Assembly: GCA_021413735.1 (NCBI GenBank)
Contig: JAIOPV010000119.1
Coordinates: forward strand, 1-64,000
Source: Planctomycetota bacterium
GTDB taxonomy: Bacteria; Planctomycetota; Planctomycetia; Gemmatales; Gemmataceae
Length of the DNA: 64,000 bases
Reading direction: 5' to 3'
Shown piece by piece: positions 1-64,000 of this stretch. Both the position numbers and the translations under genes were made by a program. The notes beneath the pieces are model-generated. The model was not told where the DNA came from, did no database searches, and saw nothing but the letters and a program-made list of their open reading frames with translations. Position 1 is the stretch's first letter. Each line of letters starts with the position of its first letter.

Positions 1-671
1 ACGTCGTTGCCATCGAGCTGCACGCCGGTCATTCCATAGGCGGCGGCGCGGGCGGCGACGTTCGAGTTGCCGGCGGCGGATTCGAAGGGAACTTCCGTTG
101 CGAAGTGATTGTTTTCGCAGATGAAGAGAACGGGCAGCTTCCAGATGGAGGCCATGTTGAGGCCTTCGTGGAAGGCGCCGTTGTTGGTGGCGCCATCACC
201 GAAGAACGCCACGGCGACCTGGTCCGTTTTTTGTACGGCGAAGCTGTAGCCGGCGCCGGCGGCCTGAAGGATGCACGGACCGACGATGCCGCTGGTGCCC
301 ATCATGCCGACTTCGGGCGAAAAGATGTGCATGCTGCCGCCGCGACCCTGCGAACAGCCGTTCGACCGTCCGTAAAGCTCGGCGATCAGCTCCAGCACCG
401 GCATGCCCTTCGCGAGTGCGTGACCGTGTCCGCGGTGCGTGCTGAACACGACATCCTCACGCCGCAGATGCGAACACACGCCGACAGCAATCGCTTCCTG
501 GCCGACGTATGTGTGGCACGCCCCGTGAACGAGGCCGCGCTGGTGCGATCTCGCGAGTTGTTCCTCGGCCCGGCGAATGAGCGTCATCTGTCGAAAAAGT
601 TGCAACATCATCGTGTTTCCGGCATCGCTGGGATCAAATTGTTCGCAGGGGCGTCTGGCCGTTATTGTCAT
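1..671 (-). CDS. 2-oxoacid (pyruvate-type) dehydrogenase E1 component, alpha subunit, 3' part outside window
   Basis: E1 alpha binds thiamine diphosphate and decarboxylates a 2-oxoacid, usually pyruvate, as part of the cytoplasmic dehydrogenase complex. The reverse strand reads through without a stop to the window edge (about 223 residues). Visible are the N-terminal helix with LFRQMTLIRRAEEQ, the conserved Y-V-G-Q-E-A stretch, the THRGHGHALAKG segment, GRGGSMH, and the ThDP motif GDGATNNG followed about 24 residues later by ENN. The ATG at 671 is chosen because it gives the usual short N-terminal extension; ATG at 611 is an alternative. That start lies exactly at the edge of a large palindrome. 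The MFS transporter gene lies upstream on the same strand, which may point to uptake and use of an organic acid. Pyruvate versus branched-chain or acetoin specificity cannot be decided from this fragment. Confidence 0.88.
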   Translation of the reverse strand, partial: MTITARRPCEQFDPSDAGNTMMLQLFRQMTLIRRAEEQLARSHQRGLVHGACHTYVGQEAIAVGVCSHLRREDVVFSTHRGHGHALAKGMPVLELIAELYGRSNGCSQGRGGSMHIFSPEVGMMGTSGIVGPCILQAAGAGYSFAVQKTDQVAVAFFGDGATNNGAFHEGLNMASIWKLPVLFICENNHFATEVPFESAAGNSNVAARAAAYGMTGVQLDGND

Positions 672-891
672 TGGTTTTCAGCCTGAAAGGCTGTGACAAC
701 ATAGCCCAGGGCAACGCCCTGGGTTCGGATCGCAGAGTCTTTGGCACCCTGAAGGGGTGCGACACTGCTGGCATTGCGTTGTCGCACCCCTTCAGGGTGC
801 GGTTGGTTGCTGGTCTCGCAACCCAGGGCGGCGACAGCTTCGCAGTCTTGCCCTGGGCTATGTTGTCACACCCCTTCGGGGTGAAAACCAA
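671..891. repeat. Large nested imperfect palindrome (family K) between two genes
   Basis: The two ends, about 60 bases each, are inverted copies beginning with ttggttttca on the left and ending tgaaaaccaa on the right, sharing the tgacaacatagcccagggc block. A second inverted pair (caccctgaaggggtgcgac) sits in the middle, centred near 781. The left edge touches the start codon of the E1 alpha gene and the right edge contains the stop codon of the MFS gene. Apparent small reading frames here on both strands are translations of the palindrome. Confidence 0.9.
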
Positions 892-2455
892 TTCCAGTGC
901 CATCGGTTCGAACTCCACTCCCCTGGCTTTTGGGGTCGTTCTTTGTTCGTGGTAACCGTACCATCGACACGAGGACCGACCCGATGATGAACGTCACGGC
1001 AACGAACCCCATCGAAACACGGTCGCCGAAACTGAAATCGGAATGCTTCAAGATCACGGTCTGGAACTTCTCGGTTTCTTCCTGACCAAGCACCTTGCTG
1101 ATTTCTCGCACGAAGTCTTTCTGAGACCTGAACTCGACATCTTTCAATGGCCGCAGTCGCAACACCGTCGTATCAGGCACCTTTTCCGTGTGCAACGCCG
1201 CAAACGACTCTTCCTTCAGGTTAAACCGCGTGCATTCGTCCTTGATGACACCCACGATCGGCGAGCCAATCGCGCCTGCAACGTTTCCACACATATTGAT
1301 CGTTCCAATCGCCACCGCTGCCGCCGACGCGGTCAGTGTCATCGTGGGCAGCACCCAGAACGGCGAGAACCAGAAATTCGCGAAGAACCCTGTCACGCAC
1401 AGCCACGCGAACACGAGCGCCCACGGTTGCCCAGGCACCATGCTGATCGTCAGGAACAATGCCGCCCCGAGTTGTCCCAGCATGCAGTGGCCCTTACGGT
1501 CGCCCGTGCGGTCCGACGACCATCCCGACACGACCACACCAACAACGCCGCAGAGATAGACCAGGCCGGTCCACAGCAAAACAGCGGTATCGTCGGCAGC
1601 GCCACCGGTGGAAGAAAGCAATCCCTTCACGACGGTCGCGAGCCAAAACACGAACACATATCCGCCGATGTTCGTGGTGAGCAGTGCCAACGCCAGCACC
1701 CAGACGTTCCACATTCCGAAGACTTGTTTCAACGTGACAGGCACCACCGCAGCGGCCACTCGGCGTTCCGTTTCGAGCGTTTCGTTCAGCCAGTCGCGTT
1801 CGTCGGGGGTGAGCCATTTCGCGTTACGAGGCCGGTCGGGCAGCAGAAACGGGACCGCGATGCCGAGCAGCACAGCCGGTGCCCCTTCGACGATGAACAC
1901 CCACTGCCAGCCCTTGAGGTCGAACCAGGTCTGTTCGAGCAACACCCCCGAAACCCTCGCCCCAAGAGCGAGACTCATCGGCACGCCAATCAGCATGGCC
2001 GACATCGCTCGTGCGCGGTCTTTGCGTGGGAACCAGTGCGAGAAGTAGACGATCACGCCGGGGAAGAAGCCGGCTTCGGCGAGCCCGAGCATGAACCGTG
2101 CGACGTAGAACTGATTCTCGGTCTTCACGAGAGCCATCGCCATTGAGCAGAAGCCCCAGGTGACGAGAATGCGTGCGAACCACTTGCGGGCGCTCCAGCA
2201 TTCGACCAGCAGAGCGCCTGGGATTTCGAGGAAGATGTAGCCGATGAAGAAGAGTGCGATGCCGACGCCGAAGACCGTTTCGGAGAACTGGAGGTCGCTC
2301 TGCATCTTCAGCTTGGCGAAGCCGACGTTGGCACGATCGAGGTAGGCGATGATGTACAGGAGGAACAGCAACGGCAGGATGTGCCATGCGACCTTACGGC
2401 GTGCGCTGCGTGCGATTTCGCTGGCGTCGGCGGCACTGGGATCGTGGTCGGGCAT
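866..2455 (-). CDS. MFS transporter, ACS (anion:cation symporter) type
   Basis: Inner-membrane secondary transporter of 529 residues. The N-terminal half carries the ACS-family pattern LYIIAYLDRANVGFAK followed by a dense run of hydrophobic helices, with EAGFFPGVIVYFSHWFP in helix 4 as in tartrate, phthalate and hexuronate carriers. Twelve membrane segments are expected. About residues 402-475 form a long charged segment between the last helix pairs that ordinary ACS carriers lack. The C-terminus (GIGFHPEGV) and the TGA stop are encoded by the end of the palindrome at 671-891, so the tail was probably acquired by repeat insertion. The gene is upstream of the E1 alpha gene on the same strand. 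A carboxylate substrate is inferred from the family only. Confidence 0.85.
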   Translation of the reverse strand: MPDHDPSAADASEIARSARRKVAWHILPLLFLLYIIAYLDRANVGFAKLKMQSDLQFSETVFGVGIALFFIGYIFLEIPGALLVECWSARKWFARILVTWGFCSMAMALVKTENQFYVARFMLGLAEAGFFPGVIVYFSHWFPRKDRARAMSAMLIGVPMSLALGARVSGVLLEQTWFDLKGWQWVFIVEGAPAVLLGIAVPFLLPDRPRNAKWLTPDERDWLNETLETERRVAAAVVPVTLKQVFGMWNVWVLALALLTTNIGGYVFVFWLATVVKGLLSSTGGAADDTAVLLWTGLVYLCGVVGVVVSGWSSDRTGDRKGHCMLGQLGAALFLTISMVPGQPWALVFAWLCVTGFFANFWFSPFWVLPTMTLTASAAAVAIGTINMCGNVAGAIGSPIVGVIKDECTRFNLKEESFAALHTEKVPDTTVLRLRPLKDVEFRSQKDFVREISKVLGQEETEKFQTVILKHSDFSFGDRVSMGFVAVTFIIGSVLVSMVRLPRTKNDPKSQGSGVRTDGTGIGFHPEGV

Positions 2456-2557
2456 CGTCTACCGGCGGAGAGTGAACCGGGACTGGCGAGTGCATAACGT
2501 ATCACGCAAGGGGCGCAACGGCACGCGAAAAGCCAGCGAGATGTGCGTCGTTGTGTT

Positions 2558-2630
2558 TGCGAGCCACGGGGGTTATCCCCGTGGTGTGTTGGTCATGAAA
2601 AGACCACGGGGATAAACCCCGTGGCTCGCA
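2558..2630. repeat. Dispersed palindromic repeat, family A copy 1
   Basis: Inverted arms of about 27 bases (gcgagccacgggg... and ...ccccgtggctcgc) around a variable loop. It lies between the MFS gene and the DUF1552 gene. Four further copies are at 17917, 20437, 55442 and 62821. Confidence 0.95.
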
Positions 2631-2636
2631 GTCGGC

Positions 2637-3971
2637 TCAGTTCACTCCACTGAGTTTCCCAGTGCTGTCGCCGATCGCGTTCACCTTCATGTCCATGCGA
2701 TCCAGCATCGACACCCACAGATTGTTCAACGGCGTTTCTTTCGGGAAGCGAATGTGACGCCCAGGCTTGATCGTGCCACAACCACCGCCCGCCAGCAGAA
2801 TCGGCAGGTCGTCGTGATTGTGAGCGTTGCCGTCGCTGTTGCCGCTACCGTAAGCGATCATGCAGTGATCCAACAACGTGCCGTCGCCTTCCTTCACGGC
2901 CTTCAGCTTGCCGAGCAGGTACGCCAACTGCGTCGTGTGGAACTTGTTGATGTCGCGAATCTTCGCCTTCTTCTCGGGCTTGTTGTCGTGGTGCGAAAGC
3001 TCGTGGTGAGCCTCGTTCACGCCGACCATCGGATACGTCTTGTTGCTGCCCTCATTCGCCAGCACGAACGTGACCACCCGCGTCACGTCCGTCTGAAACG
3101 CCAGCGCGATCAGGTCGTATTGCAGTTTGATGTGCTCTTCGTAGTTCGCGGGGATGGCCGTCGGCGCCTTGTAATCGGGCGTCTTCACCGGCGGCATCTT
3201 CTCGGCCCGCTCGATGCGGAGTTCCACGTCACGCACCGCTGAAAAGTATTCGTCGAGTTTGCGTTTGTCGTTCGCACCGAGCTTCTGTTCGAGGTCTTTG
3301 GAGTCTTCACGCACGAAGTCGAGCACGCTGCGACGGCGTGCGTCCTGCTTGATGCGCTCGCCGTCGGGTTTCGTGGCGAACAGTCGCTCGAACACGATCT
3401 TCGGATTCACTTCCTTCGGCAACGGTTGCGTCGCCGACCGCCACGACATCGTTGACGAGTACACGCAACTGTAACCCGAGTCGCAGTTGCCGGCCATCGC
3501 GCCGTGCTCGCCGCCAAGCTCCAGCGACGCCAGCCGCGTTTTGTCTGCAAGGCGTGCGGCCGCAACCTGATCGACCGAGATGCCGGCGCGAATGTCGATG
3601 CCGTCGGTCTTCTTCGGTTGCGACCCCGTGAGGAACGCCCCGAGAGCGCGAGCGTGGTCGCCGCCACCGTCGCCGTGAGCGCGGGCTTTGTCGGCGGTCA
3701 AGCCGGTGAGAACGAGCATGTCATCGCGAACAGCTTTCAGCGGTTCGAGGATCGCAGGAAGCTCGTAGTCTTTGCCTTCGGCTTTCGGCGTCCAGTCGGC
3801 CATGTTCTTGCCGTTGGGCACGTAGCAGAAGCACATGCGATTCGGGGCCGGGTTCTTGGCGTCGGCAGCGCCACCCCACGCGGTGAGTGGCCCCATCACT
3901 TCGAGCCACGGAAGCGAGACGGCAACGCCCAGACCACGCAACGCGGTGCGGCGAGAAATGCGAGTATTCAT
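2637..3971 (-). CDS. DUF1552 domain protein, Tat-exported
   Basis: A 444-residue member of the DUF1552 family, which is abundant in planctomycetes and of unproven function. The start ATG at 3971 follows a good ribosome site (aaggag) and opens the N-terminus MNTRISRRTALRGLGVAVSL, a twin-arginine signal with the double Arg at residues 6-7, so the product is probably exported folded. The rest is one globular domain containing CFCYVPNGKN near the start, a FLTGSQPKKT segment, and the NLWVSMLDRM stretch near the C-terminus. It is the downstream neighbour of the DUF1592 cytochrome gene, the usual pairing. A role with that cytochrome in periplasmic polymer or sugar oxidation is inference. Confidence 0.88.
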   Translation of the reverse strand: MNTRISRRTALRGLGVAVSLPWLEVMGPLTAWGGAADAKNPAPNRMCFCYVPNGKNMADWTPKAEGKDYELPAILEPLKAVRDDMLVLTGLTADKARAHGDGGGDHARALGAFLTGSQPKKTDGIDIRAGISVDQVAAARLADKTRLASLELGGEHGAMAGNCDSGYSCVYSSTMSWRSATQPLPKEVNPKIVFERLFATKPDGERIKQDARRRSVLDFVREDSKDLEQKLGANDKRKLDEYFSAVRDVELRIERAEKMPPVKTPDYKAPTAIPANYEEHIKLQYDLIALAFQTDVTRVVTFVLANEGSNKTYPMVGVNEAHHELSHHDNKPEKKAKIRDINKFHTTQLAYLLGKLKAVKEGDGTLLDHCMIAYGSGNSDGNAHNHDDLPILLAGGGCGTIKPGRHIRFPKETPLNNLWVSMLDRMDMKVNAIGDSTGKLSGVN

Positions 3972-3996
3972 GGCAGGCTCCTTGGAGTTCAAAGCA

Positions 3997-4165
3997 GAAG
4001 AATTAGCCGCACGATTGAAACCCGATAAAGACACGATCAAACCGAAAACCAGAGAGGCAGTGTTAAAGACCTTCCGTTCTGTGTCTTTGAAAAATGTCTC
4101 TCTTGGTCTTTGTCTGAATCGGGCCTTTTATCAGGTTTTGATCGTGCGGCTAATTCTTTCCTGCT
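3997..4165. repeat. Palindromic element, family J copy 1
   Basis: Inverted arms: agcagaagaattagccgcac with the following cccgataaagacacgat on the left, and the complementary gatcgtgcggctaattctt on the right. It fills the space between the DUF1592 and DUF1552 genes. The right arm contains the TAG stop codon of the DUF1592 gene. A single-arm copy of the same family is at 52005-52065. Confidence 0.85.
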
Positions 4166-6597
4166 TCTTTGCCGCGACGCATGCGGAATGGGTCGCTCTT
4201 CACGATCTCGGTAATCAACGCCGACATCTTGTAATCGTTCTTCGCGAGCGCCGCTGTGATCTGCTCCACGGCCCGGCGATCGTAGAAATCGAGACCGCGA
4301 CCGAGGCCGTAGATCATCAGTTTTTCGGTGAGGCACTTCGCGAACAGATCCTTCTTGCCGAGCAGAATCTGCTTCAGTTCCGTGGGTCCGGTGAACTTCA
4401 CGTTGCCTGGCAGCTCGCCCGACGAATCAATCGGTGCCATGCCATCCTTCGTGCGGAAGGCTCCCACCGCGTCGAAGTTCTCCAGTCCGAAGCCGAGGCC
4501 GTCCATCTTCGCGTGGCAGTTCGCACACGCCGGGTTCGCCCGGTGAGCCTCCATCTGCTGACGCAGCGTGCCGGCTGTCACCGGCTTGCCGTCTTTCTCC
4601 AACTCGGGCACGTTCGCGGGCGGCGGCGGTGGCGGCGTGCCGAGAATCTGTTCCAGCACCCAGCGGCCACGTTTCACCGGACTCGTGCGGCCAGGGTTCG
4701 ATGTCACTGTCAACACGCTCGATTGCGTCAGCACGCCGCCGCGGTTCGTGCCCTTCAGATCCACGCGGGAGAACTCCTCATTGCGGAACGGCTGACCGCC
4801 CGGCTTGCGGGTCTTCGCGTTCTGACCCTGGAAGTTGCCCGCCGTGTCGGTGATGCCGTAGTGCCTCGCAAGCGTCGCGTTCAGATACGTGAAGTCTGCG
4901 TCGAGGATGCTCAGGATGCTGCGGTCTTCGCGAATGATCTCCTCGAAGAACAGCTTCGTTTCCTGCGTCATCGCGGCACGGAGTTGCTCATTAAATTGCG
5001 GGAACGTCTTCGGATCGGGGCGTGCGTTTCGCAGCGGTTGCAGTTGTAGCCACTGCATCACGAAGTATTCGGTCAGCGCCTTCGCCTTCGGATCGCGAAG
5101 CATTCGCTTCACTTGGGCGTCGAGTTGTGCCGTGAGTTGCTTCTTCGCCGCAAGGTCGGTCAACTCTGCGTCGGGCAGGCTCGCCCAGATGAAGTACGAC
5201 AGCCGCGACGCCAGTTGGAATTCATCAATTGCGTGCGGGTCGGCGCTGTCTGGCCGGTCATCCAGTTCGACGCGGAACAGGAACTTCGGCGAACACAGCA
5301 CCGCCGTCATGGCGAACTGCATCCCCGCTTCCCACTTCTCGCCCTTCGCAATGACGCTATCCGCCAGTTTCACCAACCGATCGACTTCTTCCTTCGTGGC
5401 GGGTCGGCGATAAGCTCGCGAAGCGAACCGTTCCAACACTTCACGTGATTGTTCTGCTTGCGATGTTTTCGGGTTGTACGCCAGCAACTTCCGGTGCGAC
5501 GCAGGCCGGCTATCGAGCGGCCCCTCCAGCGACATATACCGCACATACAGCGTCGGCAGCGGTTCGCCCTCTTCAGGCTTCACGAGCGCCACTGCGAGCT
5601 TATCGAGACCCACACCAGCCGGCACGTCAACTTTGATCGCCTCGCGCATCTTGTCGTCGCGAGCCTTCACTTCCACCGTCTTGAGGATGATGAACGGTCG
5701 AAGGCTCTTGACGGCTGCACCTGAAATCTTGTCGGCTTCCTCGTCGGTGGCGACGCCCTTCGCGGTCTTGTCGCAACCCGCGAGAATCGCCACCTTCACC
5801 GGTTTTGTGCCGGTCGTTTCGATGTACACGGTTGTTTGAGCGACGTAGACGCCATCGGCCGGCACTTTGAACCGCGTGAAGATCGGACCCGTTTCGACCG
5901 GCGTGCCGTCCTTCTTCGCGGTGACCACTCGATAGCCGTTCTTCATCGGCACGTTCGCGGACGCTGGTTCGGTGAACATCGTGCCGACACCGCGAACCGG
6001 CGGCTTCGGCGGAATCGGCGTAATCGCCTGAGCCATGATTGACTCGGACGCCGCGAGATAGCGTTCGAGCAGCACCGGCGGCAACGAAAGCACATCACCG
6101 ATGTTGTCAAAGCCGTAGCCGACGTCATCGGAAGGGAAGTCTTCGGCGGGGTTGAAATCGACGCCAACGAGATCGTGAATCGTGTTGTTGTATTCGTTGC
6201 GGTTGAGCCGCCGCATGGTCACGCGGCCGGGGTCGGGCTTGGCGTTGCGGTCGTGCTTCTCGAACACATCGCCGACCAACTTCGTGAACGCCACACGTTC
6301 ATCGGCGGTCGGTTGTGGCTTCCCTTCGGGCGGCATCTCGCCGGCCTTGAGCACGTCGAGAACCCGCAGCCACGCCTTGCGATCCTTGAGGAGCGACGCA
6401 TCATCGGTGAACTTGTCGAGCGAGAAATCGGCCTTGGCCTTCGCTCCGGTGTGGCACGCGGCGCAGTGCTTCTTGAGGAACGCGGCCCCTTCGACCTTGA
6501 ACGTGGGTTCGACCTTGGGTTGTGCAGGGCTTTCGCCGCTTGCGGCGTAGCACATCACAGCGATCACGAGGAGGAAACCAAAAAAGCGAAAACGCAT
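4150..6597 (-). CDS. Planctomycete cytochrome c with DUF1587/1592/1588/1585/1595 domains
   Basis: Exported multi-domain protein of 815 residues. From ATG 6597 it begins with a signal peptide (MRFRFFGFLLVIAVMCYAAS), then a heme-binding CAACH motif around residue 45, a DUF1587 segment (RRLNRNEYNNTIHDLVG), a beta-rich carbohydrate-binding-like region, the DUF1595/DUF1592 helical part (RLSYFIWASLPDAEL), DUF1588 (LKGTNRGGVLTQ) and a C-terminal DUF1585 with a second heme motif CANCH. These proteins are thought to be periplasmic electron-transfer enzymes of planctomycetes, but no reaction is established. An upstream in-frame ATG at 6681 is rejected because the signal peptide would be internal. The TAG stop lies in repeat family J, and part of the signal peptide is encoded by a repeat B half-site. 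Confidence 0.9.
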   Translation of the reverse strand: MRFRFFGFLLVIAVMCYAASGESPAQPKVEPTFKVEGAAFLKKHCAACHTGAKAKADFSLDKFTDDASLLKDRKAWLRVLDVLKAGEMPPEGKPQPTADERVAFTKLVGDVFEKHDRNAKPDPGRVTMRRLNRNEYNNTIHDLVGVDFNPAEDFPSDDVGYGFDNIGDVLSLPPVLLERYLAASESIMAQAITPIPPKPPVRGVGTMFTEPASANVPMKNGYRVVTAKKDGTPVETGPIFTRFKVPADGVYVAQTTVYIETTGTKPVKVAILAGCDKTAKGVATDEEADKISGAAVKSLRPFIILKTVEVKARDDKMREAIKVDVPAGVGLDKLAVALVKPEEGEPLPTLYVRYMSLEGPLDSRPASHRKLLAYNPKTSQAEQSREVLERFASRAYRRPATKEEVDRLVKLADSVIAKGEKWEAGMQFAMTAVLCSPKFLFRVELDDRPDSADPHAIDEFQLASRLSYFIWASLPDAELTDLAAKKQLTAQLDAQVKRMLRDPKAKALTEYFVMQWLQLQPLRNARPDPKTFPQFNEQLRAAMTQETKLFFEEIIREDRSILSILDADFTYLNATLARHYGITDTAGNFQGQNAKTRKPGGQPFRNEEFSRVDLKGTNRGGVLTQSSVLTVTSNPGRTSPVKRGRWVLEQILGTPPPPPPANVPELEKDGKPVTAGTLRQQMEAHRANPACANCHAKMDGLGFGLENFDAVGAFRTKDGMAPIDSSGELPGNVKFTGPTELKQILLGKKDLFAKCLTEKLMIYGLGRGLDFYDRRAVEQITAALAKNDYKMSALITEIVKSDPFRMRRGKEAGKN
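6531..6553. repeat. Half copy of palindrome family B inside a coding region
   Basis: The 23 bases here are identical to 9182-9204 (core gccgcttgcggcgtagc) and match 33482 onward apart from the end. Here the block is translated on the minus strand as the CYAASGE part of the cytochrome signal peptide. Confidence 0.8.
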
Positions 6598-6703
6598 TGG
6601 GTGAGACCAAAGGGCGGAGAGGCGGGAACATTCCGGCGGTGGATTCAGATTACCACCGGACACGCCCCGGAGCCAACGCAATTCTGCCTATGCGAAGCGA
6701 GCG

Positions 6704-7369
6704 TCACTTGGTGATCTCGCACTTGGGCAACGCCTTCCGGAGTTCCGCAACTCCCGCGTTTGTCACGTTGGTTCGACTCAGTTCGATTTCGGTGAGGCTT
6801 TTCAGAGCGGCGAGTTCCTTCAACCCCACATCTGTCAGCGCTGTATCACTCAGTTTGAGTTCGGTGATGTTTTTCAGAGCGGTGAGTTCCTTCAGGCCCG
6901 CATCCGTCACCTTCGTCTTACGCAAGTCGAGCGAACTAAGGTTTTGCAGCACGGCGAGTTCCTTCAGTCCCGCGTCCGTGACCTTCGTTTTGAATAGGTA
7001 GAGTGAGGTGAGGTTTTTCAATCCTGCGAGTTCTTTCAATCCCACATCCGTCACCTTGGTGCAGCAGAGATCGAGTGAGGTCAGGTTGTTAAGTCTGGCG
7101 AGTTCCTTCAGCCCCCGGTCTGTCACATCCGTGGCTTCAAGGTCGAGCCACTCTAGGTTCCTGAGAGCCGCAATCTCCTTCAGGCCCGCGTCCGTGACGA
7201 CCGTATTATGCAGATACACTCCCACAACAGGCTTCCCGGGTTGTTTGTCGTCGCGGGTGATTCTGCCCTCCAGTTTCTTGACGAAGGCGACGGCCTTGTC
7301 TTCGGCATCGTCGGCACACGCAGGCGAGGTGAACGCGAGCAACAGCAGCGTCGGCAGCAGGCGGCGCAT
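6704..7369 (-). CDS. Secreted leucine-rich-repeat protein
   Basis: A 221-residue protein with an N-terminal signal peptide (MRRLLPTLLLLAFTSPACA). The start at 7369 has a gaggaa ribosome site; the longer upstream frame is rejected. After the signal come about six LRR units with a 24-residue period, each of the form VTDAGLKELA-LKNLTSLDL, the bacterial internalin/RNI-like pattern common in Gemmata-like genomes. LRR domains bind proteins; the partner is unknown. It lies next to the hybrid kinase, divergently arranged, and about 105 bases upstream of the cytochrome gene on the same strand. A C-terminal cap ends in ALPKCEITK. Confidence 0.85.
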   Translation of the reverse strand: MRRLLPTLLLLAFTSPACADDAEDKAVAFVKKLEGRITRDDKQPGKPVVGVYLHNTVVTDAGLKEIAALRNLEWLDLEATDVTDRGLKELARLNNLTSLDLCCTKVTDVGLKELAGLKNLTSLYLFKTKVTDAGLKELAVLQNLSSLDLRKTKVTDAGLKELTALKNITELKLSDTALTDVGLKELAALKSLTEIELSRTNVTNAGVAELRKALPKCEITK

Positions 7370-7513
7370 GGGAACTTCCTCGGGAGCGATAGGAAGCCGC
7401 ATTATCCTACCGCACGTTCTCGTGTCAATCGTCCAGCTTCTTGCATCCTCGGTCGGAAACGTCTGCTACAATCGTGCTGTCGCGAAACTCGCACATCCCC
7501 AACGAGAACGCGC

Positions 7514-9181
7514 ATGTCACCGCCATTGACGCCGACCGAAGCAACTACTCCTCCCAATCCGCAGCAGGAGTCGCAGGCACTCCCGCGAGTTCCCCAGGAT
7601 CTCTCCATTCATTTGGCACGCACCGAAGCCTGGATGCACGACGCCCTCGATAGCGCGAAGATGCTCGGTTGGGAATTCGATATCGCCGCGAACCGCTGGT
7701 CAACCACCACCGACGTCCCGAACTTCTTCGGTGCTCCCCGAGGTCCGGATTACACCGAACCGGCCCCGAGCGCCACGGTTATCCACCCGGATGACTTCGA
7801 GTACGTGGTCGCCAAGCGACGCGAGGCGATCGAAACCGGCGAGCCGATGCGGTACGAATTCCGCGGTAACTTCCCGGCACCCGACGGCTCGGTTCGTTGG
7901 TTCACCACTCGCGGCCGAGCGTTGCGTGATGCCACCGGGAAACCCGTGCGATTGCTTGGAGTCACGGCCGACGTCAGCGAACGCAAGCGAGCGGAACAGG
8001 CTCGGGCGGCTCTCGATCAGCAGTTGCTCGACGCTCAGAAATGGGAAAGTCTCGGCGTGCTCGCGGGTGGCGTCGCCCACGACTTCAACAACATCCTTAC
8101 CATCATCCTGGGTAGTGCCGGGCTGGCTCGGAGAGGATTGCCGCAGGGCAGCACCGCGGCTCCCCATCTCGAACAGATCGAGCAGGCATCTCGGCGAGCC
8201 GCTGACCTGTGCCGGCAACTGCTGGCGTACACTGGCCGCGGTCCCGTCTCGGCTTCGAGCGCCGACCCGAACGAACTGATCCGCTCATCAGCGGCGCTAT
8301 TCGGAGTGCAGGTTTCGGAGTCTGCGAAAGTTCGCTACGATCTCGCCGACAACCTGCCCGCAATTCGGGCCGACCCCGCACAGGCCCGACAAGTCCTCAT
8401 CAACCTGGCGATGAACGCTGCCGAGGCGGTCGGCGAGAACGAAGGCGAAATCCGCATCACGACCGAAGCTGTCGAGATCGCGGTCGAGTCGAACGTCGGT
8501 TATCATCTGCCGCCGGCGCCGGGGAAGTATGTTCGCTTGCTGGTGTCAGATACGGGGCCGGGCATCTCGCCGGAAGTGAAGGCTCAGATGTTCGACCCGT
8601 TCTTCACCACGAAGTTCGCAGGCCGCGGACTTGGTCTCTCGGCGGTGCTGGGCATCATGCGACTGCACGGCGGTGCGATCCGTGTAACCTCCGTTCCAGG
8701 CAACACAACGGTCGAGGTGCTGTGGCCGGTGAACACGGATATGCCTGCGAGTACGACAGGGTCGAGAGCGATCGCACAACCCCCTTTGAGGGTTGCCCCA
8801 AAACCCGGCTCGCACGGGAAGGTTTTGGTGATCGACGACGAAATGTACGTCCGCGAGTTGGCTGCCTCGGCACTGCAAGAACTCGGTTATGAGGTGCTGC
8901 TGGCGGGCGACGGATCGACCGCTTTGGGGCTGTTTCAGAAACACCGGAGCGAGGTTCGATTCGCGGTGCTGGACGTGATGATGCCCGGAATGACGGGCGA
9001 TCAGGTGCTGGAGGCGTTGCGGGTGTTGCAGCGGAATTTGCCTGCGGTGATCATCAGCGGCTTCACGGACCGTCGAACCATCAACACGGGGTCGGGCACG
9101 CGAACGGAGTTTCTTCAGAAGCCATTTCACCCGGAAGAACTGATCGCCGTGGTCGAGCGGTTGATGAAGACTCAGAAATGA
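7514..9181 (+). CDS. Hybrid sensor histidine kinase: PAS, kinase, receiver
   Basis: Soluble hybrid kinase of 555 residues. A PAS domain with PAC tail (about 45-155, ending GVTADVSERKRAEQ) is followed by a HisKA domain with the phospho-acceptor His in GGVAHDFNNIL (His189), a HATPase domain with NLAMNAAEA (N box), DTGPGIS (G1) and GRGLGLS (G2), and a C-terminal receiver domain (about 435-550) with the acceptor Asp in AVLDVMMPG and the conserved Lys in LQKPFHP. No membrane segment is visible, so a cytoplasmic signal is likely. The start ATG 7514 was chosen because the longer frame runs back over the LRR gene. Its output partner is not in the window. The stop codon directly touches repeat B. Confidence 0.92.
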   Translation: MSPPLTPTEATTPPNPQQESQALPRVPQDLSIHLARTEAWMHDALDSAKMLGWEFDIAANRWSTTTDVPNFFGAPRGPDYTEPAPSATVIHPDDFEYVVAKRREAIETGEPMRYEFRGNFPAPDGSVRWFTTRGRALRDATGKPVRLLGVTADVSERKRAEQARAALDQQLLDAQKWESLGVLAGGVAHDFNNILTIILGSAGLARRGLPQGSTAAPHLEQIEQASRRAADLCRQLLAYTGRGPVSASSADPNELIRSSAALFGVQVSESAKVRYDLADNLPAIRADPAQARQVLINLAMNAAEAVGENEGEIRITTEAVEIAVESNVGYHLPPAPGKYVRLLVSDTGPGISPEVKAQMFDPFFTTKFAGRGLGLSAVLGIMRLHGGAIRVTSVPGNTTVEVLWPVNTDMPASTTGSRAIAQPPLRVAPKPGSHGKVLVIDDEMYVRELAASALQELGYEVLLAGDGSTALGLFQKHRSEVRFAVLDVMMPGMTGDQVLEALRVLQRNLPAVIISGFTDRRTINTGSGTRTEFLQKPFHPEELIAVVERLMKTQK

Positions 9182-9235
9182 TTTCGCCGCTTGCGGCGTA
9201 GCACTTGTGAATGCAACGCCGCAAGCGGCAAAACC
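9182..9235. repeat. Palindrome family B, complete copy
   Basis: Arms tttcgccgcttgcggcg and cgccgcaagcggcaaaa around a short loop, between the convergent hybrid kinase and DUF4139 genes. It could act as a bidirectional terminator. Confidence 0.85.
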
Positions 9236-9252
9236 AAAACCAATCTCACTCA

Positions 9253-11457
9253 TCAATCCGAGATGTTGGCAAGGTAATCGTCGTAAGCCTTGCGGGTCTT
9301 GAACTCATCGTCCATGAGCTTCTTCTGCTTGGCGGTCAGCGTGTCGATTTCTTTTTCCTGATCGGACAGCTTCTTGAGGTAGGTCGCGTACACTTCCGCT
9401 TCCTTCGGCGTCTCACGCAGATTCTTGCGGATGCGGTCCTGATCCAGATTCAACCGTTGCAGGTCGGCGTTCACTTGAGCCAGTTCGCGACGAGCGAAGT
9501 CCCACGTCTCTTTGACCTTCAACGCTTCGTTCAGCTTCTGCTTCAGTTCCGGGCTGGCTTCAGCCAGGTTGATGAAGTAGCGGATCGTGTTGTCGTTGTT
9601 GTTCGTCAGCGTGATGCTGGCGGCAACGTCCTTCTCTTCCTTAACGGTGAAGGTCTTGGTTTCGCCAGTCTTGACCGGCACCGTGAAGCGGTAGACATCG
9701 GGTGTGTCTTCGGTTGGCTTGTCGGTGTCAACGAGCTTGAACTGCTGGTTGGTGCGGTTCACATGTTCGATGAGCAGGGTGCGGTCGGTCTGGCTGCGGT
9801 TGATGATCTTGTACTTCTTCTCTTCCGTGAACTTGGTCATCGTGGTGATGATGCCACGCACGGCTTTCACGCTCGTGATCTTCTGGCGGCCAGCGCCTGC
9901 CGTCGGATCGACTTCGGTGCCAAGGTCGATGGCATAGCTCACGAGGCGTTCTTCGTTGAGGTTGACGTCGAGAACGCGAGTGTCACCCGCGTAAACGCTT
10001 CCCTCGAACACCGTGATCGGTCCCTGATTCAAGTGAGCACCACTGGTGTTCTTGAACTTGAGGCCGAGCAGTGGGTGCGACTTCTGAACGTTTTGGTTAT
10101 AGATGCTGACCTTCTGGCCTTCGATTTCCTTGCCCACGATCGGCAGCATTGCGCTCTTCTGGCGGCCGAGCGTCACGGGATGGTCGATCGTGTACTGGAA
10201 GAAGTCGCCCAGGTTGCCGGCCGTTGCCACGTTCCCCGAAACGCCGAGGTTTGGCCGACGACCAAGTTCTTCGGCGATATCCTTGGCGTGCCGAGCGTTC
10301 TGATCGTTTCCAGCAAACGCATCGCGGTTGATGCCGGCGGCGGCGGCTTTTTCGGCTGCTGGTGCGCCACCCTTGCCCTCGCCCCGAGCCCGAAGGGTCT
10401 GCTGGAGTTGCTTCGCTTGTTCCATTTCGCGGAGTGCGTTCGCGTTGCCGAGCCCTTCGGCCTTCTTGTCTTCGCCGAATCCGCCGCGGTACGTGACAGG
10501 TCGGAGTGACGCGAAGAGTTCAGGCTCAACGGTCGGGCGGTTGATGTAGAGTGGGTTGTAGAGGTCCATCTTGAACGAGATGGGCCGGCCGCTGATGAGC
10601 GCCATCTTGACGCCGCCCCAGTCCTCATCGGTGGGGTTTTCGACCATCGCCCAGCCTTGCAGATACGGCTTCTCCTTGTCCGCCAACACCATGCGATAGC
10701 TGGTCTTCCAGATCGGCGCTTCGATGACGTAGCCAACCTGTACCTTGCGTTGTCCGTCGCCAGCGAAGTGAAGGCTCACGGCCTTCTTCTGCGAATCGTG
10801 GGTCAGAGCGAGCGTGTCGAGAGCGCGGCGGAATTCGTTCTCGATGATCGGGTTCGAGAAGCGGAGTTGCTGCACTTCGGAGAGCTTCACGGCTCGCAGA
10901 CCTTCCGCGCACCACATATTGAGAACGGCCGCGTCAACGGTCGTTGTGCCGGCGGGAACCTTCTGGTTCTCGACGCCGACGATCACGCCCGACAGTTTGC
11001 CGGGTTGATTGGCAGCGCCCGGAGTCGTGACGACTTCGATGCGTTCGCCTCGCATCTGCGACACGATGCTTGCGAAGGTTGGTGATCCGTTCAGATTGAC
11101 GGCATAGCTGGAAAGTGTTCGGCTGATCGGCTCGCGGCTGTCGTAGGAAACGGCAGCGATGCGGCCCTTGCCAAAGTCCTCAAGAATCATGCTCTTGAGC
11201 AGGTCGTTGATATCGGTTTCCTGGAAGCTGAGATCGACGCGAGCATCGTCGGTCACCTCGCCGCTGCGGGAGAAGTAGCCGACGCCGCTGTTGAACAGCA
11301 CGACTCGCGTGATTGGCAGCGTCACCGCTGGCTTCACATCTTGCTTCACGACGGCATCGGGGGCGGCTCCCACGAGCTTATCCGCGCCCACGCCAATGCT
11401 CACACCCAGCCCCACAGCGCCCGCCACGGGGGCGAGAAGAAGCCACTTCGATGCCAT
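9253..11457 (-). CDS. DUF4139 domain protein, exported or membrane anchored
   Basis: A 734-residue protein. ATG 11457 has a gaggg ribosome site and starts a hydrophobic N-terminus (MASKWLLLAPVAGAVGLGVS) that looks like a signal or anchor. Next come a segment typical of DUF4139 proteins (TRVVLFNSGVGYFSRSGEV), a beta-rich body with WKTSYRMVL and GWAMVENPTDEDWGGVKM, and a C-terminal charged coiled coil of about 90 residues. The in-frame extension back to 11940 is rejected, as it runs into low-quality sequence. DUF4139 proteins have no established enzyme activity; a cell-envelope scaffolding role is only a guess. Gene is alone between oppositely oriented genes. Confidence 0.82.
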   Translation of the reverse strand: MASKWLLLAPVAGAVGLGVSIGVGADKLVGAAPDAVVKQDVKPAVTLPITRVVLFNSGVGYFSRSGEVTDDARVDLSFQETDINDLLKSMILEDFGKGRIAAVSYDSREPISRTLSSYAVNLNGSPTFASIVSQMRGERIEVVTTPGAANQPGKLSGVIVGVENQKVPAGTTTVDAAVLNMWCAEGLRAVKLSEVQQLRFSNPIIENEFRRALDTLALTHDSQKKAVSLHFAGDGQRKVQVGYVIEAPIWKTSYRMVLADKEKPYLQGWAMVENPTDEDWGGVKMALISGRPISFKMDLYNPLYINRPTVEPELFASLRPVTYRGGFGEDKKAEGLGNANALREMEQAKQLQQTLRARGEGKGGAPAAEKAAAAGINRDAFAGNDQNARHAKDIAEELGRRPNLGVSGNVATAGNLGDFFQYTIDHPVTLGRQKSAMLPIVGKEIEGQKVSIYNQNVQKSHPLLGLKFKNTSGAHLNQGPITVFEGSVYAGDTRVLDVNLNEERLVSYAIDLGTEVDPTAGAGRQKITSVKAVRGIITTMTKFTEEKKYKIINRSQTDRTLLIEHVNRTNQQFKLVDTDKPTEDTPDVYRFTVPVKTGETKTFTVKEEKDVAASITLTNNNDNTIRYFINLAEASPELKQKLNEALKVKETWDFARRELAQVNADLQRLNLDQDRIRKNLRETPKEAEVYATYLKKLSDQEKEIDTLTAKQKKLMDDEFKTRKAYDDYLANISD

Positions 11458-11744
11458 TGCGAGAGCCCTCTTGAGATGGTGCCGAAGCGCGCCGACCCCA
11501 AATAGATCAGCACCGCGACCACAATACAGACGACTCACCGTGCCCCATCGCTTGCGATTCCGCCAGATGTTACATTGCGAAGGGATCACATTACCCGCCA
11601 AGCTGTTACCGAGATGGAACTTGCGGAAATCGAAAACCACGAGCAGTGCACGGAATTCGCATTCTGGTTCGAGATTCGCACCCATTCTCGCGAGTGCGTG
11701 GCATCCGTATAACCTGCGCATTGGAACCGATGTGGAGGCTAGAC

Positions 11745-12620
11745 ATGGAACTCGTTCCCGTGTGCGAGGTGCCGCGATTGCCGCGGCGAGACTATGCCGG
11801 CCACAAGGGCACCTACGGCACGGTGCAGGTCGTCGCGGGAAGTGTCGGCATGGCTGGCGCTGCGGTGCTGGTCGGGCGAGCCGCTCTGCGTTCGGGCGCG
11901 GGATTGGTGAAGGTCGCGTGTCCGACATCGGTTCAGGCAATCGTTGCGGCGAGCTATCCCTGCTACACCACCTCCGGGATTCGACTGCACACCGATGGTT
12001 CCTTCAGCGAAGGGGCGGCGGACGAGGTGATTTCGCTTGGTCACAAAGCTGACGCCGTGGCCATCGGGCCAGGACTCGGACAGGAACCCGGTGTTGCGGA
12101 TTTCGTGAAGGCAGTCGTGAGTGGCTTGCCGGAAGTTCCAGTGATCCTCGACGCTGATGCCCTGAACGCGATTGCTCCATTCGGAGACGGGTTCCCGCGT
12201 CGAGCCGAGCCGTTGATTCTCACGCCGCACCCGGGGGAATTCGCTCGATTGCTCGGCGTGCCCACACGGGAAGTGACTGAGAAGCGGCTGTTGCTGGCGG
12301 TCGAGTTCGCTGCAAAGACGGGCGTCGTGCTGCTGCTCAAGGGTGCGAATACGCTCGTGACCGACGGGAAGCGCTTGTACCAGAACACGACCGGAAACGC
12401 GGGCATGGCGACCGGCGGCGCTGGCGATGTTCTGACCGGCGTGATCGCGTCGCTGGTGGGTCAGGGGATGAGCGAGTTCGACGCGGCGGCGCTCGGTGCG
12501 TGGGTTCACGGACGGGCTGGCGACCTCGCGGCTGCGCAATTGGGGCAGACATCGCTGAACGCAACCGACATTATTGAGCATCTCCCCACAGTGTTCCGGG
12601 AGCTGGAAACAGCTTGGTAA
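11745..12620 (+). CDS. nnrD: ADP/ATP-dependent NAD(P)H-hydrate dehydratase
   Basis: Metabolite-repair enzyme of 291 residues that dehydrates the S-form of NAD(P)H-hydrate, using ADP or ATP. It is the ribokinase-fold YjeF C-terminal domain: GHKGTYGTVQVVAGS near the start, AVAIGPGLGQEPG, LDADALNAI, LTPHPGEFARLLG and the nucleotide/anion-hole motif GNAGMATGGAGDVLTG. ATG 11745 follows gtggagg at a good distance; an ATG 15 bases upstream is possible. The NnrE epimerase domain, fused in E. coli YjeF, is absent here. The stop lies 18 bases before the following zinc-ribbon gene, so the two may be co-transcribed. Confidence 0.9.
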   Translation: MELVPVCEVPRLPRRDYAGHKGTYGTVQVVAGSVGMAGAAVLVGRAALRSGAGLVKVACPTSVQAIVAASYPCYTTSGIRLHTDGSFSEGAADEVISLGHKADAVAIGPGLGQEPGVADFVKAVVSGLPEVPVILDADALNAIAPFGDGFPRRAEPLILTPHPGEFARLLGVPTREVTEKRLLLAVEFAAKTGVVLLLKGANTLVTDGKRLYQNTTGNAGMATGGAGDVLTGVIASLVGQGMSEFDAAALGAWVHGRAGDLAAAQLGQTSLNATDIIEHLPTVFRELETAW

Positions 12621-12638
12621 CCTTCACAGGGATCGCAT

Positions 12639-13715
12639 GTGATTAAACTGATTTGCCCAAAGTGCATGAAACCGGTGCCGGTGCCGGACGACTTCACCGG
12701 AACGGAAGTGACGTGCCCCAACTGCATGAAAACATTCGATGCACCGGCACGCTACACCCCCGCAGTAATCGCAGACCCCGCACCAGCGGCACCGCCACCG
12801 ATTCCCGCGTCGCAGACACCCGCCGCGATTGTTCCGCCGACCCTGCCGTTTGCCCCGGAGCCGCGAATGTCGCCCGAAACCGCATCCGATAAGCCAGTCC
12901 CGCCGCCGGGGTTCGTGCCGCCATCGCCACCCGTTGCGCCCCCGCCCCACGGCGCACCGCCGGGACTTGTCCTCGCGGCTTCAACGCCGTCTGCTGCGGT
13001 GCCGGAACTGCCGGGCGGCTACACGCACGCTTATGGCATCACGATCTCGCCGAAGGTGATCATTTGGCTGCCGGCCGTGCTGCTGACGATCACGCTGTTC
13101 TGCACGTTCTTCCGCTGGACGGGTTCGTATCTGGGCGGGCACCCGGTGTATTCGCAAAGCCTCTGGCAGGCGGTGTTCGCTGGGGTGAGCCGAAACTTTG
13201 CACTTGAGAAGAGCATGCAGGTTTCCACGGCGTGGCTGAACAACATCCCCTCGGATTGGTTGTTGTTGGTTCCGTCCTTTTTCCTCCTGATGTTCGCTGC
13301 GGGAATTGCGTGGGCGGATCGCGGTTTCCGCGGCGTCGACCCGCAGCGGTTTCCACCGATCACTCGAATCTGGCCATGGCGAAAGGCACTCATTGGTGCG
13401 CTTGCGTCGCTGGCGTTCCTGCTCATCAATATCCAGTCACTCAAGGGGTTCGGGATGGAACGTGCCATCCGGGACATGGTGCGGGAGAACAGCGAACTGA
13501 CGAAAGCCCGAGAGAACGCCGCCGGCAAGCCCGCGGACCTGGATGAGATCCAGTACCGGGAAGAGACGGAGATGCGCAAGTACAACCTGGAACGCACCGG
13601 CTGGCAGGATCTGGCGCTGACGTGCAATCTGCTGGCGATCGTGACGGTGTTCCTGTCGATTCCGCTAGAGAAACGCGGGAACAAGCCACCGCCGAAGATT
13701 GTGCTGCATTACTGA
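12639..13715 (+). CDS. Zinc-ribbon, proline-rich, four-helix membrane protein
   Basis: A 358-residue protein started by GTG (12639). The N-terminus is a zinc ribbon with Cys6, Cys9, Cys26 and Cys29, the MJ0042-like pattern seen in many planctomycete proteins. A long Pro/Ala-rich linker (about 35-120) follows, then four hydrophobic segments (for example IIWLPAVLLTITLFCTFF and WLLLVPSFFLLMFAAGIAW) with a charged segment between the third and fourth. This implies a cytoplasmic ribbon tethered to the inner membrane. Function unknown. It follows nnrD at 18 bases and is convergent with the amidinotransferase gene across repeat F. Confidence 0.78.
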   Translation: MIKLICPKCMKPVPVPDDFTGTEVTCPNCMKTFDAPARYTPAVIADPAPAAPPPIPASQTPAAIVPPTLPFAPEPRMSPETASDKPVPPPGFVPPSPPVAPPPHGAPPGLVLAASTPSAAVPELPGGYTHAYGITISPKVIIWLPAVLLTITLFCTFFRWTGSYLGGHPVYSQSLWQAVFAGVSRNFALEKSMQVSTAWLNNIPSDWLLLVPSFFLLMFAAGIAWADRGFRGVDPQRFPPITRIWPWRKALIGALASLAFLLINIQSLKGFGMERAIRDMVRENSELTKARENAAGKPADLDEIQYREETEMRKYNLERTGWQDLALTCNLLAIVTVFLSIPLEKRGNKPPPKIVLHY

Positions 13716-13719
13716 GTTG

Positions 13720-13810
13720 GTGTTGAGTGTTTGGTGTTTCGTGTTTAGTCCGGAATTGGACTTGCGATTGGTTTCTCGAGAAGCGGAACTGAACACCAAA
13801 CACTAAACAC
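13720..13810. repeat. Palindrome family F, copy 1
   Basis: The left arm contains gtgttgagtgtttggtgtt and the right arm its complement aacaccaaacactaaacac. It sits between convergent genes, and the right arm holds the TAG stop codon of the amidinotransferase gene. A second copy is at 63774-63876, also between convergent genes. Confidence 0.88.
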
Positions 13811-14624
13811 GCCATCCGGCCGCTTCCTCGCCATCCAATCGCAGCGTGAGACACTTCGCGCTGCCGCCGGCTTTCAAGAACTCGTCGAGTTCCACTTCGA
13901 TCGCACGATAGCCCGCTGCCGTCAGACTCGCGGCCAGCTCCGGGCAACGGCTGTTGTGAATCACCGTCTTGCCGACAACCACCGCATTGCAGCCGAAGCG
14001 AAACGCCTCTGCTTCTACGACTGGAATGAGCTTCGGAACGTGCGTCGTGAGCACACGCAATCCGTAGGCGTCGAACGCCCCCGGAAAGTAGATCGCTTCG
14101 CCAGGCGCGAGCGGACAGAAGCATGTGTCGAGGTGATAGAACCGTTGGTTCACGAGTTCCAACGGCAACACGCGGACGCCGAACTTCGAGCCGACCCAGT
14201 TGTGTGCCGACGCATCGGAGCGGGTGCGGTAGCCGGCGAAGAGCGTGTCGCCGCAGAAGAGGGCGTCGCCGGCTCCTTCGTGGTACATATTCTCGGGCAG
14301 ATGCTCGACGGTGAAGCCGTGTTGTGCGAACCATGCGTCGAAGTGTGGCGACTCGCGTGCCCGCACATCGTGCTTGAATCGACTGCTGAGGAACGTCGAG
14401 TGGAACACGAGGCCGGCGTTGGCAGTGAAGACGAGATCGGGCAGTCCGGGTTGTGGCGTCATGGTCTCGACCTGCACGCCGCAACTGACGAGGGTATCGT
14501 GGAGGCATTGCCATTGTTTGAACGCGAGCGCCCGGACTGCACCGAGGGAGCGGTTCATCCACGGATTGATTTCGTATTCGATGCCGTAGTGGTCTGGCGG
14601 GCACATCAGAATTCGTGGCGGCAT
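13803..14624 (-). CDS. Amidinotransferase-superfamily hydrolase, dimethylargininase-like
   Basis: A 273-residue guanidine-modifying enzyme of the pentein fold (DDAH/arginine deiminase-related). Recognisable are CPPDHYGIEYEINPWM near the start, DLVFTANAGLVF (substrate loop Asp), EGAGDALF, the catalytic His in RFYHLDTCFCPL and the nucleophile Cys258 in GGSAKCLTL. Such enzymes hydrolyse methylated arginines or related guanidines through a thiouronium intermediate in the cytoplasm. Which guanidine is used cannot be told; ornithine- or arginine-catabolic relatives share these motifs. The TAG stop is inside repeat F. Confidence 0.85.
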   Translation of the reverse strand: MPPRILMCPPDHYGIEYEINPWMNRSLGAVRALAFKQWQCLHDTLVSCGVQVETMTPQPGLPDLVFTANAGLVFHSTFLSSRFKHDVRARESPHFDAWFAQHGFTVEHLPENMYHEGAGDALFCGDTLFAGYRTRSDASAHNWVGSKFGVRVLPLELVNQRFYHLDTCFCPLAPGEAIYFPGAFDAYGLRVLTTHVPKLIPVVEAEAFRFGCNAVVVGKTVIHNSRCPELAASLTAAGYRAIEVELDEFLKAGGSAKCLTLRLDGEEAAGWRV

Positions 14625-14699
14625 GGCATCCTTCCGTGATTGCGGAACCGGAGAGAGTGTGCTGGTATTTTACGGGGTCGCAACAACCAGGGGTAACCG

Positions 14700-15833
14700 A
14701 TGCGGATACTCAAACTCCCGAAGTACTTGAAAAGGAAAGCAAAGGCCGGCTTGTTCGTGAATCGCCTTCAGTTTGCATCCGATGGTCAGGGCCTTCTGCT
14801 TGAAGTGGGGTTCTTGGAAAATCAATCAGACCTGGATTTCCAAACAACATCGATGGGTCGATTGGATCTCGCGACAAGCCTATGGGAACCGCTTAGTGAC
14901 GAAGATATCTATGACGAGACGGGACTGGACTACCCCACTCGGGCTGTACGGCAGGATTTCACTTGTATTGCTTCAGTGAGTGATTGGGGACTCGACGAAG
15001 CTGGGATGGAGGTTCGCGTAGACGACCCGAAATACTTGGATTGGCAAAGCAATCAATATGTGGATCGGATTATCGAGGCAAACTCGGCCGGTTCAAGCGT
15101 GGGTGGACTTGAATTCTCAACAGACGGCCGCTGGCTCTATGGTGTCGAATACTCAGACCGAACTCAACTCACGAGCCTCATTCGCGCGGATGTTCGGGCA
15201 CTCTTCAAGAAGCCTGTCATCGAAGAGATACGAACGAACCTCCTCACCCAGGAATCTCGCCCACACCGGTACATCCGCCCGGCTCGTTGGAATCGCTTCG
15301 CCACGCTACCGAGAGGAGTGATGGTCCGTGTTGTGGCCATCTCGCCAGACTCTCGGATCGTAGCAGTGGGTTCGACAGAGGGCGACACCTACCTCTATCG
15401 CGTTCGTGGTGGTGTATCGCTTGGTGCGATTAAACGGAAACGAAAGGACGGTGTCCGCAAAGAGCCGCGAATGAAGAAACCTGAGAGGAATCCCGTTCGG
15501 CGAATCGCGTTCAGCCCATCGGGGAAGCAACTTGGTGTCGTCGTCGATGGCATGTTGCGTGTCTGGGATGTCAAGTCTGCCGAGTTGCTCTGGGACGAGG
15601 AAGACGCCAAGGCACACGTCACTGATCTGGCGTATCATCCGGATGGAAACACGCTCGCGGTCGTGCGGTCGGATGGCACGGCCTTGTTCGTGGATGCACA
15701 GACCGGTGCGGTGCGGAAGCGTTACGCCTGGAAGGTCGGGCAGCTCAACTCCGTGGCGTTCTCGCCGGACGGGTTGACGTGCGCGGCGGGCGGCGAGAAG
15801 GGGCAGGTCGTCGTGTGGGATGTCGATAGTTGA
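14700..15833 (+). CDS. WD40 repeat protein 1 of a tandem cluster
   Basis: A 377-residue cytoplasmic beta-propeller-type protein with no signal peptide. The C-terminal half has clear WD40 blades (for example VRRIAFSPSGKQLGVVVDGMLRVWDV and LNSVAFSPDGL), ending CAAGGEKGQVVVWDVDS; the first 120 residues are weaker. ATG 14700 follows a gggg ribosome site. It is the first of three consecutive plus-strand WD40 genes whose last blades end almost identically, which suggests tandem duplication. WD40 propellers are protein-docking platforms; no enzyme domain is present and the role is unknown. Confidence 0.85.
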   Translation: MRILKLPKYLKRKAKAGLFVNRLQFASDGQGLLLEVGFLENQSDLDFQTTSMGRLDLATSLWEPLSDEDIYDETGLDYPTRAVRQDFTCIASVSDWGLDEAGMEVRVDDPKYLDWQSNQYVDRIIEANSAGSSVGGLEFSTDGRWLYGVEYSDRTQLTSLIRADVRALFKKPVIEEIRTNLLTQESRPHRYIRPARWNRFATLPRGVMVRVVAISPDSRIVAVGSTEGDTYLYRVRGGVSLGAIKRKRKDGVRKEPRMKKPERNPVRRIAFSPSGKQLGVVVDGMLRVWDVKSAELLWDEEDAKAHVTDLAYHPDGNTLAVVRSDGTALFVDAQTGAVRKRYAWKVGQLNSVAFSPDGLTCAAGGEKGQVVVWDVDS

Positions 15834-15870
15834 AGGAAACAGGCGCGGAATAACTTCCCGGTATTGGCTC

Positions 15871-16018
15871 TTGGTATTGACCTCCCCCTTGTGGGGGAGG
15901 TGGCGAGGCTTTGCGAGCCGGTGGGGGGTAAAGCCTCAACAGTTGCAAAGGCCTCCCCCCACCCGCTCCTCGAAGACTCGGAGCGACCTCCCCCACAAGG
16001 GGGGAGGTCAATACCAAG
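15871..16018. repeat. C-rich palindrome (family I copy 1)
   Basis: Outer arms cttggtattgacctccccc and its complement gggggaggtcaataccaag, with a G/C-rich inner part. It separates WD40 genes 1 and 2. A related C-rich unit at 31996-32090 is read as coding tail of apbE. Confidence 0.88.
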
Positions 16019-16070
16019 ACCGACCCTTTGGGTCTTGATGTTATTTCGGACCCATTCCAAGAGGCTTCCG

Positions 16071-16970
16071 ATGCGACCGTGGCAGCCACACAAGACGCGA
16101 ATCGGCGCAATGGCGTTCTCGCCCGACGGGCAACTCCTCGCCACCGTCGCCGGACACGCAAAACTCGTCTTCCTCTGGAACGCCGCCACCGGCGAGTCGG
16201 TTCGCAAACTCAAAGGACACGAATACGCCGCACGAGGCGTCGCGTTTTCACCTGACGGACAATACATCGCGTCGATGCAAGTCGGGCCGGAACTGAAAGT
16301 CTGGGAGGTCGAAACCGGCGAACTCTTCAACCGAAACGGCGTCGGCATGGGCAACTCGAAGACCCTCACCTTCACGCCCGATAGCAAGGCCATCATCGCG
16401 GCCGGCGAACGAGAGCTACTTCGCTGGCCCTTCGCGAAGACCTGGACTTGGGAGCAACCGCCGCTTGAGAAACTCCCTGTCACGGGAGCGACGCAACGTG
16501 TCGGGTTCTCGCCTGCGGGGAATCTCGTCACGGCATCCGGTGGTTACGTCACTATCCACCCACTCCCCAATTCAGCCGAGAAGACGCAGTTGTTCGTCAC
16601 GCCGGTCGGGCACGGCTCCGTCATCAACGGTTTCACGTTCACCCGCGACGGCACCAAGATGGGCGTCGCTTACGCAAATCGGACCGCTTGTGTGTGGGAT
16701 CTCTCGCAACCCGAGGCGAAGGTGCCTGTCTTGTTGAAGGGCCACCTGGGTCACGTTCGCGCGATCGGCTTCACATCCGACGGTCGCACCGCGATCACCG
16801 TTTCGCTCGATTGCACGAGTCGATTCTGGGACGCGGCCACCGGAGCAGAACTGCGGATGTTTCAATGGCAGATCGGTAGGATTGTGACGGCAGCGTTCGC
16901 ACCCGACGGGTTGACATGCGCCGCGGGCAGTGTCGATGGGCGGGTCGTGGTGTGGGACATTGATGCGTGA
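16071..16970 (+). CDS. WD40 repeat protein 2 of a tandem cluster
   Basis: A 299-residue WD40 protein from ATG 16071, which has a gagg ribosome site at proper spacing; the longer frame to 15864 would translate repeat I and is rejected. About seven blades, beginning IGAMAFSPDGQLLATVAGH and ending GLTCAAGSVDGRVVVWDID. No signal peptide or enzymatic domain. The stop is nine bases before the start of WD40 gene 3, so these two are likely one transcript. Sequence similarity of last blades to genes 1 and 3 suggests duplication. Confidence 0.87.
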   Translation: MRPWQPHKTRIGAMAFSPDGQLLATVAGHAKLVFLWNAATGESVRKLKGHEYAARGVAFSPDGQYIASMQVGPELKVWEVETGELFNRNGVGMGNSKTLTFTPDSKAIIAAGERELLRWPFAKTWTWEQPPLEKLPVTGATQRVGFSPAGNLVTASGGYVTIHPLPNSAEKTQLFVTPVGHGSVINGFTFTRDGTKMGVAYANRTACVWDLSQPEAKVPVLLKGHLGHVRAIGFTSDGRTAITVSLDCTSRFWDAATGAELRMFQWQIGRIVTAAFAPDGLTCAAGSVDGRVVVWDIDA

Positions 16971-16979
16971 GGGTGTGGC

Positions 16980-17909
16980 ATGTTGATCTGGCAGGCTTAC
17001 AAGTCGAAAGTGCGATCGCTGGTGTTCTCGCCAGACGGCTCACGCATCGCCACCCTCGCCGCGAGATCCCGAATCATCTCGCTCTGGAATCCATCCACCG
17101 GCGAACTCGTCAGCCAGATGTTTGCGCCGTCCGGCTTTCACGTCGACGGAGCCGCGTTCTTTCCTGATGGTCTGCACATCGCGGGCAACATCGAAAACGA
17201 GGGCGCTCGCGTCTGGCACATCCCCAGCGGCAACATCATCGCCACGTTCGCGAACCCCTCGAACCGCTCGGATGCGATTGCTGTCTCACCCGACGGCAAT
17301 CGCCTGATGCTCGCGGAGTTCACGGGCATCGCGCAATGGAATGACCCAACTCACCGTCGGCCCCCGGATAAGAACTTCCGCGGCAGAGCCGCGGATAAGA
17401 AATATCGGATTGACCACAACTATCCCGTTCGCATTGGCTTCTCGCCAGGCGGAAAGTATTTCTGCATCGCCGAGTGGTACATGCACCTATTCGATCCGAA
17501 CAGCTTGAAAGCGGTGCGTCAGTTTCGCGATCCCGTTCCGAGAGGCGGCACTGGCTCTTTGGGCGCAACGGTGGTCGCGTTCGCGTTCAAGCCCGACGAC
17601 TCACGGCTCGCGGTGGCGCTCGGGCGTCGTGCGGTCGTGTGGTCACCAGCCGACCTCGAAGCCAACCCAGTGCCGATCGCGGGACACGGACGAACGGTGA
17701 AGGCCGTGGGCTTCCTGCCCGACGGCAATCTGCTCACGGCGGGAATGGACGGCACCGTTCGCGTGTGGCACCCTGATACGGGCGTCGAACTGCGGTCGTT
17801 CGATTGGGGCGTCGGGAAGGTGCAGTGCGCCGCCGTGTCGCCCGACGGCACCCTCTGCGCTGCTGGCAGCGATGACGGCCGCATCGTCGTGTGGGATGTC
17901 GATTCGTGA
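16980..17909 (+). CDS. WD40 repeat protein 3 of a tandem cluster
   Basis: A 309-residue WD40 protein starting MLIWQAYKSKVRSLVFSPDG and ending CAAGSDDGRIVVWDVDS. Around residues 123-135 the loop has two similar units (PPDKNFRGRAADKK), a low-complexity insertion. Close spacing to gene 2 indicates co-expression. The N-terminus resembles that of the decayed WD40 gene at 55535 (MLTWQAHTGAVTSLAF), so both probably come from one ancestor. A family A palindrome follows the stop by seven bases. Role unknown; likely a protein scaffold. Confidence 0.87.
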   Translation: MLIWQAYKSKVRSLVFSPDGSRIATLAARSRIISLWNPSTGELVSQMFAPSGFHVDGAAFFPDGLHIAGNIENEGARVWHIPSGNIIATFANPSNRSDAIAVSPDGNRLMLAEFTGIAQWNDPTHRRPPDKNFRGRAADKKYRIDHNYPVRIGFSPGGKYFCIAEWYMHLFDPNSLKAVRQFRDPVPRGGTGSLGATVVAFAFKPDDSRLAVALGRRAVVWSPADLEANPVPIAGHGRTVKAVGFLPDGNLLTAGMDGTVRVWHPDTGVELRSFDWGVGKVQCAAVSPDGTLCAAGSDDGRIVVWDVDS

Positions 17910-17916
17910 GTGTTCG

Positions 17917-17990
17917 TTGCGAGCCACGGGGTTTATCCCCGTGGTCTGTGGAGATGAGAAGACCACGGGGATAAACCCCGTGGCTCGCAA
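17917..17990. repeat. Dispersed palindromic repeat, family A copy 2
   Basis: Arms ttgcgagccacgggg and ccccgtggctcgcaa, between the convergent WD40 gene 3 and the porin gene, ending ten bases from the porin stop. Confidence 0.95.
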
Positions 17991-17999
17991 GATTCGAAA

Positions 18000-19649
18000 T
18001 CAAAAGTCCGCGTTGAAGCGGATACCGAACGCCGTGAAACTGCCGGGCAGCCGACCCGCCGTGTCGTTCGGGTTGAAGCCTCGCGACATCCAACTGATGT
18101 TCGACTGCACCCGAGCATTCGCCGTCCAGTACCAGTTCAACGCCGCCGTGATGCCCTGCGCCGTGCCGCCGTTGATGCCGCCGTGCGTCAGGTCAACGTA
18201 ATCGTAACGAACGCCCACTTCCCACGCTCCCGTATCGAAACACCAGTGGCCATCGTCGTTCTTGAGCAGCGAGAACCGGCGAGACGGAACCACGCGAGCG
18301 TAACCCGGCCGTTCCTTGACATAGCCGCGGTGGTCCGGCGTCAGGAATCGCAGCAATTCGATGTATCCACCCTGAGCGAAGTAAGTGCCGCGTGCCTTGG
18401 CTCCGGCTGGCAAAACGCCGTTGATGGGCAGGCCGCCGGTGTAAGCGTTCGTGACCGCGCTGACTGTTCCTTCGGCGGCGTAGGTCCACGGTCCGTTCGC
18501 CCCCACGAGTTCGAGGTTGGCGATATTCTGGCCGTCGTAGCTGAAGATCGTGCCGCTATCCACAACGTTCGGAACCTGGAAGCCGCTGCCGATGCGAATA
18601 TCAGGGCGTGCCCGCAAGCGAACGTTGTTCTGGGCCAGGTTGCGGTAGCTGTAGTCGAAGCCGACGTGCCCCCAGACTTCCTGTTCTTCGTTCCAGAACG
18701 GCAGACACGTCACGCGAGCGTCGTAGACGTAGTTGCCGTCGCCGAGCGTTGAGAACTGGCGGTTGTCGAACGAGTTCTGCTCGAAGAAACCGAACAGCGA
18801 GTACGCCCGGCCGTTCAGGTAGTTGTTCGCGATCGTGATACCGTTCGAGAAGTTCGTGTTCCCGTTGAACGCATCGAACATCAGTCCGCGTTCCATCCAG
18901 ATCTGGTAGTTGTCGGATGTGGCCGTCACGAAGTTCAGGCTCTCGCGGTGGCGACCCACGCGGAAGTTCCCGATGATCGGGAGTTTCTGCACGCCGATGT
19001 ACACCTCGTTGAAGCCGACCGTTTCGGATGGGTCGATGTTCGTGAGGTTCGGCGTCACGAATCCTGTTGGATTCGGGATGCCGAGCGTTCGCTGGCGAAG
19101 ATCGGTCGAGTTGGCGAACTCGTACTGCGCGAAGAACTCGAACTGATCGTAGGCCAACGCCGACATTCGCAACCGTGCCCGGCGGAAGTCCATGCCATCC
19201 TGAAGCGCCTGGCCGGGATCGATCATGCTGTTGAACACGCCGATCGAACGTTTCTCGGCGGGGCTCGCGCTGAACCAACCCATGTCGAACTGAGTGACGC
19301 CGCCGACCGACATCTTGAACGCCTTGTCGGGCGTCTCGAAGTTCAGGCCGTTGTTCCACTTCCCGGTGACGCGGTGATCCAGGATATCCTGAGCCTTCTT
19401 CTGTGATTCAGCGAGTTTCGCCTTCTCGTCTCGCTCCTTGAGAGCCTGATCGACGATCCGCTTGACTTCTTCGGGCGTCGCGCCTTGCGGTGCAGTTCCA
19501 ACCTGCGGTGCGACAGCGGGCGTTTCCTGCACCACGGCAGGCAATGCGGGCGGTGTTGTCGGGGCTTCGTTTTGTGCGCTCGCCGTGGAAACGATGTACC
19601 CGAGCGCGACCGCGAGAACACAGGACCGCAACGCCAGCCGCAAGTCCAT
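18000..19649 (-). CDS. OprP/OprO-type outer-membrane porin
   Basis: Outer-membrane beta-barrel of 549 residues from ATG 19649, which follows a G-rich ribosome site. It has a signal peptide (MDLRLALRSCVLAVALGYIV... ending ASA), a Pro/Ala-rich segment, a short coiled coil (EEVKRIVDQALKERDEKAKL) and then the barrel: DFRRARLRMSALAYDQFEF, GRHRESLNFVTATSDNYQIW, GAWEVGVRYDYVDL and a C-terminus ending in Phe (FGIRFNADF), as needed for barrel assembly. OprP relatives pass phosphate or other anions; the ligand here is not shown. It is followed (upstream in the DNA) by the end of the atp operon and could have its own promoter in 19650-19840. Confidence 0.88.
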   Translation of the reverse strand: MDLRLALRSCVLAVALGYIVSTASAQNEAPTTPPALPAVVQETPAVAPQVGTAPQGATPEEVKRIVDQALKERDEKAKLAESQKKAQDILDHRVTGKWNNGLNFETPDKAFKMSVGGVTQFDMGWFSASPAEKRSIGVFNSMIDPGQALQDGMDFRRARLRMSALAYDQFEFFAQYEFANSTDLRQRTLGIPNPTGFVTPNLTNIDPSETVGFNEVYIGVQKLPIIGNFRVGRHRESLNFVTATSDNYQIWMERGLMFDAFNGNTNFSNGITIANNYLNGRAYSLFGFFEQNSFDNRQFSTLGDGNYVYDARVTCLPFWNEEQEVWGHVGFDYSYRNLAQNNVRLRARPDIRIGSGFQVPNVVDSGTIFSYDGQNIANLELVGANGPWTYAAEGTVSAVTNAYTGGLPINGVLPAGAKARGTYFAQGGYIELLRFLTPDHRGYVKERPGYARVVPSRRFSLLKNDDGHWCFDTGAWEVGVRYDYVDLTHGGINGGTAQGITAALNWYWTANARVQSNISWMSRGFNPNDTAGRLPGSFTAFGIRFNADF

Positions 19650-19842
19650 CGAGTCACCCCCCGGATTCCCGACTCCGCCACTTTTGCCAAACTCCGCTGA
19701 TTCTTGAGCAATCACCGGAACCTGGGTAAACCCTCCCGGTTGTGCAGGTCATTCCGGTATCGACACGGTCTGGCCAAATCTTGAACAGAGAGTTCGGTTT
19801 GACGCGAAAAATCGCCGGCTGAGTTGACGAGAAATGCAATCA

Positions 19843-19866
19843 CCTCACCCTGATTTCGGGGTGAGG
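19843..19866. terminator. Hairpin after the atp operon
   Basis: An 8-base perfect stem (cctcaccc / gggtgagg) with an 8-base loop, 44 bases beyond the atpC stop. No strong U-run follows on the minus strand. It could end the atp transcript or just be another repeat. Confidence 0.4.
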
Positions 19867-19909
19867 TTGGCGAGTCTTTGGGCTGGGTGAGGGGAGTTGG
19901 ATTTGCGTC

Positions 19910-20401
19910 TTACGCTGTCGCGTTCTTGGCCGCGACCCGCTTCATGCCCGCTGCGAGATCGCGAGCCTTCGCTTTGTTCGACCGTTCCGCCACGTTGCCA
20001 CTTGGCAACGCTTCCGCATCCGTGGCGGTCTTCGTCGCCAGGTCGGAAGTCACTTCCGTGGCCTTGCGTGCGTGCGCCGTCAACACGGTCACCACGTTCG
20101 AGCGAATCTGAACGAAGCCCGCGTCCACGAACCAACGTTCCACGGCCGTTCCGGTCTTCAGGCGAAGTTCACCGGCGCCGAGACGACCAATCAACGGAGC
20201 GCGACCGTGCATCACACCGAGTTCGCCGTCAAACATCGGCACAACGATGAAGTCGACGACCGTATCGAGGAACGCCTTCTCGGGCGTGACCACGACGCAG
20301 CGCACCTTCCCCTTCATCCTCTCGTCGATGACGTTGGAGGCGAAACTGGGCATCAGGGCGTGTTCCATCGCGGATTGCACGGTCGGCTCGGGGGTAGCCA
20401 T
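19910..20401 (-). CDS. atpC: F1 ATP synthase epsilon subunit
   Basis: Epsilon subunit of the F1 stalk, 163 residues. The beta-sandwich core is clear: VRCVVVTPEKAFLDTVVDFIVVPMFDGELGVMHGRAPLIGRLGAGELRL. A roughly 30-residue N-terminal extension precedes it and the helical C-terminal part is rich in Lys/Ala. ATG 20401 (MATPEPT) is chosen; ATG 20365 (MEHALM) is possible, and the longer frame reads through repeat A. It is the last gene of the atp operon, separated from atpD by a family A palindrome. Confidence 0.92.
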   Translation of the reverse strand: MATPEPTVQSAMEHALMPSFASNVIDERMKGKVRCVVVTPEKAFLDTVVDFIVVPMFDGELGVMHGRAPLIGRLGAGELRLKTGTAVERWFVDAGFVQIRSNVVTVLTAHARKATEVTSDLATKTATDAEALPSGNVAERSNKAKARDLAAGMKRVAAKNATA

Positions 20402-20436
20402 AGTCTTGCACCAATCGTCGAGATGCTTGGGAGCAA

Positions 20437-20504
20437 GCGAGCCACGGGGTTTATCGCCGTGGTCTCCGAAAGAGAAGACCACGGGGATAAACCCCGTGGC
20501 TCGC
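20437..20504. repeat. Dispersed palindromic repeat, family A copy 3, inside the atp operon
   Basis: Arms gcgagccacgggg and ccccgtggctcgc between atpD (stop at 20512) and atpC (start at 20401). One base differs from the consensus in the left arm (ttatcgccgtgg). Confidence 0.95.
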
Positions 20505-20511
20505 AAAGCAA

Positions 20512-22510
<1,999 letters not shown>

Positions 22511-22525
22511 GGTTGACCTCCGGCA

Positions 22526-22553
22526 CGCCGCCCCGATGGGGCGGGCCGCTAAC
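22526..22553. repeat. Palindrome family C copy between atpG and DUF1569 gene
   Basis: Stem ccgcccc / ggggcgg followed by gccgctaac. Other copies are at 23842, 26214, 49558 and 53945. Confidence 0.85.
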
Positions 22554-22564
22554 CGTCCCGAATC

Positions 22565-23455
22565 TTACTTGAGCGCTTCGGAGCCTGCGATGAGTTCGCT
22601 GATTTCCTTCGTGATGTTCGCCTGGCGGGTGCGGTTGTAAACCCGCGTGATTTCCTTGATCAGATCGCCCGCGTTCTCGGTCGCGGCCTTCATCGCCACG
22701 CGACGAGCAATCTGCTCACTCACGGCCGCATCCAGGAACATCTTGAAGAGCCGCACCTTCAACGCGGCCGGCACCAACTCCTCAAGGATCTCAGCCGCAT
22801 CCGGAAGGAACTCATAGCTGACCTTCGATTCGCCAGCAGCAGGAGCCGCCCCCGGTTTGCGCGTGTCAACCGACATCGACGACAACGGCAGCAGCGTTTC
22901 GACCACCACTTGCTGACGGGCCGCGTTGACGAACTTCATGTACGCGACCTTCACCTCGTCGATCTGTCCGGTCACGAACAGGTCGATGTAGCGGTTCGCG
23001 AGTTCATCCACTTCGGCGAACGTCGGCTTCTCGTTGAAGTTCGTGTATTCCCTTGCTCGCGGAATACCCTGGAACTTGTAGAACGCGATGCCTCTCTTAC
23101 CCGCCGCTTCCAACTCGAACGGCACGTTCGCTTCGCGATACTGCCGGATCGTCGCCATGCCTTCGCGAATGATGCTGCCGTTGTAGCCGCCGCACAGTCC
23201 GCGATTCGCGGAGATGACGAGCAACAGCGACTTCTTCACCGGCCGCGTGACGAGCAACGGGTGCGAGACTTCGCCCGCGTTCTTGCTCAGGTCAGCGGCC
23301 AGTTCCGCGATCTTGCGAGTGTACGCATCAGCCTCGGTAGCGCGGTCGAGCGCCTTCTTGAAGCGTGCGGTGGCGATGAGTTCCATCGTCCGGGTGATCT
23401 TCCGGATGTTCCGCACCGCCTTGCGGCGTTTCACGAGGACGCGAAGGTTAGCCAT
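22565..23455 (-). CDS. atpG: F1 ATP synthase gamma subunit
   Basis: Central stalk subunit, 296 residues. The N-terminal helix (LVKRRKAVRNIRKITRTMELIATARFKKA) and the C-terminal helix (RRVAMKAATENAGDLIKEITRVYNRTRQANITKEISELI) form the rotating coiled coil; LLLVISANRGLCGGYNGSI is the conserved middle motif. Start ATG 23455 needs no correction. Its upstream neighbour in the transcript is a small toxin-like gene and its downstream neighbour a DUF1569 gene, both unusual for an atp operon. Confidence 0.96.
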   Translation of the reverse strand: MANLRVLVKRRKAVRNIRKITRTMELIATARFKKALDRATEADAYTRKIAELAADLSKNAGEVSHPLLVTRPVKKSLLLVISANRGLCGGYNGSIIREGMATIRQYREANVPFELEAAGKRGIAFYKFQGIPRAREYTNFNEKPTFAEVDELANRYIDLFVTGQIDEVKVAYMKFVNAARQQVVVETLLPLSSMSVDTRKPGAAPAAGESKVSYEFLPDAAEILEELVPAALKVRLFKMFLDAAVSEQIARRVAMKAATENAGDLIKEITRVYNRTRQANITKEISELIAGSEALK

Positions 23456-23466
23456 TTCGGTCTCTT

Positions 23467-23562
23467 GTAGGGTGGGTCGGGTCGTGCTTCACGACGAGCC
23501 CCCACCATTTTCGTGCGTTGTGGTCGGGCTCGACCGCAACACCGGTCTCGACCCACCCTCCC
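23467..23562. repeat. Palindrome family E between toxin-like gene and atpG
   Basis: Outer arms tagggtgggtcg and cgacccaccct, with inner complementary blocks (gggtcgtgcttcacgac). It fills the gap between the two genes. Confidence 0.8.
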
Positions 23563-23568
23563 CGCTCA

Positions 23569-23808
23569 TCATTTCTTGTACGCAGTAATAACGAAGATCA
23601 GGTCTTCGTCGCCCCAACCGTTGTATCGCCAGATGATTTTGACCCACCGACCATTCGGGAGTCGTCCCAAGCTCTCGACGCCGGGTTCGGGCTCTTCCCA
23701 CCAATCCCTGTCAGTGCGGTTGTGCCACGCGAACTCAACCTCGTCGGCTCCCAAGCCGTGCAAATCCAGTTTCGCCAAGTTCCAATCGATCCAAACGAAT
23801 TCTGCCAT
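23569..23808 (-). CDS. Small BrnT-like (putative toxin-fold) protein in the atp operon
   Basis: A 79-residue protein, MAEFVWIDWNLAKLDLHGLG at the start and GRWVKIIWRYNGWGDEDLIF near the end, finishing ITAYKK. The pattern W-x-x-WN-x-x-K-x-x-x-HG-x-x-x-x-E-V-E followed by an R/K-rich beta hairpin resembles BrnT/RelE-superfamily toxins and their solitary relatives, which are ribosome-dependent or free RNases. That assignment rests on pattern memory, not a search. No antitoxin-like gene is adjacent. It lies between atpA and atpG on the same strand, with palindromes on both sides. It could equally be a harmless domesticated homologue. Confidence 0.65.
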   Translation of the reverse strand: MAEFVWIDWNLAKLDLHGLGADEVEFAWHNRTDRDWWEEPEPGVESLGRLPNGRWVKIIWRYNGWGDEDLIFVITAYKK

Positions 23809-23841
23809 CCTCCTTTCTTTTCGTGTTCGAGGGACCGGAAC

Positions 23842-23870
23842 GCCGCCCCAGCGGGGCGGCAGCTAAACAC
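23842..23870. repeat. Palindrome family C copy between atpA and toxin-like gene
   Basis: Perfect stem gccgcccc / ggggcggc with the family tail agctaaacac, four bases from the atpA stop. Confidence 0.88.
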
Positions 23871-23874
23871 ACCA

Positions 23875-25596
23875 TTACGCTTTGAACTGTGGTTGGAACT
23901 CCGCAATCGCGGCGTTCAGCTTCTCCACCACTTCGGGCGTCATGTCTTTCTTCTCGGCGAGGAGAGCGCGCACTTCCGGCTTCTGTTCCTTCATGAATTT
24001 GAGGAACTGCTCCTCCCACAACCGCACCTTCGTTCGCTCCACCTTGTCCAAGCCACCGCTGTTGCCGGCGTAAATAATCATGATTTGGTCGATCACGTTC
24101 AGCGGGCGATACTGGCCCTGCTTCAAGATTTCGACCATGCGTTGACCGCGATCGAGCTGCCGTTGCGTTGCGGGGTCGAGGTCGGTGCCGAGCTGTGCGA
24201 ACGCTTCCAGTTCGCGGAACTGAGCGAGCGTCAGCTTCAAACCACCGGCAACCGTCTTGTTCTTCATCGCCTTGATCTGAGCGTTCCCACCGACGCGGCT
24301 CACCGAGATACCGACGTCCACAGCAGGAAGAACGCCCGAGTTCTTCAGGTCAGGCTGAAGGTAAATCTGACCGTCCGTAATCGAGATCACGTTCGTTGGG
24401 ATGTAGGCCGACACTTCGCCTTCGAGCGTCTCGATGATCGGCAACGCAGTCAGCGAACCACCTGTACCGGCAACCTTCGCGATCTTCGCACCGGGGAAGT
24501 TCTTGAGGTCGTGCTTGGCCTGATCGTAGCCTCCGAGTTCCCCCGGCCCCATGTAGACCATGCCGTCGTCGCCAGGACCACGACGTTCGGTTGGAGCATT
24601 CTTCTTGTTGATACCCCAGTGGATGCCAGCGTTCGCGCTGTCAGTGTGGCCGTCGAGGATGACCCACTTCTCGGCCAACTTCGCACTGCGTTCGAGCAAG
24701 CGCGAGTGGCAGTAGAACACGTCGCCAGGATAGGCTTCGCGACCCGGAGGACGACGAACGAGCAGCGACAACTGACGATATGCCGCAGCTTGCTTCGACA
24801 AGTCATCGTAAACGACGAGCGTGTCGCGACCTTCTTCGTACATGAAGTATTCGGCCATCGCCGTGCCCGCGTACGGGGCGATGTACTGCACGGGAGCAGC
24901 GTCGGCGGCAGAGGAGACAACGACGATGGTGTACTCCATCGCGCCGGCCTTCCGCAGAATTTCGACCACGCCCGCGACCTTCGATTCCATCTGCCCGCAC
25001 GCCACGTACACGCAGATGACGTTCTCTTCCTTCTGATTGATGATCGTGTCAATCGCGATGGCAGTCTTGCCGGTTTTGCGGTCGCCGATGATGAGTTCGC
25101 GCTGACCACGACCAATCGGCGTCATGGCGTCGATGGCCTTGATGCCCGTTTGAAGCGGTTGCTTCACAGGCTGCCGTTCGACGATGCCCGCTGCGGGACT
25201 TTCGACCGGCCGACGCTTCGTCGTGAGAATCGGCCCCTTGCCATCGAGTGGATTGCCGAGCGGATCGACCACACGGCCAATCATCGCCGGGCCAACCGGC
25301 ACCGAGAGCAGCTCGCCCGTCGTGCGAACTTCCATCCCCTCGCGAACCTTGAGGTAGTCGCCGAGGATGATGACCGACACCGACGCTTCTTCGAGGTTGA
25401 ACGCCAACCCCTTCACGCCAGCATCAGGAAAGTCGACGAGTTCGCCCGCCATGACCTTCGAGAGGCCATAGCAGCGGGCGATGCCGTCGCCCACTTCCAG
25501 CACTTGACCCACTTCACGCGACTCAACCTTCTGGTCGTAGTCGGTGATTTGCTTGGTCAGAACGCTGATGATTTCGCCGGCATTAAGCTTGGACAT
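23875..25596 (-). CDS. atpA: F1 ATP synthase alpha subunit with an internal insertion
   Basis: Regulatory alpha subunit of the F1 ring, 573 residues against the usual 500-515. Walker [11 protein letters not shown] is at residues 171-180, with the conserved RELIIGDR before it and the [19 protein letters not shown] strand. The extra length is a block at about 310-375 (from [10 protein letters not shown] to [10 protein letters not shown]) placed between [12 protein letters not shown] and [12 protein letters not shown], where normal alpha subunits have a few residues. The block begins polar and includes a [17 protein letters not shown] stretch. ATG 25596 overlaps the end of atpH by 14 bases. The frame is intact throughout, so the insertion is not a sequencing shift. 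Confidence 0.96.
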
Positions 25597-26191
25597 AGCT
25601 GTTGCCCTTGTCGAGCAAGAGAGTGCGGAGGGTATTGAGTCGGGTACGGATCGAAGTATCAATCACCCGGTCGCCAATTTGAACGATCATGCCCCCGAGC
25701 AGCTCCGGGTCCACACGAAGAACCAAAACTGGTTGCTGCTTCATCTGGGCAGTCAGTGTGCTGGTCAGAGCCGACTTCTGGGCGTCGGTAAGCGCCACGG
25801 CCGAGGTCACCTTGACGCGAACCCGTCCGGCTCGTTCCTCGAGTAGTTGCCGATACGCGGCAGCGATTCCCGCCAGCAGGTTCAGCCGATTGTTCTTGGT
25901 CAGGACGGTCAGCAGGCCACGGAACAGGTCCGACGTATTCCCCGGCAACGCCGCTCCGAGTGCATTCGCCTTGGCTCGCTTTCCGACGGCGGGGCTTGCG
26001 AGAAAGTCGGCCACAGCTGCGTTCTTTGCGAGAACGCCGGAAACGAACTCTTCCAGTTCCGTGCCGAGAGCATCGACGACACCCACGCCGGATTGCTTGA
26101 TCGCGGCAGCGATCAGCGATTCGGCGTACACCTTGGCGAGCCGGGATTGAACCGACCCAGCCTGAAGAACGGTGTCGTGCAGTTCGGACAT
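25583..26191 (-). CDS. atpH: F1 ATP synthase delta subunit
   Basis: Peripheral stalk subunit OSCP/delta, 202 residues. Typical are [15 protein letters not shown] in the N-terminal helical domain, [17 protein letters not shown], and the C-terminal motif [28 protein letters not shown]. It lies between atpF and atpA as usual, and its stop overlaps the atpA start by 14 bases, pointing to translational coupling. Confidence 0.94.
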
Positions 26192-26213
26192 TGAATCGAG
26201 TCCCGTTCGCGGA

Positions 26214-26241
26214 GGCCGCCCCGTTGGGGCGACGGCTAAAC
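26214..26241. repeat. Palindrome family C copy between atpF and atpH
   Basis: Stem cgcccc / ggggcg with loop gtt, followed by acggctaaacgcc, ending six bases before the atpF stop. Confidence 0.85.
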
Positions 26242-26246
26242 GCCAA

Positions 26247-26861
26247 TCACGCCTTGCTCGCGCCCTTCAATTCGGCGATCGACTGATCGAGCAACCGTGC
26301 ATGGTCGTCCGACGAGATCTGACGACCGAGAGCCTTCTCGGACATCAGCGAGGCGAGCTTGACGGCCTGCTCGTAAACTTCCTTCATCATCACGGCTTTG
26401 TTCGTTTCGGTTTCGCGGCGTGCCCGCTCACGTTCGGCGGCGGCTTCCTTCACGCCCACTTCGCGCTCGCTTACCTTGAGTGCGTCCGCATCGCGACGGG
26501 CTTCGTCGAGGATGTCCTTGGCCTTTGCCGCAGCAGCGTCAAGTTCGGCTTTCGCCTTCACGAGAGCTTCCAACGCTTCCTTCCGATCACGCCTGGCTTC
26601 TTCCTGAGCGCCGATGATCGTGGCTTCTCGCTTTTCCAACCCTTCCTTGATGGCCGGCCAGGCGAACTTGCTGAGGATCGCGATCAGCAGTGCGAACACG
26701 ATCAGCGTGTAGATGCCGAGATCCCACCGCTTGATACCGGTGAAATCGAGGCCGCCCTTTTCTTCGCCACCAGCCGGAGCACTGGCAAAGGCTGGTACGC
26801 TCAGAATCAGCACGGCCAGCGCCGCGAGAACGAACAGTCGGCAAGTCAGGGAGAATCGCAT
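26247..26861 (-). CDS. atpF: F0 ATP synthase b subunit with signal peptide
   Basis: Peripheral stalk b subunit of 204 residues. ATG 26861 follows a ggagg site and opens a cleavable-looking signal peptide (LFVLAALAVLILSVPAFASA), then a membrane helix (LGIYTLIVFALLIAILSKFAW) and a long charged coiled coil rich in Ala, Glu, Lys and Arg. The extra N-terminal signal before the membrane anchor is known from other planctomycetes. The longer frame to 26909 is rejected. Confidence 0.94.
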   Translation of the reverse strand: MRFSLTCRLFVLAALAVLILSVPAFASAPAGGEEKGGLDFTGIKRWDLGIYTLIVFALLIAILSKFAWPAIKEGLEKREATIIGAQEEARRDRKEALEALVKAKAELDAAAAKAKDILDEARRDADALKVSEREVGVKEAAAERERARRETETNKAVMMKEVYEQAVKLASLMSEKALGRQISSDDHARLLDQSIAELKGASKA

Positions 26862-26915
26862 CGGTGGCCTCCGTTTAACCGCGACCCGAAGGGAAGCGAG
26901 TGCCTTCACTCCAAA

Positions 26916-27203
26916 TCACAGGAACACGAGAGCGAGGCAAAGCACGAGAGCGATAATCCCAGCACCTTCGACCAGACCAGCGAGAATGAACATCGCGCCT
27001 TGAATAGCTCCGGCCTGCTCAGGCTGGCGAGCAATCCCGCTCAGCGCGGCGTAGCCCACAAGACCGATGCCGATGCCGATACCAATGATCGCCAGACCCA
27101 TCCCGATACCAGCGCCAAGGCCAGCACCTTCAGCAGCGAACAGCGGAGTCGCGGTTGCGAGAACTCCGAGCAAAGCAACCAACAGCAGGTTCGAGAATCG
27201 CAT
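26916..27203 (-). CDS. atpE: F0 ATP synthase c subunit with signal peptide
   Basis: Rotor-ring subunit, 95 residues: an N-terminal signal (MRFSNLLLVALLGVLATATP, ending LFA), then two membrane helices joined by the polar loop ARQPEQ. The ion-carrying Glu is in GLVEGAGIIAL. It is followed by Gly-Ala and not Ser/Thr-Tyr, so proton rather than sodium coupling is expected. ATG 27203 has a ggagg site; the upstream extension is rejected. Confidence 0.94.
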   Translation of the reverse strand: MRFSNLLLVALLGVLATATPLFAAEGAGLGAGIGMGLAIIGIGIGIGLVGYAALSGIARQPEQAGAIQGAMFILAGLVEGAGIIALVLCLALVFL

Positions 27204-27263
27204 CGTCGGAATCCTCCAGAAATCGGTTGGGTGAAGTTTCGTGAAATCTCTCATCGCCGCGAA

Positions 27264-28169
27264 TCAGTGCGGCGGGTGTTTCGCAAGTCCGATGAACACA
27301 GCCGTCAAGAACGTGAAGATGAACGCTTGAAGCCCCGCGATGAACAGTTCCAATAGGCTCAACGCGGTCACCAGTGCGACGCTGAACGGCATGACGCACC
27401 AGTACAACCAGTCCTGCCCCTTCGCGATCGGAATCTGATACGCCGGATCAGAAACCAGCGCGATGAAGAACAGAATCATGAACAAGACGGTGTGCCCGGC
27501 CAACATATTGGCGAACAACCGGACGGCCAACACGCCGGCCCGAATGAACGCCGTGGCATATTCAAGGATCGCCATTCCGAAGGTGATGACGAACCCCATC
27601 ACCTTCATGACCATCCCGCCTTCGAGTTCGATGTGCGGAATGAACGTTTTCAGGTAGCCACCAACCCCGTTCGACTTCACCCCCGAAATGTGGATGACGA
27701 AGAAACTCACCACCGCCAAGGCCCCGGTCACCATGATCGAAGCCGTCGGTGAGCCAAGGAACGGGATCAGCCCAATCAGGTTCATCACGAAGATGAACAG
27801 GAACAGCGTGGTCAAGTATGGCAAGAAGGTGTTCGCATCGTGTTCGCCAACACCCGGGCGTGCGATCTTATCGCGAACGAAGAACAGCAAGCTTTCGATC
27901 AGGTTCCACAATTTGCCGCGAGGCGGCTCACCGGACCGCATCTTCGCCCCGAGCCAGATCATCGAGACGCCGACGATGATGGCGCTGACGGTCATCAGGA
28001 TCATGAACTTCAGCGGCAAACCGAACAGTTCCAGCCCATCGATCCCAAACTTCGCTGTCGGCAGAAATTCGAGATGGTGGCTATCGACAACGTGCGCGAA
28101 CGGGTCGATCTTCGCCTTGACTTCGGCTGATGCTGCGGTCGAGATTGTTTCTGCTGCCGCCATCGCCAC
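27264..28169 (-). CDS. atpB: F0 ATP synthase a subunit
   Basis: Membrane stator subunit with proton half-channels, 301 residues. The essential Arg lies in LAVRLFANMLAGH, and conserved C-terminal helix residues are in LLELFIAGLQAFIFTFLTAVFI. The N-terminus is long and polar (about 50 residues, with VVDSHHLEFLP) before the first helix. It starts three bases after the stop of the atpI-like gene. Confidence 0.96.
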   Translation of the reverse strand: MAMAAAETISTAASAEVKAKIDPFAHVVDSHHLEFLPTAKFGIDGLELFGLPLKFMILMTVSAIIVGVSMIWLGAKMRSGEPPRGKLWNLIESLLFFVRDKIARPGVGEHDANTFLPYLTTLFLFIFVMNLIGLIPFLGSPTASIMVTGALAVVSFFVIHISGVKSNGVGGYLKTFIPHIELEGGMVMKVMGFVITFGMAILEYATAFIRAGVLAVRLFANMLAGHTVLFMILFFIALVSDPAYQIPIAKGQDWLYWCVMPFSVALVTALSLLELFIAGLQAFIFTFLTAVFIGLAKHPPH

Positions 28170-28172
28170 ACC

Positions 28173-28577
28173 TCACGACCCGGAGGTCTGTTTTTTCCCA
28201 TTCATGGCCTGGGAACCCAACAACGCAATCTCAACGATCAAGTTCAGCAAATACGCCCCGAGCACCCACGCGAAGAAAGCCAGCGGTTCGCCACGGAACG
28301 TGTCGCCTGCCGCGAAGAACACCGCCACCGCACCACCGAACCCCACCACCAACCGCACAAACGTTCCCAGAAACATCGCCGCGATCTGCCCATACGCCGA
28401 CGCTTTCGACATCCGACCGGCGAGGAGCAACGTCGCGATCCCCACCGGAACCGTCAGCCCAAGCGCGACCCCTGCACAAAGCCACTGATACGACCCTCGC
28501 CATTGTGCGAGCGGCACAGCGACCAACGCCACAATCAGCACAGGCACACCGAGCAGGATTGCAGCCTGCCGGATCAC
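28173..28577 (-). CDS. AtpI-like membrane protein at the head of the atp operon
   Basis: A 134-residue protein with four hydrophobic segments (ILLGVPVLIVALVAVPLA; LCAGVALGLTVPVGIATLLL; MFLGTFVRLVVGFGGAVAVFFA; LAFFAWVLGAYLLNLIVEIALL). Position upstream of atpB and topology match AtpI, which helps assemble the c-ring and may carry Mg2+. Its start overlaps the preceding small gene by four bases (ATGA), indicating coupled translation. Sequence similarity to classical AtpI is weak. Confidence 0.75.
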   Translation of the reverse strand: MIRQAAILLGVPVLIVALVAVPLAQWRGSYQWLCAGVALGLTVPVGIATLLLAGRMSKASAYGQIAAMFLGTFVRLVVGFGGAVAVFFAAGDTFRGEPLAFFAWVLGAYLLNLIVEIALLGSQAMNGKKQTSGS

Positions 28578-28840
28578 GACCCGCTCCCACTTGTTCCGTC
28601 TGTCGGTTCTGTCGGCTTCGTTTTTGCTGTCACCTTCTTCGCCATCTGGATGAGGTGGAAGAATGAGACCGCAACACCGAGCAGAGTCAGCCCAATAGTG
28701 AATCCGGGCATCGTGCCCAGGAAGTAATCGAGCACTAACCCGAAGATCGCAAACGACGCCATCTCCGAACCGGCCATCAGGAAACCGAGCGGCATGCTCG
28801 GTCCGTTCTGGGGGCCATTCGACGACGGATCAGCGGACAT
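28574..28840 (-). CDS. AtpZ-like two-helix membrane protein, first gene of the atp operon
   Basis: An 88-residue protein: polar Ser/Asn/Pro start, helices around GSEMASFAIFGLVLDYFLG and FTIGLTLLGVAVSFFHLIQM, then a Lys/Thr-rich cytoplasmic tail. The topology, GLVLDYFLG motif and place before an atpI-like gene match AtpZ/AtpQ family proteins that work with AtpI. It is the first gene after the putative atp promoter at 28889-28916. Confidence 0.75.
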   Translation of the reverse strand: MSADPSSNGPQNGPSMPLGFLMAGSEMASFAIFGLVLDYFLGTMPGFTIGLTLLGVAVSFFHLIQMAKKVTAKTKPTEPTDGTSGSGS

Positions 28841-28888
28841 TGCGGTCGTCCGGTTTTTGCGTGATCCTTTGTGACGTAACGAAGGCGT

Positions 28889-28916
28889 ATTGTGCCCAGT
28901 CAGCGAGCGAAGTCAA
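28889..28916 (-). promoter_or_regulatory. Candidate sigma70-type promoter of the atp operon
   Basis: On the minus strand: -35 ttgact (28911-28916), 16-base spacer, -10 cacaat (28889-28894), leaving a leader of about 40 bases before the first atp gene. -35 matches consensus at five of six and -10 at four of six. Confidence 0.45.
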
Positions 28917-28926
28917 CGGGCATCTC

Positions 28927-28940
28927 GTGAAAAAAATCAC
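28927..28940. promoter_or_regulatory. CRP/FNR-type palindrome (GTGA-N6-TCAC) upstream of the atp promoter
   Basis: gtga, six A residues, tcac: the core form of a CRP-family operator, starting ten bases upstream of the putative -35. No CRP-family regulator is in the window, so this is inference from sequence form only. Confidence 0.35.
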
Positions 28941-29238
28941 AAGGTTACAAGTCGCGACGCAAACGCTTATGGAGCGGTAGGTAACGAGATATGCTTCACG
29001 CGAGAGATTTTCGAGTTGGGGAGGCTGTTTTCGGGCATCTGCCCACGCGAAAGGCAACATTTGCCCCAAGGCGTTGACCGCAAATTGCTCACCGAATATT
29101 GGTTGCGAAGCAAGCGGCGACTGGTTGCGAAGCAAGCGGCGCGGTCGGAGGAAGATCAGTCGGTTCCACTTTTTCGCCAGCATTTCGGATAATACCGTCG
29201 CTGCCGTGCGAGGAATCAGAGCGAACCGCCAAATCGCG

Positions 29239-29268
29239 TTGACACATCCCGTCCACAAATTTTAGTAT
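29239..29268 (+). promoter_or_regulatory. Near-consensus promoter for the DUF4912 gene
   Basis: Perfect -35 ttgaca (29239-29244), 18-base spacer, -10 tagtat (29263-29268). The first plus-strand gene begins at 29608, so the leader would be about 330 bases. Confidence 0.55.
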
Positions 29269-29359
29269 GAAGGTGTCGAGTGGGGTAACAGTTACGTCCG
29301 AGGGGCAATCGCCCCAGGAACTCGCCAAACCCCTTCGCGTCATCACCTTGGGGCGCTCG

Positions 29360-29385
29360 CACTCTGGTCGGATCCCGACAGAGTG
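29360..29385 (+). other. Hairpin in the DUF4912 leader
   Basis: cactct-g-gtcgg / ccgac-agagtg with a three-base loop and one bulge, about 90 bases into the predicted leader. It could be an attenuator or structured regulatory element; no known riboswitch fold is recognised. Confidence 0.35.
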
Positions 29386-29607
29386 TTTCGACACTTCGAA
29401 CCGGCCGGATGTTGGTGCGGTCACTATAATGGCCGTAATGTCCGCCCGGTGAAGGTTTACTCCCGCCGGGATGGAATCCAAAAACTGCCAGGAAGGCCAC
29501 TGCTTCCGCACGGACGCCATTGAGAACACGCCCTGTCGAGTTCTCAGTCAGTTGTCCGTCATCGTCCCACCAACGTCGCCTACCGACGCGAGGGGAGTGG
29601 CCTCTTG

Positions 29608-30930
29608 ATGAGTACCGCAAGCTCACTGAACGATCAGTCGAAACCGGAGCTGGCGAAACAGGCCAGTCGCCGGGGTATTCGCGGTTGGGAGGCTATGAAC
29701 AAGGGGGAGTTGATTAAAGCTCTATCCCGTACAGTCACCGCCAAGCCTGGGGCCAAGGTGTCCAAACCGACTCAGAAGCCGACTCAAGCCAACAAAACGA
29801 CAAAACCGGCCGTCCGTGCTGCGAAGCCGGCTTCACGGGTCGTTCAACCAACCAAACCAGCGGCCAAGCCGCTTCCAAAGCCGGCGGCGAAATCCGCGGC
29901 AAAGGTCACGAAACCCATAGCGAAGCCCGCATCAACACCGCCGTCGCGAGTCACGACTCCCGTGGCGGTCACGCGTACGGCAACGCCCGCAATAAATGGA
30001 ACGGCCAAGCCAGCAGTTGCGAAACCTGGGAGCAAACCGGACGCGGGAGCCAGCAAGAATGGCTCCGCGAAGTCGGCTCCGGCGAAGGATCAACCCAAGG
30101 AAACGGCAAAGCTCCCAACCGGTGGACCGAGCAAGGATCGCATCTTCATCGCGGTCCCTGATCCACACTGGCTGCACGTCATTTGGGAACTGACGGCTCA
30201 GTCGGTTCAGCGTGCGGAAGCGGCGTTGAAGCAAGACTGGTACGGCGCGAAGCTCATCATTCGGCTGTCCGATGTGACGAGCCACGACACGACGAGCACA
30301 TCCGAGACGCCGATCCGCGATATCGTGGTCGAGAACGACTGCAATACGTGGTACATCAACGTTCCGCAACCACCGCGTCAGTATCGGGCCGACATCGGCT
30401 ACCTGTCCCGGCGTGGCGACTTCTTCCCACTGGCGAAGTCGAACGTGGCGACACCACCGAAGGCAGGCAGTTCCGAGGCGCTCGACCCGGCCTGGAATCT
30501 TGGCGACGCGAAGCAAGCGGAACGCACGCTGGCTCGCTCGTCGGGCTTCGAGTCGGCTGGCAACCCTGAACTGCGTGAGTTCTTTGAAGAACGCCTGAAG
30601 CGTTCGCTCGGCGCTCCGAAAGAAACGGGCTTCGGCAGCGGCGCAACCCCGCCGGGTGCTCTGAAGAAGTTCTTCTTTGACATCGACGCCAGGCTCGTGG
30701 TCTTCGGTCGCACCGATCCCACTGCACACCTGACGCTCGGCAACGATCCGGTTTCGCTGAAGAGCGACGGCACGTTCGCGATGTGGTTCAGTTTGCCGGA
30801 TAGCAGGCAGATCATCCCGGCTGTGGCGACGTCTTCGGATGGCGTCGAGGAACGCACGATCGTGTTGGCCGTGGAACGGAACACGAAGTACCTCGATCCG
30901 ATGATTCACGACCACATGAACGAAATGTGA
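29608..30930 (+). CDS. DUF4912 protein with Rho-N/SAP-like head and Lys/Pro/Ala linker
   Basis: A 440-residue protein. The first 45 residues (LAKQASRRGIRGWEAMNKGELIKALSR) resemble a SAP/Rho-N-terminal nucleic-acid-binding fold. Residues 50-165 are a strongly basic linker made of K-P-A/T repeats. The second half is a DUF4912 domain: DRIFIAVPDPHWLHVIWELT, CNTWYINVPQPPRQYRADIGYL, ending LAVERNTKYLDP. DUF4912 domains are of unknown function. ATG 29608 is preferred to the adjacent TTG at 29605. The charged linker and SAP-like head suggest DNA or RNA association. Likely expressed from the promoter at 29239. Confidence 0.82.
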   Translation: MSTASSLNDQSKPELAKQASRRGIRGWEAMNKGELIKALSRTVTAKPGAKVSKPTQKPTQANKTTKPAVRAAKPASRVVQPTKPAAKPLPKPAAKSAAKVTKPIAKPASTPPSRVTTPVAVTRTATPAINGTAKPAVAKPGSKPDAGASKNGSAKSAPAKDQPKETAKLPTGGPSKDRIFIAVPDPHWLHVIWELTAQSVQRAEAALKQDWYGAKLIIRLSDVTSHDTTSTSETPIRDIVVENDCNTWYINVPQPPRQYRADIGYLSRRGDFFPLAKSNVATPPKAGSSEALDPAWNLGDAKQAERTLARSSGFESAGNPELREFFEERLKRSLGAPKETGFGSGATPPGALKKFFFDIDARLVVFGRTDPTAHLTLGNDPVSLKSDGTFAMWFSLPDSRQIIPAVATSSDGVEERTIVLAVERNTKYLDPMIHDHMNEM

Positions 30931-30946
30931 TTCTTTGAGTCAGGAA

Positions 30947-31062
30947 GTCATAAAGTCGAAGGTCGTAAAGTCGAAGAGCCCAAGCCAACGGCCTTCGGAT
31001 TTACGACCTTCGGCTTTTCGGCAACCGACCCCGACTTTATGACGTTACGACTTTACGACTTT
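30947..31062. repeat. Palindromic element (family H) overlapping the apbE start
   Basis: Left part agtcataaagtcgaaggtcg and following cgtaaagtcgaag; right part has the complementary cgactttatgacgttacgac and ctttacgacttt. The apbE start codon (31039) and first eight residues are inside the right part. Confidence 0.8.
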
Positions 31063-32133
31063 GGACTGTTCGCAGACGAACCCGCAGAACCACCCGGCGA
31101 ATTCGTCCTGATCCGCGTCAGCCGTCGGGCGATGGCCACCACGTTTGAAGTCGCCATTCCCGCTGGCACACATCCCGAACCCATCGCCGCCGCCACCGCG
31201 GCCCTCGATCTGATCGACGAACTCGAAGATCAGATGACCGTCTACCGCGAGCACTCCGAGGTTGTGCAACTCAACGAAACCGCCTCCGTTACCTCGGTCG
31301 AAGTGGAACCGCAGCTCTTCGAGTTGTTCACTCGCTGTGCCGGTTGGACCCACGAGTCGGAAGGCGCGTTCGACATCGCCACAGGCGCGATCATCAAAGC
31401 GTGGGGGTTCTTCAAACGCGAAGGAAGAGTGCCGTCGCCGTCGGAACGAATCGAGGCGATGAACCGCACCGGCTTTCGGCATGTGATTCTGAATCCCGAG
31501 ACACACACGGTGAAGTTTCGCGTGCCGGGGTTGGAGATCAATCTCGGGGCCGTCGGAAAAGGATACGCACTCGACCGAGCTGCACACTTGCTGCGGACAG
31601 AATGGGGTGTCACGTCCGCGTTGCTTCACGGAGGTGGCAGTAGCGTTTACGCGATTGGCGGTCCGCCCGGCGATCTTCGCGGCTGGCCGATTCAGCTACG
31701 GCACCCAACGGACACGAACGCTTCGCTGGGCACCGTATACTTACGGAATCGCGGACTCGGTACATCAGCGGCCACGTTTCAGTTCTTCGAGTATAAAGGA
31801 CAGAAGCTCGGGCATTTACTCGACCCGCGAACCGGTTGGCCCGCCCAAGGCATTCAGAGCGTGTCGGTGACGGCAACCACCGCAGCGGAAGCAGACGCGA
31901 TCTCGACTGCGGTGTTCGTGCTGGGCCTTGCTGGCACCGAGAAACTGCTGCATCTGAAGCCTGGCCTTGGTGTCGTGCTGCTGCCGGAGCAAGACCCCTC
32001 CCTAACCCCTCCCCCAAGGGGAGAGGGGCTAAATCCGACTCCCCCTTCCTTTTTAGGGAGGGGGGGTGGGGGGTTAGGTTCGTTAGTTTTCAACCTCACT
32101 CCCGATTCGTTTTCTCCCGCCCACGCGGACTGA
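31039..32133 (+). CDS. apbE: FAD:protein FMN transferase
   Basis: ApbE moves FMN from FAD to a Thr of a target flavoprotein, such as RnfG/NqrC-type subunits, outside the cytoplasmic membrane. The domain is clear: MATTFEVAIP, DQMTVYREHSEVVQLNE, EGAFDIATGAIIKAWGF, GLEINLGAVGKGYALDRA, LLHGGGSSVYAIG, LDPRTGWPAQGIQSVSV and the Mg-binding AEADAISTAVFVLG. It has 364 residues and no lipobox or signal. The first residues (MTLRLYDFGLF) are encoded by repeat H and the last 40 (from about PSLTPPPRGEG) by a C-rich repeat of family I, so both ends look repeat-derived. The real start might be ATG 31132 (MATTFEV). No target gene is recognisable nearby. Confidence 0.88.
   Translation: MTLRLYDFGLFADEPAEPPGEFVLIRVSRRAMATTFEVAIPAGTHPEPIAAATAALDLIDELEDQMTVYREHSEVVQLNETASVTSVEVEPQLFELFTRCAGWTHESEGAFDIATGAIIKAWGFFKREGRVPSPSERIEAMNRTGFRHVILNPETHTVKFRVPGLEINLGAVGKGYALDRAAHLLRTEWGVTSALLHGGGSSVYAIGGPPGDLRGWPIQLRHPTDTNASLGTVYLRNRGLGTSAATFQFFEYKGQKLGHLLDPRTGWPAQGIQSVSVTATTAAEADAISTAVFVLGLAGTEKLLHLKPGLGVVLLPEQDPSLTPPPRGEGLNPTPPSFLGRGGGGLGSLVFNLTPDSFSPAHAD
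31996..32090. repeat. C-rich palindromic repeat (family I-like) read as apbE tail
   Basis: Contains cctccctaacccctccccc and the complementary ggggggtggggggttagg. It keeps the apbE frame open for about 30 residues. Confidence 0.7.
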
Positions 32134-32137
32134 CTCC

Positions 32138-33478
32138 ATGAACTCTCCCATTCCGATGTCGGTCGTCTACGCCGGCCTCGCGGGCACGCTGCTGGCTCTC
32201 ATCATCGCGACCGCTCAGCAAAAGTGGTCCACGAAGGTCTTCTTCCTCCTCGCGCTGCGGCTCGCCATCGGCTGGCAGTTCATGTTCGAGGGGTTGCACA
32301 AGATTCACTCGACGTACATGGGGCCAACCGAAACGAGCCGGCCGTTCACGAGCGAGCCGTACTTCAAACTCGCGCCTGGCCCCATCGGCGAGAAGATGCG
32401 GAACAACTTCGGCGACCCGAACTTGGTTATCGCCGCGAAGGTGAAAGCACCGAAAGACATCAAGCCCGAAGCGTTCGACAAACTCTCCGCTGCGGAGCAA
32501 GCTGCCGAGTGCCCGCCCGCCGTGGCACAACTCCTCGACGCAGTCGCCGAACAGGCTCCGGCCGCGGTCGAAGCGATGAAGGCCGATTCCGCGAAGCAAC
32601 TCGCGGATGCCGACGCCGAGGAAAAGAAGGCGATCAAGGCCGCTAACGATCAGGAAACCGAAGGCTTGAAGACAGCAACCACGGACCTGGAAAAGAAGCT
32701 GGTGAAGGACAAGGCCGAAGAAGCCCGCTCCGATGCCAAGAAGAAAGCCGCCGACAAGCGGAAGGCCGCACAGGCTCTCGGAAGCCTGTATCCGGATGGG
32801 CCATCGCTCGTCACGGCTGCGAAGGCGACGTATGCCCGGTGGGTGTACGGCGTCGAAGGTCGCGACTGCAAGGTGAAGGCTGTCACCGGCGATGCGGCAC
32901 TGACCGCTCCTGATCGACTCAAGCACCTCGAATGGCTGCGACAAGAGTTGAAGACCGCACAGGCTCAGCAGGGTGCGGGGCTTGGCAACGGCTACGGGAC
33001 CGATGTGAAGCGAGTTGCGGAATGCCGAATGGATCTGGTCATGGCGGAGTCGGACCTGGCACGCGATGCGTCGGCGTTCGTGGCGGAACTGCAACAGGCT
33101 GTGAACGGCAAGCCCGTTGAGGAAACGACCCCGGAGTCAATGGGCAAGAAGCTCGACAAGTTCACGATGTGGTTCCTGGTCGTGGTCGGAGCGCTCCTCA
33201 TGGGCGGACTCTTTACACGGCTCGCATGCGTTGCGGCGGCGGGCTTCCTCGTCATGACGTACCTCGCGTTCCCGCCGTTCCCGTGGTATCCGGTCGCGCC
33301 GAACACGGAAGGCAACCCGCTGTTCATCAACAAGAACATGATCGAGTGCATCGCGCTGTTGGCGCTGGCGTGCATGCCCACCGGTCGCTGGATGGGCATC
33401 GACGCCCTGATTCATCGCGTGATCTGCGGCAAGGAACAGCCCGAAACACCGCCCACGCCCGCAACGAAGACAGCCTGA
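32138..33478 (+). CDS. DoxX-like membrane protein with a large coiled-coil insertion
   Basis: A 446-residue inner-membrane protein. Hydrophobic segments at the N-terminus (VVYAGLAGTLLALIIATA; FFLLALRLAIGWQFMFEGLHKI) match the start of the DoxX family, and the last two or three helices (FLVVVGALLMGGLFTRLACVAAAGFLVM; MIECIALLALACMP) match its end. Between them lie about 270 residues with Ala/Lys/Glu-rich coiled coil (roughly 140-225) that ordinary 140-residue DoxX proteins lack. The loop should be on the far side of the membrane. It starts four bases after apbE stop and is followed by a Tat-type oxidoreductase, so a redox role in the envelope is plausible but unproven. Confidence 0.8.
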   Translation: MNSPIPMSVVYAGLAGTLLALIIATAQQKWSTKVFFLLALRLAIGWQFMFEGLHKIHSTYMGPTETSRPFTSEPYFKLAPGPIGEKMRNNFGDPNLVIAAKVKAPKDIKPEAFDKLSAAEQAAECPPAVAQLLDAVAEQAPAAVEAMKADSAKQLADADAEEKKAIKAANDQETEGLKTATTDLEKKLVKDKAEEARSDAKKKAADKRKAAQALGSLYPDGPSLVTAAKATYARWVYGVEGRDCKVKAVTGDAALTAPDRLKHLEWLRQELKTAQAQQGAGLGNGYGTDVKRVAECRMDLVMAESDLARDASAFVAELQQAVNGKPVEETTPESMGKKLDKFTMWFLVVVGALLMGGLFTRLACVAAAGFLVMTYLAFPPFPWYPVAPNTEGNPLFINKNMIECIALLALACMPTGRWMGIDALIHRVICGKEQPETPPTPATKTA

Positions 33479-33480
33479 TT

Positions 33481-33532
33481 TTTTCGCCGCTTGCGGCGTA
33501 GCGCTCCAAGAGCGCTACGCCGCAAGCGGCGA
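33481..33532. repeat. Palindrome family B, complete copy 2
   Basis: Near-perfect arms tcgccgcttgcggcgtagcgct and agcgctacgccgcaagcggcga around ccaag, directly after the DoxX gene stop. Confidence 0.92.
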
Positions 33533-33584
33533 GACCCAGTAATCAATCACCCAAAATACCAACTCACCCTCCCGGAGTGGATTC

Positions 33585-35336
33585 ATGGCTCTCGACCTTA
33601 CCCCCGAACAAAAGGCCGCTGGCAAAGCCAACTTCGAGCAAGCAGCTGGTGACCTCGCTCGCGCTGGCAAAATGAACACGATGGCAGTCGGCGGAACGCC
33701 CCCCGACCCGGAGAAACCCGACCGTCGCGACTTCATCAAGGTCGGACTTGCAGCGGGTGCCGTGGTGCCGGTGTCAGCCGCGGTTTACTACGGCTACCAG
33801 TCGTGGAAGGGCAACAAGGCCGTTCGCACCGCAGTGATCGGTTGCGGCGACGAGGGCGGCGTGCTCGTTGGCGACCACAACCCCGAGTTCAACGAGGTCG
33901 TCGCGGTCTGCGAAATCCGCCCGACGAACATGAAGCGAATCTTCGACGGTGAGCCGAACGGCCCGCGAAAAGGCTTGAACAAGCTCTACGGCAAAGACAC
34001 CGCCGCGAAGATCGCGAAGTACGACAACATCGACTCGCTGCTCGCCGACAAGGACAAGCTCGGCCTCGAAATGGTCGTGATCGCGACTCCGCTGAACACG
34101 CACGATGTCATCGCGAAGAAGTGCATGGACGCGAAGTTGCACGTGCTGTGCGAAAAGCTGATGGCTCGCACGATCACCAAGTGCAAGGGCATGATCGCTT
34201 ACGCCAAGGAGAAGGGGCTGCTTCTGTCCATCGGCCACCAACGGCACTACAGCACGCTTTACGCACAGGCACTTGAAGTGCTGAACGCGGGCGTCCTCGG
34301 CGACGTCAAACACATCCGGGCACAGTGGCCCCGCAACAACTCGTTCCTCTTCACCGCGAGCGATGCCGAGAAGGCCAAGTTCGCTCCCGGCTTCGACATC
34401 CCGTACTACCGCGACGGTTGGTGCAAGCCCATTCTCAAGGAAGACGCTGATGCGTTGCCGTCGGAGAAGCTAAAGGAACTGGCATTCGGCGACGTGAATC
34501 AGTACGGCTTCAACGACGTGAAGGAACTCGTTCGCTGGCGGCTCTACGACAAGACCGGCGGCGGCCTCATGGCGGAACTCGGCAGTCACCAACTCGATGC
34601 ATCTTCGATCATCCTCGGGCACGTTCACCCGCTGGCGGTCAGTGGCATCGGCGGGAAGTATTTCTACGGCCCCGGCCGCAACGACCGCGAATCCGATGAC
34701 GGTGTGTTCGTGACGTATGAGTTCCCTGGGCCAGAGCACCCCAAGGGAGCGAAGAAAGGCAAGAACGAAAACGACATCGTGATCGTGACGTATTCCTCGT
34801 TCAACACGAACAGCTTCGAGGATTATGGCGAGTGTGTGATGGGCAGTCGCGGCACGATGATTCTGTCGAAGGAAGCGGAAGTGTATCTCTACAAGGAGCC
34901 TGAACCCGGCAAGGCGAACAGCGGCGGCCGCGACACGAAGGTCACCGTTTCGACCGGCGGCAAGGGTGCGGTGATGGCTTCGACGAGCACCTGGGGCGGT
35001 GGCGGTGGCGCTGCGATCAGCAAAGCTCCGGGCGCGTCAGCGTGGGACAGCGCCGTTCGTGGCTACCGCACCGAGATGGAGCACTTCGCGTTCTGCGTGC
35101 GTGAGTGGCAGAAGCTCGGCAAGCCCGTGAGCTACGAGAAGGATGAGAAGGGTCACGGTCTGAAGTACGCGGATATCATCCCGCGTTGTCACGGCGAAGT
35201 CGCGATGGCCGACGCGATTCTGGCGCTGACCGGCAACATGGCAATGGCGAAGAAGGAACGGATCGTGTTCGAGGAGGACTGGTTCAAGCCAGAGTCGGCG
35301 GAAGTGCCCGAAACGAAGCACGCCAAGAAAGCGTGA
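33585..35336 (+). CDS. Gfo/Idh/MocA-family oxidoreductase, Tat-exported
   Basis: A 583-residue NAD(P)-type sugar oxidoreductase. A 46-residue polar head precedes a twin-arginine signal (RRDFIKVGLAAGAVVPV, Arg47-Arg48). The Rossmann domain starts RTAVIGCGDEGG; the catalytic-loop motif is EKLMAR in place of the usual EKP, followed by a LLSIGHQRHY segment and the C-terminal alpha/beta domain with GGLMAELGSHQLDAS. Such exported, cofactor-bound members are common in planctomycetes and are linked to oxidation or rearrangement of polysaccharide-derived sugars. The distance of the Tat motif from the start is unusual, but no better internal start is evident. Confidence 0.87.
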   Translation: MALDLTPEQKAAGKANFEQAAGDLARAGKMNTMAVGGTPPDPEKPDRRDFIKVGLAAGAVVPVSAAVYYGYQSWKGNKAVRTAVIGCGDEGGVLVGDHNPEFNEVVAVCEIRPTNMKRIFDGEPNGPRKGLNKLYGKDTAAKIAKYDNIDSLLADKDKLGLEMVVIATPLNTHDVIAKKCMDAKLHVLCEKLMARTITKCKGMIAYAKEKGLLLSIGHQRHYSTLYAQALEVLNAGVLGDVKHIRAQWPRNNSFLFTASDAEKAKFAPGFDIPYYRDGWCKPILKEDADALPSEKLKELAFGDVNQYGFNDVKELVRWRLYDKTGGGLMAELGSHQLDASSIILGHVHPLAVSGIGGKYFYGPGRNDRESDDGVFVTYEFPGPEHPKGAKKGKNENDIVIVTYSSFNTNSFEDYGECVMGSRGTMILSKEAEVYLYKEPEPGKANSGGRDTKVTVSTGGKGAVMASTSTWGGGGGAAISKAPGASAWDSAVRGYRTEMEHFAFCVREWQKLGKPVSYEKDEKGHGLKYADIIPRCHGEVAMADAILALTGNMAMAKKERIVFEEDWFKPESAEVPETKHAKKA

Positions 35337-35542
35337 TCGATTCGAGCAAGCGGCGGGGCCGAGTGAACGATGAATCCGCCGATCTGCGACAGCAGGCGGT
35401 TCGGCCGAATTGCCTTTATGCCGTGAGTGACCGCAAGGGAGTGGCAAACGTAGCCCTCTCCCTTGCGGTTGCGGCTCGCCAAAACACGCAGCCCTCATTC
35501 CAGGCCGCGTGGGATGGAGAACAGCAGCCAACGGACCGTTTC

Positions 35543-36133
35543 TCAGCGGTTGGCCGCCGGGACAGGAACGGTCTTCTGTGAGTACCGCAACCTTCCGCCA
35601 TCGCCTAATAGCGTCTCATACGTCAGCGTCCCCGTCTGGGGGTCGCCGGTGCGGGTCGCCATCCAGGCCCTAACGACCCCGGCATGTGGCGACCCGCCTG
35701 ATGCCTTGTTCCGATCGACGCCGATCACGAGCACCCGCCCATCCTCCAGGTAGGCCAGTAGGTCCACGGGGGCGCCCCCAACGGCAACCTCCGACTCGTA
35801 CGCAGCCCCCCATGCGGGATTCCCGAGCAGTTTCTCAGCGATCTCAACACCAGTAACGGCGGTGCGAGGCGGGCCGAAGAGGGCGACAAGTTCTTCCCGG
35901 GTGCTGGTCGATTTAATCTTCTTGAAGTTCGTGCTGGTGAGGGCCGTGGGGCGTGATCCTCCCGGTGCCGGGTTGGGGATGGATCCAGCCGGTGGTGGGA
36001 TTGTGGCGGACGGGCTCCCCGGCGGCGGATCCCGGCTGTCTGCCGGCCCTCCGGTGCTCGGTTTCGGGCGGCCACATCCCGAGGAGAACGGAACAACGAG
36101 CAGCACCAGAACGAGCCATCTGTGATGAAACAT
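35543..36133 (-). CDS. Hypothetical lipoprotein
   Basis: A 196-residue protein with a lipoprotein signal (MFHHRWLVLVLLVVPFSSGC, lipid Cys20) and ggagg ribosome site before ATG 36133. A Pro/Gly/Ser-rich linker (to about residue 60) leads to a small domain containing STREELVALFGPPRTAV and VDLLAYLEDGRVLVIGVDR, reminiscent of SmpA/OmlA/BamE-like modules (helix-hairpin recognising a two-strand sheet) but not firmly so. The function is unknown. It is alone on its strand, downstream of a second small minus-strand gene by 150 bases. Confidence 0.72.
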   Translation of the reverse strand: MFHHRWLVLVLLVVPFSSGCGRPKPSTGGPADSRDPPPGSPSATIPPPAGSIPNPAPGGSRPTALTSTNFKKIKSTSTREELVALFGPPRTAVTGVEIAEKLLGNPAWGAAYESEVAVGGAPVDLLAYLEDGRVLVIGVDRNKASGGSPHAGVVRAWMATRTGDPQTGTLTYETLLGDGGRLRYSQKTVPVPAANR

Positions 36134-36286
36134 CGGACCTCCCTTCACGCCGCTTGAATACGACTGCCCATCGGATAAATCCCTGGTAGCCGCACGACAA
36201 AGCTTCGTCGCGGCGGGGACCGAGTGAACTACGAATCTGTGAAAGCCTGTGTGCCCCGCCAAAATGCTCCGGTGGGTGGTTTGGCC

Positions 36287-36685
36287 TCAACGCAGATCAT
36301 TCCCGGCGGCGTCGAACCATGTCCCGTCTTTGACCCCGAAGAAGTCATTGAAGTTCGATCCATCCACCGTTCGGACTCCGTCATTCTGGAACGCAGCCAA
36401 TCGAGCGTGGAAGGTGTTGATCCCCTCTCGTTCCGCTGCGGTTCGGGCGGCAGTCACGAACCGTGTGATCGTCGTGGTCACCCGCTGATTGCCCTCCGGG
36501 CCGAGTCCGTACTCGCCCGACGGGATGAAATCCGGCTCGAGGCGGAGGAAGCCGCGAAGGATGTCCTCGCCCATAAGCTCACGGACGTTCGTGTCCCCAA
36601 GTCCGGCGTGGTCCTCGTCGATGGCCTCGAGTCGAGCCAGGAATTGACGTAGCGCCTGTTCCATCGGATCCTCCTCCACCGCCAA
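36287..36685 (-). CDS. Hypothetical acidic protein
   Basis: A 132-residue soluble, acidic, mostly helical protein (RQFLARLEAIDEDHAGLGD, then NQRVTTTITRFVTAARTAAE). It ends with DGSNFNDFFGVKDGTWFDAA, which has no signal or membrane segment. No family recognised. Start is ATG 36685, or ATG 36664 (MEQALRQFL). No close neighbour on the strand apart from the lipoprotein gene 154 bases downstream. Confidence 0.55.
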   Translation of the reverse strand: MAVEEDPMEQALRQFLARLEAIDEDHAGLGDTNVRELMGEDILRGFLRLEPDFIPSGEYGLGPEGNQRVTTTITRFVTAARTAAEREGINTFHARLAAFQNDGVRTVDGSNFNDFFGVKDGTWFDAAGNDLR

Positions 36686-37401
36686 ACGACTCCGCTCACC
36701 TCCACCGACCGCACCGTGAGGTCGATGAACTCGGGAAAGCCAACGGGGCCGGTGTCAGGGGCAGTGCCTCGTGCCCGGTTGCACCTGAGCTGACCCTAGC
36801 ACACCCTGGCCGGAATTGGAATCCCCTGGCCGCCGCGGCCTGTACACGTCAAGGAGCTGACGCAATCGGCGCATGCCTCGGTGAACGTGGCCGAGTGGCG
36901 GCGGTGCCGGAACTCACCCTTGAAGAACGACGATGTGACCTCTCTGATGCGCTCGGCGTCGATCGGAACGAGATTCCGTTCGATGTCCGAAAGACCCTTC
37001 GCCATCCGCTCCTCGCGTCCGTGCCTGGCAGTTGGAAGTTGAAAATGATCTCATTCGGCGGCTCGGCCGGCCGGATTCGCAATACAGATCGCCATCAACC
37101 AATGAGAGGACTGTGCGTATTCAGGTACGGCCCGGTCAGCAAGTGTGCGATTGCGACCGCTTGGCCCTGCGAGGGAATGGTCAGAACGAGCCTCGCAACG
37201 TCGAATCCGACTTCGGCATGGTGATTCTGGTGTTGTGCCGGTCGTCCTGTCTGAACCTCGGCACGGGGTCTGCTTGAACAACCGACCAGAGCATCAGTCC
37301 AACAGCAGTGAGTGAGCCTGTGCCGGGTGTCTCTTCCGAGTCCCTCGACAAGTGCTTCGTACTCAAGTGTATTTTGCCGTGGATCCAAAGGAGATCAACC
37401 T
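36686..37401. other. Gene-poor stretch before the large activase gene
   Basis: 716 bases. The best open frame is 36796-37005 on the minus strand (69 residues, MAKGLSDIERNLVPIDAERI at the start), which is listed separately with low confidence. Overlapping frames on both strands lack motifs. No palindrome of the other families is present here. An AAGGAG ribosome site for the activase gene is at its end. Confidence 0.5.
36796..37005 (-). CDS. Possible small protein
   Basis: A 69-residue frame with protein-like composition in its first half (IDAERIREVTSSFFKGEFR) and four Cys later (two in CADC). ATG 37005 is preceded by gaggag but at only three bases. No family recognised; it may be chance. Confidence 0.25.
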   Translation of the reverse strand: MAKGLSDIERNLVPIDAERIREVTSSFFKGEFRHRRHSATFTEACADCVSSLTCTGRGGQGIPIPARVC

Positions 37402-40400
37402 GTGTCTTACGTCGGCGTGAACATCGGTGCCTTGACCGTTAAGGTGGTGGCGTTGCGGGGCGAAAACAAGAACGCCAAAGTTGTCTCGCACCAGGGCCGG
37501 CCACTGGAGGTCCTCAAGGAAGTGCTCGCAGCCGAGTTCACGGACGGCGAGTACTTCGCCGTATCTGGGCAGTTGGGGCATCTTTCGGAGGTGGTGGCCA
37601 TCCAGCGTGCCCTTCAGGAGCTCGACAGCAAGTTCAACGCCGTGGCCTCGCTGGGGGGAGAGTCATTCCTCGTCTACTTCGTCGCACAAGGCCGTGTGAT
37701 CAATGTGCTCTCTCACAACAAATGCGCAGCCGGGAGCGGGGAGTTCTTCGTGCAACAGATCGGGCGCATGGGTTTGTCGATGGATGAAGCAATCCAGCTT
37801 TCGTTCGCCGGCAAGGTCGTGCCCCTGGCGTCACGTTGTTCGGTTCACTGCAAATCCGACATCACACACAAGCTCAACCGCAAAGAAGCAACACGCGAAG
37901 ACATCTTGCACACGCTGCACGATAGCATGGCCAATAAGGTCGTAGCACTTCTGGAGAAAGGGCAGTGTGAACTGAAGCGTGTTCTGCTGATCGGTGGTGT
38001 GACTCACAACGCGGCGATGCTGGCAGCGCTCCGCGAAAAGCTCCCTGCCACGGAATTCGTCGTGCTGCCGGAGAGTCCGTGGTTCGAGGCCTGGGGTAGT
38101 GCCCTTATCGCCCGAGACGAACCGACTCACACCTCGCCGCAGATTTCCGTGCAGCCGACACTCGGCACGCTCCCGCCGATGAGTCAGTATGCCGACCAAG
38201 TGACGGTTATTCCCGCCCCTGCGTGGCAGGCTCCGCCTGATGGTCCGATGGTTCTGGGAGTGGATGCCGGTTCGACAACTACCAAGGCGATTCTTCTCGA
38301 TCCCGCCACGCGGGCTGTGGTCGTCTCGCACTACACGCGCACCCGGGGCGATCCCGTGGCGGCAACGCGCGAGTGCCTGCGAGCCCTGGCGGATCACATC
38401 GGCAATCGGCAAGTCTTTCTGATTGGCACGACGGGCTCGGCCCGGGAACTCGTCGGGGCGTATTTGGAAACGAGCTACGTTTACAACGAAATCTCTGCCC
38501 ACGCCGCCGGAGCGACGCACTTCGACCCCGATGTGGACACCATCTTTGAGATCGGCGGCCAGGATTCCAAATACATCCATCTGCACAACGGCGTGCCCAT
38601 CGACTATGCAATGAACAACGCTTGCTCTGCGGGCACCGGCTCGTTCCTTGAGGAGAGCGCCCAGGGAGATCTCGGGATCACACTCGAGCAAATCGGTGAT
38701 CTTGCCCTGGCAGCACCAACTCCAGTGCACTTCAAAGCTACCTGCGCGGCGTTCATCAACTCCGATATTCGGATCGCACAGCAGCAGGGTTATACACGCG
38801 AGAACATTGTCGCCGGACTGGTGTATGCGATCGCAGACAACTACCTCAACCGGGTCAAGGGGTCTCGCTTTGTCGGCAAGAAGGTGTTCCTTCAAGGGGG
38901 GGTGGCGTTGAATCGGGCGGTTGGGCACGCCTTCGCACACAGCGTGGATCGCCCCGTGGTTATTCCGCCGTGCCCCGAATTGCTCGGAGCCTTGGGAGTC
39001 GCGCTGTTGGCGTTGGACCGATCCCACGCCGCGCCGACGATGCCGAGCAGCAGCAAGACCCAGACTCCACCCACAACTGATCTGCTGGGACTAATCGCCA
39101 AGGATATGAAACTCGTGGGCCGGTTTACTTGCGGCGCATGCAAGATGTACTGCACCATCGACCGATTCGAGATCGCAGGCCGGCGTTTCCCCTTCGGCGG
39201 TCGTTGCAGTTTGTTCGAGAACGTGTGGAAGCAACGGACACGCCTGTCTCCGGCGGCCGATCTCGTGGCGGAACGGGGGATGTTGCTCTACGGCCTCGCC
39301 AAGCGACCGCCTCCACGGACTGACAACGGGCAACAGAGACACAGCGAGAAGCGCGTTCGTATCGGCATTCCCAAAGCGTTGACCACCCATTCGCTCTTTC
39401 CTCTCTATTCCACATTCTTCTCTCAACTCGGCATGGACGTTGTTCTGTCCGGAGTCGATCCCCGCGGCGAACTGAAGTCCTTTTCCAGTTTTTGCTTTCC
39501 TGTGCAAATCGCCCACGGGGCGGTTCTGGACCTGGCACACCAAGGTGTGAACTTTGTGTTCATGCCCCACGTCATGCGGATGCCACACGCCAGCGCCAAT
39601 CGTGAATCCTTCCTGTGCCCGATCACACAGGCCGGACCTTACTTTCTGGCCAAGGCGTTCCCAGACATTCACTTTCTGTCGCCACTGCTGGATTTCAGTG
39701 AAGGCTATGGCGAGGGTTCGGCTTTGATCGAAACGGCGGTTCAAGATCTCGGAGTCACCAAGAAAGACGCAGAACTCGCGTGGGGATTGGCCGTAACGGC
39801 CCAGACCGAAACCGAACGAGCGATGCAAGAACTGGGGCGGCAGGCGCTCGAAAAAGCACTGGCAAGTTTGGAACCAGCCATCGTGCTCGCGGGCCACAGC
39901 TACAACGCGTTTTCCCCTGAGGCATCGCAGTCGGTGGGCAAGAAACTCTCGAGTATGGGAGTTGTCGCCATTCCGTCGGACTGTCTCGCCTCGACCCAGG
40001 ACGGGCCGACTTCGTGGCATTATGCGAACCAGATCCTGAACGCTGCTGAAATCGTCAAGCGATCACCGAACCTTTTCCTCCTGTGTATCAGCAACTTCAG
40101 TTGCACGGTGGATGCGTTCACACATGCTCAATTGGCGTCCGAAATGGGCACCAAGCCTTACCTGATCCTGGAAATCGACGCCCACACTGCCGATGGAGGT
40201 ATTCAAACGCGCCTGGAGGCCTTTCTGGACATCATCCGGAATTACCGCGTCACGCAGGCGAGCGAAGCACCACCATTTCAACCATGCCGACTCGGCGACG
40301 ATAGCAAGGTGATCCTTTCGAGTGGGGAGGAAATCCGGCTCAGTGATCCGCGTGTGAAGCTCTACTTCCCGAGCTTCTCGCCCTATCACGCTCAAGCCCT

Positions 40401-41586
40401 CGCGATGGCTTTCCCATGGGTTGGTCTTCATGCGGGCGAGGTCATTCCACTTGATCGAAGCCAACTCGAGCAAGGGCTCCGTTACACCACGGGTCGGGAA
40501 TGTCTTCCTCTGCCCATCTGCATCGGCCAACTCTTGCACATTCACAAGAAGCGTCAACCGGGCGAAGCTGCCGGGCTTTTCATGATGCAAGGCGGCGCAC
40601 CATGTGTGATCGACGCCTACATGGGTTACTTGCAACGTTTCATCGTCGAACAACAGTTGCCCGACCTCTTCATGTTCTGTCCGGGCGGCGACAAGCAGCA
40701 TGGCGGCCTCTCGGCCTCGCTTCGAGCCAAAACGTTCTGGCCCGCAACACTGGTGGCGGATCTGCTCGTTGAGATCGAGCAAGTGTTGCGAGTTGTCGGG
40801 GCGCCTGGAAGTGTGGATGAGATGAAGAGAGAGTGGGAGCGATTTCGCGGTTCCGCTCGCACGCTCGATCAGTTTCATGCGGAACTGCCCGAGTTCGTGA
40901 AACGTCTTTCTACCCTGCCAAGGGTCAGAGACCCCTTGAATTGTCCCACGGTGGTGGTCACGGGTGACTTTTTCACCCGCTTCAGCCCGTTCTTCATGGA
41001 GGGAGTCACCGAACTCTACAGCGAGGCAGGTATCATCCTCAAGCCCGTCGATCTGAGTGACCTTGCCCTCTACATCGCCTATCACGGGTTGGCTCAAACC
41101 GCTGACGGTTGGGGGATGAAGCCGGGCCCATTGGCTTTCGCCAAGGCTTGCACCCGCATCTTTCAGCCAGCCGGTCAACAATATCTCCAGCGATGGTTGA
41201 CACTCCGTGTCGTGAAGAACTCCGACGAATACTACCGCGAAATGTTCGAGAAGACCGGACTTCTGATTTCTGGTCCCAAGGACGCCGCGACCCAGTACAA
41301 GGCCGCCTCCGAGCACATTTCCCCCCAGATCTTCGGGGAGGTGGTCCCGAACGTGGGTGAGGGTATCGAGGCGGAGAGAAAAGGCTACGACGGTATCCTC
41401 CTCATTGGGCCGTTCAACTGCCTTCCGTTTCGGATTTCCGAAGCGATCCTCAAACCGCAAAGCATCCAGCGAGGCATGCCTCTGTTGAGTTACGAAAGCG
41501 ATGGGTATGCCGTTGCACCATCTTTTATCAGACAGGTGCAAGTCCACATTCAGCAAGTCATGGAGCACGCGGCTTGCAAGCTGTGA
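37402..41586 (+). CDS. Giant fused acyl-CoA dehydratase activase-like protein
   Basis: A 1394-residue cytoplasmic protein of the BadF/BadG/BcrA/HgdC superfamily. GTG 37402 has an excellent aaggag site. Two activase (ASKHA ATPase) domains lie in tandem: residues 1-240, with a weak phosphate loop (GVNIGALTVKVV) and Cys108 and Cys146; and residues 284-540 with an intact one (GVDAGSTTTK), GGQDSK and Cys408 and Cys448 (NNACSAGTGS, KATCAAF). In HgdC homodimers two Cys per subunit hold one [4Fe-4S] cluster, so here the cluster could be held within one chain. Residues 570-1394 are DUF2229 plus a dehydratase-component-like region, opening with a CGACKMYC cluster (577-584) and Cys602. HgdC uses ATP for electron transfer to 2-hydroxyacyl-CoA dehydratases. 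The substrate of the fused forms is unknown. Confidence 0.9.
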   Translation: MSYVGVNIGALTVKVVALRGENKNAKVVSHQGRPLEVLKEVLAAEFTDGEYFAVSGQLGHLSEVVAIQRALQELDSKFNAVASLGGESFLVYFVAQGRVINVLSHNKCAAGSGEFFVQQIGRMGLSMDEAIQLSFAGKVVPLASRCSVHCKSDITHKLNRKEATREDILHTLHDSMANKVVALLEKGQCELKRVLLIGGVTHNAAMLAALREKLPATEFVVLPESPWFEAWGSALIARDEPTHTSPQISVQPTLGTLPPMSQYADQVTVIPAPAWQAPPDGPMVLGVDAGSTTTKAILLDPATRAVVVSHYTRTRGDPVAATRECLRALADHIGNRQVFLIGTTGSARELVGAYLETSYVYNEISAHAAGATHFDPDVDTIFEIGGQDSKYIHLHNGVPIDYAMNNACSAGTGSFLEESAQGDLGITLEQIGDLALAAPTPVHFKATCAAFINSDIRIAQQQGYTRENIVAGLVYAIADNYLNRVKGSRFVGKKVFLQGGVALNRAVGHAFAHSVDRPVVIPPCPELLGALGVALLALDRSHAAPTMPSSSKTQTPPTTDLLGLIAKDMKLVGRFTCGACKMYCTIDRFEIAGRRFPFGGRCSLFENVWKQRTRLSPAADLVAERGMLLYGLAKRPPPRTDNGQQRHSEKRVRIGIPKALTTHSLFPLYSTFFSQLGMDVVLSGVDPRGELKSFSSFCFPVQIAHGAVLDLAHQGVNFVFMPHVMRMPHASANRESFLCPITQAGPYFLAKAFPDIHFLSPLLDFSEGYGEGSALIETAVQDLGVTKKDAELAWGLAVTAQTETERAMQELGRQALEKALASLEPAIVLAGHSYNAFSPEASQSVGKKLSSMGVVAIPSDCLASTQDGPTSWHYANQILNAAEIVKRSPNLFLLCISNFSCTVDAFTHAQLASEMGTKPYLILEIDAHTADGGIQTRLEAFLDIIRNYRVTQASEAPPFQPCRLGDDSKVILSSGEEIRLSDPRVKLYFPSFSPYHAQALAMAFPWVGLHAGEVIPLDRSQLEQGLRYTTGRECLPLPICIGQLLHIHKKRQPGEAAGLFMMQGGAPCVIDAYMGYLQRFIVEQQLPDLFMFCPGGDKQHGGLSASLRAKTFWPATLVADLLVEIEQVLRVVGAPGSVDEMKREWERFRGSARTLDQFHAELPEFVKRLSTLPRVRDPLNCPTVVVTGDFFTRFSPFFMEGVTELYSEAGIILKPVDLSDLALYIAYHGLAQTADGWGMKPGPLAFAKACTRIFQPAGQQYLQRWLTLRVVKNSDEYYREMFEKTGLLISGPKDAATQYKAASEHISPQIFGEVVPNVGEGIEAERKGYDGILLIGPFNCLPFRISEAILKPQSIQRGMPLLSYESDGYAVAPSFIRQVQVHIQQVMEHAACKL

Positions 41587-41590
41587 TGAG

Positions 41591-41630
41591 AAACGCATGG
41601 GAGCCCGAAAAGGCGGGTTTCCATGCGTTT
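41591..41630 (+). terminator. Strong hairpin after the activase gene
   Basis: aaacgcatgg and ccatgcgttt as outer arms, extended inward by gagcccg / cgggttt, giving a stem of about 17 bases with a short loop and ending in tttt. It lies five bases after the activase stop; a rho-independent terminator. Confidence 0.75.
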
Positions 41631-41661
41631 TGGCATCGCGGAGAGAACGACATTCCGACAA

Positions 41662-41844
41662 CTAACTCGGCACCTTCGGATTGTTCAAACGCAGCCAATT
41701 CACAACTTCCGATGGCTCACGTGAAAAACAATACCGCACTTCGTCGTCGAGGTGCATCGGGTTCCGCCGAATAACACAGTGTCGGGAGCACGCATCGGGC
41801 TTATGATCCCCGTGTAGCACCGCGTGCCGCAAGATGAAGGGCAA
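41662..41844 (-). CDS. Possible small protein before the RCK gene
   Basis: A 60-residue frame from TTG 41844 (start PFILRHAVLHGDHKPDACSR, end VVNWLRLNNPKVPS) with fairly protein-like composition and a His/Cys-rich centre. It would start three bases from the opposite-strand start at 41848. The weak start makes this uncertain. Confidence 0.25.
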   Translation of the reverse strand: MPFILRHAVLHGDHKPDACSRHCVIRRNPMHLDDEVRYCFSREPSEVVNWLRLNNPKVPS

Positions 41845-41847
41845 ATC

Positions 41848-43791
41848 GTGAGCCAACGAGTTCTTCTGTGCGGGCTTGGCCGCGTCGGCTGGCGCGTCCT
41901 CGATTCCGTCAGAGCCGCAGGATTTCCCGTCGTCGTTATCGACACAAACATCGCGCCAGACGACCCGCGACTCAATGGCGTTCGCGCTGTCAGAGGTGAT
42001 TGCCGTCGGCCCGATGTGCTGGAACTCGGCGGCGTGCGCGACGCCACCGGCATCGTGATCGCCACCGGCGACGATCTGCTGAACATCTCCACCGCGATGC
42101 TCGTGCGGAAGCTCAACCCCACCGCCCGCATCGTGGTTCGCATGTTCAACCAGAACCTCATCGACCGGCTCAGCGGAGCCGTGAAGAACACCGTCGCGCT
42201 CAGCGTTTCCGGGCTGATCGCGCCAATGCTCGCACTCACCGCTGTCACCGGCGACACGCTCGGAGCGTTCAAACTTGAGGACGGTCCTCGACAAGTTTCC
42301 GAACTCGCAGTGGCGGCAGGATCGAGCCTCATCGGAATGACGATTGGCGATGTCGCCCAGCAGAATCAGCTTGTTCCGCTCGCGTTCACGCCTGCCCACG
42401 GACACCCATCGTTCCTGCACGATGTGCCGAGTGACACCGCGTTGTCACAGGGCGATCGGCTTGTCGTCTGCGGTGCCCCCGCGAATCTGATTCGACTTCT
42501 CGAACGCGAGCGCGGCGACCTCTTGCCTGGCGTGAAGTGGGCGTGGCGGTTGCGTCGCTGGCTGCGAACGTTTCGCCGAACGCTGTGGGAAGTCGATCTG
42601 TCGGTGAAGATCGCGACGCCGGTGCTGTTCGCGACGATCCTCGGCAGCGTATTCGTGTTCCGCTACGGAATCGGGGCGGAGTGGTCCGAGGGGCTGTACC
42701 AAACCGTGAGCATCATCGCGACCGGTGCGAGTATGCACGGCGAACACCACTCGGACTGGGCGAAGGTGTTTATCAGCGTGTTGAAACTTGCGGGGGCGGC
42801 TCTCATCGCGGCGTTCACGGCGATCTTCACGCAATACCTTCTGCGGGCGAAGCTCGGCGGCGCTCTCGAAATTCGTTGGGTTCCCGATGGTGGGCACGTC
42901 GTCGTGTGCGGTCTCGGCAACGTCGGCTTCCGGCTCGTGAACGAACTCATCGCGATGGGCGAGCGTGTGGTCGCGATCGACAATCGCGTCGATGGGCAGT
43001 TCATCGCCACGGTTCGCGGGAAGGGCGTGCCGACATTCGTTGGCGATGCGACCGTCGTGGATGTGTTGAAGCAGGCTCGTGCTGGCGATGCGAAAGCCGT
43101 GATCGCGGCGACTTCGAGCGAGCTGGCGAACCTCGAAATTGCGCTCTTGGTCCGCGAGATGAACCCGAATTCGCGGGTGGTGGTGCGGCTGTCGGACCCG
43201 GAATTCGCGGAGGCCGTGCGAGAAGCGGCGAACATTCGGCAAGCGGTGTCGGTTCCGGCGCTGGCAGCTCCGGCTTTCGCAGCGGCGCTGTTCGGGGATC
43301 GCGTGCAGACGCTCATCACGGCCGCGGGTCGCACGTTGGTTGTGATCGAATTGGCGGTTGACGCCGACGACACGCACCTGGTTGGAAAGTCGCTGCGAGC
43401 GTTGATGCTCGATTACCGCCTGATGCCGGTGGCGATTGCCGGTCACAATCTCGCCGAACTTCGCGAACACCGATTCAAGCTCGGCGATCGCGTGACAGTC
43501 GTGGCGGAGTTACCCGATCTGGAACGGCTCATCCGTCGCGAAGCGATTCCGAGGACGGCATCCACGGTGATCGACAGCTACCCCGTGATTGTCCGCGACA
43601 AGCTTGTGTTGCTGGTGCGGTCGGTGCGTCGCTGCGAGAAAGAGGAAGCCGAAGCTGCGGTGAATGGTCCGTTCACACTCGCCGACGGGTTGACGCACGG
43701 CGAAGCGCAGGAGTTGGTGGAACTGGTGAGCCGCGATAAGTGCGTGGCCCGCGTGATCGTGACCCGCGAGCCTGGAATTTACGCGGACTGA
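41848..43791 (+). CDS. RCK domain - two-helix pore - RCK domain protein (potassium transport related)
   Basis: A 647-residue protein. N-terminal RCK_N with the NAD/ligand-binding loop VLLCGLGRVGWRVL and a C-terminal lobe; then a two-helix channel-like module (VKIATPVLFATILGSVFVF; LAGAALIAAFTAIFTQYLL) with a pore segment; then a second RCK_N (HVVVCGLGNVGFRLV) and RCK_C. In place of the potassium filter TVGYG stands ATGAS (in TVSIIATGAS), so ion selectivity is probably altered. GTG 41848 (aaggg site) is preferred over GTG 41824. RCK domains gate channels and Trk transporters according to nucleotide binding. Monocistronic. Confidence 0.82.
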   Translation: MSQRVLLCGLGRVGWRVLDSVRAAGFPVVVIDTNIAPDDPRLNGVRAVRGDCRRPDVLELGGVRDATGIVIATGDDLLNISTAMLVRKLNPTARIVVRMFNQNLIDRLSGAVKNTVALSVSGLIAPMLALTAVTGDTLGAFKLEDGPRQVSELAVAAGSSLIGMTIGDVAQQNQLVPLAFTPAHGHPSFLHDVPSDTALSQGDRLVVCGAPANLIRLLERERGDLLPGVKWAWRLRRWLRTFRRTLWEVDLSVKIATPVLFATILGSVFVFRYGIGAEWSEGLYQTVSIIATGASMHGEHHSDWAKVFISVLKLAGAALIAAFTAIFTQYLLRAKLGGALEIRWVPDGGHVVVCGLGNVGFRLVNELIAMGERVVAIDNRVDGQFIATVRGKGVPTFVGDATVVDVLKQARAGDAKAVIAATSSELANLEIALLVREMNPNSRVVVRLSDPEFAEAVREAANIRQAVSVPALAAPAFAAALFGDRVQTLITAAGRTLVVIELAVDADDTHLVGKSLRALMLDYRLMPVAIAGHNLAELREHRFKLGDRVTVVAELPDLERLIRREAIPRTASTVIDSYPVIVRDKLVLLVRSVRRCEKEEAEAAVNGPFTLADGLTHGEAQELVELVSRDKCVARVIVTREPGIYAD

Positions 43792-43799
43792 GTAGTGTG

Positions 43800-43824
43800 A
43801 GCGCTACGCCGCAAGCGGCAAAAC
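43800..43824. repeat. Palindrome family B, right arm only
   Basis: agcgctacgccgcaagcgg matches the right arm of the copy at 33481. The partner arm is missing. It separates two convergent genes. Confidence 0.75.
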
Positions 43825-43825
43825 A

Positions 43826-44746
43826 TCAGGCCCACAAACTCGGGCCGCCGCCGAGTCGATCCAACTCAGTACGGAAGGCTGCCAACTGTTCAGGGGTGAA
43901 GTTCGCCAACGGCAGCCGCACCGGTCCCAACTCGACCCCCCGCATCCGCATCAATTCCTTGGCCGCCGCGAAGTAACCGACGCGGAACATCATCACGACC
44001 AGTTCCACCGCCTTGAACTGCACATCGCGAGCGGTGGCGAAATCACCCCGATTCGCGGCATCGAGTAATCGGTGGAACATCGGTGAGGCGAAGTTGTACC
44101 CGCTGCCGACCGCACCCCGGCCACCTAACGCCACCGCCGCGAGCAGTTGCTCGTCCATGCCGAACAGCACGTCGAACCGGCCGCCGCCGGCGCGAATGAG
44201 CCGCTGGAATGTCATCAGGTCCGGGTTCGTGAACTTCACGCCGACGAGCGTGGGAATCCGCTCGGCTGCCGATTCGATCCAGTCCGCGACCGGAAACGCG
44301 ATGCCGGTCAGAACGGGGATGTCGTAGAAGTAGAAAGGCGTCTTCGGTGCGGCCTTCGCAACTTCACGGCAGCAGTCGATCACCACATCGGATGACTTCG
44401 GCTTCAGATAGCATGGGCTAATCATCGCGATCGCAGCGGCTCCGAGTTCGTCCGCACGAGCCGCGATGGTTCGGCTATCGGCCAGGCAATTCGCCCCGAC
44501 ATGCACCACCAACCGAACGGGCGTTCCCTTCAGCACGGCAGCCCAGCGCACGGTTAGTGCGTCGCGCTCGGCGACGGTCAGCGAAGAGAACTCGCCGGTG
44601 GTTCCGCCGACGAACACACCAGCCACGCGATCACGCACGAAGATCTCGGCCTGCTTCTCAACAGCAGCGAGGTTCAACTCGCCCGATGGTGTGAACGGCG
44701 TGAGTGCGGCGGGAACGAGGCCAACGAACGGTGTGTGCGGTGTCAT
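43826..44746 (-). CDS. Dihydrodipicolinate synthase / N-acetylneuraminate lyase family aldolase
   Basis: A 306-residue class I aldolase of the DapA/NanA family. The Schiff-base Lys lies in LVGVKFTNPD and the proton-shuttle Tyr in FYFYDIPV; GGTTGEFSSLT replaces the DapA GTTGESATL, and the GMDEQLLAAVALGGRGAVGSGYN stretch is typical of the N-acetylneuraminate lyase branch (GRDE / GSTYN). It therefore probably cleaves or forms a 2-keto acid sugar rather than dihydrodipicolinate; the substrate is uncertain. Start ATG 44746. A 22-base-arm hairpin precedes it in the transcript, after the patatin gene. Confidence 0.85.
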   Translation of the reverse strand: MTPHTPFVGLVPAALTPFTPSGELNLAAVEKQAEIFVRDRVAGVFVGGTTGEFSSLTVAERDALTVRWAAVLKGTPVRLVVHVGANCLADSRTIAARADELGAAAIAMISPCYLKPKSSDVVIDCCREVAKAAPKTPFYFYDIPVLTGIAFPVADWIESAAERIPTLVGVKFTNPDLMTFQRLIRAGGGRFDVLFGMDEQLLAAVALGGRGAVGSGYNFASPMFHRLLDAANRGDFATARDVQFKAVELVVMMFRVGYFAAAKELMRMRGVELGPVRLPLANFTPEQLAAFRTELDRLGGGPSLWA

Positions 44747-44754
44747 GGCGAATC

Positions 44755-44806
44755 CAGAGGTCAGAGGACAGACGACAGAGGACTGTCGTCTGTCCTCTGA
44801 CCTCTG
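44755..44806. repeat. Perfect 22-base-arm palindrome
   Basis: Left arm cagaggtcagaggacagacg plus ac, right arm exactly complementary, loop agaggact. It fills the gap between the patatin gene stop (44809) and the aldolase start (44746). It could end the patatin transcript, although no U-run follows. Confidence 0.93.
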
Positions 44807-44808
44807 TT

Positions 44809-46017
44809 CTATCGCTTATGGGGACGTGAGGAACCACGCACGAACACAGGAGCCGGCGCACACAAATCCGGCGGCGCGAACTGCCACGACGGCCCCGCTC
44901 GCCCATCCTGTTCGCCCTCAACGTAGAGCTTCTGCATTTCGCCCTGGTCGATGCTGATGAGCGTCTCGGCGTTCACGGCCAGGTCTTGCCGAAGCGACGC
45001 GAGATGGAATCGCATCCCCGCCAGCACCGCGTGACCGTGTAGATTTCCGAGTTCGGCCCGACAGTTCGCATACATGATCGACTCGGTCGTCGCACCGAGA
45101 ATCGGCAATACCCGCTGACGCACCGGGGAAGCATCCGCATACAGTTTGCCAGCAACGACCGCGTAGAAATTCCCGGTCGCTCCGGGCACCACTGGCACCC
45201 CCGCAGCATTTCCGATGGCTGCCTGGAACACCTGCGACGGCATGAAAAGCTGCGATGTAATCCCACCGTCGGCGTGAAGTTCGTTTACTGGCAATCCGTC
45301 TTCCCCGGGCACCGCGAACATCACCGGCGGAAACATTCCGGGAACCGAACACGACGCCAGCAGCACGTCTCGGAACAGTGCCGCTCCGTTCGCCAAGCCA
45401 GCAATCACGCCCATATCCCAGACCACGAGCCGACGCGTGCTGAGGTTCGTTGTGGCAACGTAAAGCCGACGGCCCTTCGCGTGTTCCTCCGAGATTCGCC
45501 GGAGGAGGTCAACCGTGATCTGCGACTCAATCAGCTTCTTGAGCGGGTTCGACGACGCAACGGCATCCTTGAACGGGATCGTCACCCATGCCCGAATACG
45601 GAACACGTCTTCGGCGCGAACGCCCGTGTGCAGCGACATTGCGACGCCGTCGTACTCGGCACCGAGGAACGCATACGGAGCGATCAGCGAACCGACGCTG
45701 ACGCCGGTGACGGTGTCGAATTCGGGACGGGTGCCAGTTTTCGTCCAGCCCGCGAGGAAGCCGGTGGAATACGCTCCGTACAGACCGCCGCTCGACAGAG
45801 CCAGGACATTCCGCTGCGGCCGTAATCCGGCTTCCGTCCCGGTCGCGTTGCAGAGCGTGACTCCGGGCGGAACCAAACACGGCGGCTCAACCGGAGCAAG
45901 CGATGCCCGAATCGAAAGGGGCCGTCGGCCGATCGGCTGACAGCCGACGACGATCGCCACCAAGACCAGAAGAGTCGCGACAGCATAATGCTGCCGTGGG
46001 AACGGAATGCGAACCAT
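44809..46017 (-). CDS. Patatin-like phospholipase, lipoprotein
   Basis: A 402-residue lipid acyl hydrolase on the periplasmic side. The lipoprotein signal ends IVVGC (Cys26). The patatin fold shows the oxyanion loop SSGGLYGAYSTG, nucleophile elbow GVSVGS and the dyad Asp in HADGGITS. The last 60 residues are a variable tail with Gln/Asp-rich sequence. It may act on membrane lipids or on fatty acyl groups of other organisms. Start ATG 46017. It is upstream of the aldolase gene with the palindrome between them. Confidence 0.85.
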   Translation of the reverse strand: MVRIPFPRQHYAVATLLVLVAIVVGCQPIGRRPLSIRASLAPVEPPCLVPPGVTLCNATGTEAGLRPQRNVLALSSGGLYGAYSTGFLAGWTKTGTRPEFDTVTGVSVGSLIAPYAFLGAEYDGVAMSLHTGVRAEDVFRIRAWVTIPFKDAVASSNPLKKLIESQITVDLLRRISEEHAKGRRLYVATTNLSTRRLVVWDMGVIAGLANGAALFRDVLLASCSVPGMFPPVMFAVPGEDGLPVNELHADGGITSQLFMPSQVFQAAIGNAAGVPVVPGATGNFYAVVAGKLYADASPVRQRVLPILGATTESIMYANCRAELGNLHGHAVLAGMRFHLASLRQDLAVNAETLISIDQGEMQKLYVEGEQDGRAGPSWQFAPPDLCAPAPVFVRGSSRPHKR

Positions 46018-46516
46018 GTCGCGGGACGTACCCGAAGCCCTGTGTTCGTGTCAACCCACAAGTTGACCCTGTCCCACCAAACTGGGCAAACTCGGTCAAC
46101 TCACTCCGTCACAGAAGATTTGCCCGTCCTCGCGATGCTCGGATCGGACCTTTCCCGCTCACGGTCACGTCTGAGTTTTTCGCTCAGGATGAGTAGCAGC
46201 GGCGCCCGATGATAACACCTAGTTCACTGTTCGAGCGTTCCAACCGAACCCTCGGAGAACATCTTCGTGGACGACAACCTTGACTATATATCCCAAAGTA
46301 TCCAATTCGCCCCAAACTCCCTGGTATTCCAGTTTCCGAGTACGATCTGGGTGATAAGTGTCCAGATATGTTTTCCTTCACAGTCGCATTTTTCCAAATG
46401 TGCCACATTTGCCGGGATTTGACTACCTGGACCCGGCGACATCGTCTATAAACGACCTTCCCGTGTCCCTGTGGGCATGGGTATCACCAGTGGTGTGCTT
46501 CAGGAGGTTCAACAGG
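46018..46516. other. Intergenic leader region of the secreted thioredoxin-like gene
   Basis: 499 bases without a convincing gene; base composition is more A/T-rich than the surroundings. It contains a palindrome aaatgtg-c-cacattt (46396-46410), an ttgact block at 46419 and tataaa at 46447, likely a promoter zone for the plus-strand gene at 46517, though the 22-base gap between the last two boxes is too long for a standard sigma70 promoter. Promoters for the patatin gene would also lie here. Confidence 0.5.
46396..46410. promoter_or_regulatory. Candidate operator palindrome
   Basis: aaatgtg, one base, cacattt: perfect seven-base arms, just upstream of the ttgact block. Such a site would suit a dimeric regulator; none is identified. 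Confidence 0.35.
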
Positions 46517-47155
46517 ATGGTCACCACGACTCTAGCCGCAGTCGCCCTGGCTGGGGCCCTCAGCGTAGGCGCGAAGCCATCGCCGAGTTGGCAAACGGAC
46601 TACGCTCACGCCATGTCCGCCGCCTCTGCAGAACGGAAGCCGATTGCCATTTTCATCGGGTCGAGTGCGAAGAAGCCCGGAAAGATGATTGACGACGGGA
46701 CGATCCCCGAAAGCGCGGCCCAACTTCTTCGAGAGAGTTATGTGTGTCTGTTTGTGGACACCGATACCGAAGCAGGCAAGGATTTGTCCAGCAAGTTTGA
46801 AATCGCCGAAGGATTGGTGATTAGCAGTCCTGGGGGAAATGTTCAGGCATTGCGGCACATCGGTGCCGTGGGCGGAACAGAACTGAGCCGGCAACTGGGT
46901 CAATTTGCCACCGCCGGGCAACCGACAACCACAGTCACGACCGGGATTCGTCCTGTGGTCGCTGGCACCTCGCAGATCATCATGAGCGGAAACTGCGCGG
47001 GCGGAAACTGTTACGCCAGCTACCCGAGTGGCACCTACCTGACCCAACCCACAGCAGGTCAGGTCATTGGTGGCACTGTCGTGTATCCGGCTGGCTATTC
47101 GGCGAACCCGTTCGGCAGCTCTTGCCCGAACGGCCGTTGCCCGAACCAGCGGTAA
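46517..47155 (+). CDS. Secreted thioredoxin-fold-like protein with Cys-rich tail
   Basis: A 212-residue protein from ATG 46517, with an aggagg ribosome site. A signal peptide (LAAVALAGALSVGA) is followed by a domain of thioredoxin-like layout (WQTDYAHAMSAASAERKPIA, IFIGSS, LLRESYVCLFVDTDTEAGKD), but without the CxxC active site. The C-terminal third is Gly/Ser/Tyr-rich with two C-x4-C pairs (CAGGNC and CPNGRC). Similar short secreted proteins are frequent in planctomycetes. No enzymatic role is supported. Confidence 0.78.
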   Translation: MVTTTLAAVALAGALSVGAKPSPSWQTDYAHAMSAASAERKPIAIFIGSSAKKPGKMIDDGTIPESAAQLLRESYVCLFVDTDTEAGKDLSSKFEIAEGLVISSPGGNVQALRHIGAVGGTELSRQLGQFATAGQPTTTVTTGIRPVVAGTSQIIMSGNCAGGNCYASYPSGTYLTQPTAGQVIGGTVVYPAGYSANPFGSSCPNGRCPNQR

Positions 47156-47174
47156 TTAGCAAACCCAGTTGGTA

Positions 47175-47246
47175 GTTTGCGAGCGTCGAGTTGTTCGCAC
47201 GCGGTTGACACCACGCTGACGGGTGAGCAACCCGACGCTCGCAAAC
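47175..47246. repeat. Palindrome between secreted protein gene and its convergent neighbour
   Basis: Arms gtttgcgagcgtcg and cgacgctcgcaaac with a 44-base loop. It lies 20 bases past the stop of the secreted gene. Confidence 0.85.
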
Positions 47247-47268
47247 GAGAGTTCCGCTGAGTGTGAAA

Positions 47269-47589
47269 TCAGCTTCCCATCGCCTTTTCCAATTCTGGCC
47301 GTCGCTTCAATTGCTTGTCGCGGTCGCCGCGATGAAGTTCATACACCCCCGGTACATCCAGCGATTCGCCGGGCGCAAGCCGACAGGCCGCCCGCTTTGC
47401 CAGAGCAAGCGAATACAGTTGCGGCACACACGCCGCACAACTCAAGAAGTAGGTTTTGAGTTCGTGAGTCAGCCCGTCGTTCCAGCGGGCCGCGACCTTG
47501 AACGCCGCGAGATTCGGGCAACCCGCCGTGTAGCACATCACGGTATACGGCGGCATCGACATGGGTTCGGTGTACAGTTTCAGGGTCAT
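47269..47589 (-). CDS. Small Cys-rich protein coupled to RNase III gene
   Basis: A 106-residue protein with two Cys pairs (CYTAGC and SCAAC) that could bind zinc, a central conserved LTHELKTYFLSCAACVPQLY and a charged C-terminus. It has no signal peptide. Its ATG overlaps the rnc stop (ATGA), so it is probably translated with rnc. Family not recognised. The overlap supports the start at 47589, although ATG 47562 (MSMPPYT) would remove the first nine residues. Confidence 0.72.
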   Translation of the reverse strand: MTLKLYTEPMSMPPYTVMCYTAGCPNLAAFKVAARWNDGLTHELKTYFLSCAACVPQLYSLALAKRAACRLAPGESLDVPGVYELHRGDRDKQLKRRPELEKAMGS

Positions 47590-48320
47590 CCCACAGGGTA
47601 CGGAAGCGGCTCACCGTTGATGTCCGCGAGTGCATTCACGGCAGCTTTCAACTCGGCGTCTTTCTTCGTGCGACCCCACGCAGCCGGGAACCGATGTTCA
47701 CCCACCTGCGCCGCCACCTTGAAACACTTGTCGTGATCCGGTCCCTGTTCATCGAGGAGGTAATAACGCGGCGTGTCGCCGTATTCACGCTGCACGACTT
47801 GTTGAAGCTGCGACTTTGAGTTCGCGTTCACGGCTTCCAACCCGACGCGATCCAATTCTGGCCCGATGAACCGCAGAATGAACGCCTTCGCCGCGTCCCA
47901 ACCACCGTCGAGGAAAATCGCCGCCACCATCGACTCGAATACATCCGCGAGCATGTTCGACGGAATCTCGCCGTAGCTGCTGACACCTTTGCCGAGAAAC
48001 AGGAAATCACCGAGGCCAATTTCGAGGCTGAACTTCGCACACGTCTTCCGACTGACGACCACGGATTTGACCTTCGTCAGATCGCCTTCCTGATAGTCGG
48101 GGAATTGCACGAAGAGTTGTTCGCAGGTAACCAGACCGAGAACGCTATCGCCGAGGAATTCGAGCCGTTCGTTCGACGCGGCACGGGTGTTCGCCCCGGA
48201 TGTGTGCGTCAACGCGGCCCGGAGTAATTCCGGCTTGCGAAAGCGGTAGCCGATAGTTTCCTGACAGTCTTCGAGGATTGTGCGTTCGCGGGAAGCTGGC
48301 AGGGTGTCGGGAGGAGGCAT
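47586..48320 (-). CDS. rnc: Ribonuclease III
   Basis: Double-stranded RNA endonuclease, 244 residues, for rRNA and mRNA processing. The signature NERLEFLGDSVLGL and the metal-binding DVFESMVAAIFLDGG are intact, followed by a dsRNA-binding domain (NSKSQLQQVVQREYG, FKVAAQVGEHRF, AAWGRTKKDAELKAAVNAL). ATG 48320 has a gaggagg-like run on the opposite strand and is preferred to TTG 48341. It is the first gene of a two-gene unit with the Cys-rich protein. RNase III may process the many hairpins found in transcripts here; that link is inference. Confidence 0.95.
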   Translation of the reverse strand: MPPPDTLPASRERTILEDCQETIGYRFRKPELLRAALTHTSGANTRAASNERLEFLGDSVLGLVTCEQLFVQFPDYQEGDLTKVKSVVVSRKTCAKFSLEIGLGDFLFLGKGVSSYGEIPSNMLADVFESMVAAIFLDGGWDAAKAFILRFIGPELDRVGLEAVNANSKSQLQQVVQREYGDTPRYYLLDEQGPDHDKCFKVAAQVGEHRFPAAWGRTKKDAELKAAVNALADINGEPLPYPVG

Positions 48321-48472
48321 GTTGAAATATAAGTCGGCCAAGCGGGGCGACAGATGTCTAATAACCTACCATTTGAACATGGTTGAGTCAACGCGGTGTC
48401 TTGCGTCTCGTGTCTCGTAAAATCGTTCTCAGTCCGAGCTGGCAAAAACGCCCGAATGATCTGACACATAAC

Positions 48473-49546
48473 ATGAATCTACCGAACGATACTTCCGCCG
48501 TGCCCCGAACACGCGGCTACCGGATGCCCGCCGAGTGGGAACCGCACGCCGCAACGTGGCTCGCCTGGCCACATCACGAACCCGACTGGCCCGGGAAGTT
48601 CGAGCCGATTCAGTGGGTCTACGGCGAGATTATTCGCGCCCTGACCCGACACGAAACCGTGAACCTTCTCGTCCCGGAGACACAAACCTCCGGACTCGAA
48701 GCAACGGAAGTGATCGCGCAGTGCGGCATCGACCCCGATCGCGTGAAGCAATGGACGTTCCCCACTGATCGCTCATGGGTCCGCGATTCCGGCCCGATCT
48801 TCGTCGTGAACGCTCAGGGTGAGCGTGTGGTACTCGACTGGCACTTCAACGCCTGGGCGAAGTACCCAAACTGGACACTCGACGACAAACTTCCGAGTTT
48901 CGTTGCGGAACAGCACAAACTTCCCCGCTGGCAGCCGCAATTTCGCGGTCACCGTGTCGTGCTCGAAGGTGGCAGCATCGACGTGAACGGGCAGGGACTT
49001 CTGCTGACGACGGAAGAATGCCTGCTGAGTACGACGCAACAGCGTAATCCGCCGATGGATCGGGCCGATTATGAGCAGGTGTTCGCGGATTACCTCGGGG
49101 TGAAAAAGGTGGTCTGGCTCGGACAGGGAATTACCGGTGACGATACGCACGGGCACGTCGATGATCTGGCGCGATTCGTGCACTCAAACACGGTTGTCAC
49201 GGTGGTGGAGAAGGATGCCGCCGATGCGAACTATGGACCGCTTCAAGAGAATCTCGAACGCCTCCGCAGTGCCACCGATGCGGATGGTCGCAAGCTCGAA
49301 GTCGTGACACTGCCAATGCCACGGCCGCTGGTGTTCGATGGAATGCGACTTCCGGCGAGTTACGCGAACTTCTACATCGCGAACGGCGTGGTGATCGTGC
49401 CGACATTCAACGACCCCGCCGATCGCGTGGCACTGGGCACGCTTTCGGAGTTGTTCCCGGATCGCGAAGTTGTCGGCATTCACTGCGTTGATCTGGTGTG
49501 GGGTCTCGGGACGCTCCACTGCATGACGCAGCAGGAACCTGCGTAG
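48473..49546 (+). CDS. aguA: Agmatine deiminase
   Basis: Cytoplasmic pentein-fold hydrolase converting agmatine to N-carbamoylputrescine in polyamine synthesis, 357 residues. Motifs: RMPAEWEPHAATWLAWPH at the start, DRSWVRDSGPIFV, FNAWAKYPNW, LEGGSIDVNGQGLLLTTEEC, the TGDDTHGHVDDLARF stretch with the catalytic His, and nucleophile Cys in GLGTLHCMTQQ. ATG 48473 (MNLPNDTS) chosen over the longer frame from 48383. No downstream amidase gene (AguB) is adjacent. Confidence 0.94.
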   Translation: MNLPNDTSAVPRTRGYRMPAEWEPHAATWLAWPHHEPDWPGKFEPIQWVYGEIIRALTRHETVNLLVPETQTSGLEATEVIAQCGIDPDRVKQWTFPTDRSWVRDSGPIFVVNAQGERVVLDWHFNAWAKYPNWTLDDKLPSFVAEQHKLPRWQPQFRGHRVVLEGGSIDVNGQGLLLTTEECLLSTTQQRNPPMDRADYEQVFADYLGVKKVVWLGQGITGDDTHGHVDDLARFVHSNTVVTVVEKDAADANYGPLQENLERLRSATDADGRKLEVVTLPMPRPLVFDGMRLPASYANFYIANGVVIVPTFNDPADRVALGTLSELFPDREVVGIHCVDLVWGLGTLHCMTQQEPA

Positions 49547-49557
49547 CGCAGATTCGA

Positions 49558-49605
49558 GGCGGTTAGCGGGTCCGCTTGCCGCCCCGATGGGGCGACCGCT
49601 ACACT
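49558..49605. repeat. Palindrome family C copy after aguA
   Basis: Core gccgccccgatggggcg followed by accgctacac, with a partial left partner (ggcggttagcggg). It lies directly upstream of the kinase gene. Confidence 0.75.
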
Positions 49606-49616
49606 TTGTACCCATT

Positions 49617-51953
49617 ATGTCCCGCGATCGGGTATCCTGCCGTTTGGCGGCGCAAGAGCCATTGACTGCGTGGTTCCCTTTCACACCCCCAACGGACGGA
49701 GGCGGCGTGATCGACGGCGGACCAACACCTCTGATGGGCGACAAAGACTGCTCCGCTGCGCGCGAGTTGAGTCTCCGAGGAGCACGTCCGCCCGCCAAGG
49801 TGCCAGGCTACGAACAGGAACAGTTCCTCGGCAGCGGGGCGTATGGCGAAGTCTGGGTTGCCGTTAATCGGAACAGCGGGCGGAAGGTCGCCATCAAGTT
49901 CTATACGCGCCGCGGCGGCCTCGACTGGGCTTCACTTGCCCGCGAAGTCGAGAAACTGCGATACCTGTTCTCCGACCGCTACGTCGTGCAGCTCTTCGAG
50001 GTCGGATGGGAATCCGATCCCCCGTATTACGTCATGGAGTTCATGGAGAACGGCTCGCTCGAAGACCTGCTGCGCACCGGTCCTATTTCGACGCACGACG
50101 CCATCGGCGACTTCCGCGAAGTCGCCATCGCACTCGTTCATGCTCACAACAAGGGCATTCTGCACTGCGACCTGAAACCCGCGAATATTCTGCTCGATCA
50201 CGACCGCCGACCACGCCTCGCCGATTTCGGTCAATCCAGGCTCACGAATGAGATGTCGCCGGCGCTCGGCACGCTGTACTACATGGCTCCCGAACAGGCC
50301 GATCTGGACGCGACGCCCGACGCTCGTTGGGATGTGTACGCTCTCGGTGCGGTGATGTACCGGATGCTCACGGGGCAACCACCGCACTACAAGAGCTGGC
50401 CACTGTCGAGCGGAAACCTCGAATCACAACTGGCCGCGTACCGCAAGCTCATCCTGACCTCGCCGATTCCCAAACTGCATCGGCAGGTTCCGGGTGTGAA
50501 CGCCGACCTCGCCAACATCGTCGAGCGGTGCCTGGAACCGAGTCCGTCGAAGCGATTCGCGAATCCGCAGGCAGTCGTTTCCGCGCTCGACGCCTGGCAA
50601 CTGCGACGAGTCCGCCGACCGATCCTGATCTTCACGGGAATCGGGTTCTCGCTGTTGCTGCTCATCGTGGCCGCGATCGGAACGTATGTTTTCCGCACGT
50701 CCGTAGCCACTGCTCGCAACGGCGTGATTGATCGCTCACTGGAAGGGAATCGGTTTGCGGCACGCACGGAAGCCCGTCAACTCGGGATGCAGATTCAGTT
50801 CCGCTGGGCACAACTCGAAGGTGCTGGACGCGACCCGCAGATCCGCGAGTTGATCTCCAAGGGCGAGAAGCTCAAGACCGATCCGAAAGCGTGTGCGGAA
50901 CTCGATGCGGCTCTCGCGGCTCGGCGGGTTCGCGCAGATCGGCAATACGACGAATTGAACCGCTCCTCGCTGTGGTTTATCGACGATGCCGGGGGCTACC
51001 AACGCGGCACGGCTCCAACCTACGAGGCCGACCGGCACAAGTATCGTGGGTACCGCGATTACTTCCATGGGCTCGGTCGCGAACTCGAAGACAAGGTCGG
51101 CCCGGCGAAGAAGATCATTGACGCACCGCACCGATCGCTCGTGTTTCGTCGGCAACACGAATCAGGCAACGCGGTCTGGTCGGTTGCGTTCAGCGTGCCT
51201 GTGTGGGACAACCCGACCGATCCCTTTGCCGAGCAAATCGGTGTTGTCGGCGTAACGCTGGATTTGAAGGGCAAGACTCGCGTCTCGGGTGACCGAGAAC
51301 GGTTCGCAGTGCTGATCGACACGCGGGCCGACATCACCGGCCGACGCGGGCTCATCATTCGCCATCCGTACATGGAAGACCTGCCGCCGGGAACCGAGGT
51401 GACTCCGTTTTACGCCGACGAGGTGGTGAAGTGGGCGGATGAAAAGAAGTCCGATTTCGCTCCGGAAGAAGATTATCACGACCCGGTTGGTGGCAAGTTC
51501 GACGGCGGCGCATGGCTCGCGTCGGTGGAGCGGGTCATTGTTCGCCCGGAGGAAGGCAAGCCGACCGACACCGGCTGGGTGATTCTGGTGCAGGAGCGCA
51601 AAGATGAAGTTCTCGCACCCGTCACGGCTCTGCAATGGCATCTCGGTCGTGGTGGTGCCATCGCGAGCGGGTTTCTGTTGCTCGTCATCACGCTGGTGTG
51701 GATGGGCACGGTTTCCGTGCTGGACTCTTCGCCGAAATCGCGGATGACGCGGTTGCTGCGTCGTTGGGCTGGCCTACCGACCACGACCGCGGGCGGCACA
51801 GCAACGGCCAACACAGCAGGGCTGAGTGCGAACCCGAGCGGCCAAACCATTCGGCCTGTCGAAGCGAAGCCGTCCGGTTCCGCAACGATCGTACCCGAAC
51901 CTTCTGCGAGGAAGCCGGGCACAGACGAATTCGACGACCCGCAACCGGACTGA
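49617..51953 (+). CDS. Membrane Ser/Thr protein kinase with periplasmic Cache-type sensor
   Basis: A 778-residue Hanks-type kinase. The cytoplasmic kinase domain (about 65-335) has the glycine loop LGSGAYGEVWVAV, Lys94 in VAIKFY, catalytic loop HCDLKPANILL (Asp185, with Cys in place of Arg, so a non-RD kinase), DFG at 203-205 and YYMAPEQ. A membrane helix follows (FTGIGFSLLLLIVAAIGTYV), then a roughly 300-residue extracytoplasmic domain of dCache/PDC type (DDAGGYQRGTAPTYE; HRSLVFRRQHESGNAVWSVAFSVPV), a second helix (AIASGFLLLVITLVWMGTVS) and a Thr/Pro-rich cytoplasmic tail with potential phosphosites. ATG 49617 is chosen; downstream starts near 49734 are possible. It stands 131 bases upstream of an FHA-domain cyclase, a likely phosphothreonine reader. 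Confidence 0.9.
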   Translation: MSRDRVSCRLAAQEPLTAWFPFTPPTDGGGVIDGGPTPLMGDKDCSAARELSLRGARPPAKVPGYEQEQFLGSGAYGEVWVAVNRNSGRKVAIKFYTRRGGLDWASLAREVEKLRYLFSDRYVVQLFEVGWESDPPYYVMEFMENGSLEDLLRTGPISTHDAIGDFREVAIALVHAHNKGILHCDLKPANILLDHDRRPRLADFGQSRLTNEMSPALGTLYYMAPEQADLDATPDARWDVYALGAVMYRMLTGQPPHYKSWPLSSGNLESQLAAYRKLILTSPIPKLHRQVPGVNADLANIVERCLEPSPSKRFANPQAVVSALDAWQLRRVRRPILIFTGIGFSLLLLIVAAIGTYVFRTSVATARNGVIDRSLEGNRFAARTEARQLGMQIQFRWAQLEGAGRDPQIRELISKGEKLKTDPKACAELDAALAARRVRADRQYDELNRSSLWFIDDAGGYQRGTAPTYEADRHKYRGYRDYFHGLGRELEDKVGPAKKIIDAPHRSLVFRRQHESGNAVWSVAFSVPVWDNPTDPFAEQIGVVGVTLDLKGKTRVSGDRERFAVLIDTRADITGRRGLIIRHPYMEDLPPGTEVTPFYADEVVKWADEKKSDFAPEEDYHDPVGGKFDGGAWLASVERVIVRPEEGKPTDTGWVILVQERKDEVLAPVTALQWHLGRGGAIASGFLLLVITLVWMGTVSVLDSSPKSRMTRLLRRWAGLPTTTAGGTATANTAGLSANPSGQTIRPVEAKPSGSATIVPEPSARKPGTDEFDDPQPD

Positions 51954-52004
51954 GCAGGCTGGGTCAAACGACCACAAACACCAGATTCCAGTACTGCACC
52001 CCTT

Positions 52005-52065
52005 TGTCTGAATCGTGTCTTTATCGGGTTTCGATCGTGCGACTGACTCTTCTGCTTTCTTGTCT
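52005..52065. repeat. Palindrome family J, single-arm copy
   Basis: tgtctgaatcgtgtctttat followed by cgggtttcgatcgtgcgact, homologous to both arms at 3997-4165 (one direct, one inverted). Here the second arm is missing. It separates the kinase and cyclase genes. Confidence 0.75.
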
Positions 52066-52084
52066 TTGATCGGTGGAACGAACC

Positions 52085-53932
52085 ATGCTGCTCATCGCAC
52101 AAGGCCCGAACGCGACCGACCGCTGGCGACATCCGCTGCCAGCCGAGGGTACCGTTGTTCTCGGTCGAGATTCGGCGACGTGGAACGCACCGTGGGAGCC
52201 GTTCCTCGCTCGTCGCCACGCGGAACTCACTCCGCATGGCGAACGCCTGAAAACACGCCGACTTTCCTCCGCCACGAACCCGATCTTCCGGGCCGGTAAG
52301 CAGGTCGAGTCGTTTGAACTGGAAGCTGGCGAATCGTTCGTCATCGGCCACACCGTGTTCACCCTCGTAAGCCCTTCGACGCGCACGTTCTCAGCGCTTT
52401 CTCCGGGCGAAGATCGCGTTCTGGTCGAAACGCGAGCCGTGAAACACCGCGAACTCGACGGCATGGCGTTCCGCGACGCCCCGCATCGCCTCGACGTCCT
52501 CAGCAAACTGCCGGACGTGATTTCCAGTGCCAGCGACGACCCCGATCTCTTCGCTCGCCTCACGGACATGCTCCTCGCGGGCGTTCGTCGTGCTGATGCC
52601 GTGGCGCTCGTCAGCACCAGACCCGCCGGCGACATCTCGAAAGAATGCTCCGTGGCCGACGCCACTCGCGCGATCAAGGTGCTTCACTGGGATCGTCGGT
52701 TCGTCGGTGAAGGAGCATTTGAGCCAAGTCGGAGGCTCATCGCGGAGGCAGTCGAGAAACAGGATCGAACCGTTCTGCACGTGTGGGGCAGCCACAGTCG
52801 GCCAAATGAGCCTGCCAAAGAGAATGAGCCGTTCACCCTTCGCGGCGGGTTCGACTGGGCCTTCTGCACACCGGTTCACTCAGAAGGCTGTCCGGGCTGG
52901 GGCATCTACGTTGCGGGCAAGTTCGCGGGTGCGGATGCGAGAACTCTGCTCGCTCCGTGGGACTCGAACGAACTCCGCGACGACGTGAAGTTCGCCGAAC
53001 TCGTCGCGGACATTCTCGGAGCACTCCGACAAGTGCAAGTCTTCCGCGAACGGCAGGGCGTGTTCCGCAGGTTTTTCTCCCCCGGCGTCATGAATCTGCT
53101 TTCCGGTCAGGAAGGCCCGCGTGCCCTGGAACCGCGTGAGGCGGATGTCACGGTTCTGTTCTGCGATTTGCGTGGGTTCTCGAAGAAGGTGGAGGAAGCG
53201 GGGGCGGACCTGCTTCCGATCCTGAATCGAGTCAGCACGGCGCTGGGGGTGATGACTCAGAACATCCTCCGGTATCGCGGAGCAATCGCGGACTTCCTCG
53301 GCGACGCGGCGTTGGGCTTCTGGGGTTGGCCGATCAGTCATCCGGGGAAGGCCGAGGATGCGTGTCGGGCGGCGCTTGGCATTCGTGCTGCGTTCGAGGA
53401 GATTGGCAAAGACCAGTCGAATCCGTTGTCGGGGTTCAAGGTTGGCATCGGCATCGCGTCCGGGCGAGCGGTTGCGGGCGGAATCGGGCCGGCGGAGCAG
53501 GTGAAGATCACCGTGTTCGGTCCGGTGGTGAATCTGGCGTCGCGTCTGCAAGACATGACGAAGTTGTTGCGGGTGCCCATTCTGATCGACGAGCCGACGG
53601 CTGTTGCGGTGCGAGCGCATACTTCGCCGGATGTGGCTCGCGTTCGCAGGCTGGCGCAGGTGAAACCCTATGGACTTGCGACGCCGATCATGGTCACGGA
53701 GTTGATTCCGCCGGCTGGTCCGGGTGAAGCGATCTCGAACAACGATGTGGCCGCGTATGAGAAAGCACTCGATGCATTCTTGGAACAGGACTGGAACGAG
53801 GCGTACAAGTTATTGCATCAGGTGCCGCCGGACGATCGCGGCAAGGATTTGCTGATGGAGTTCATCTTGAAGTACAACCGCACCCCGCCGACGAACTGGA
53901 ACGGCGTCGTTCCGCTGGGGAGCAAGAATTAA
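52085..53932 (+). CDS. FHA-GAF-class III nucleotide cyclase
   Basis: A 615-residue cytoplasmic signalling protein. FHA domain (1-98): VVLGRDSATW and ARRHAEL, the phosphothreonine-binding arrangement. GAF domain (about 130-325). Class III cyclase (about 345-545): metal Asp361 in VLFCDLRGFSKK, metal Asp407 in FLGDAAL, Asn483 and Arg487 in VVNLASRL. Where adenylate cyclases have Lys and Asp for adenine recognition, this sequence has Asp403 and Lys474, the reverse charges. The C-terminal 70 residues are helical (AYEKALDAFLEQDWNEAYKL). ATG 52085 preferred. The catalytic metal and transition-state residues are present, so activity is likely; the product (cAMP, cGMP or other) is uncertain. Placement behind the membrane kinase suggests a relay. 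Confidence 0.9.
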   Translation: MLLIAQGPNATDRWRHPLPAEGTVVLGRDSATWNAPWEPFLARRHAELTPHGERLKTRRLSSATNPIFRAGKQVESFELEAGESFVIGHTVFTLVSPSTRTFSALSPGEDRVLVETRAVKHRELDGMAFRDAPHRLDVLSKLPDVISSASDDPDLFARLTDMLLAGVRRADAVALVSTRPAGDISKECSVADATRAIKVLHWDRRFVGEGAFEPSRRLIAEAVEKQDRTVLHVWGSHSRPNEPAKENEPFTLRGGFDWAFCTPVHSEGCPGWGIYVAGKFAGADARTLLAPWDSNELRDDVKFAELVADILGALRQVQVFRERQGVFRRFFSPGVMNLLSGQEGPRALEPREADVTVLFCDLRGFSKKVEEAGADLLPILNRVSTALGVMTQNILRYRGAIADFLGDAALGFWGWPISHPGKAEDACRAALGIRAAFEEIGKDQSNPLSGFKVGIGIASGRAVAGGIGPAEQVKITVFGPVVNLASRLQDMTKLLRVPILIDEPTAVAVRAHTSPDVARVRRLAQVKPYGLATPIMVTELIPPAGPGEAISNNDVAAYEKALDAFLEQDWNEAYKLLHQVPPDDRGKDLLMEFILKYNRTPPTNWNGVVPLGSKN

Positions 53933-53944
53933 CACATCGAAATT

Positions 53945-54008
53945 GTGTAGCGGTCGTCCCAACGGGACGACGTCCGAAAGCGCCGCCCCGTTGGGGCGGC
54001 CGCTACAC
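53945..54008. repeat. Palindrome family C, two-arm copy
   Basis: Outer arms gtgtagcgg and ccgctacac; inside are two hairpins, cgtcccaacgggacg and gccgccccgttggggcggc. It lies between the convergent cyclase and phosphatase genes. Confidence 0.9.
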
Positions 54009-54019
54009 GATATTGACAT

Positions 54020-54706
54020 TCACTCGTCGTACTCAAGTTCCCCTTCGCGCCTGTTGCCGAGCATGTCGGCCTGCCAGTAACGGGCGTTGTTCACATCCAA
54101 ACAGGTCAGCCAGCCGCCCATGGAAGCCCGCGTGTCGATGCAGACCGCCCCGGGAATCACCTTCGGTAACCCCGACCGCTGTGCCGAGTGCCCGCAGATT
54201 ACCATCTTTCCGGAGTGGTGCCGCATCGCGTCGGGCAGAAACTCCCAGAACAGCGCGTTCTCCGGTTGATCTTCCATCTCAAAGCCGCACAGCACGGTCG
54301 CGTGTACGAAGATGAAGCGGTCGCTCTCGTAATAATTGAGCAGGTCGCTGATGATGAAGTCCCAGTGTGCCGCGGAAATTTCTTCGAGGCTCCCCGAGCG
54401 ACCCGGCAAGATGCTGTACGAAGCCAGCGTCTCGACGCCGCCGACGCTCAACCAATCCCGCTTTTCGCCGCGACCGCCACGGTAAGCGTCAACCATCAAT
54501 TTCTCGTGGTTGCCGCGAAGGCAGATCAGGTTCAGCCGTTCTCGCAGCTCCAGTAACCGATTGAGGACACCACGCGAATCGGGGCCACGGTCCACGTAGT
54601 CGCCGAGCGTGACGACCACATCTTCGCGTGTCGGCTTCACCCAATCGAGGAGGGTGTCGAACGCAGCGAGGCAACCGTGGATGTCGCCGAACGCAAGCAC
54701 ACGCAT
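54020..54706 (-). CDS. Metallophosphatase (serine/threonine phosphatase type)
   Basis: A 228-residue calcineurin-like phosphatase of the bacterial PPP/ApaH family. Metal motifs GDIHG (7-11), GDYVDRG, GNHE and a late GHSA are all present. MRVLAFGDIHGC begins at ATG 54706; the longer frame is rejected. It may dephosphorylate proteins, including targets of the nearby Ser/Thr kinase, or cleave diadenosine tetraphosphate. It is divergent from the HAD gene (38 bases apart). Confidence 0.9.
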   Translation of the reverse strand: MRVLAFGDIHGCLAAFDTLLDWVKPTREDVVVTLGDYVDRGPDSRGVLNRLLELRERLNLICLRGNHEKLMVDAYRGGRGEKRDWLSVGGVETLASYSILPGRSGSLEEISAAHWDFIISDLLNYYESDRFIFVHATVLCGFEMEDQPENALFWEFLPDAMRHHSGKMVICGHSAQRSGLPKVIPGAVCIDTRASMGGWLTCLDVNNARYWQADMLGNRREGELEYDE

Positions 54707-54744
54707 GGGAATGGCTCCGGGGAAGCGATCAGTATAACAGCACC

Positions 54745-55419
54745 ATGCCAATCCTACTTTTCGACATCGACGGAACGCTGGTTCGCACCGGCGGCGCAGG
54801 CAAGGCCGCCATGGAGCACGCACTCCAGACCGCGTTCGGCGTCGAGAAACTGCTCGACACCGTTTCGTATTCCGGTCGCACGGACCGTGCCATCGGCCGC
54901 GATCTGCTGCGAGTTCACGGGATCGACCCATCGCCCGTGAATCAGGTTCGGCTTCAGGAAGCGTATCTGTCGCAGTTGCCGACGCGATTGCAGACGCACG
55001 GCGGCAACGTATGCCCCGGCATCACGGAACTCCTTGATGTGCTGCACCCGCAGCCAGGCGTGGTGTTGGGTCTTCTGACGGGGAATGTGCGTGTCGGTGC
55101 GAAGCACAAGCTCGGGCATTTCGGGCTGTGGGATTTCTTCACCTGTGGCGGCTTCGGTGACGATCACTTCGAGCGTGACGACGTGGCTCGCATGGCGGTC
55201 GCCGAGATGCGTTCGCATCTCAAACGAGACTTCGACGCGGGCGACGTGTGGGTGATCGGCGACACGCCGTTGGATGTGCAGTGTGCGCGGGCGGTGGGTG
55301 CGAAGGCGGTGGCGGTGGCGACCGGCTGGCACCCGATTGAGGAACTCGCGTCGCACGCACCGGATTATGTGTTGGCGGACCTATCGAACCCGGAGGAGTT
55401 GTTGCGCGTCTGGAGGTAG
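54745..55419 (+). CDS. HAD-superfamily phosphatase (phosphoglycolate phosphatase-like)
   Basis: A 224-residue HAD hydrolase with a C1-type alpha-helical cap. Motifs: catalytic DIDGTLV at the N-terminus, the Gly/Thr motif LGLLTGN, a Lys in the KHKLGHFGLW region and the metal-binding Asp in VIGDTPLDVQCA. ATG 54745 (MPILLFDIDG) is chosen. The substrate is not determinable; phosphoglycolate phosphatases are the closest pattern. A tataac block at 54732-54737 just before the ATG suggests a very short leader. Confidence 0.88.
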   Translation: MPILLFDIDGTLVRTGGAGKAAMEHALQTAFGVEKLLDTVSYSGRTDRAIGRDLLRVHGIDPSPVNQVRLQEAYLSQLPTRLQTHGGNVCPGITELLDVLHPQPGVVLGLLTGNVRVGAKHKLGHFGLWDFFTCGGFGDDHFERDDVARMAVAEMRSHLKRDFDAGDVWVIGDTPLDVQCARAVGAKAVAVATGWHPIEELASHAPDYVLADLSNPEELLRVWR

Positions 55420-55441
55420 GAGAACGCAGTCGAAATGCTTT

Positions 55442-55512
55442 GCGAGCCACGGGGTTTATCCCCGTGGGCTTTGGAACTGCCGAAGACCACGGGGATAAAC
55501 CCCGTGGCTCGC
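55442..55512. repeat. Dispersed palindromic repeat, family A copy 4
   Basis: Arms gcgagccacgggg and ccccgtggctcgc, between the HAD gene and the WD40 remnant. Confidence 0.95.
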
Positions 55513-55534
55513 CTTTGCGCACGGGAAGACGCGC

Positions 55535-55848
55535 ATGCTTACCTGGCAAGCACACACGGGAGCGGTGACCTCGCTGGCATTCGTGCCGGGCGGCGGTTTG
55601 CTTTCCACTGGCGCCGACGGCTTGAAGCGATGGGATACCCTCAGCGGTGTCTTGCAGGATGAGTGGCATTTGGGACGGCATCCCGTGACGCCAGCGTTCG
55701 ACAATGGGACGTCGAAACGGAACGCTGCACGCAGTGTTACGGGCTGAAGATCGGACCGCTGGGTTGTGTCGCGGTGTCGCCGGATGGTCTCACTGCTGCG
55801 GCGGGCAGTTCGCACAACGGAATCATTGCCGTTTGGGATCTGGACTGA
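55535..55848 (+). pseudogene. Truncated, frameshifted WD40 gene
   Basis: The first frame gives MLTWQAHTGAVTSLAFVPGG through RWDTLSGVLQDE; the continuing WD40 pattern (VAFGTASRDASVRQWDVE, then LGCVAVSPDGL, ending IIAVWDLD) is in a different frame from about 55663. A frameshift therefore lies near 55640-55665, and the total is only about 100 residues, two or three blades instead of seven. Its N-terminus resembles WD40 protein 3 at 16980. It looks like a decayed duplicate. A stop in the second frame lies immediately before the new GTG, so read-through by simple slippage is unlikely. Confidence 0.72.
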
Positions 55849-55852
55849 ACGC

Positions 55853-56060
55853 GATGGTTCCGGACGTGTTGTTTGGCCTTCTTCGCGGACCGTGAAATCA
55901 AAATTGAACGCAAAGTTCGACCTCGATTCATGTTATCACGACCATTCCGTCGGTCTAATTTTCTTTCTTCCGGACGAGAGTAGATGGTTCCGGGGCTGAA
56001 ATGATGGTTCCGGGCGTGTTTTCGATGATTCCGGACGTGGGGTGTGCATGTCGTCCGGAA
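55853..56060. repeat. Short scattered atggttccgg repeats
   Basis: Copies or variants of the decamer start near 55854, 55984, 56003 and 56026, and one inverted copy (ccggaacca) lies near 56056. The region has no other gene. Significance unknown. Confidence 0.5.
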
Positions 56061-56075
56061 CCAATGAGAAATGCA

Positions 56076-56102
56076 GAAAGCCCACCCCAAGGGTGGGCTT
56101 TC
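56076..56102. terminator. Hairpin downstream of rpmA
   Basis: Perfect 12-base stem gaaagcccaccc / gggtgggctttc with a three-base loop, 19 bases after the rpmA stop. A T-rich patch follows on the minus strand. Confidence 0.65.
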
Positions 56103-56121
56103 GTTCTAAACGAATCACTGC

Positions 56122-56391
56122 TCAGACAATCTTGGTGTCACCGGGGACGGTCGGCGTGAGGTTCACTCGCTTGCTGCCCTGATCGAAGTAAACGGTGCCG
56201 TCGGTCAGTGCGAACAGGCTGTCGTTCTTCGCACGGCGAACGTAGGAACCGGCCGAGTAACGCGTTCCGCACTGCGTCACGATGATGCTGCCGGTCGTGA
56301 CGAACTGGCCCGCGTATGCCTTGATGCCGCGACGCTTCGAGATCGAGTCGCGACCGTTGCGAACGGAGCCTTGACCTTTCTTGTGTGCCAT
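56122..56391 (-). CDS. rpmA: 50S ribosomal protein L27
   Basis: An 89-residue L27. The start [20 protein letters not shown] and the Gly/Lys-rich N-terminus near the peptidyl-transferase centre are conserved; [21 protein letters not shown] is the family core. An aaggagg ribosome site is ideally placed. The usual partner rplU (L21) is not adjacent in this window, which is uncommon. Confidence 0.97.
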
Positions 56392-56436
56392 GACGGACGC
56401 CTCCTTATGCTAAGACCGAGTACGGTAAGACTGTGC

Positions 56437-56464
56437 ATTGTAGCGGCAGTAATCCGACTGGCAA
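56437..56464 (-). promoter_or_regulatory. Promoter of rpmA
   Basis: Minus strand: -35 ttgcca (56459-56464), 16-base spacer, -10 tacaat (56437-56442), giving a leader of about 40 bases before the rpmA start. Confidence 0.55.
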
Positions 56465-56560
56465 CGGCGCTTCCCCACAACAACCGCGACTCACCTTGAC
56501 CAGAAGACGCAAGTCCGTTGTGCTGGTGTCGGAGCAGAATTCACACGAGGAGGCCGACCA

Positions 56561-56827
56561 ATGGGAATGGACAACTTCACGAAGCACCAACAAGGCATCA
56601 TCAAGCGGTACTACCAGAACATCGACCAGATCACCTGGCAGAAGCTCTCCGAGTTGGTCGGCGACCTGTACCTCGCGGAAGGCAAGAAGCGCGAGAAGAT
56701 GTGGGTGACCGCCGCGACGCACATGGAGAAGTTGGAGGTGCCGAAGGAACGCATCGCCATCATCCTGGCGAAGAAAGACCCCGCACAGTTGGCAAAGCTC
56801 GTCGAAGAATTGATGAGCGGTAGTTGA
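56561..56827 (+). CDS. Small conserved hypothetical protein
   Basis: An 88-residue soluble helical protein, MGMDNFTKHQQGIIKRYYQN at the start, then LSELVGDLYLAEGKKREKMW and VPKERIAIILAKKDPAQLAK. A gaggagg ribosome site precedes ATG 56561. I remember similar short proteins in other planctomycetes but no function. It is divergent from rpmA and followed by a strong palindrome. Confidence 0.75.
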   Translation: MGMDNFTKHQQGIIKRYYQNIDQITWQKLSELVGDLYLAEGKKREKMWVTAATHMEKLEVPKERIAIILAKKDPAQLAKLVEELMSGS

Positions 56828-56838
56828 GACCAAAATCG

Positions 56839-56889
56839 CGTAGCCGCGACAGAAGGGAGCGAGTCACGCTCCCTTCTGTCGCGGCTACG
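56839..56889. repeat. Perfect 23-base-arm palindrome
   Basis: Left arm cgtagccgcgacagaaggga plus gcg, right arm exactly complementary, five-base loop. It lies between two convergent genes and may stop transcription from both. Confidence 0.93.
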
Positions 56890-56898
56890 TGTTGGAAT

Positions 56899-57933
56899 TT
56901 ATGCCCGCGTTGCGATGTAGCCTCGCAGCAATCCGCCGAGTTCTTTCACCCATCCACGCAGGCTCAGGAACTCCGGGCGATCGAGGTCGTTGTCGCGGGT
57001 CACGAGATACACCGCGTCGGCAGCGGGACACGCCGCGTCTCGCTCGGTCATCGCTCCCCACATGCCGCCATCGACCAACACCCAATCATACCACTGGCGA
57101 AGTTGCCCGAGCAGTTTCGGGAAGTCGCGGCCAACCGCAGCGGCGGTTGCATCAGTCGAGTCGCCAGCGGCCAGAATTTGCAGCGACGGCACTGCGGAAG
57201 GTTGCACGGCCCACGCCAACGGCACGCGGTGAGCCAGCACTTCGCACAGCCCCGGAGCGGGCTTCAACGCCAACTTCGACGCCACGCCAGGCCGGTTCAC
57301 ATTCCCATCGACCACCAGCACGCGAGCCTTGCCTTCCTGGGCAAGCGTGATTGCCAGATTCAGCAGCACGGTCGTCGTGCCTGCCTCGGGAGTCGCTGAC
57401 GAGAACAGCAGAACTCGCGAAGTTGCGTCCGGAAGCTGACGGCGAAGTTCATCACGCAGCAAGCGATATTCGCCGCTGACGGCGTGATCTGGATAGTGCA
57501 ACGCCACGAGCGCCGGGTCCGGTCCCTCTGCCGAGATGCGAGGCTGCTTCGCGGCGACATCGTGGAAACGCACCGAGAGATACGCCGTCGATGGCGCTGC
57601 GGCGGGTGCCGACACCGGTGCCGAAGGAACCAGCCGCGGATACGCACGCACCGGTTCCGACTTCGGCTCAGGCTTCGCTTCCACCTTCGGCTCAGGCATG
57701 AGCTTCGGCGGAGGCACAGCGACTTTCGGTGCTGCCGGTGCTGTGCGTGGGGCGATCAGAACAGCCGACGAAGCTGCCGTGGATGCTGCCGAGTAGACAG
57801 GGCCACCTGGACCGCCGATCTCGACAAACGGAGTTTCGTCGGTGGTCTCCCAGGCACCATCATCGGGGATCTCGCTGCTCGGTGTCGCGTTGCTGCGGGC
57901 TGCCCCGGTCAACGCATTGTAAACCCGGCTCAT
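56899..57933 (-). CDS. CpsD/BY-kinase-like protein with a degenerate P-loop
   Basis: A 344-residue protein. The N-terminal half is a Pro/Ala/Lys/Glu-rich linker; the second half has the fold pattern of MinD/CpsD tyrosine kinases: EYRLLRDELRRQLP, SSATPEAGTTTVLLNLAITL, RVLVVDGNVNRP and WVLVDGG. In active relatives the loop is GxGKT/S; here the Lys position is Thr (GTTT), and the second motif reads DGNVNRP rather than DxDxRRP. Nucleotide binding is probably lost or altered. ATG 57933 (aagggg site) is chosen, but ATG 57957 would overlap the upstream ATPase stop. It is likely co-translated with the ExeA-like gene and may be its partner. Confidence 0.82.
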   Translation of the reverse strand: MSRVYNALTGAARSNATPSSEIPDDGAWETTDETPFVEIGGPGGPVYSAASTAASSAVLIAPRTAPAAPKVAVPPPKLMPEPKVEAKPEPKSEPVRAYPRLVPSAPVSAPAAAPSTAYLSVRFHDVAAKQPRISAEGPDPALVALHYPDHAVSGEYRLLRDELRRQLPDATSRVLLFSSATPEAGTTTVLLNLAITLAQEGKARVLVVDGNVNRPGVASKLALKPAPGLCEVLAHRVPLAWAVQPSAVPSLQILAAGDSTDATAAAVGRDFPKLLGQLRQWYDWVLVDGGMWGAMTERDAACPAADAVYLVTRDNDLDRPEFLSLRGWVKELGGLLRGYIATRA

Positions 57934-57956
57934 TCCATGCCCCTTGCGTGGTGCCA

Positions 57957-58907
57957 TCAAGCGGTTCGCGGTCGTGTTGCACGATTCTTCGACCCAGACT
58001 CGCCAGCGTCATCATTCCGATTGCGGTCAGTCGCCCGGCTCGGATGTTGAAGCAGGACCGGTTCACCGGGTTCGCCTGTTTCTTCCGATTCCGCAGGCTC
58101 CAACTCCAGCCGGTCGAGCGCCTCCAGAGCAGCCTCGACATCCACCTTCTTCGTCTCAGACCCCGCAGCCAATTCCAGGGCCAACGCCGCCGCCCGATTC
58201 AGCAGTCGCGGCACACCTTCACACGCACCAGCGATCAGCGAGAGTGCTTCTTCCTCGAAGAGCTTCTCCGGCTCGCCGCCAGCCGCCTCGACCTGATGAT
58301 TCAGGTACGCGACCGATTCCTCGGTCGTCAGAAGCTCGACGGCAACACGAACGCCGATTCGCTGCACGAACAGTTCGTATGCCGGGCGACGAAACGCATC
58401 GCGAAGCATGGGATGCGCGACGAGCAACACGAACACCGCCGCCCCTCGCTTCGTTTCGAGATTGCCCAACAGCCGCAACTCCTCGAACGCCATCTGGCTG
58501 AGGTGCTGGGCTTCATCGAGAATCAGCACGGTTGGGTAACTCGACTCCGTGGCCGCGTCCAACAGCGATTCTGTGACGGTCAGGCGAAGCTCTTGCTCTG
58601 TGAGTCCCTTGTAGGGCTTGCCGAGGTCGAACAGGATTGCTTGCAACAGTTCGGCGGGCTTCTCAGCACGAGCCGAAGGCAGCATGACACGCGGCACATC
58701 GGGCAGCAGATGTTCGAGCCACTTCCGAGCGATCAGCGTTTTCCCCACGCCAGATGGTCCGTCGAGCAATACAACGGGGTCTCGGCGAGCGAAGCCAGCA
58801 GCGACCGCAGCGAGTGCGGTTTCGTGCGATGGCGACGGGAAATACGAATCAGGATCGACCGCGGGCCTGAATGGCTGGCGGTCCAGATTGAAGCGCGAGC
58901 AGTCCAT
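57957..58907 (-). CDS. ExeA-like AAA ATPase
   Basis: A 316-residue AAA ATPase of the GspA/ExeA (AAA_22) type, MDCSRFNLDRQPFRPAVD at the start, Walker A GPSGVGKTLIA, Walker B TVLILDEAQHLS, sensor-like LLVAHPML and a helical lid domain (GACEGVPRLLNRAAALALEL). An aaggag site precedes ATG 58907. No peptidoglycan-binding or membrane segment follows, unlike Aeromonas ExeA; the tail is a charged Glu/Arg-rich stretch. In other bacteria such ATPases sit with polysaccharide-export CpsD/Wzc-like genes, as here. Stop overlaps ATG 57957 as TGATG, pointing to coupling. Confidence 0.88.
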   Translation of the reverse strand: MDCSRFNLDRQPFRPAVDPDSYFPSPSHETALAAVAAGFARRDPVVLLDGPSGVGKTLIARKWLEHLLPDVPRVMLPSARAEKPAELLQAILFDLGKPYKGLTEQELRLTVTESLLDAATESSYPTVLILDEAQHLSQMAFEELRLLGNLETKRGAAVFVLLVAHPMLRDAFRRPAYELFVQRIGVRVAVELLTTEESVAYLNHQVEAAGGEPEKLFEEEALSLIAGACEGVPRLLNRAAALALELAAGSETKKVDVEAALEALDRLELEPAESEETGEPGEPVLLQHPSRATDRNRNDDAGESGSKNRATRPRTA

Positions 58908-59181
58908 GCCGGCTCCTTGGTCCAAGCTGTGTGTCGGGGGCGTCCCAGGGCATAAGCCCCTGCGGTAACTCGTTGTGTTCTATCTGGCTAATCGGCGAGC
59001 GGAGTCTCATTACTTGAACTGAACGGGCACAGGAAACGGTTTGTTTCGACTCGGCGAGATTTGCCGGATTTTCTGGATGCGAACGGCATGTGATTTCTTA
59101 CTTGCGTACTTCCCCCGGCTGTGTGTATTTTGCCGCAGTCGCATGAGACGCGCAGGAAACCGCTGCAGGAGGCAGTCGGCC

Positions 59182-59982
59182 ATGAGCATGATGCTCTCTT
59201 TGATTCAAGCTGGTTGGGAATCGGTCCGCACCGCAGCCTCGCAAGGCCGCCGTGCTGATGCTCTCACCCAAGTTACCCAACTCCTCTCCCGCCCAACTTT
59301 GCCTCCCGATCTTGCTGCCGAGGCTCACCGCCTCGCGGGTGAACTCGCAACAGAAGCCGAACGATATCCGCAAGCTCGTCGCCATCTGCGGGCCGCTGCC
59401 GCACTGGAGCCGACGTCCGCACGCACACACTACATGCTCGGGCTGGCACTCGAACGCGATCCCCAGGGCTGTGATCGCCGAGCTGCCGCACGATTCCAAC
59501 AAGCCGCGAAGCTGGAGAACGAGAACTGCCTGTATCGGGCAGCGTTCGGACGAGCTGCCATTCGTTCCGGGCGAACGAAGACCGGCGTGCGGGTTCTGCT
59601 CGAAGCCGTTCAGAACGCTCCTGGCGAAATCGCTGTCCTTCGCGTCGCAGTTGATGGCTTCCTCGAAGCGGGTCAGTTGAAGGCCGCACAGCGAGCGCTG
59701 ACGCAGGCGCGATTCATGCGACCTGGCGACCGCGAACTGGCGACGATGTGGGAACGCACGCGATTTGAGACGGCACGACGAGAACAGCGAGAACTGGGGG
59801 GGACCACACGGCACAGGCAGGATGCCGAACACGCCAAGGACGGCGGCCGTGTGGTTCTCCCCTTTGTCCGGATACACACCCAGAACGACACCCGGCAGGA
59901 TTGCGACAGCATTCTCAGGCTCGATATGGTGTCGCAGCCGCAACCGCACTTCCCACGCTTGCGAGTCCAGGGACGCCGCTAA
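59182..59982 (+). CDS. TPR protein
   Basis: A 266-residue soluble protein with tetratricopeptide-like helices (ASQGRRADALTQVTQLL, YPQARRHLRAAAALEPTSAR, GRTKTGVRVLLEAVQNAPGE, GQLKAAQRALTQARFMRPGD). ATG 59182 has an aggagg site; the longer frame from 59041 is rejected. The last 60 residues are polar and repeat-free. TPRs mediate protein contacts; with the divergent ExeA/CpsD-like pair it may form an envelope or export module, but that is inference. Confidence 0.78.
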   Translation: MSMMLSLIQAGWESVRTAASQGRRADALTQVTQLLSRPTLPPDLAAEAHRLAGELATEAERYPQARRHLRAAAALEPTSARTHYMLGLALERDPQGCDRRAAARFQQAAKLENENCLYRAAFGRAAIRSGRTKTGVRVLLEAVQNAPGEIAVLRVAVDGFLEAGQLKAAQRALTQARFMRPGDRELATMWERTRFETARREQRELGGTTRHRQDAEHAKDGGRVVLPFVRIHTQNDTRQDCDSILRLDMVSQPQPHFPRLRVQGRR

Positions 59983-60143
59983 ACGCAATTCGCCTGACGA
60001 GTCCGCTCAATTCTCGCACGGAAACCACACTGTTGCAGGCTCGCACTCGCCGTGTTAGCCTGCGGTGGTTGGTGCTGCAACATCTTCGTGTTCGCAGGCG
60101 CTGGCTAATTCCAAGTTCGGCCGCAGAAGGCCACACGAAACGT

Positions 60144-60500
60144 ATGGCAACACGATCCTGGCTATTGACGGTTTCCGTTCTCGTCGAACAGGACGCGGAA
60201 CTAGCAGCAAAACTCGGTCCTGGCTGGCGAACAGATGACGACCTCCAAGAAGTTGTGACGGCTGCCCTTAGCGAGTTCCTGGCCAAGCGGCCGGATATCG
60301 TGGTTGAGTGGCAGTCAATGACCTCGACTCCACTTGACGGCAAGCCGGCGGTTGGCAGGTGTGCAGTTTGCAACTGCTGGGTTTACGATGTGGAGAACCG
60401 CACGGACGGCACACCCACGAAAATCAATCGTGGTGCCGTCGTGGACGGGCAGTACCTCTGCGACGAACATCTCCCCAAGGATCACCCGGTCGCATTCTGA
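60144..60500 (+). CDS. Small zinc-binding hypothetical protein
   Basis: A 118-residue protein. N-terminal half MATRSWLLTVSVLVEQDAEL is helical; the second half has CAVCNCW and a later CDEH, suggesting a zinc site. No signal peptide. ATG 60144 is chosen because the frame further upstream overlaps the TPR gene. Family not recognised. Confidence 0.65.
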   Translation: MATRSWLLTVSVLVEQDAELAAKLGPGWRTDDDLQEVVTAALSEFLAKRPDIVVEWQSMTSTPLDGKPAVGRCAVCNCWVYDVENRTDGTPTKINRGAVVDGQYLCDEHLPKDHPVAF

Positions 60501-60542
60501 CCAGCAAAGCCAAGTCGAACCGTCAGACGCGAAAAGAAATTA

Positions 60543-60562
60543 GCCCGGCGTAAACGCCGGGC
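60543..60562. terminator. Hairpin between convergent genes
   Basis: gcccggcg / cgccgggc stem with loop taaa, followed by atttc. A second weaker hairpin, ccccggc / gccgggg, is at 60584-60599, next to the YTV gene stop. Together they could stop transcription from both sides. Confidence 0.6.
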
Positions 60563-60613
60563 CATTTCGCGTTCAACGCAAGACCCCGGCAGGCCGGGGG
60601 CTCACGCAGATCA

Positions 60614-62575
60614 TCACGGGCACGAGTTGCAGCTCGGCACGCACACCGGCACGTAACGCTTCACGCAGTACGACACCGTGTACGGCTCCATCGTGCAGGT
60701 CGTGTGCGGCACCATTCGGCAGTGCGTTTCCGGGATCACCTTGCAGGTCGTGTGCGGGACGTAGCGAACCCGTTCCTCGCAGACGTAGTTCACGCGACAC
60801 TGACGAACGACACACTGCCGTTGTTCGCAGACCAAGCGGCACGTCGTGACCGGCACCTGTCGCACGCACTGTTCCTGAACGCATTCCGTCACGCAGCGGG
60901 TTTCGTACCGCACATGGTCTTGCTTCACCATGTGGCAGACCTGATACGGCACCTTGCGGCACACCTGATACGGCACCGAGTAGCAGTGGCGACGAGTTTC
61001 GCACCGCATGTGCTGTTCGGGAACCATTCGGCAAGTCGTGTACGGAATGCAACAGGTCTTCACTTCGCAGACCGTGTAGCAACGACGCTGAGTAACCATT
61101 TTCACGCAGGTCTCGGGCACCATGCGGCAGGTGGTATAGTTGCAGTACCGAACGTGGTGTTCGGGAACCTTGTAGCAGTGAACGCGAGTTTCACAGCGAA
61201 CGTGTTGTTCCTGAACCATGCGGCACGTCGTGTACGGGATCTGGCAAACCTTCTCTTCGGGCACCTTGTAGCAGCGAACGCGGGTTTCGTAGCGACAGCA
61301 GTGTTCAGGAACAACGCGGCAAACGGTTCGCGTGCAGGTTCGCATTTCGGTCTGGCAGACCTTGCGGCACACCGGAACCTGAACCGTCGTGCAAACCGGC
61401 TTGCAGACCATGTGGCAATCGCGAACGACTCGGCACTCTTCGCGAGGCACCCACACCTTGCGGCAGACCGTTCGCGGTGGGCACTGCACTTGTTCCTTCA
61501 CGACTTGGCCAGGGCAGTAGTGGCTTGTGCAAGTACACGGGTCGAACACGCAACTTCCCGGCAAGCGAACGCAGCGTGTGACCACTGGGCCAGGGATACA
61601 TTCAGTGACGGTTTCGTAGTGGCCGGTGCAAATCTTCTCGACTCGCTCCGTGTAGACCGGCTCCTTGACGTAGCTCACTCGCGTCTGAGGAACGTAATCG
61701 ACCTCCGTGCGGTAGGTCGTGATCGGCACGCAGTACGACTGGCACTCTTGTACGGTGCGGTAGGTCGTGTACGGGATCGCGACCTGATACGGTTGCGTTT
61801 CCGTGCGGTACGTCACATAGCGGTGTTCGCGAACGTGCTGCTCATACACCGGTCGGCAGGTCGTGTAAGGAATCTGCACCGTGTACTGCTGCGTTTCCGT
61901 GCGATACGTCGTGTACGGAATGGCTCGCGTGTGCTGCTCGTAAACCGGACGGTTCACGCAGTACGTGACAGGAACTTGGTACTCCTCGACGACCGGCCGC
62001 TGCACGGTGTAGGAGTGCGTGCGAACGTGCTGTTCGTACACGGGCTTCATCACGCAGTACGGGATCTGCACCGTGTACTCTTGCACGCACGGCTTGTAGC
62101 GAGTCTCGACCACATCTCGGTAGCACGTCTCGTAAACCGGGTGCATCGTGCAGTACGGAATCGCCACCTGGAACGATCGCGTCACCGGTCGGTTGACCGT
62201 GTAGGTGCGACATTCGAGGTGCGTTTCCTGCACGGGGCGTTGCACGGTGTACGAACGAACGGTGTCGTAGTATTCCGTGACCGGTCGCTGCACGGTGTAC
62301 TTCTCGGCGACACAGGTCGTTTCCTGAACCGTGCGGTAGGTGGTGTAGTTTTCGGGCTGGTAGCACGTCTTGTGTACCGGCCGATAGCAGACCTGTTCGT
62401 GCCGTTCGACAACCGGTTGGTAGCAAACGGTGGTCGCCGCTGGTGGGCAGCATTGTTCCGGTGCGACGCACCGCGTTGGGTAACGGCACAGGCCGCAGTG
62501 AGCAGCTTGCGATGGGCTGGCGAATCCCGCGACCGCGGCAAACGCAACCAGCCAGATCCCGAACGTCATCCTCAT
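60614..62575 (-). CDS. YTV-repeat, cysteine-rich cell-envelope protein
   Basis: A 653-residue secreted protein, of the planctomycete YTV family associated with the cell wall in Rhodopirellula. ATG 62575 has a gggggaa site and opens a signal peptide (FGIWLVAFAAVAGFASPSQA). The mature part is almost entirely repeats with a period of about 20-27 residues: first half YTVQRPV-E-, IPYCTMHPVYE, TTYRTETQ; second half Cys-rich units with CRMVPE-, CYKVPE-, CRKV-. Cys content suggests extensive disulfide cross-links. The dense Tyr/Thr/Val spacing points to an extended beta structure. The longer N-terminus (732 residues) is rejected. Confidence 0.92.
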   Translation of the reverse strand: MRMTFGIWLVAFAAVAGFASPSQAAHCGLCRYPTRCVAPEQCCPPAATTVCYQPVVERHEQVCYRPVHKTCYQPENYTTYRTVQETTCVAEKYTVQRPVTEYYDTVRSYTVQRPVQETHLECRTYTVNRPVTRSFQVAIPYCTMHPVYETCYRDVVETRYKPCVQEYTVQIPYCVMKPVYEQHVRTHSYTVQRPVVEEYQVPVTYCVNRPVYEQHTRAIPYTTYRTETQQYTVQIPYTTCRPVYEQHVREHRYVTYRTETQPYQVAIPYTTYRTVQECQSYCVPITTYRTEVDYVPQTRVSYVKEPVYTERVEKICTGHYETVTECIPGPVVTRCVRLPGSCVFDPCTCTSHYCPGQVVKEQVQCPPRTVCRKVWVPREECRVVRDCHMVCKPVCTTVQVPVCRKVCQTEMRTCTRTVCRVVPEHCCRYETRVRCYKVPEEKVCQIPYTTCRMVQEQHVRCETRVHCYKVPEHHVRYCNYTTCRMVPETCVKMVTQRRCYTVCEVKTCCIPYTTCRMVPEQHMRCETRRHCYSVPYQVCRKVPYQVCHMVKQDHVRYETRCVTECVQEQCVRQVPVTTCRLVCEQRQCVVRQCRVNYVCEERVRYVPHTTCKVIPETHCRMVPHTTCTMEPYTVSYCVKRYVPVCVPSCNSCP

Positions 62576-62924
62576 TATCGGTTCCCCCGCGATGCTCATC
62601 TGTGGTTGCGGAGTCGGCGGGTATGCGCCCGTGCTCCGACCACCCCTATGAAATGTGCAGCATAGAGTGACGTCGTAAAAGGGCGGTTGCCCGGTTCCCC
62701 CCAATGAACACAAGCCCGGAACCAGCGAAACCGGTGTCACCCTGTTCCGCGCAACCAAGCGTGTAGGCGCACGTTCCGGTGCAACCGGACCGCACGGCGT
62801 AACAGCACCCAATTGTTCAACGAGCCACGGGGTTTATCCCCGTGGTCTTGTGGAGGGGTCGAAGACCACGGGGATGAACCCCGTGGCTCGCCAGGCACCG
62901 AAACTTGCTGTAACCTGGATCGTC
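62576..62924. other. Intergenic region upstream of YTV gene and of the 62925 gene
   Basis: 349 bases between divergent genes. It contains family A copy 5 (62821-62890) and a sizeable G/C-rich stretch without a gene. No clear consensus promoter was found. Confidence 0.5.
62821..62890. repeat. Dispersed palindromic repeat, family A copy 5
   Basis: Arms cgagccacgggg and ccccgtggctcg; one base differs in the right arm (gggatgaacc). Confidence 0.95.
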
Positions 62925-63779
62925 ATGAGCACCACACCCGGCCTTGATCGCGAAGAGTATGTCGAGCAGGCGTACTTCTTCCGGACGTTCCGCGAACGCC
63001 TCGCCGACAATCAATCCGCACAGGACATCCTGACGAGGTTGCACGAGGAAGTGCTGAGCAGCACGCGACTGCCCTACGCGGTGCAGTTCCTCGCTTCGGA
63101 GTTGAAGCACAGCGGCCTGCTCGCGAACGGGCTGTCGAAGTTGCCACACTACTTCACGGCGTTCCAGGCGTTCGTCGTGAAGCAAGCCGAGGACGCGATT
63201 AAACGCTTCGCGATGCCCACGGCGTTGCTCGTGCTGGAACGCGAGGCGGTCTACCGTGCCGACAAACCGACGAAGGCGGGGTTATTCGTCTACCAGTTCG
63301 AGAGCATCGCCCGCAACCGGCTCGGTTACGTTGATGGTTTCAGTGCGGTCGCGGCCGATCCGATCTACGACGCCGACTGGCGACATTTCATCAGCCTGCT
63401 CGCCCGGCAAATCGGCGACATCGACTTCGGCGACCTTGTGTATCTGCGGTCGGATCTGTACGTGATGGAGCAACGGCGAGCGAATCCCGAGTTTGTGCCG
63501 TCGATGCCGCCGTTGTTTGGCGAGAAGGAAGGGAAGATCGCGAAGGCGAGCCGGAAGCGTGATCCGCTGTATCTGTTCGCGGCGTTGCAACGGCAACTCG
63601 GTTACCCGGAGGTGCCGCGACTGAAACCACGCGATGATGCGAGTTCCAAACTGGAAATGCTCGAAGCGAAGATGCGGCAACTGGAAACGCGGTTGAAGCT
63701 AACTGAAGGTGAACTTCGCGGAAGTGTCGATTTGAGCCAGTTCGGCAAACCGGATCTGTTATCTGACGAGGGTGTTTAG
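62925..63779 (+). CDS. Planctomycete hypothetical protein with coiled-coil tail
   Basis: A 284-residue soluble protein: REEYVEQAYFFRTFRERLAD, LPYAVQFLASELKHSGLLA, FESIARNRLGYVDGFSAV and a C-terminal coiled coil (LEMLEAKMRQLETRLKLTEG). No enzymatic motif is visible. I recall very similar proteins in other planctomycetes without known function. ATG 62925 (MSTTPGLDREEY) is chosen; the upstream frame is repeat A. The TAG stop lies in repeat F. Confidence 0.78.
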   Translation: MSTTPGLDREEYVEQAYFFRTFRERLADNQSAQDILTRLHEEVLSSTRLPYAVQFLASELKHSGLLANGLSKLPHYFTAFQAFVVKQAEDAIKRFAMPTALLVLEREAVYRADKPTKAGLFVYQFESIARNRLGYVDGFSAVAADPIYDADWRHFISLLARQIGDIDFGDLVYLRSDLYVMEQRRANPEFVPSMPPLFGEKEGKIAKASRKRDPLYLFAALQRQLGYPEVPRLKPRDDASSKLEMLEAKMRQLETRLKLTEGELRGSVDLSQFGKPDLLSDEGV

Positions 63780-63876
63780 TGTTTGGTGTTTCGTGTTTAG
63801 TATGTCGCGTTGCCGGGTCCGACACTTCGGCCAACACCAAACACGAAACACGAAACACCAAACACCAAACACTAAG
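63774..63876. repeat. Palindrome family F, copy 2
   Basis: Left arm gtgtttagtgtttggtgttt, right arm accaaacacgaaacaccaaa and further aacactaa. Both convergent genes end inside it. Confidence 0.9.
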
Positions 63877-64000
63877 CTGATGTCGGCTTCCCGCTTCCGA
63901 TGCGGAACGATTGCATCACATCGTAGAGATCGCCACTGACGGCAACCTCATCGTCGAGGAAATCCTTCAACCAGATGAAGTTCATTCGCTGGGCGACCGC
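63872..64000 (-). CDS. 3' end of an unidentified gene, cut by the window edge
   Basis: The last 42 residues, open without stop to the window end: AVAQRMNFIWLKDFLDDEVA, then VSGDLYDVMQSFRIGSGKPT and SA. It has sensible coding composition on the minus strand. Too short to assign. Its TAG stop is in the right arm of repeat F. Confidence 0.6.
   Translation of the reverse strand, partial: AVAQRMNFIWLKDFLDDEVAVSGDLYDVMQSFRIGSGKPTSA

Follow-up and report, generated by a model that had tools for sequence, protein, structure and literature searches.

The window examined here, a stretch of 64,000 nucleotides from a planctomycete of the family Gemmataceae, carries a gene for a membrane sensor kinase and, consecutive with it on the same (+) strand, a gene for an FHA-cyclase. 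The arrangement described in an earlier note on this DNA, with the kinase directly upstream of the FHA-cyclase and a metallophosphatase gene following the pair on the opposite strand, is thus present, and comprises the following features.

49710 to 51953, + strand: membrane Ser/Thr kinase, 747 aa (Pkinase E=1e-44; dCache_1 in homologues; AF2 model; start taken from relatives)
49725 to 49736, + strand: N-terminal TPLM motif with Thr6 of the 747-aa protein, a candidate FHA docking site or phosphosite
50163 to 50179, + strand: HCDLKP catalytic-loop signature (HRD to HCD), in 41/41 adjacent kinases and 1/40 other sampled kinases
52085 to 53932, + strand: soluble protein of 615 aa with an FHA domain, an alpha/beta domain (GAF-like?), a signalling helix and a class III cyclase domain
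52085 to 52399, + strand: FHA domain; retains Arg32, His49 and Asn69 but has Ala46 where Ser is conserved (residues counted from GTG 52073)
53117 to 53701, + strand: class III nucleotide cyclase domain; Asp365 and Asp411 (metal), Asn487 and Arg491 kept; Asp407, Thr480
54020 to 54706, − strand: metallophosphatase; start more likely near 54706 (MRVLAFGDIHG) than at 54931

GTG 49710 is the most probable start of the kinase, rather than 49617, from which the earlier note had counted it, or 49587, because a GGAGG lies just upstream of this codon and homologous kinases begin at the equivalent position. For the cyclase, ATG 52085 is the most likely start (alternative GTG 52073), and the N-terminus of its relatives, MxLIAQG, matches this codon. 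The two genes are separated by about 130 bases, between which a simple consensus scan found no terminator-like or promoter-like site; a search against Rfam gave no match. The pair is flanked on both sides by a REP-like palindromic repeat (49582 to 49604, + strand, and 53945 to 54008), a further copy of which is found in the window at 26219 to 26241 (+). This repeat has the form GTGTAGCGG ... CGCCCC-N-GGGGCG ... CCGCTACAC, the region from 53928 to 54016 folding at −58 kcal/mol (z −9.8), and it occurs in 83 copies in the genome (up to 3 mismatches) and 0 in a reversed control; the genome also has 11 Y1_Tnp (RAYT-type) matches. The metallophosphatase, whose best family matches are ApaH/PrpE/PphA-like phosphoesterases, had been suggested to reset the system, a role that was ruled unsupported because its place beside the pair is conserved in no relative but the nearest.

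The kinase consists, in order, of a disordered N-tail, a Hanks-type kinase domain, a first TM helix, a periplasmic dCache-like sensor, a second TM helix and a Thr/Ser-rich C-tail, with residues 1–9 and 693–747 falling below pLDDT 50 in the AF2 model. The kinase domain is complete, as judged from its Pkinase match, and the Gly-loop, VAIK Lys, catalytic Asp, DFG and APE elements of Hanks-type kinases are conserved across 30 homologues, while the HRD of the catalytic loop is changed to HCD, the non-RD form. In non-RD kinases, phosphorylation of the activation loop need not act as a switch; autophosphorylation at this loop therefore need not be the switch in the paired kinases. Both the sequence and the AF2 model place an extracytoplasmic domain between the two TM helices, the sensor region being modelled as an alpha/beta domain between long helices. 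Its earlier reading as a Cache-type sensor is probably correct, since dCache_1 (Pfam) is matched by 21/30 kinase homologues (best 1.3e-14), despite the window kinase itself having no Pfam Cache match. The fold did not place the sensor, because a Foldseek search with the complete kinase model brought up kinase domains only, and the sensor alone gave no match among solved structures; Pfam finds no cyclic-nucleotide-binding domain in the kinase. The Thr-rich cytoplasmic tail is there, as had been noted, but it is not conserved among homologues: its variable length and composition, and its near-absence in several partner kinases, led to its rejection as the docking site.

In the cyclase protein, the FHA domain of the window scores just below the Pfam cut-off (18.8 vs 20.7 bits). 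Its assignment is borne out by the relatives, 17/22 of which match the FHA profile in one set and 23/35 of which match PF00498 at E<=0.01 (best 1e-9), by a profile search of the PDB, the matches of which are FHA domains including GarA/Rv1827, and by the confident N-terminal beta fold of the AF2 model. The canonical five-residue phosphothreonine pocket (Gly, Arg, Ser, His, Asn) is incomplete in the window, where Gly31, Arg32, His49 and Asn69 are kept and the phosphate-contacting Ser is Ala46, as it is in most of the window's sub-clade; of the Arg and Ser that the earlier note had considered necessary for binding, only the former is thus in place. Across 110 cyclases of the family, the Arg is found in 104/110, the Ser in 95/110, the His in 108/110 and the Asn in 109/110. 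In a divergent paralogue family the FHA Arg is changed to Ser and the two purine-specifying positions read Gly/Asp, and this Arg-less family still adjoins an HCD kinase in several genomes. Gemmata sp. IIL30 has its orthologous FHA-cyclase spread over two reading frames, which reflects a true frameshift or else an error in sequencing.

Between the FHA and cyclase domains lies a conserved alpha/beta domain (AF2) with invariant residues. It had previously been called a GAF domain, a reading that found no support: none of 35 family members matches GAF in Pfam, and a profile search of the PDB gave no match. The C-terminal class III cyclase, on the other hand, stands: Guanylate_cyc (Pfam) is matched with E=6e-12 (46 bits vs a cut-off of 21.9) and by 35/35 relatives, the catalytic fold aligns with solved adenylyl and guanylyl cyclases alike (VIA-align Z about 20), and the metal-binding Asp pair and the transition-state Asn/Arg are invariant in 110/110 cyclases. 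The position of the purine-specifying Lys is occupied by Asp in 101, Gly in 8, Glu in 1 and Lys in 0 of these 110 sequences (Asp407 in the window), whereas the second specificity position (Asp/Thr) is Thr480 in the window. Under the published rules, Lys together with Asp/Thr denotes an adenylyl cyclase, and Glu with C/S/T/H/A/G at the second position a guanylyl cyclase (PMC4215837). The window cyclase falls under neither the ATP-specific rule, having Asp407 in place of Lys, nor the guanylyl rule, which asks for Glu at this position, though its Thr at the second position fits the latter. Because the ATP-specifying Lys is replaced, by Asp throughout the core family, the product cannot be predicted by these rules, with cGMP, cAMP or both as candidates.

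The pairing itself extends well beyond the window. The cyclase family is common among 59 relatives, with homologues of the sensor half of the kinase often directly beside it. A sample of 80 named loci and further relatives was assembled, in which cyclases were counted if they had at least 2.5 kb of upstream DNA, and adjacency was defined as a homologous same-strand kinase ending within 600 bp upstream of the cyclase. Of the 96 cyclases so counted, 41 have an adjacent kinase (median gap 61 bp), in every case with the rare HCD; among 40 further kinases drawn from the window's genome, 38 have HRD and 1 has HCD. As this genome (9.8 Mb, draft) contains 152 Pkinase matches, chance adjacency is estimated at about 0.5% per gene. 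On the cyclase tree (FastTree, with some long branches) some 18 changes in adjacency are required; well-supported branches force 12 or more of these, and even 12 exceed the chance estimate. Since adjacency is seen in the deepest paralogue and all the way out to the tips, the pairing appears to be either old and often broken, or repeatedly regained. It spans at least 7 families, and at least 30/60 cyclase-bearing genomes of the class have an HCD site lying roughly 1.7 kb upstream of this gene. HCD sites are present in 59/60 genomes with the cyclase vs 23/38 without it (Fisher p 1e-6, with genomes treated as independent whatever their relatedness). No other widely shared neighbour of the cyclase was found, the kinase alone being common. 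The earlier note had proposed checking whether the two genes are neighbours in other genomes, and they are so across numerous genera and among paralogues too, though in several Gemmata-type genomes kinase and cyclase lie far apart. The window's own genome holds three cyclases of the family, which are its only PF00211 matches, and a second complete kinase-cyclase pair on another contig, the two kinases being 46% identical. A further HCD kinase of this genome, its N-tail reading EATLAQ, has no cyclase in its vicinity and might be the one that serves the cyclase left unpaired. Judged from sequence comparison, the kinase/FHA-cyclase pair is a conserved two-gene signalling module of the Planctomycetia.

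A candidate for the contact between the two proteins is found in the N-tail of the kinase. In 37/41 paired kinases a T-x-x-M/Q motif stands exactly 34 residues before the Gly-loop, as T-x-x-M on the Gemmata side and T-x-x-Q on the Pirellula side, in a tail that AF2 models as disordered, and the motif is also kept in dispersed (non-adjacent) kinase orthologues. FHA domains often read a specific residue at +3 from the phosphothreonine. The motif is put forward as a better docking candidate than the C-terminal Thr tail, although a structural role would explain its constant spacing just as well. As an exclusive docking signal it was rejected: the GTxxQ form also occurs in about 6/40 unpaired control kinases of the same genome, of the HRD type, so that T-x-x-Q belongs to a wider kinase tail and is not specific to the pair. 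Six unpaired kinases of this genome share the N-tail GT[LIV]xQ...A..AA..S, followed by the PGY in front of the kinase domain. In the paralogue lineage in which the FHA Arg is replaced by Ser, the N-tail motif of the kinase is displaced, which represents a single event.

Taken together, a phosphothreonine relay from the sensor kinase to the FHA-cyclase is plausible and partly supported, and we hold it with slightly less than even confidence. In this model, a ligand outside would bind the sensor and change the activity of the kinase, which would phosphorylate a threonine, most likely its own N-terminal TPLM/TxxQ Thr and perhaps the cyclase too. The FHA domain would then dock on the phosphothreonine and so recruit the cyclase to the membrane kinase, following which the middle domain and the signalling helix would relay the docking to the cyclase dimer and change its cyclic nucleotide output. 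The relay is favored by adjacency at 41/96 against about 0.5% by chance, by the exclusively HCD partners and the second pair in the genome, by the kinase being the only widely shared neighbour, by the excess of HCD sites in genomes with the cyclase, and by the conservation of the FHA pocket, the catalytic residues and the N-tail motif at fixed spacing; cNMP-binding proteins encoded in the genome were also counted in its favor. It is weakened by Ala46 in the window's FHA domain and the distance between the genes in several Gemmata-type genomes, by the TxxQ tail of kinases that have no cyclase partner, by the HCD sites in 23/38 cyclase-less genomes, and by the one lineage that keeps the pair despite the FHA Arg being changed to Ser.

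Three alternatives to this model were considered. A somewhat unlikely one holds that the kinase phosphorylates the cyclase and that the FHA domain is mainly a substrate-docking module, the output being set by cyclase phosphorylation and not by docking alone; the persistence of pairs with Ser-less or Arg-less FHA domains and the precedent of the PknG N-tail (PMC8546545), which matches the disordered Thr-bearing N-tail here, are consistent with it, but no conserved phosphosite was identified on the cyclase, and the full phosphothreonine pocket of most relatives implies that docking itself is under selection. It is improbable that the link is instead decaying in the window's sub-clade, with a relay that works in relatives being weakened or rewired here. 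Such a decay would account for the loss of the Ser to Ala/Gly in 15 cyclases, of which 9 have no adjacent kinase, and for the frequent separation of the genes in this sub-clade, and the equivalent Ser-to-Ala change in MupFHA severely disrupted its interaction with PknQ (PMC4238996); the Arg, His, Asn, kinase N-terminal motif and catalytic residues are, however, conserved in the sub-clade even when the genes are dispersed. There is likewise little probability that the cyclase acts upstream or in parallel, sensing through its middle domain, and that the pair reflects co-regulation for a shared response with no kinase-to-cyclase relay, for while the invariant residues of that domain suggest an input of its own and both genes can be far apart, the kinase has no cyclic-nucleotide-binding domain and most relatives keep the FHA pocket.

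Returning to the relay, its extension to a class-wide system, in which the kinase would gate the cyclase via FHA docking at the N-terminal TxxQ/TPxM and the product of the cyclase, with its Asp at the purine-specifying position, would be cGMP or another nucleotide and not only cAMP, is unlikely as a whole. The relay, if it holds, would use an FHA domain to tie Hanks-type kinase signalling directly to cyclic nucleotides. To our knowledge, very few of the 100 or more Ser/Thr kinases that planctomycetes of this family have per genome are assigned a partner. For Gemmataceae, 98–140 such kinases are reported (PMC11032199). The pair provides one kinase family with a genetically linked partner whose output can be measured, besides defining a cyclase family whose product eludes the known specificity rules. 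No description of planctomycete FHA cyclases was found in a literature search that fell short of most subscription papers, and the pair apparently joins parts of known types in an undescribed combination.

Among known systems, the pair resembles PknG and GarA/OdhI of Actinobacteria, in which a Ser/Thr kinase with a disordered, Thr-bearing N-terminus has an FHA partner: the autophosphorylated N-terminus of PknG recruits its FHA substrate GarA/OdhI and then phosphorylates it (PMC8546545), and GarA is among the nearest solved FHA domains to that of the cyclase by profile search. It differs in that PknG is soluble and has a TPR domain, and GarA/OdhI lacks a cyclase and acts on metabolic enzymes. 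A kinase is also paired with an FHA protein in the mycobacterial PknQ–MupFHA, encoded on one plasmid (PMC4238996), and PknH–EmbR, in neither of which the FHA partner is a cyclase, EmbR being a transcription factor. With the adenylyl cyclases CyaC, CyaB and OaPAC and the guanylyl cyclase Cya2 the window cyclase shares the catalytic fold, the metal Asp pair and the Asn/Arg, but unlike them it has Asp for the purine-specifying Lys/Glu and an FHA input domain. Finally, the TOMM kinase/cyclase fusion (TIGR03903), to which both window proteins match weakly, likewise joins a kinase to a cyclase; it differs from the pair in being one fused protein, and the window scores far below its cut-off, over the kinase and cyclase domains only.
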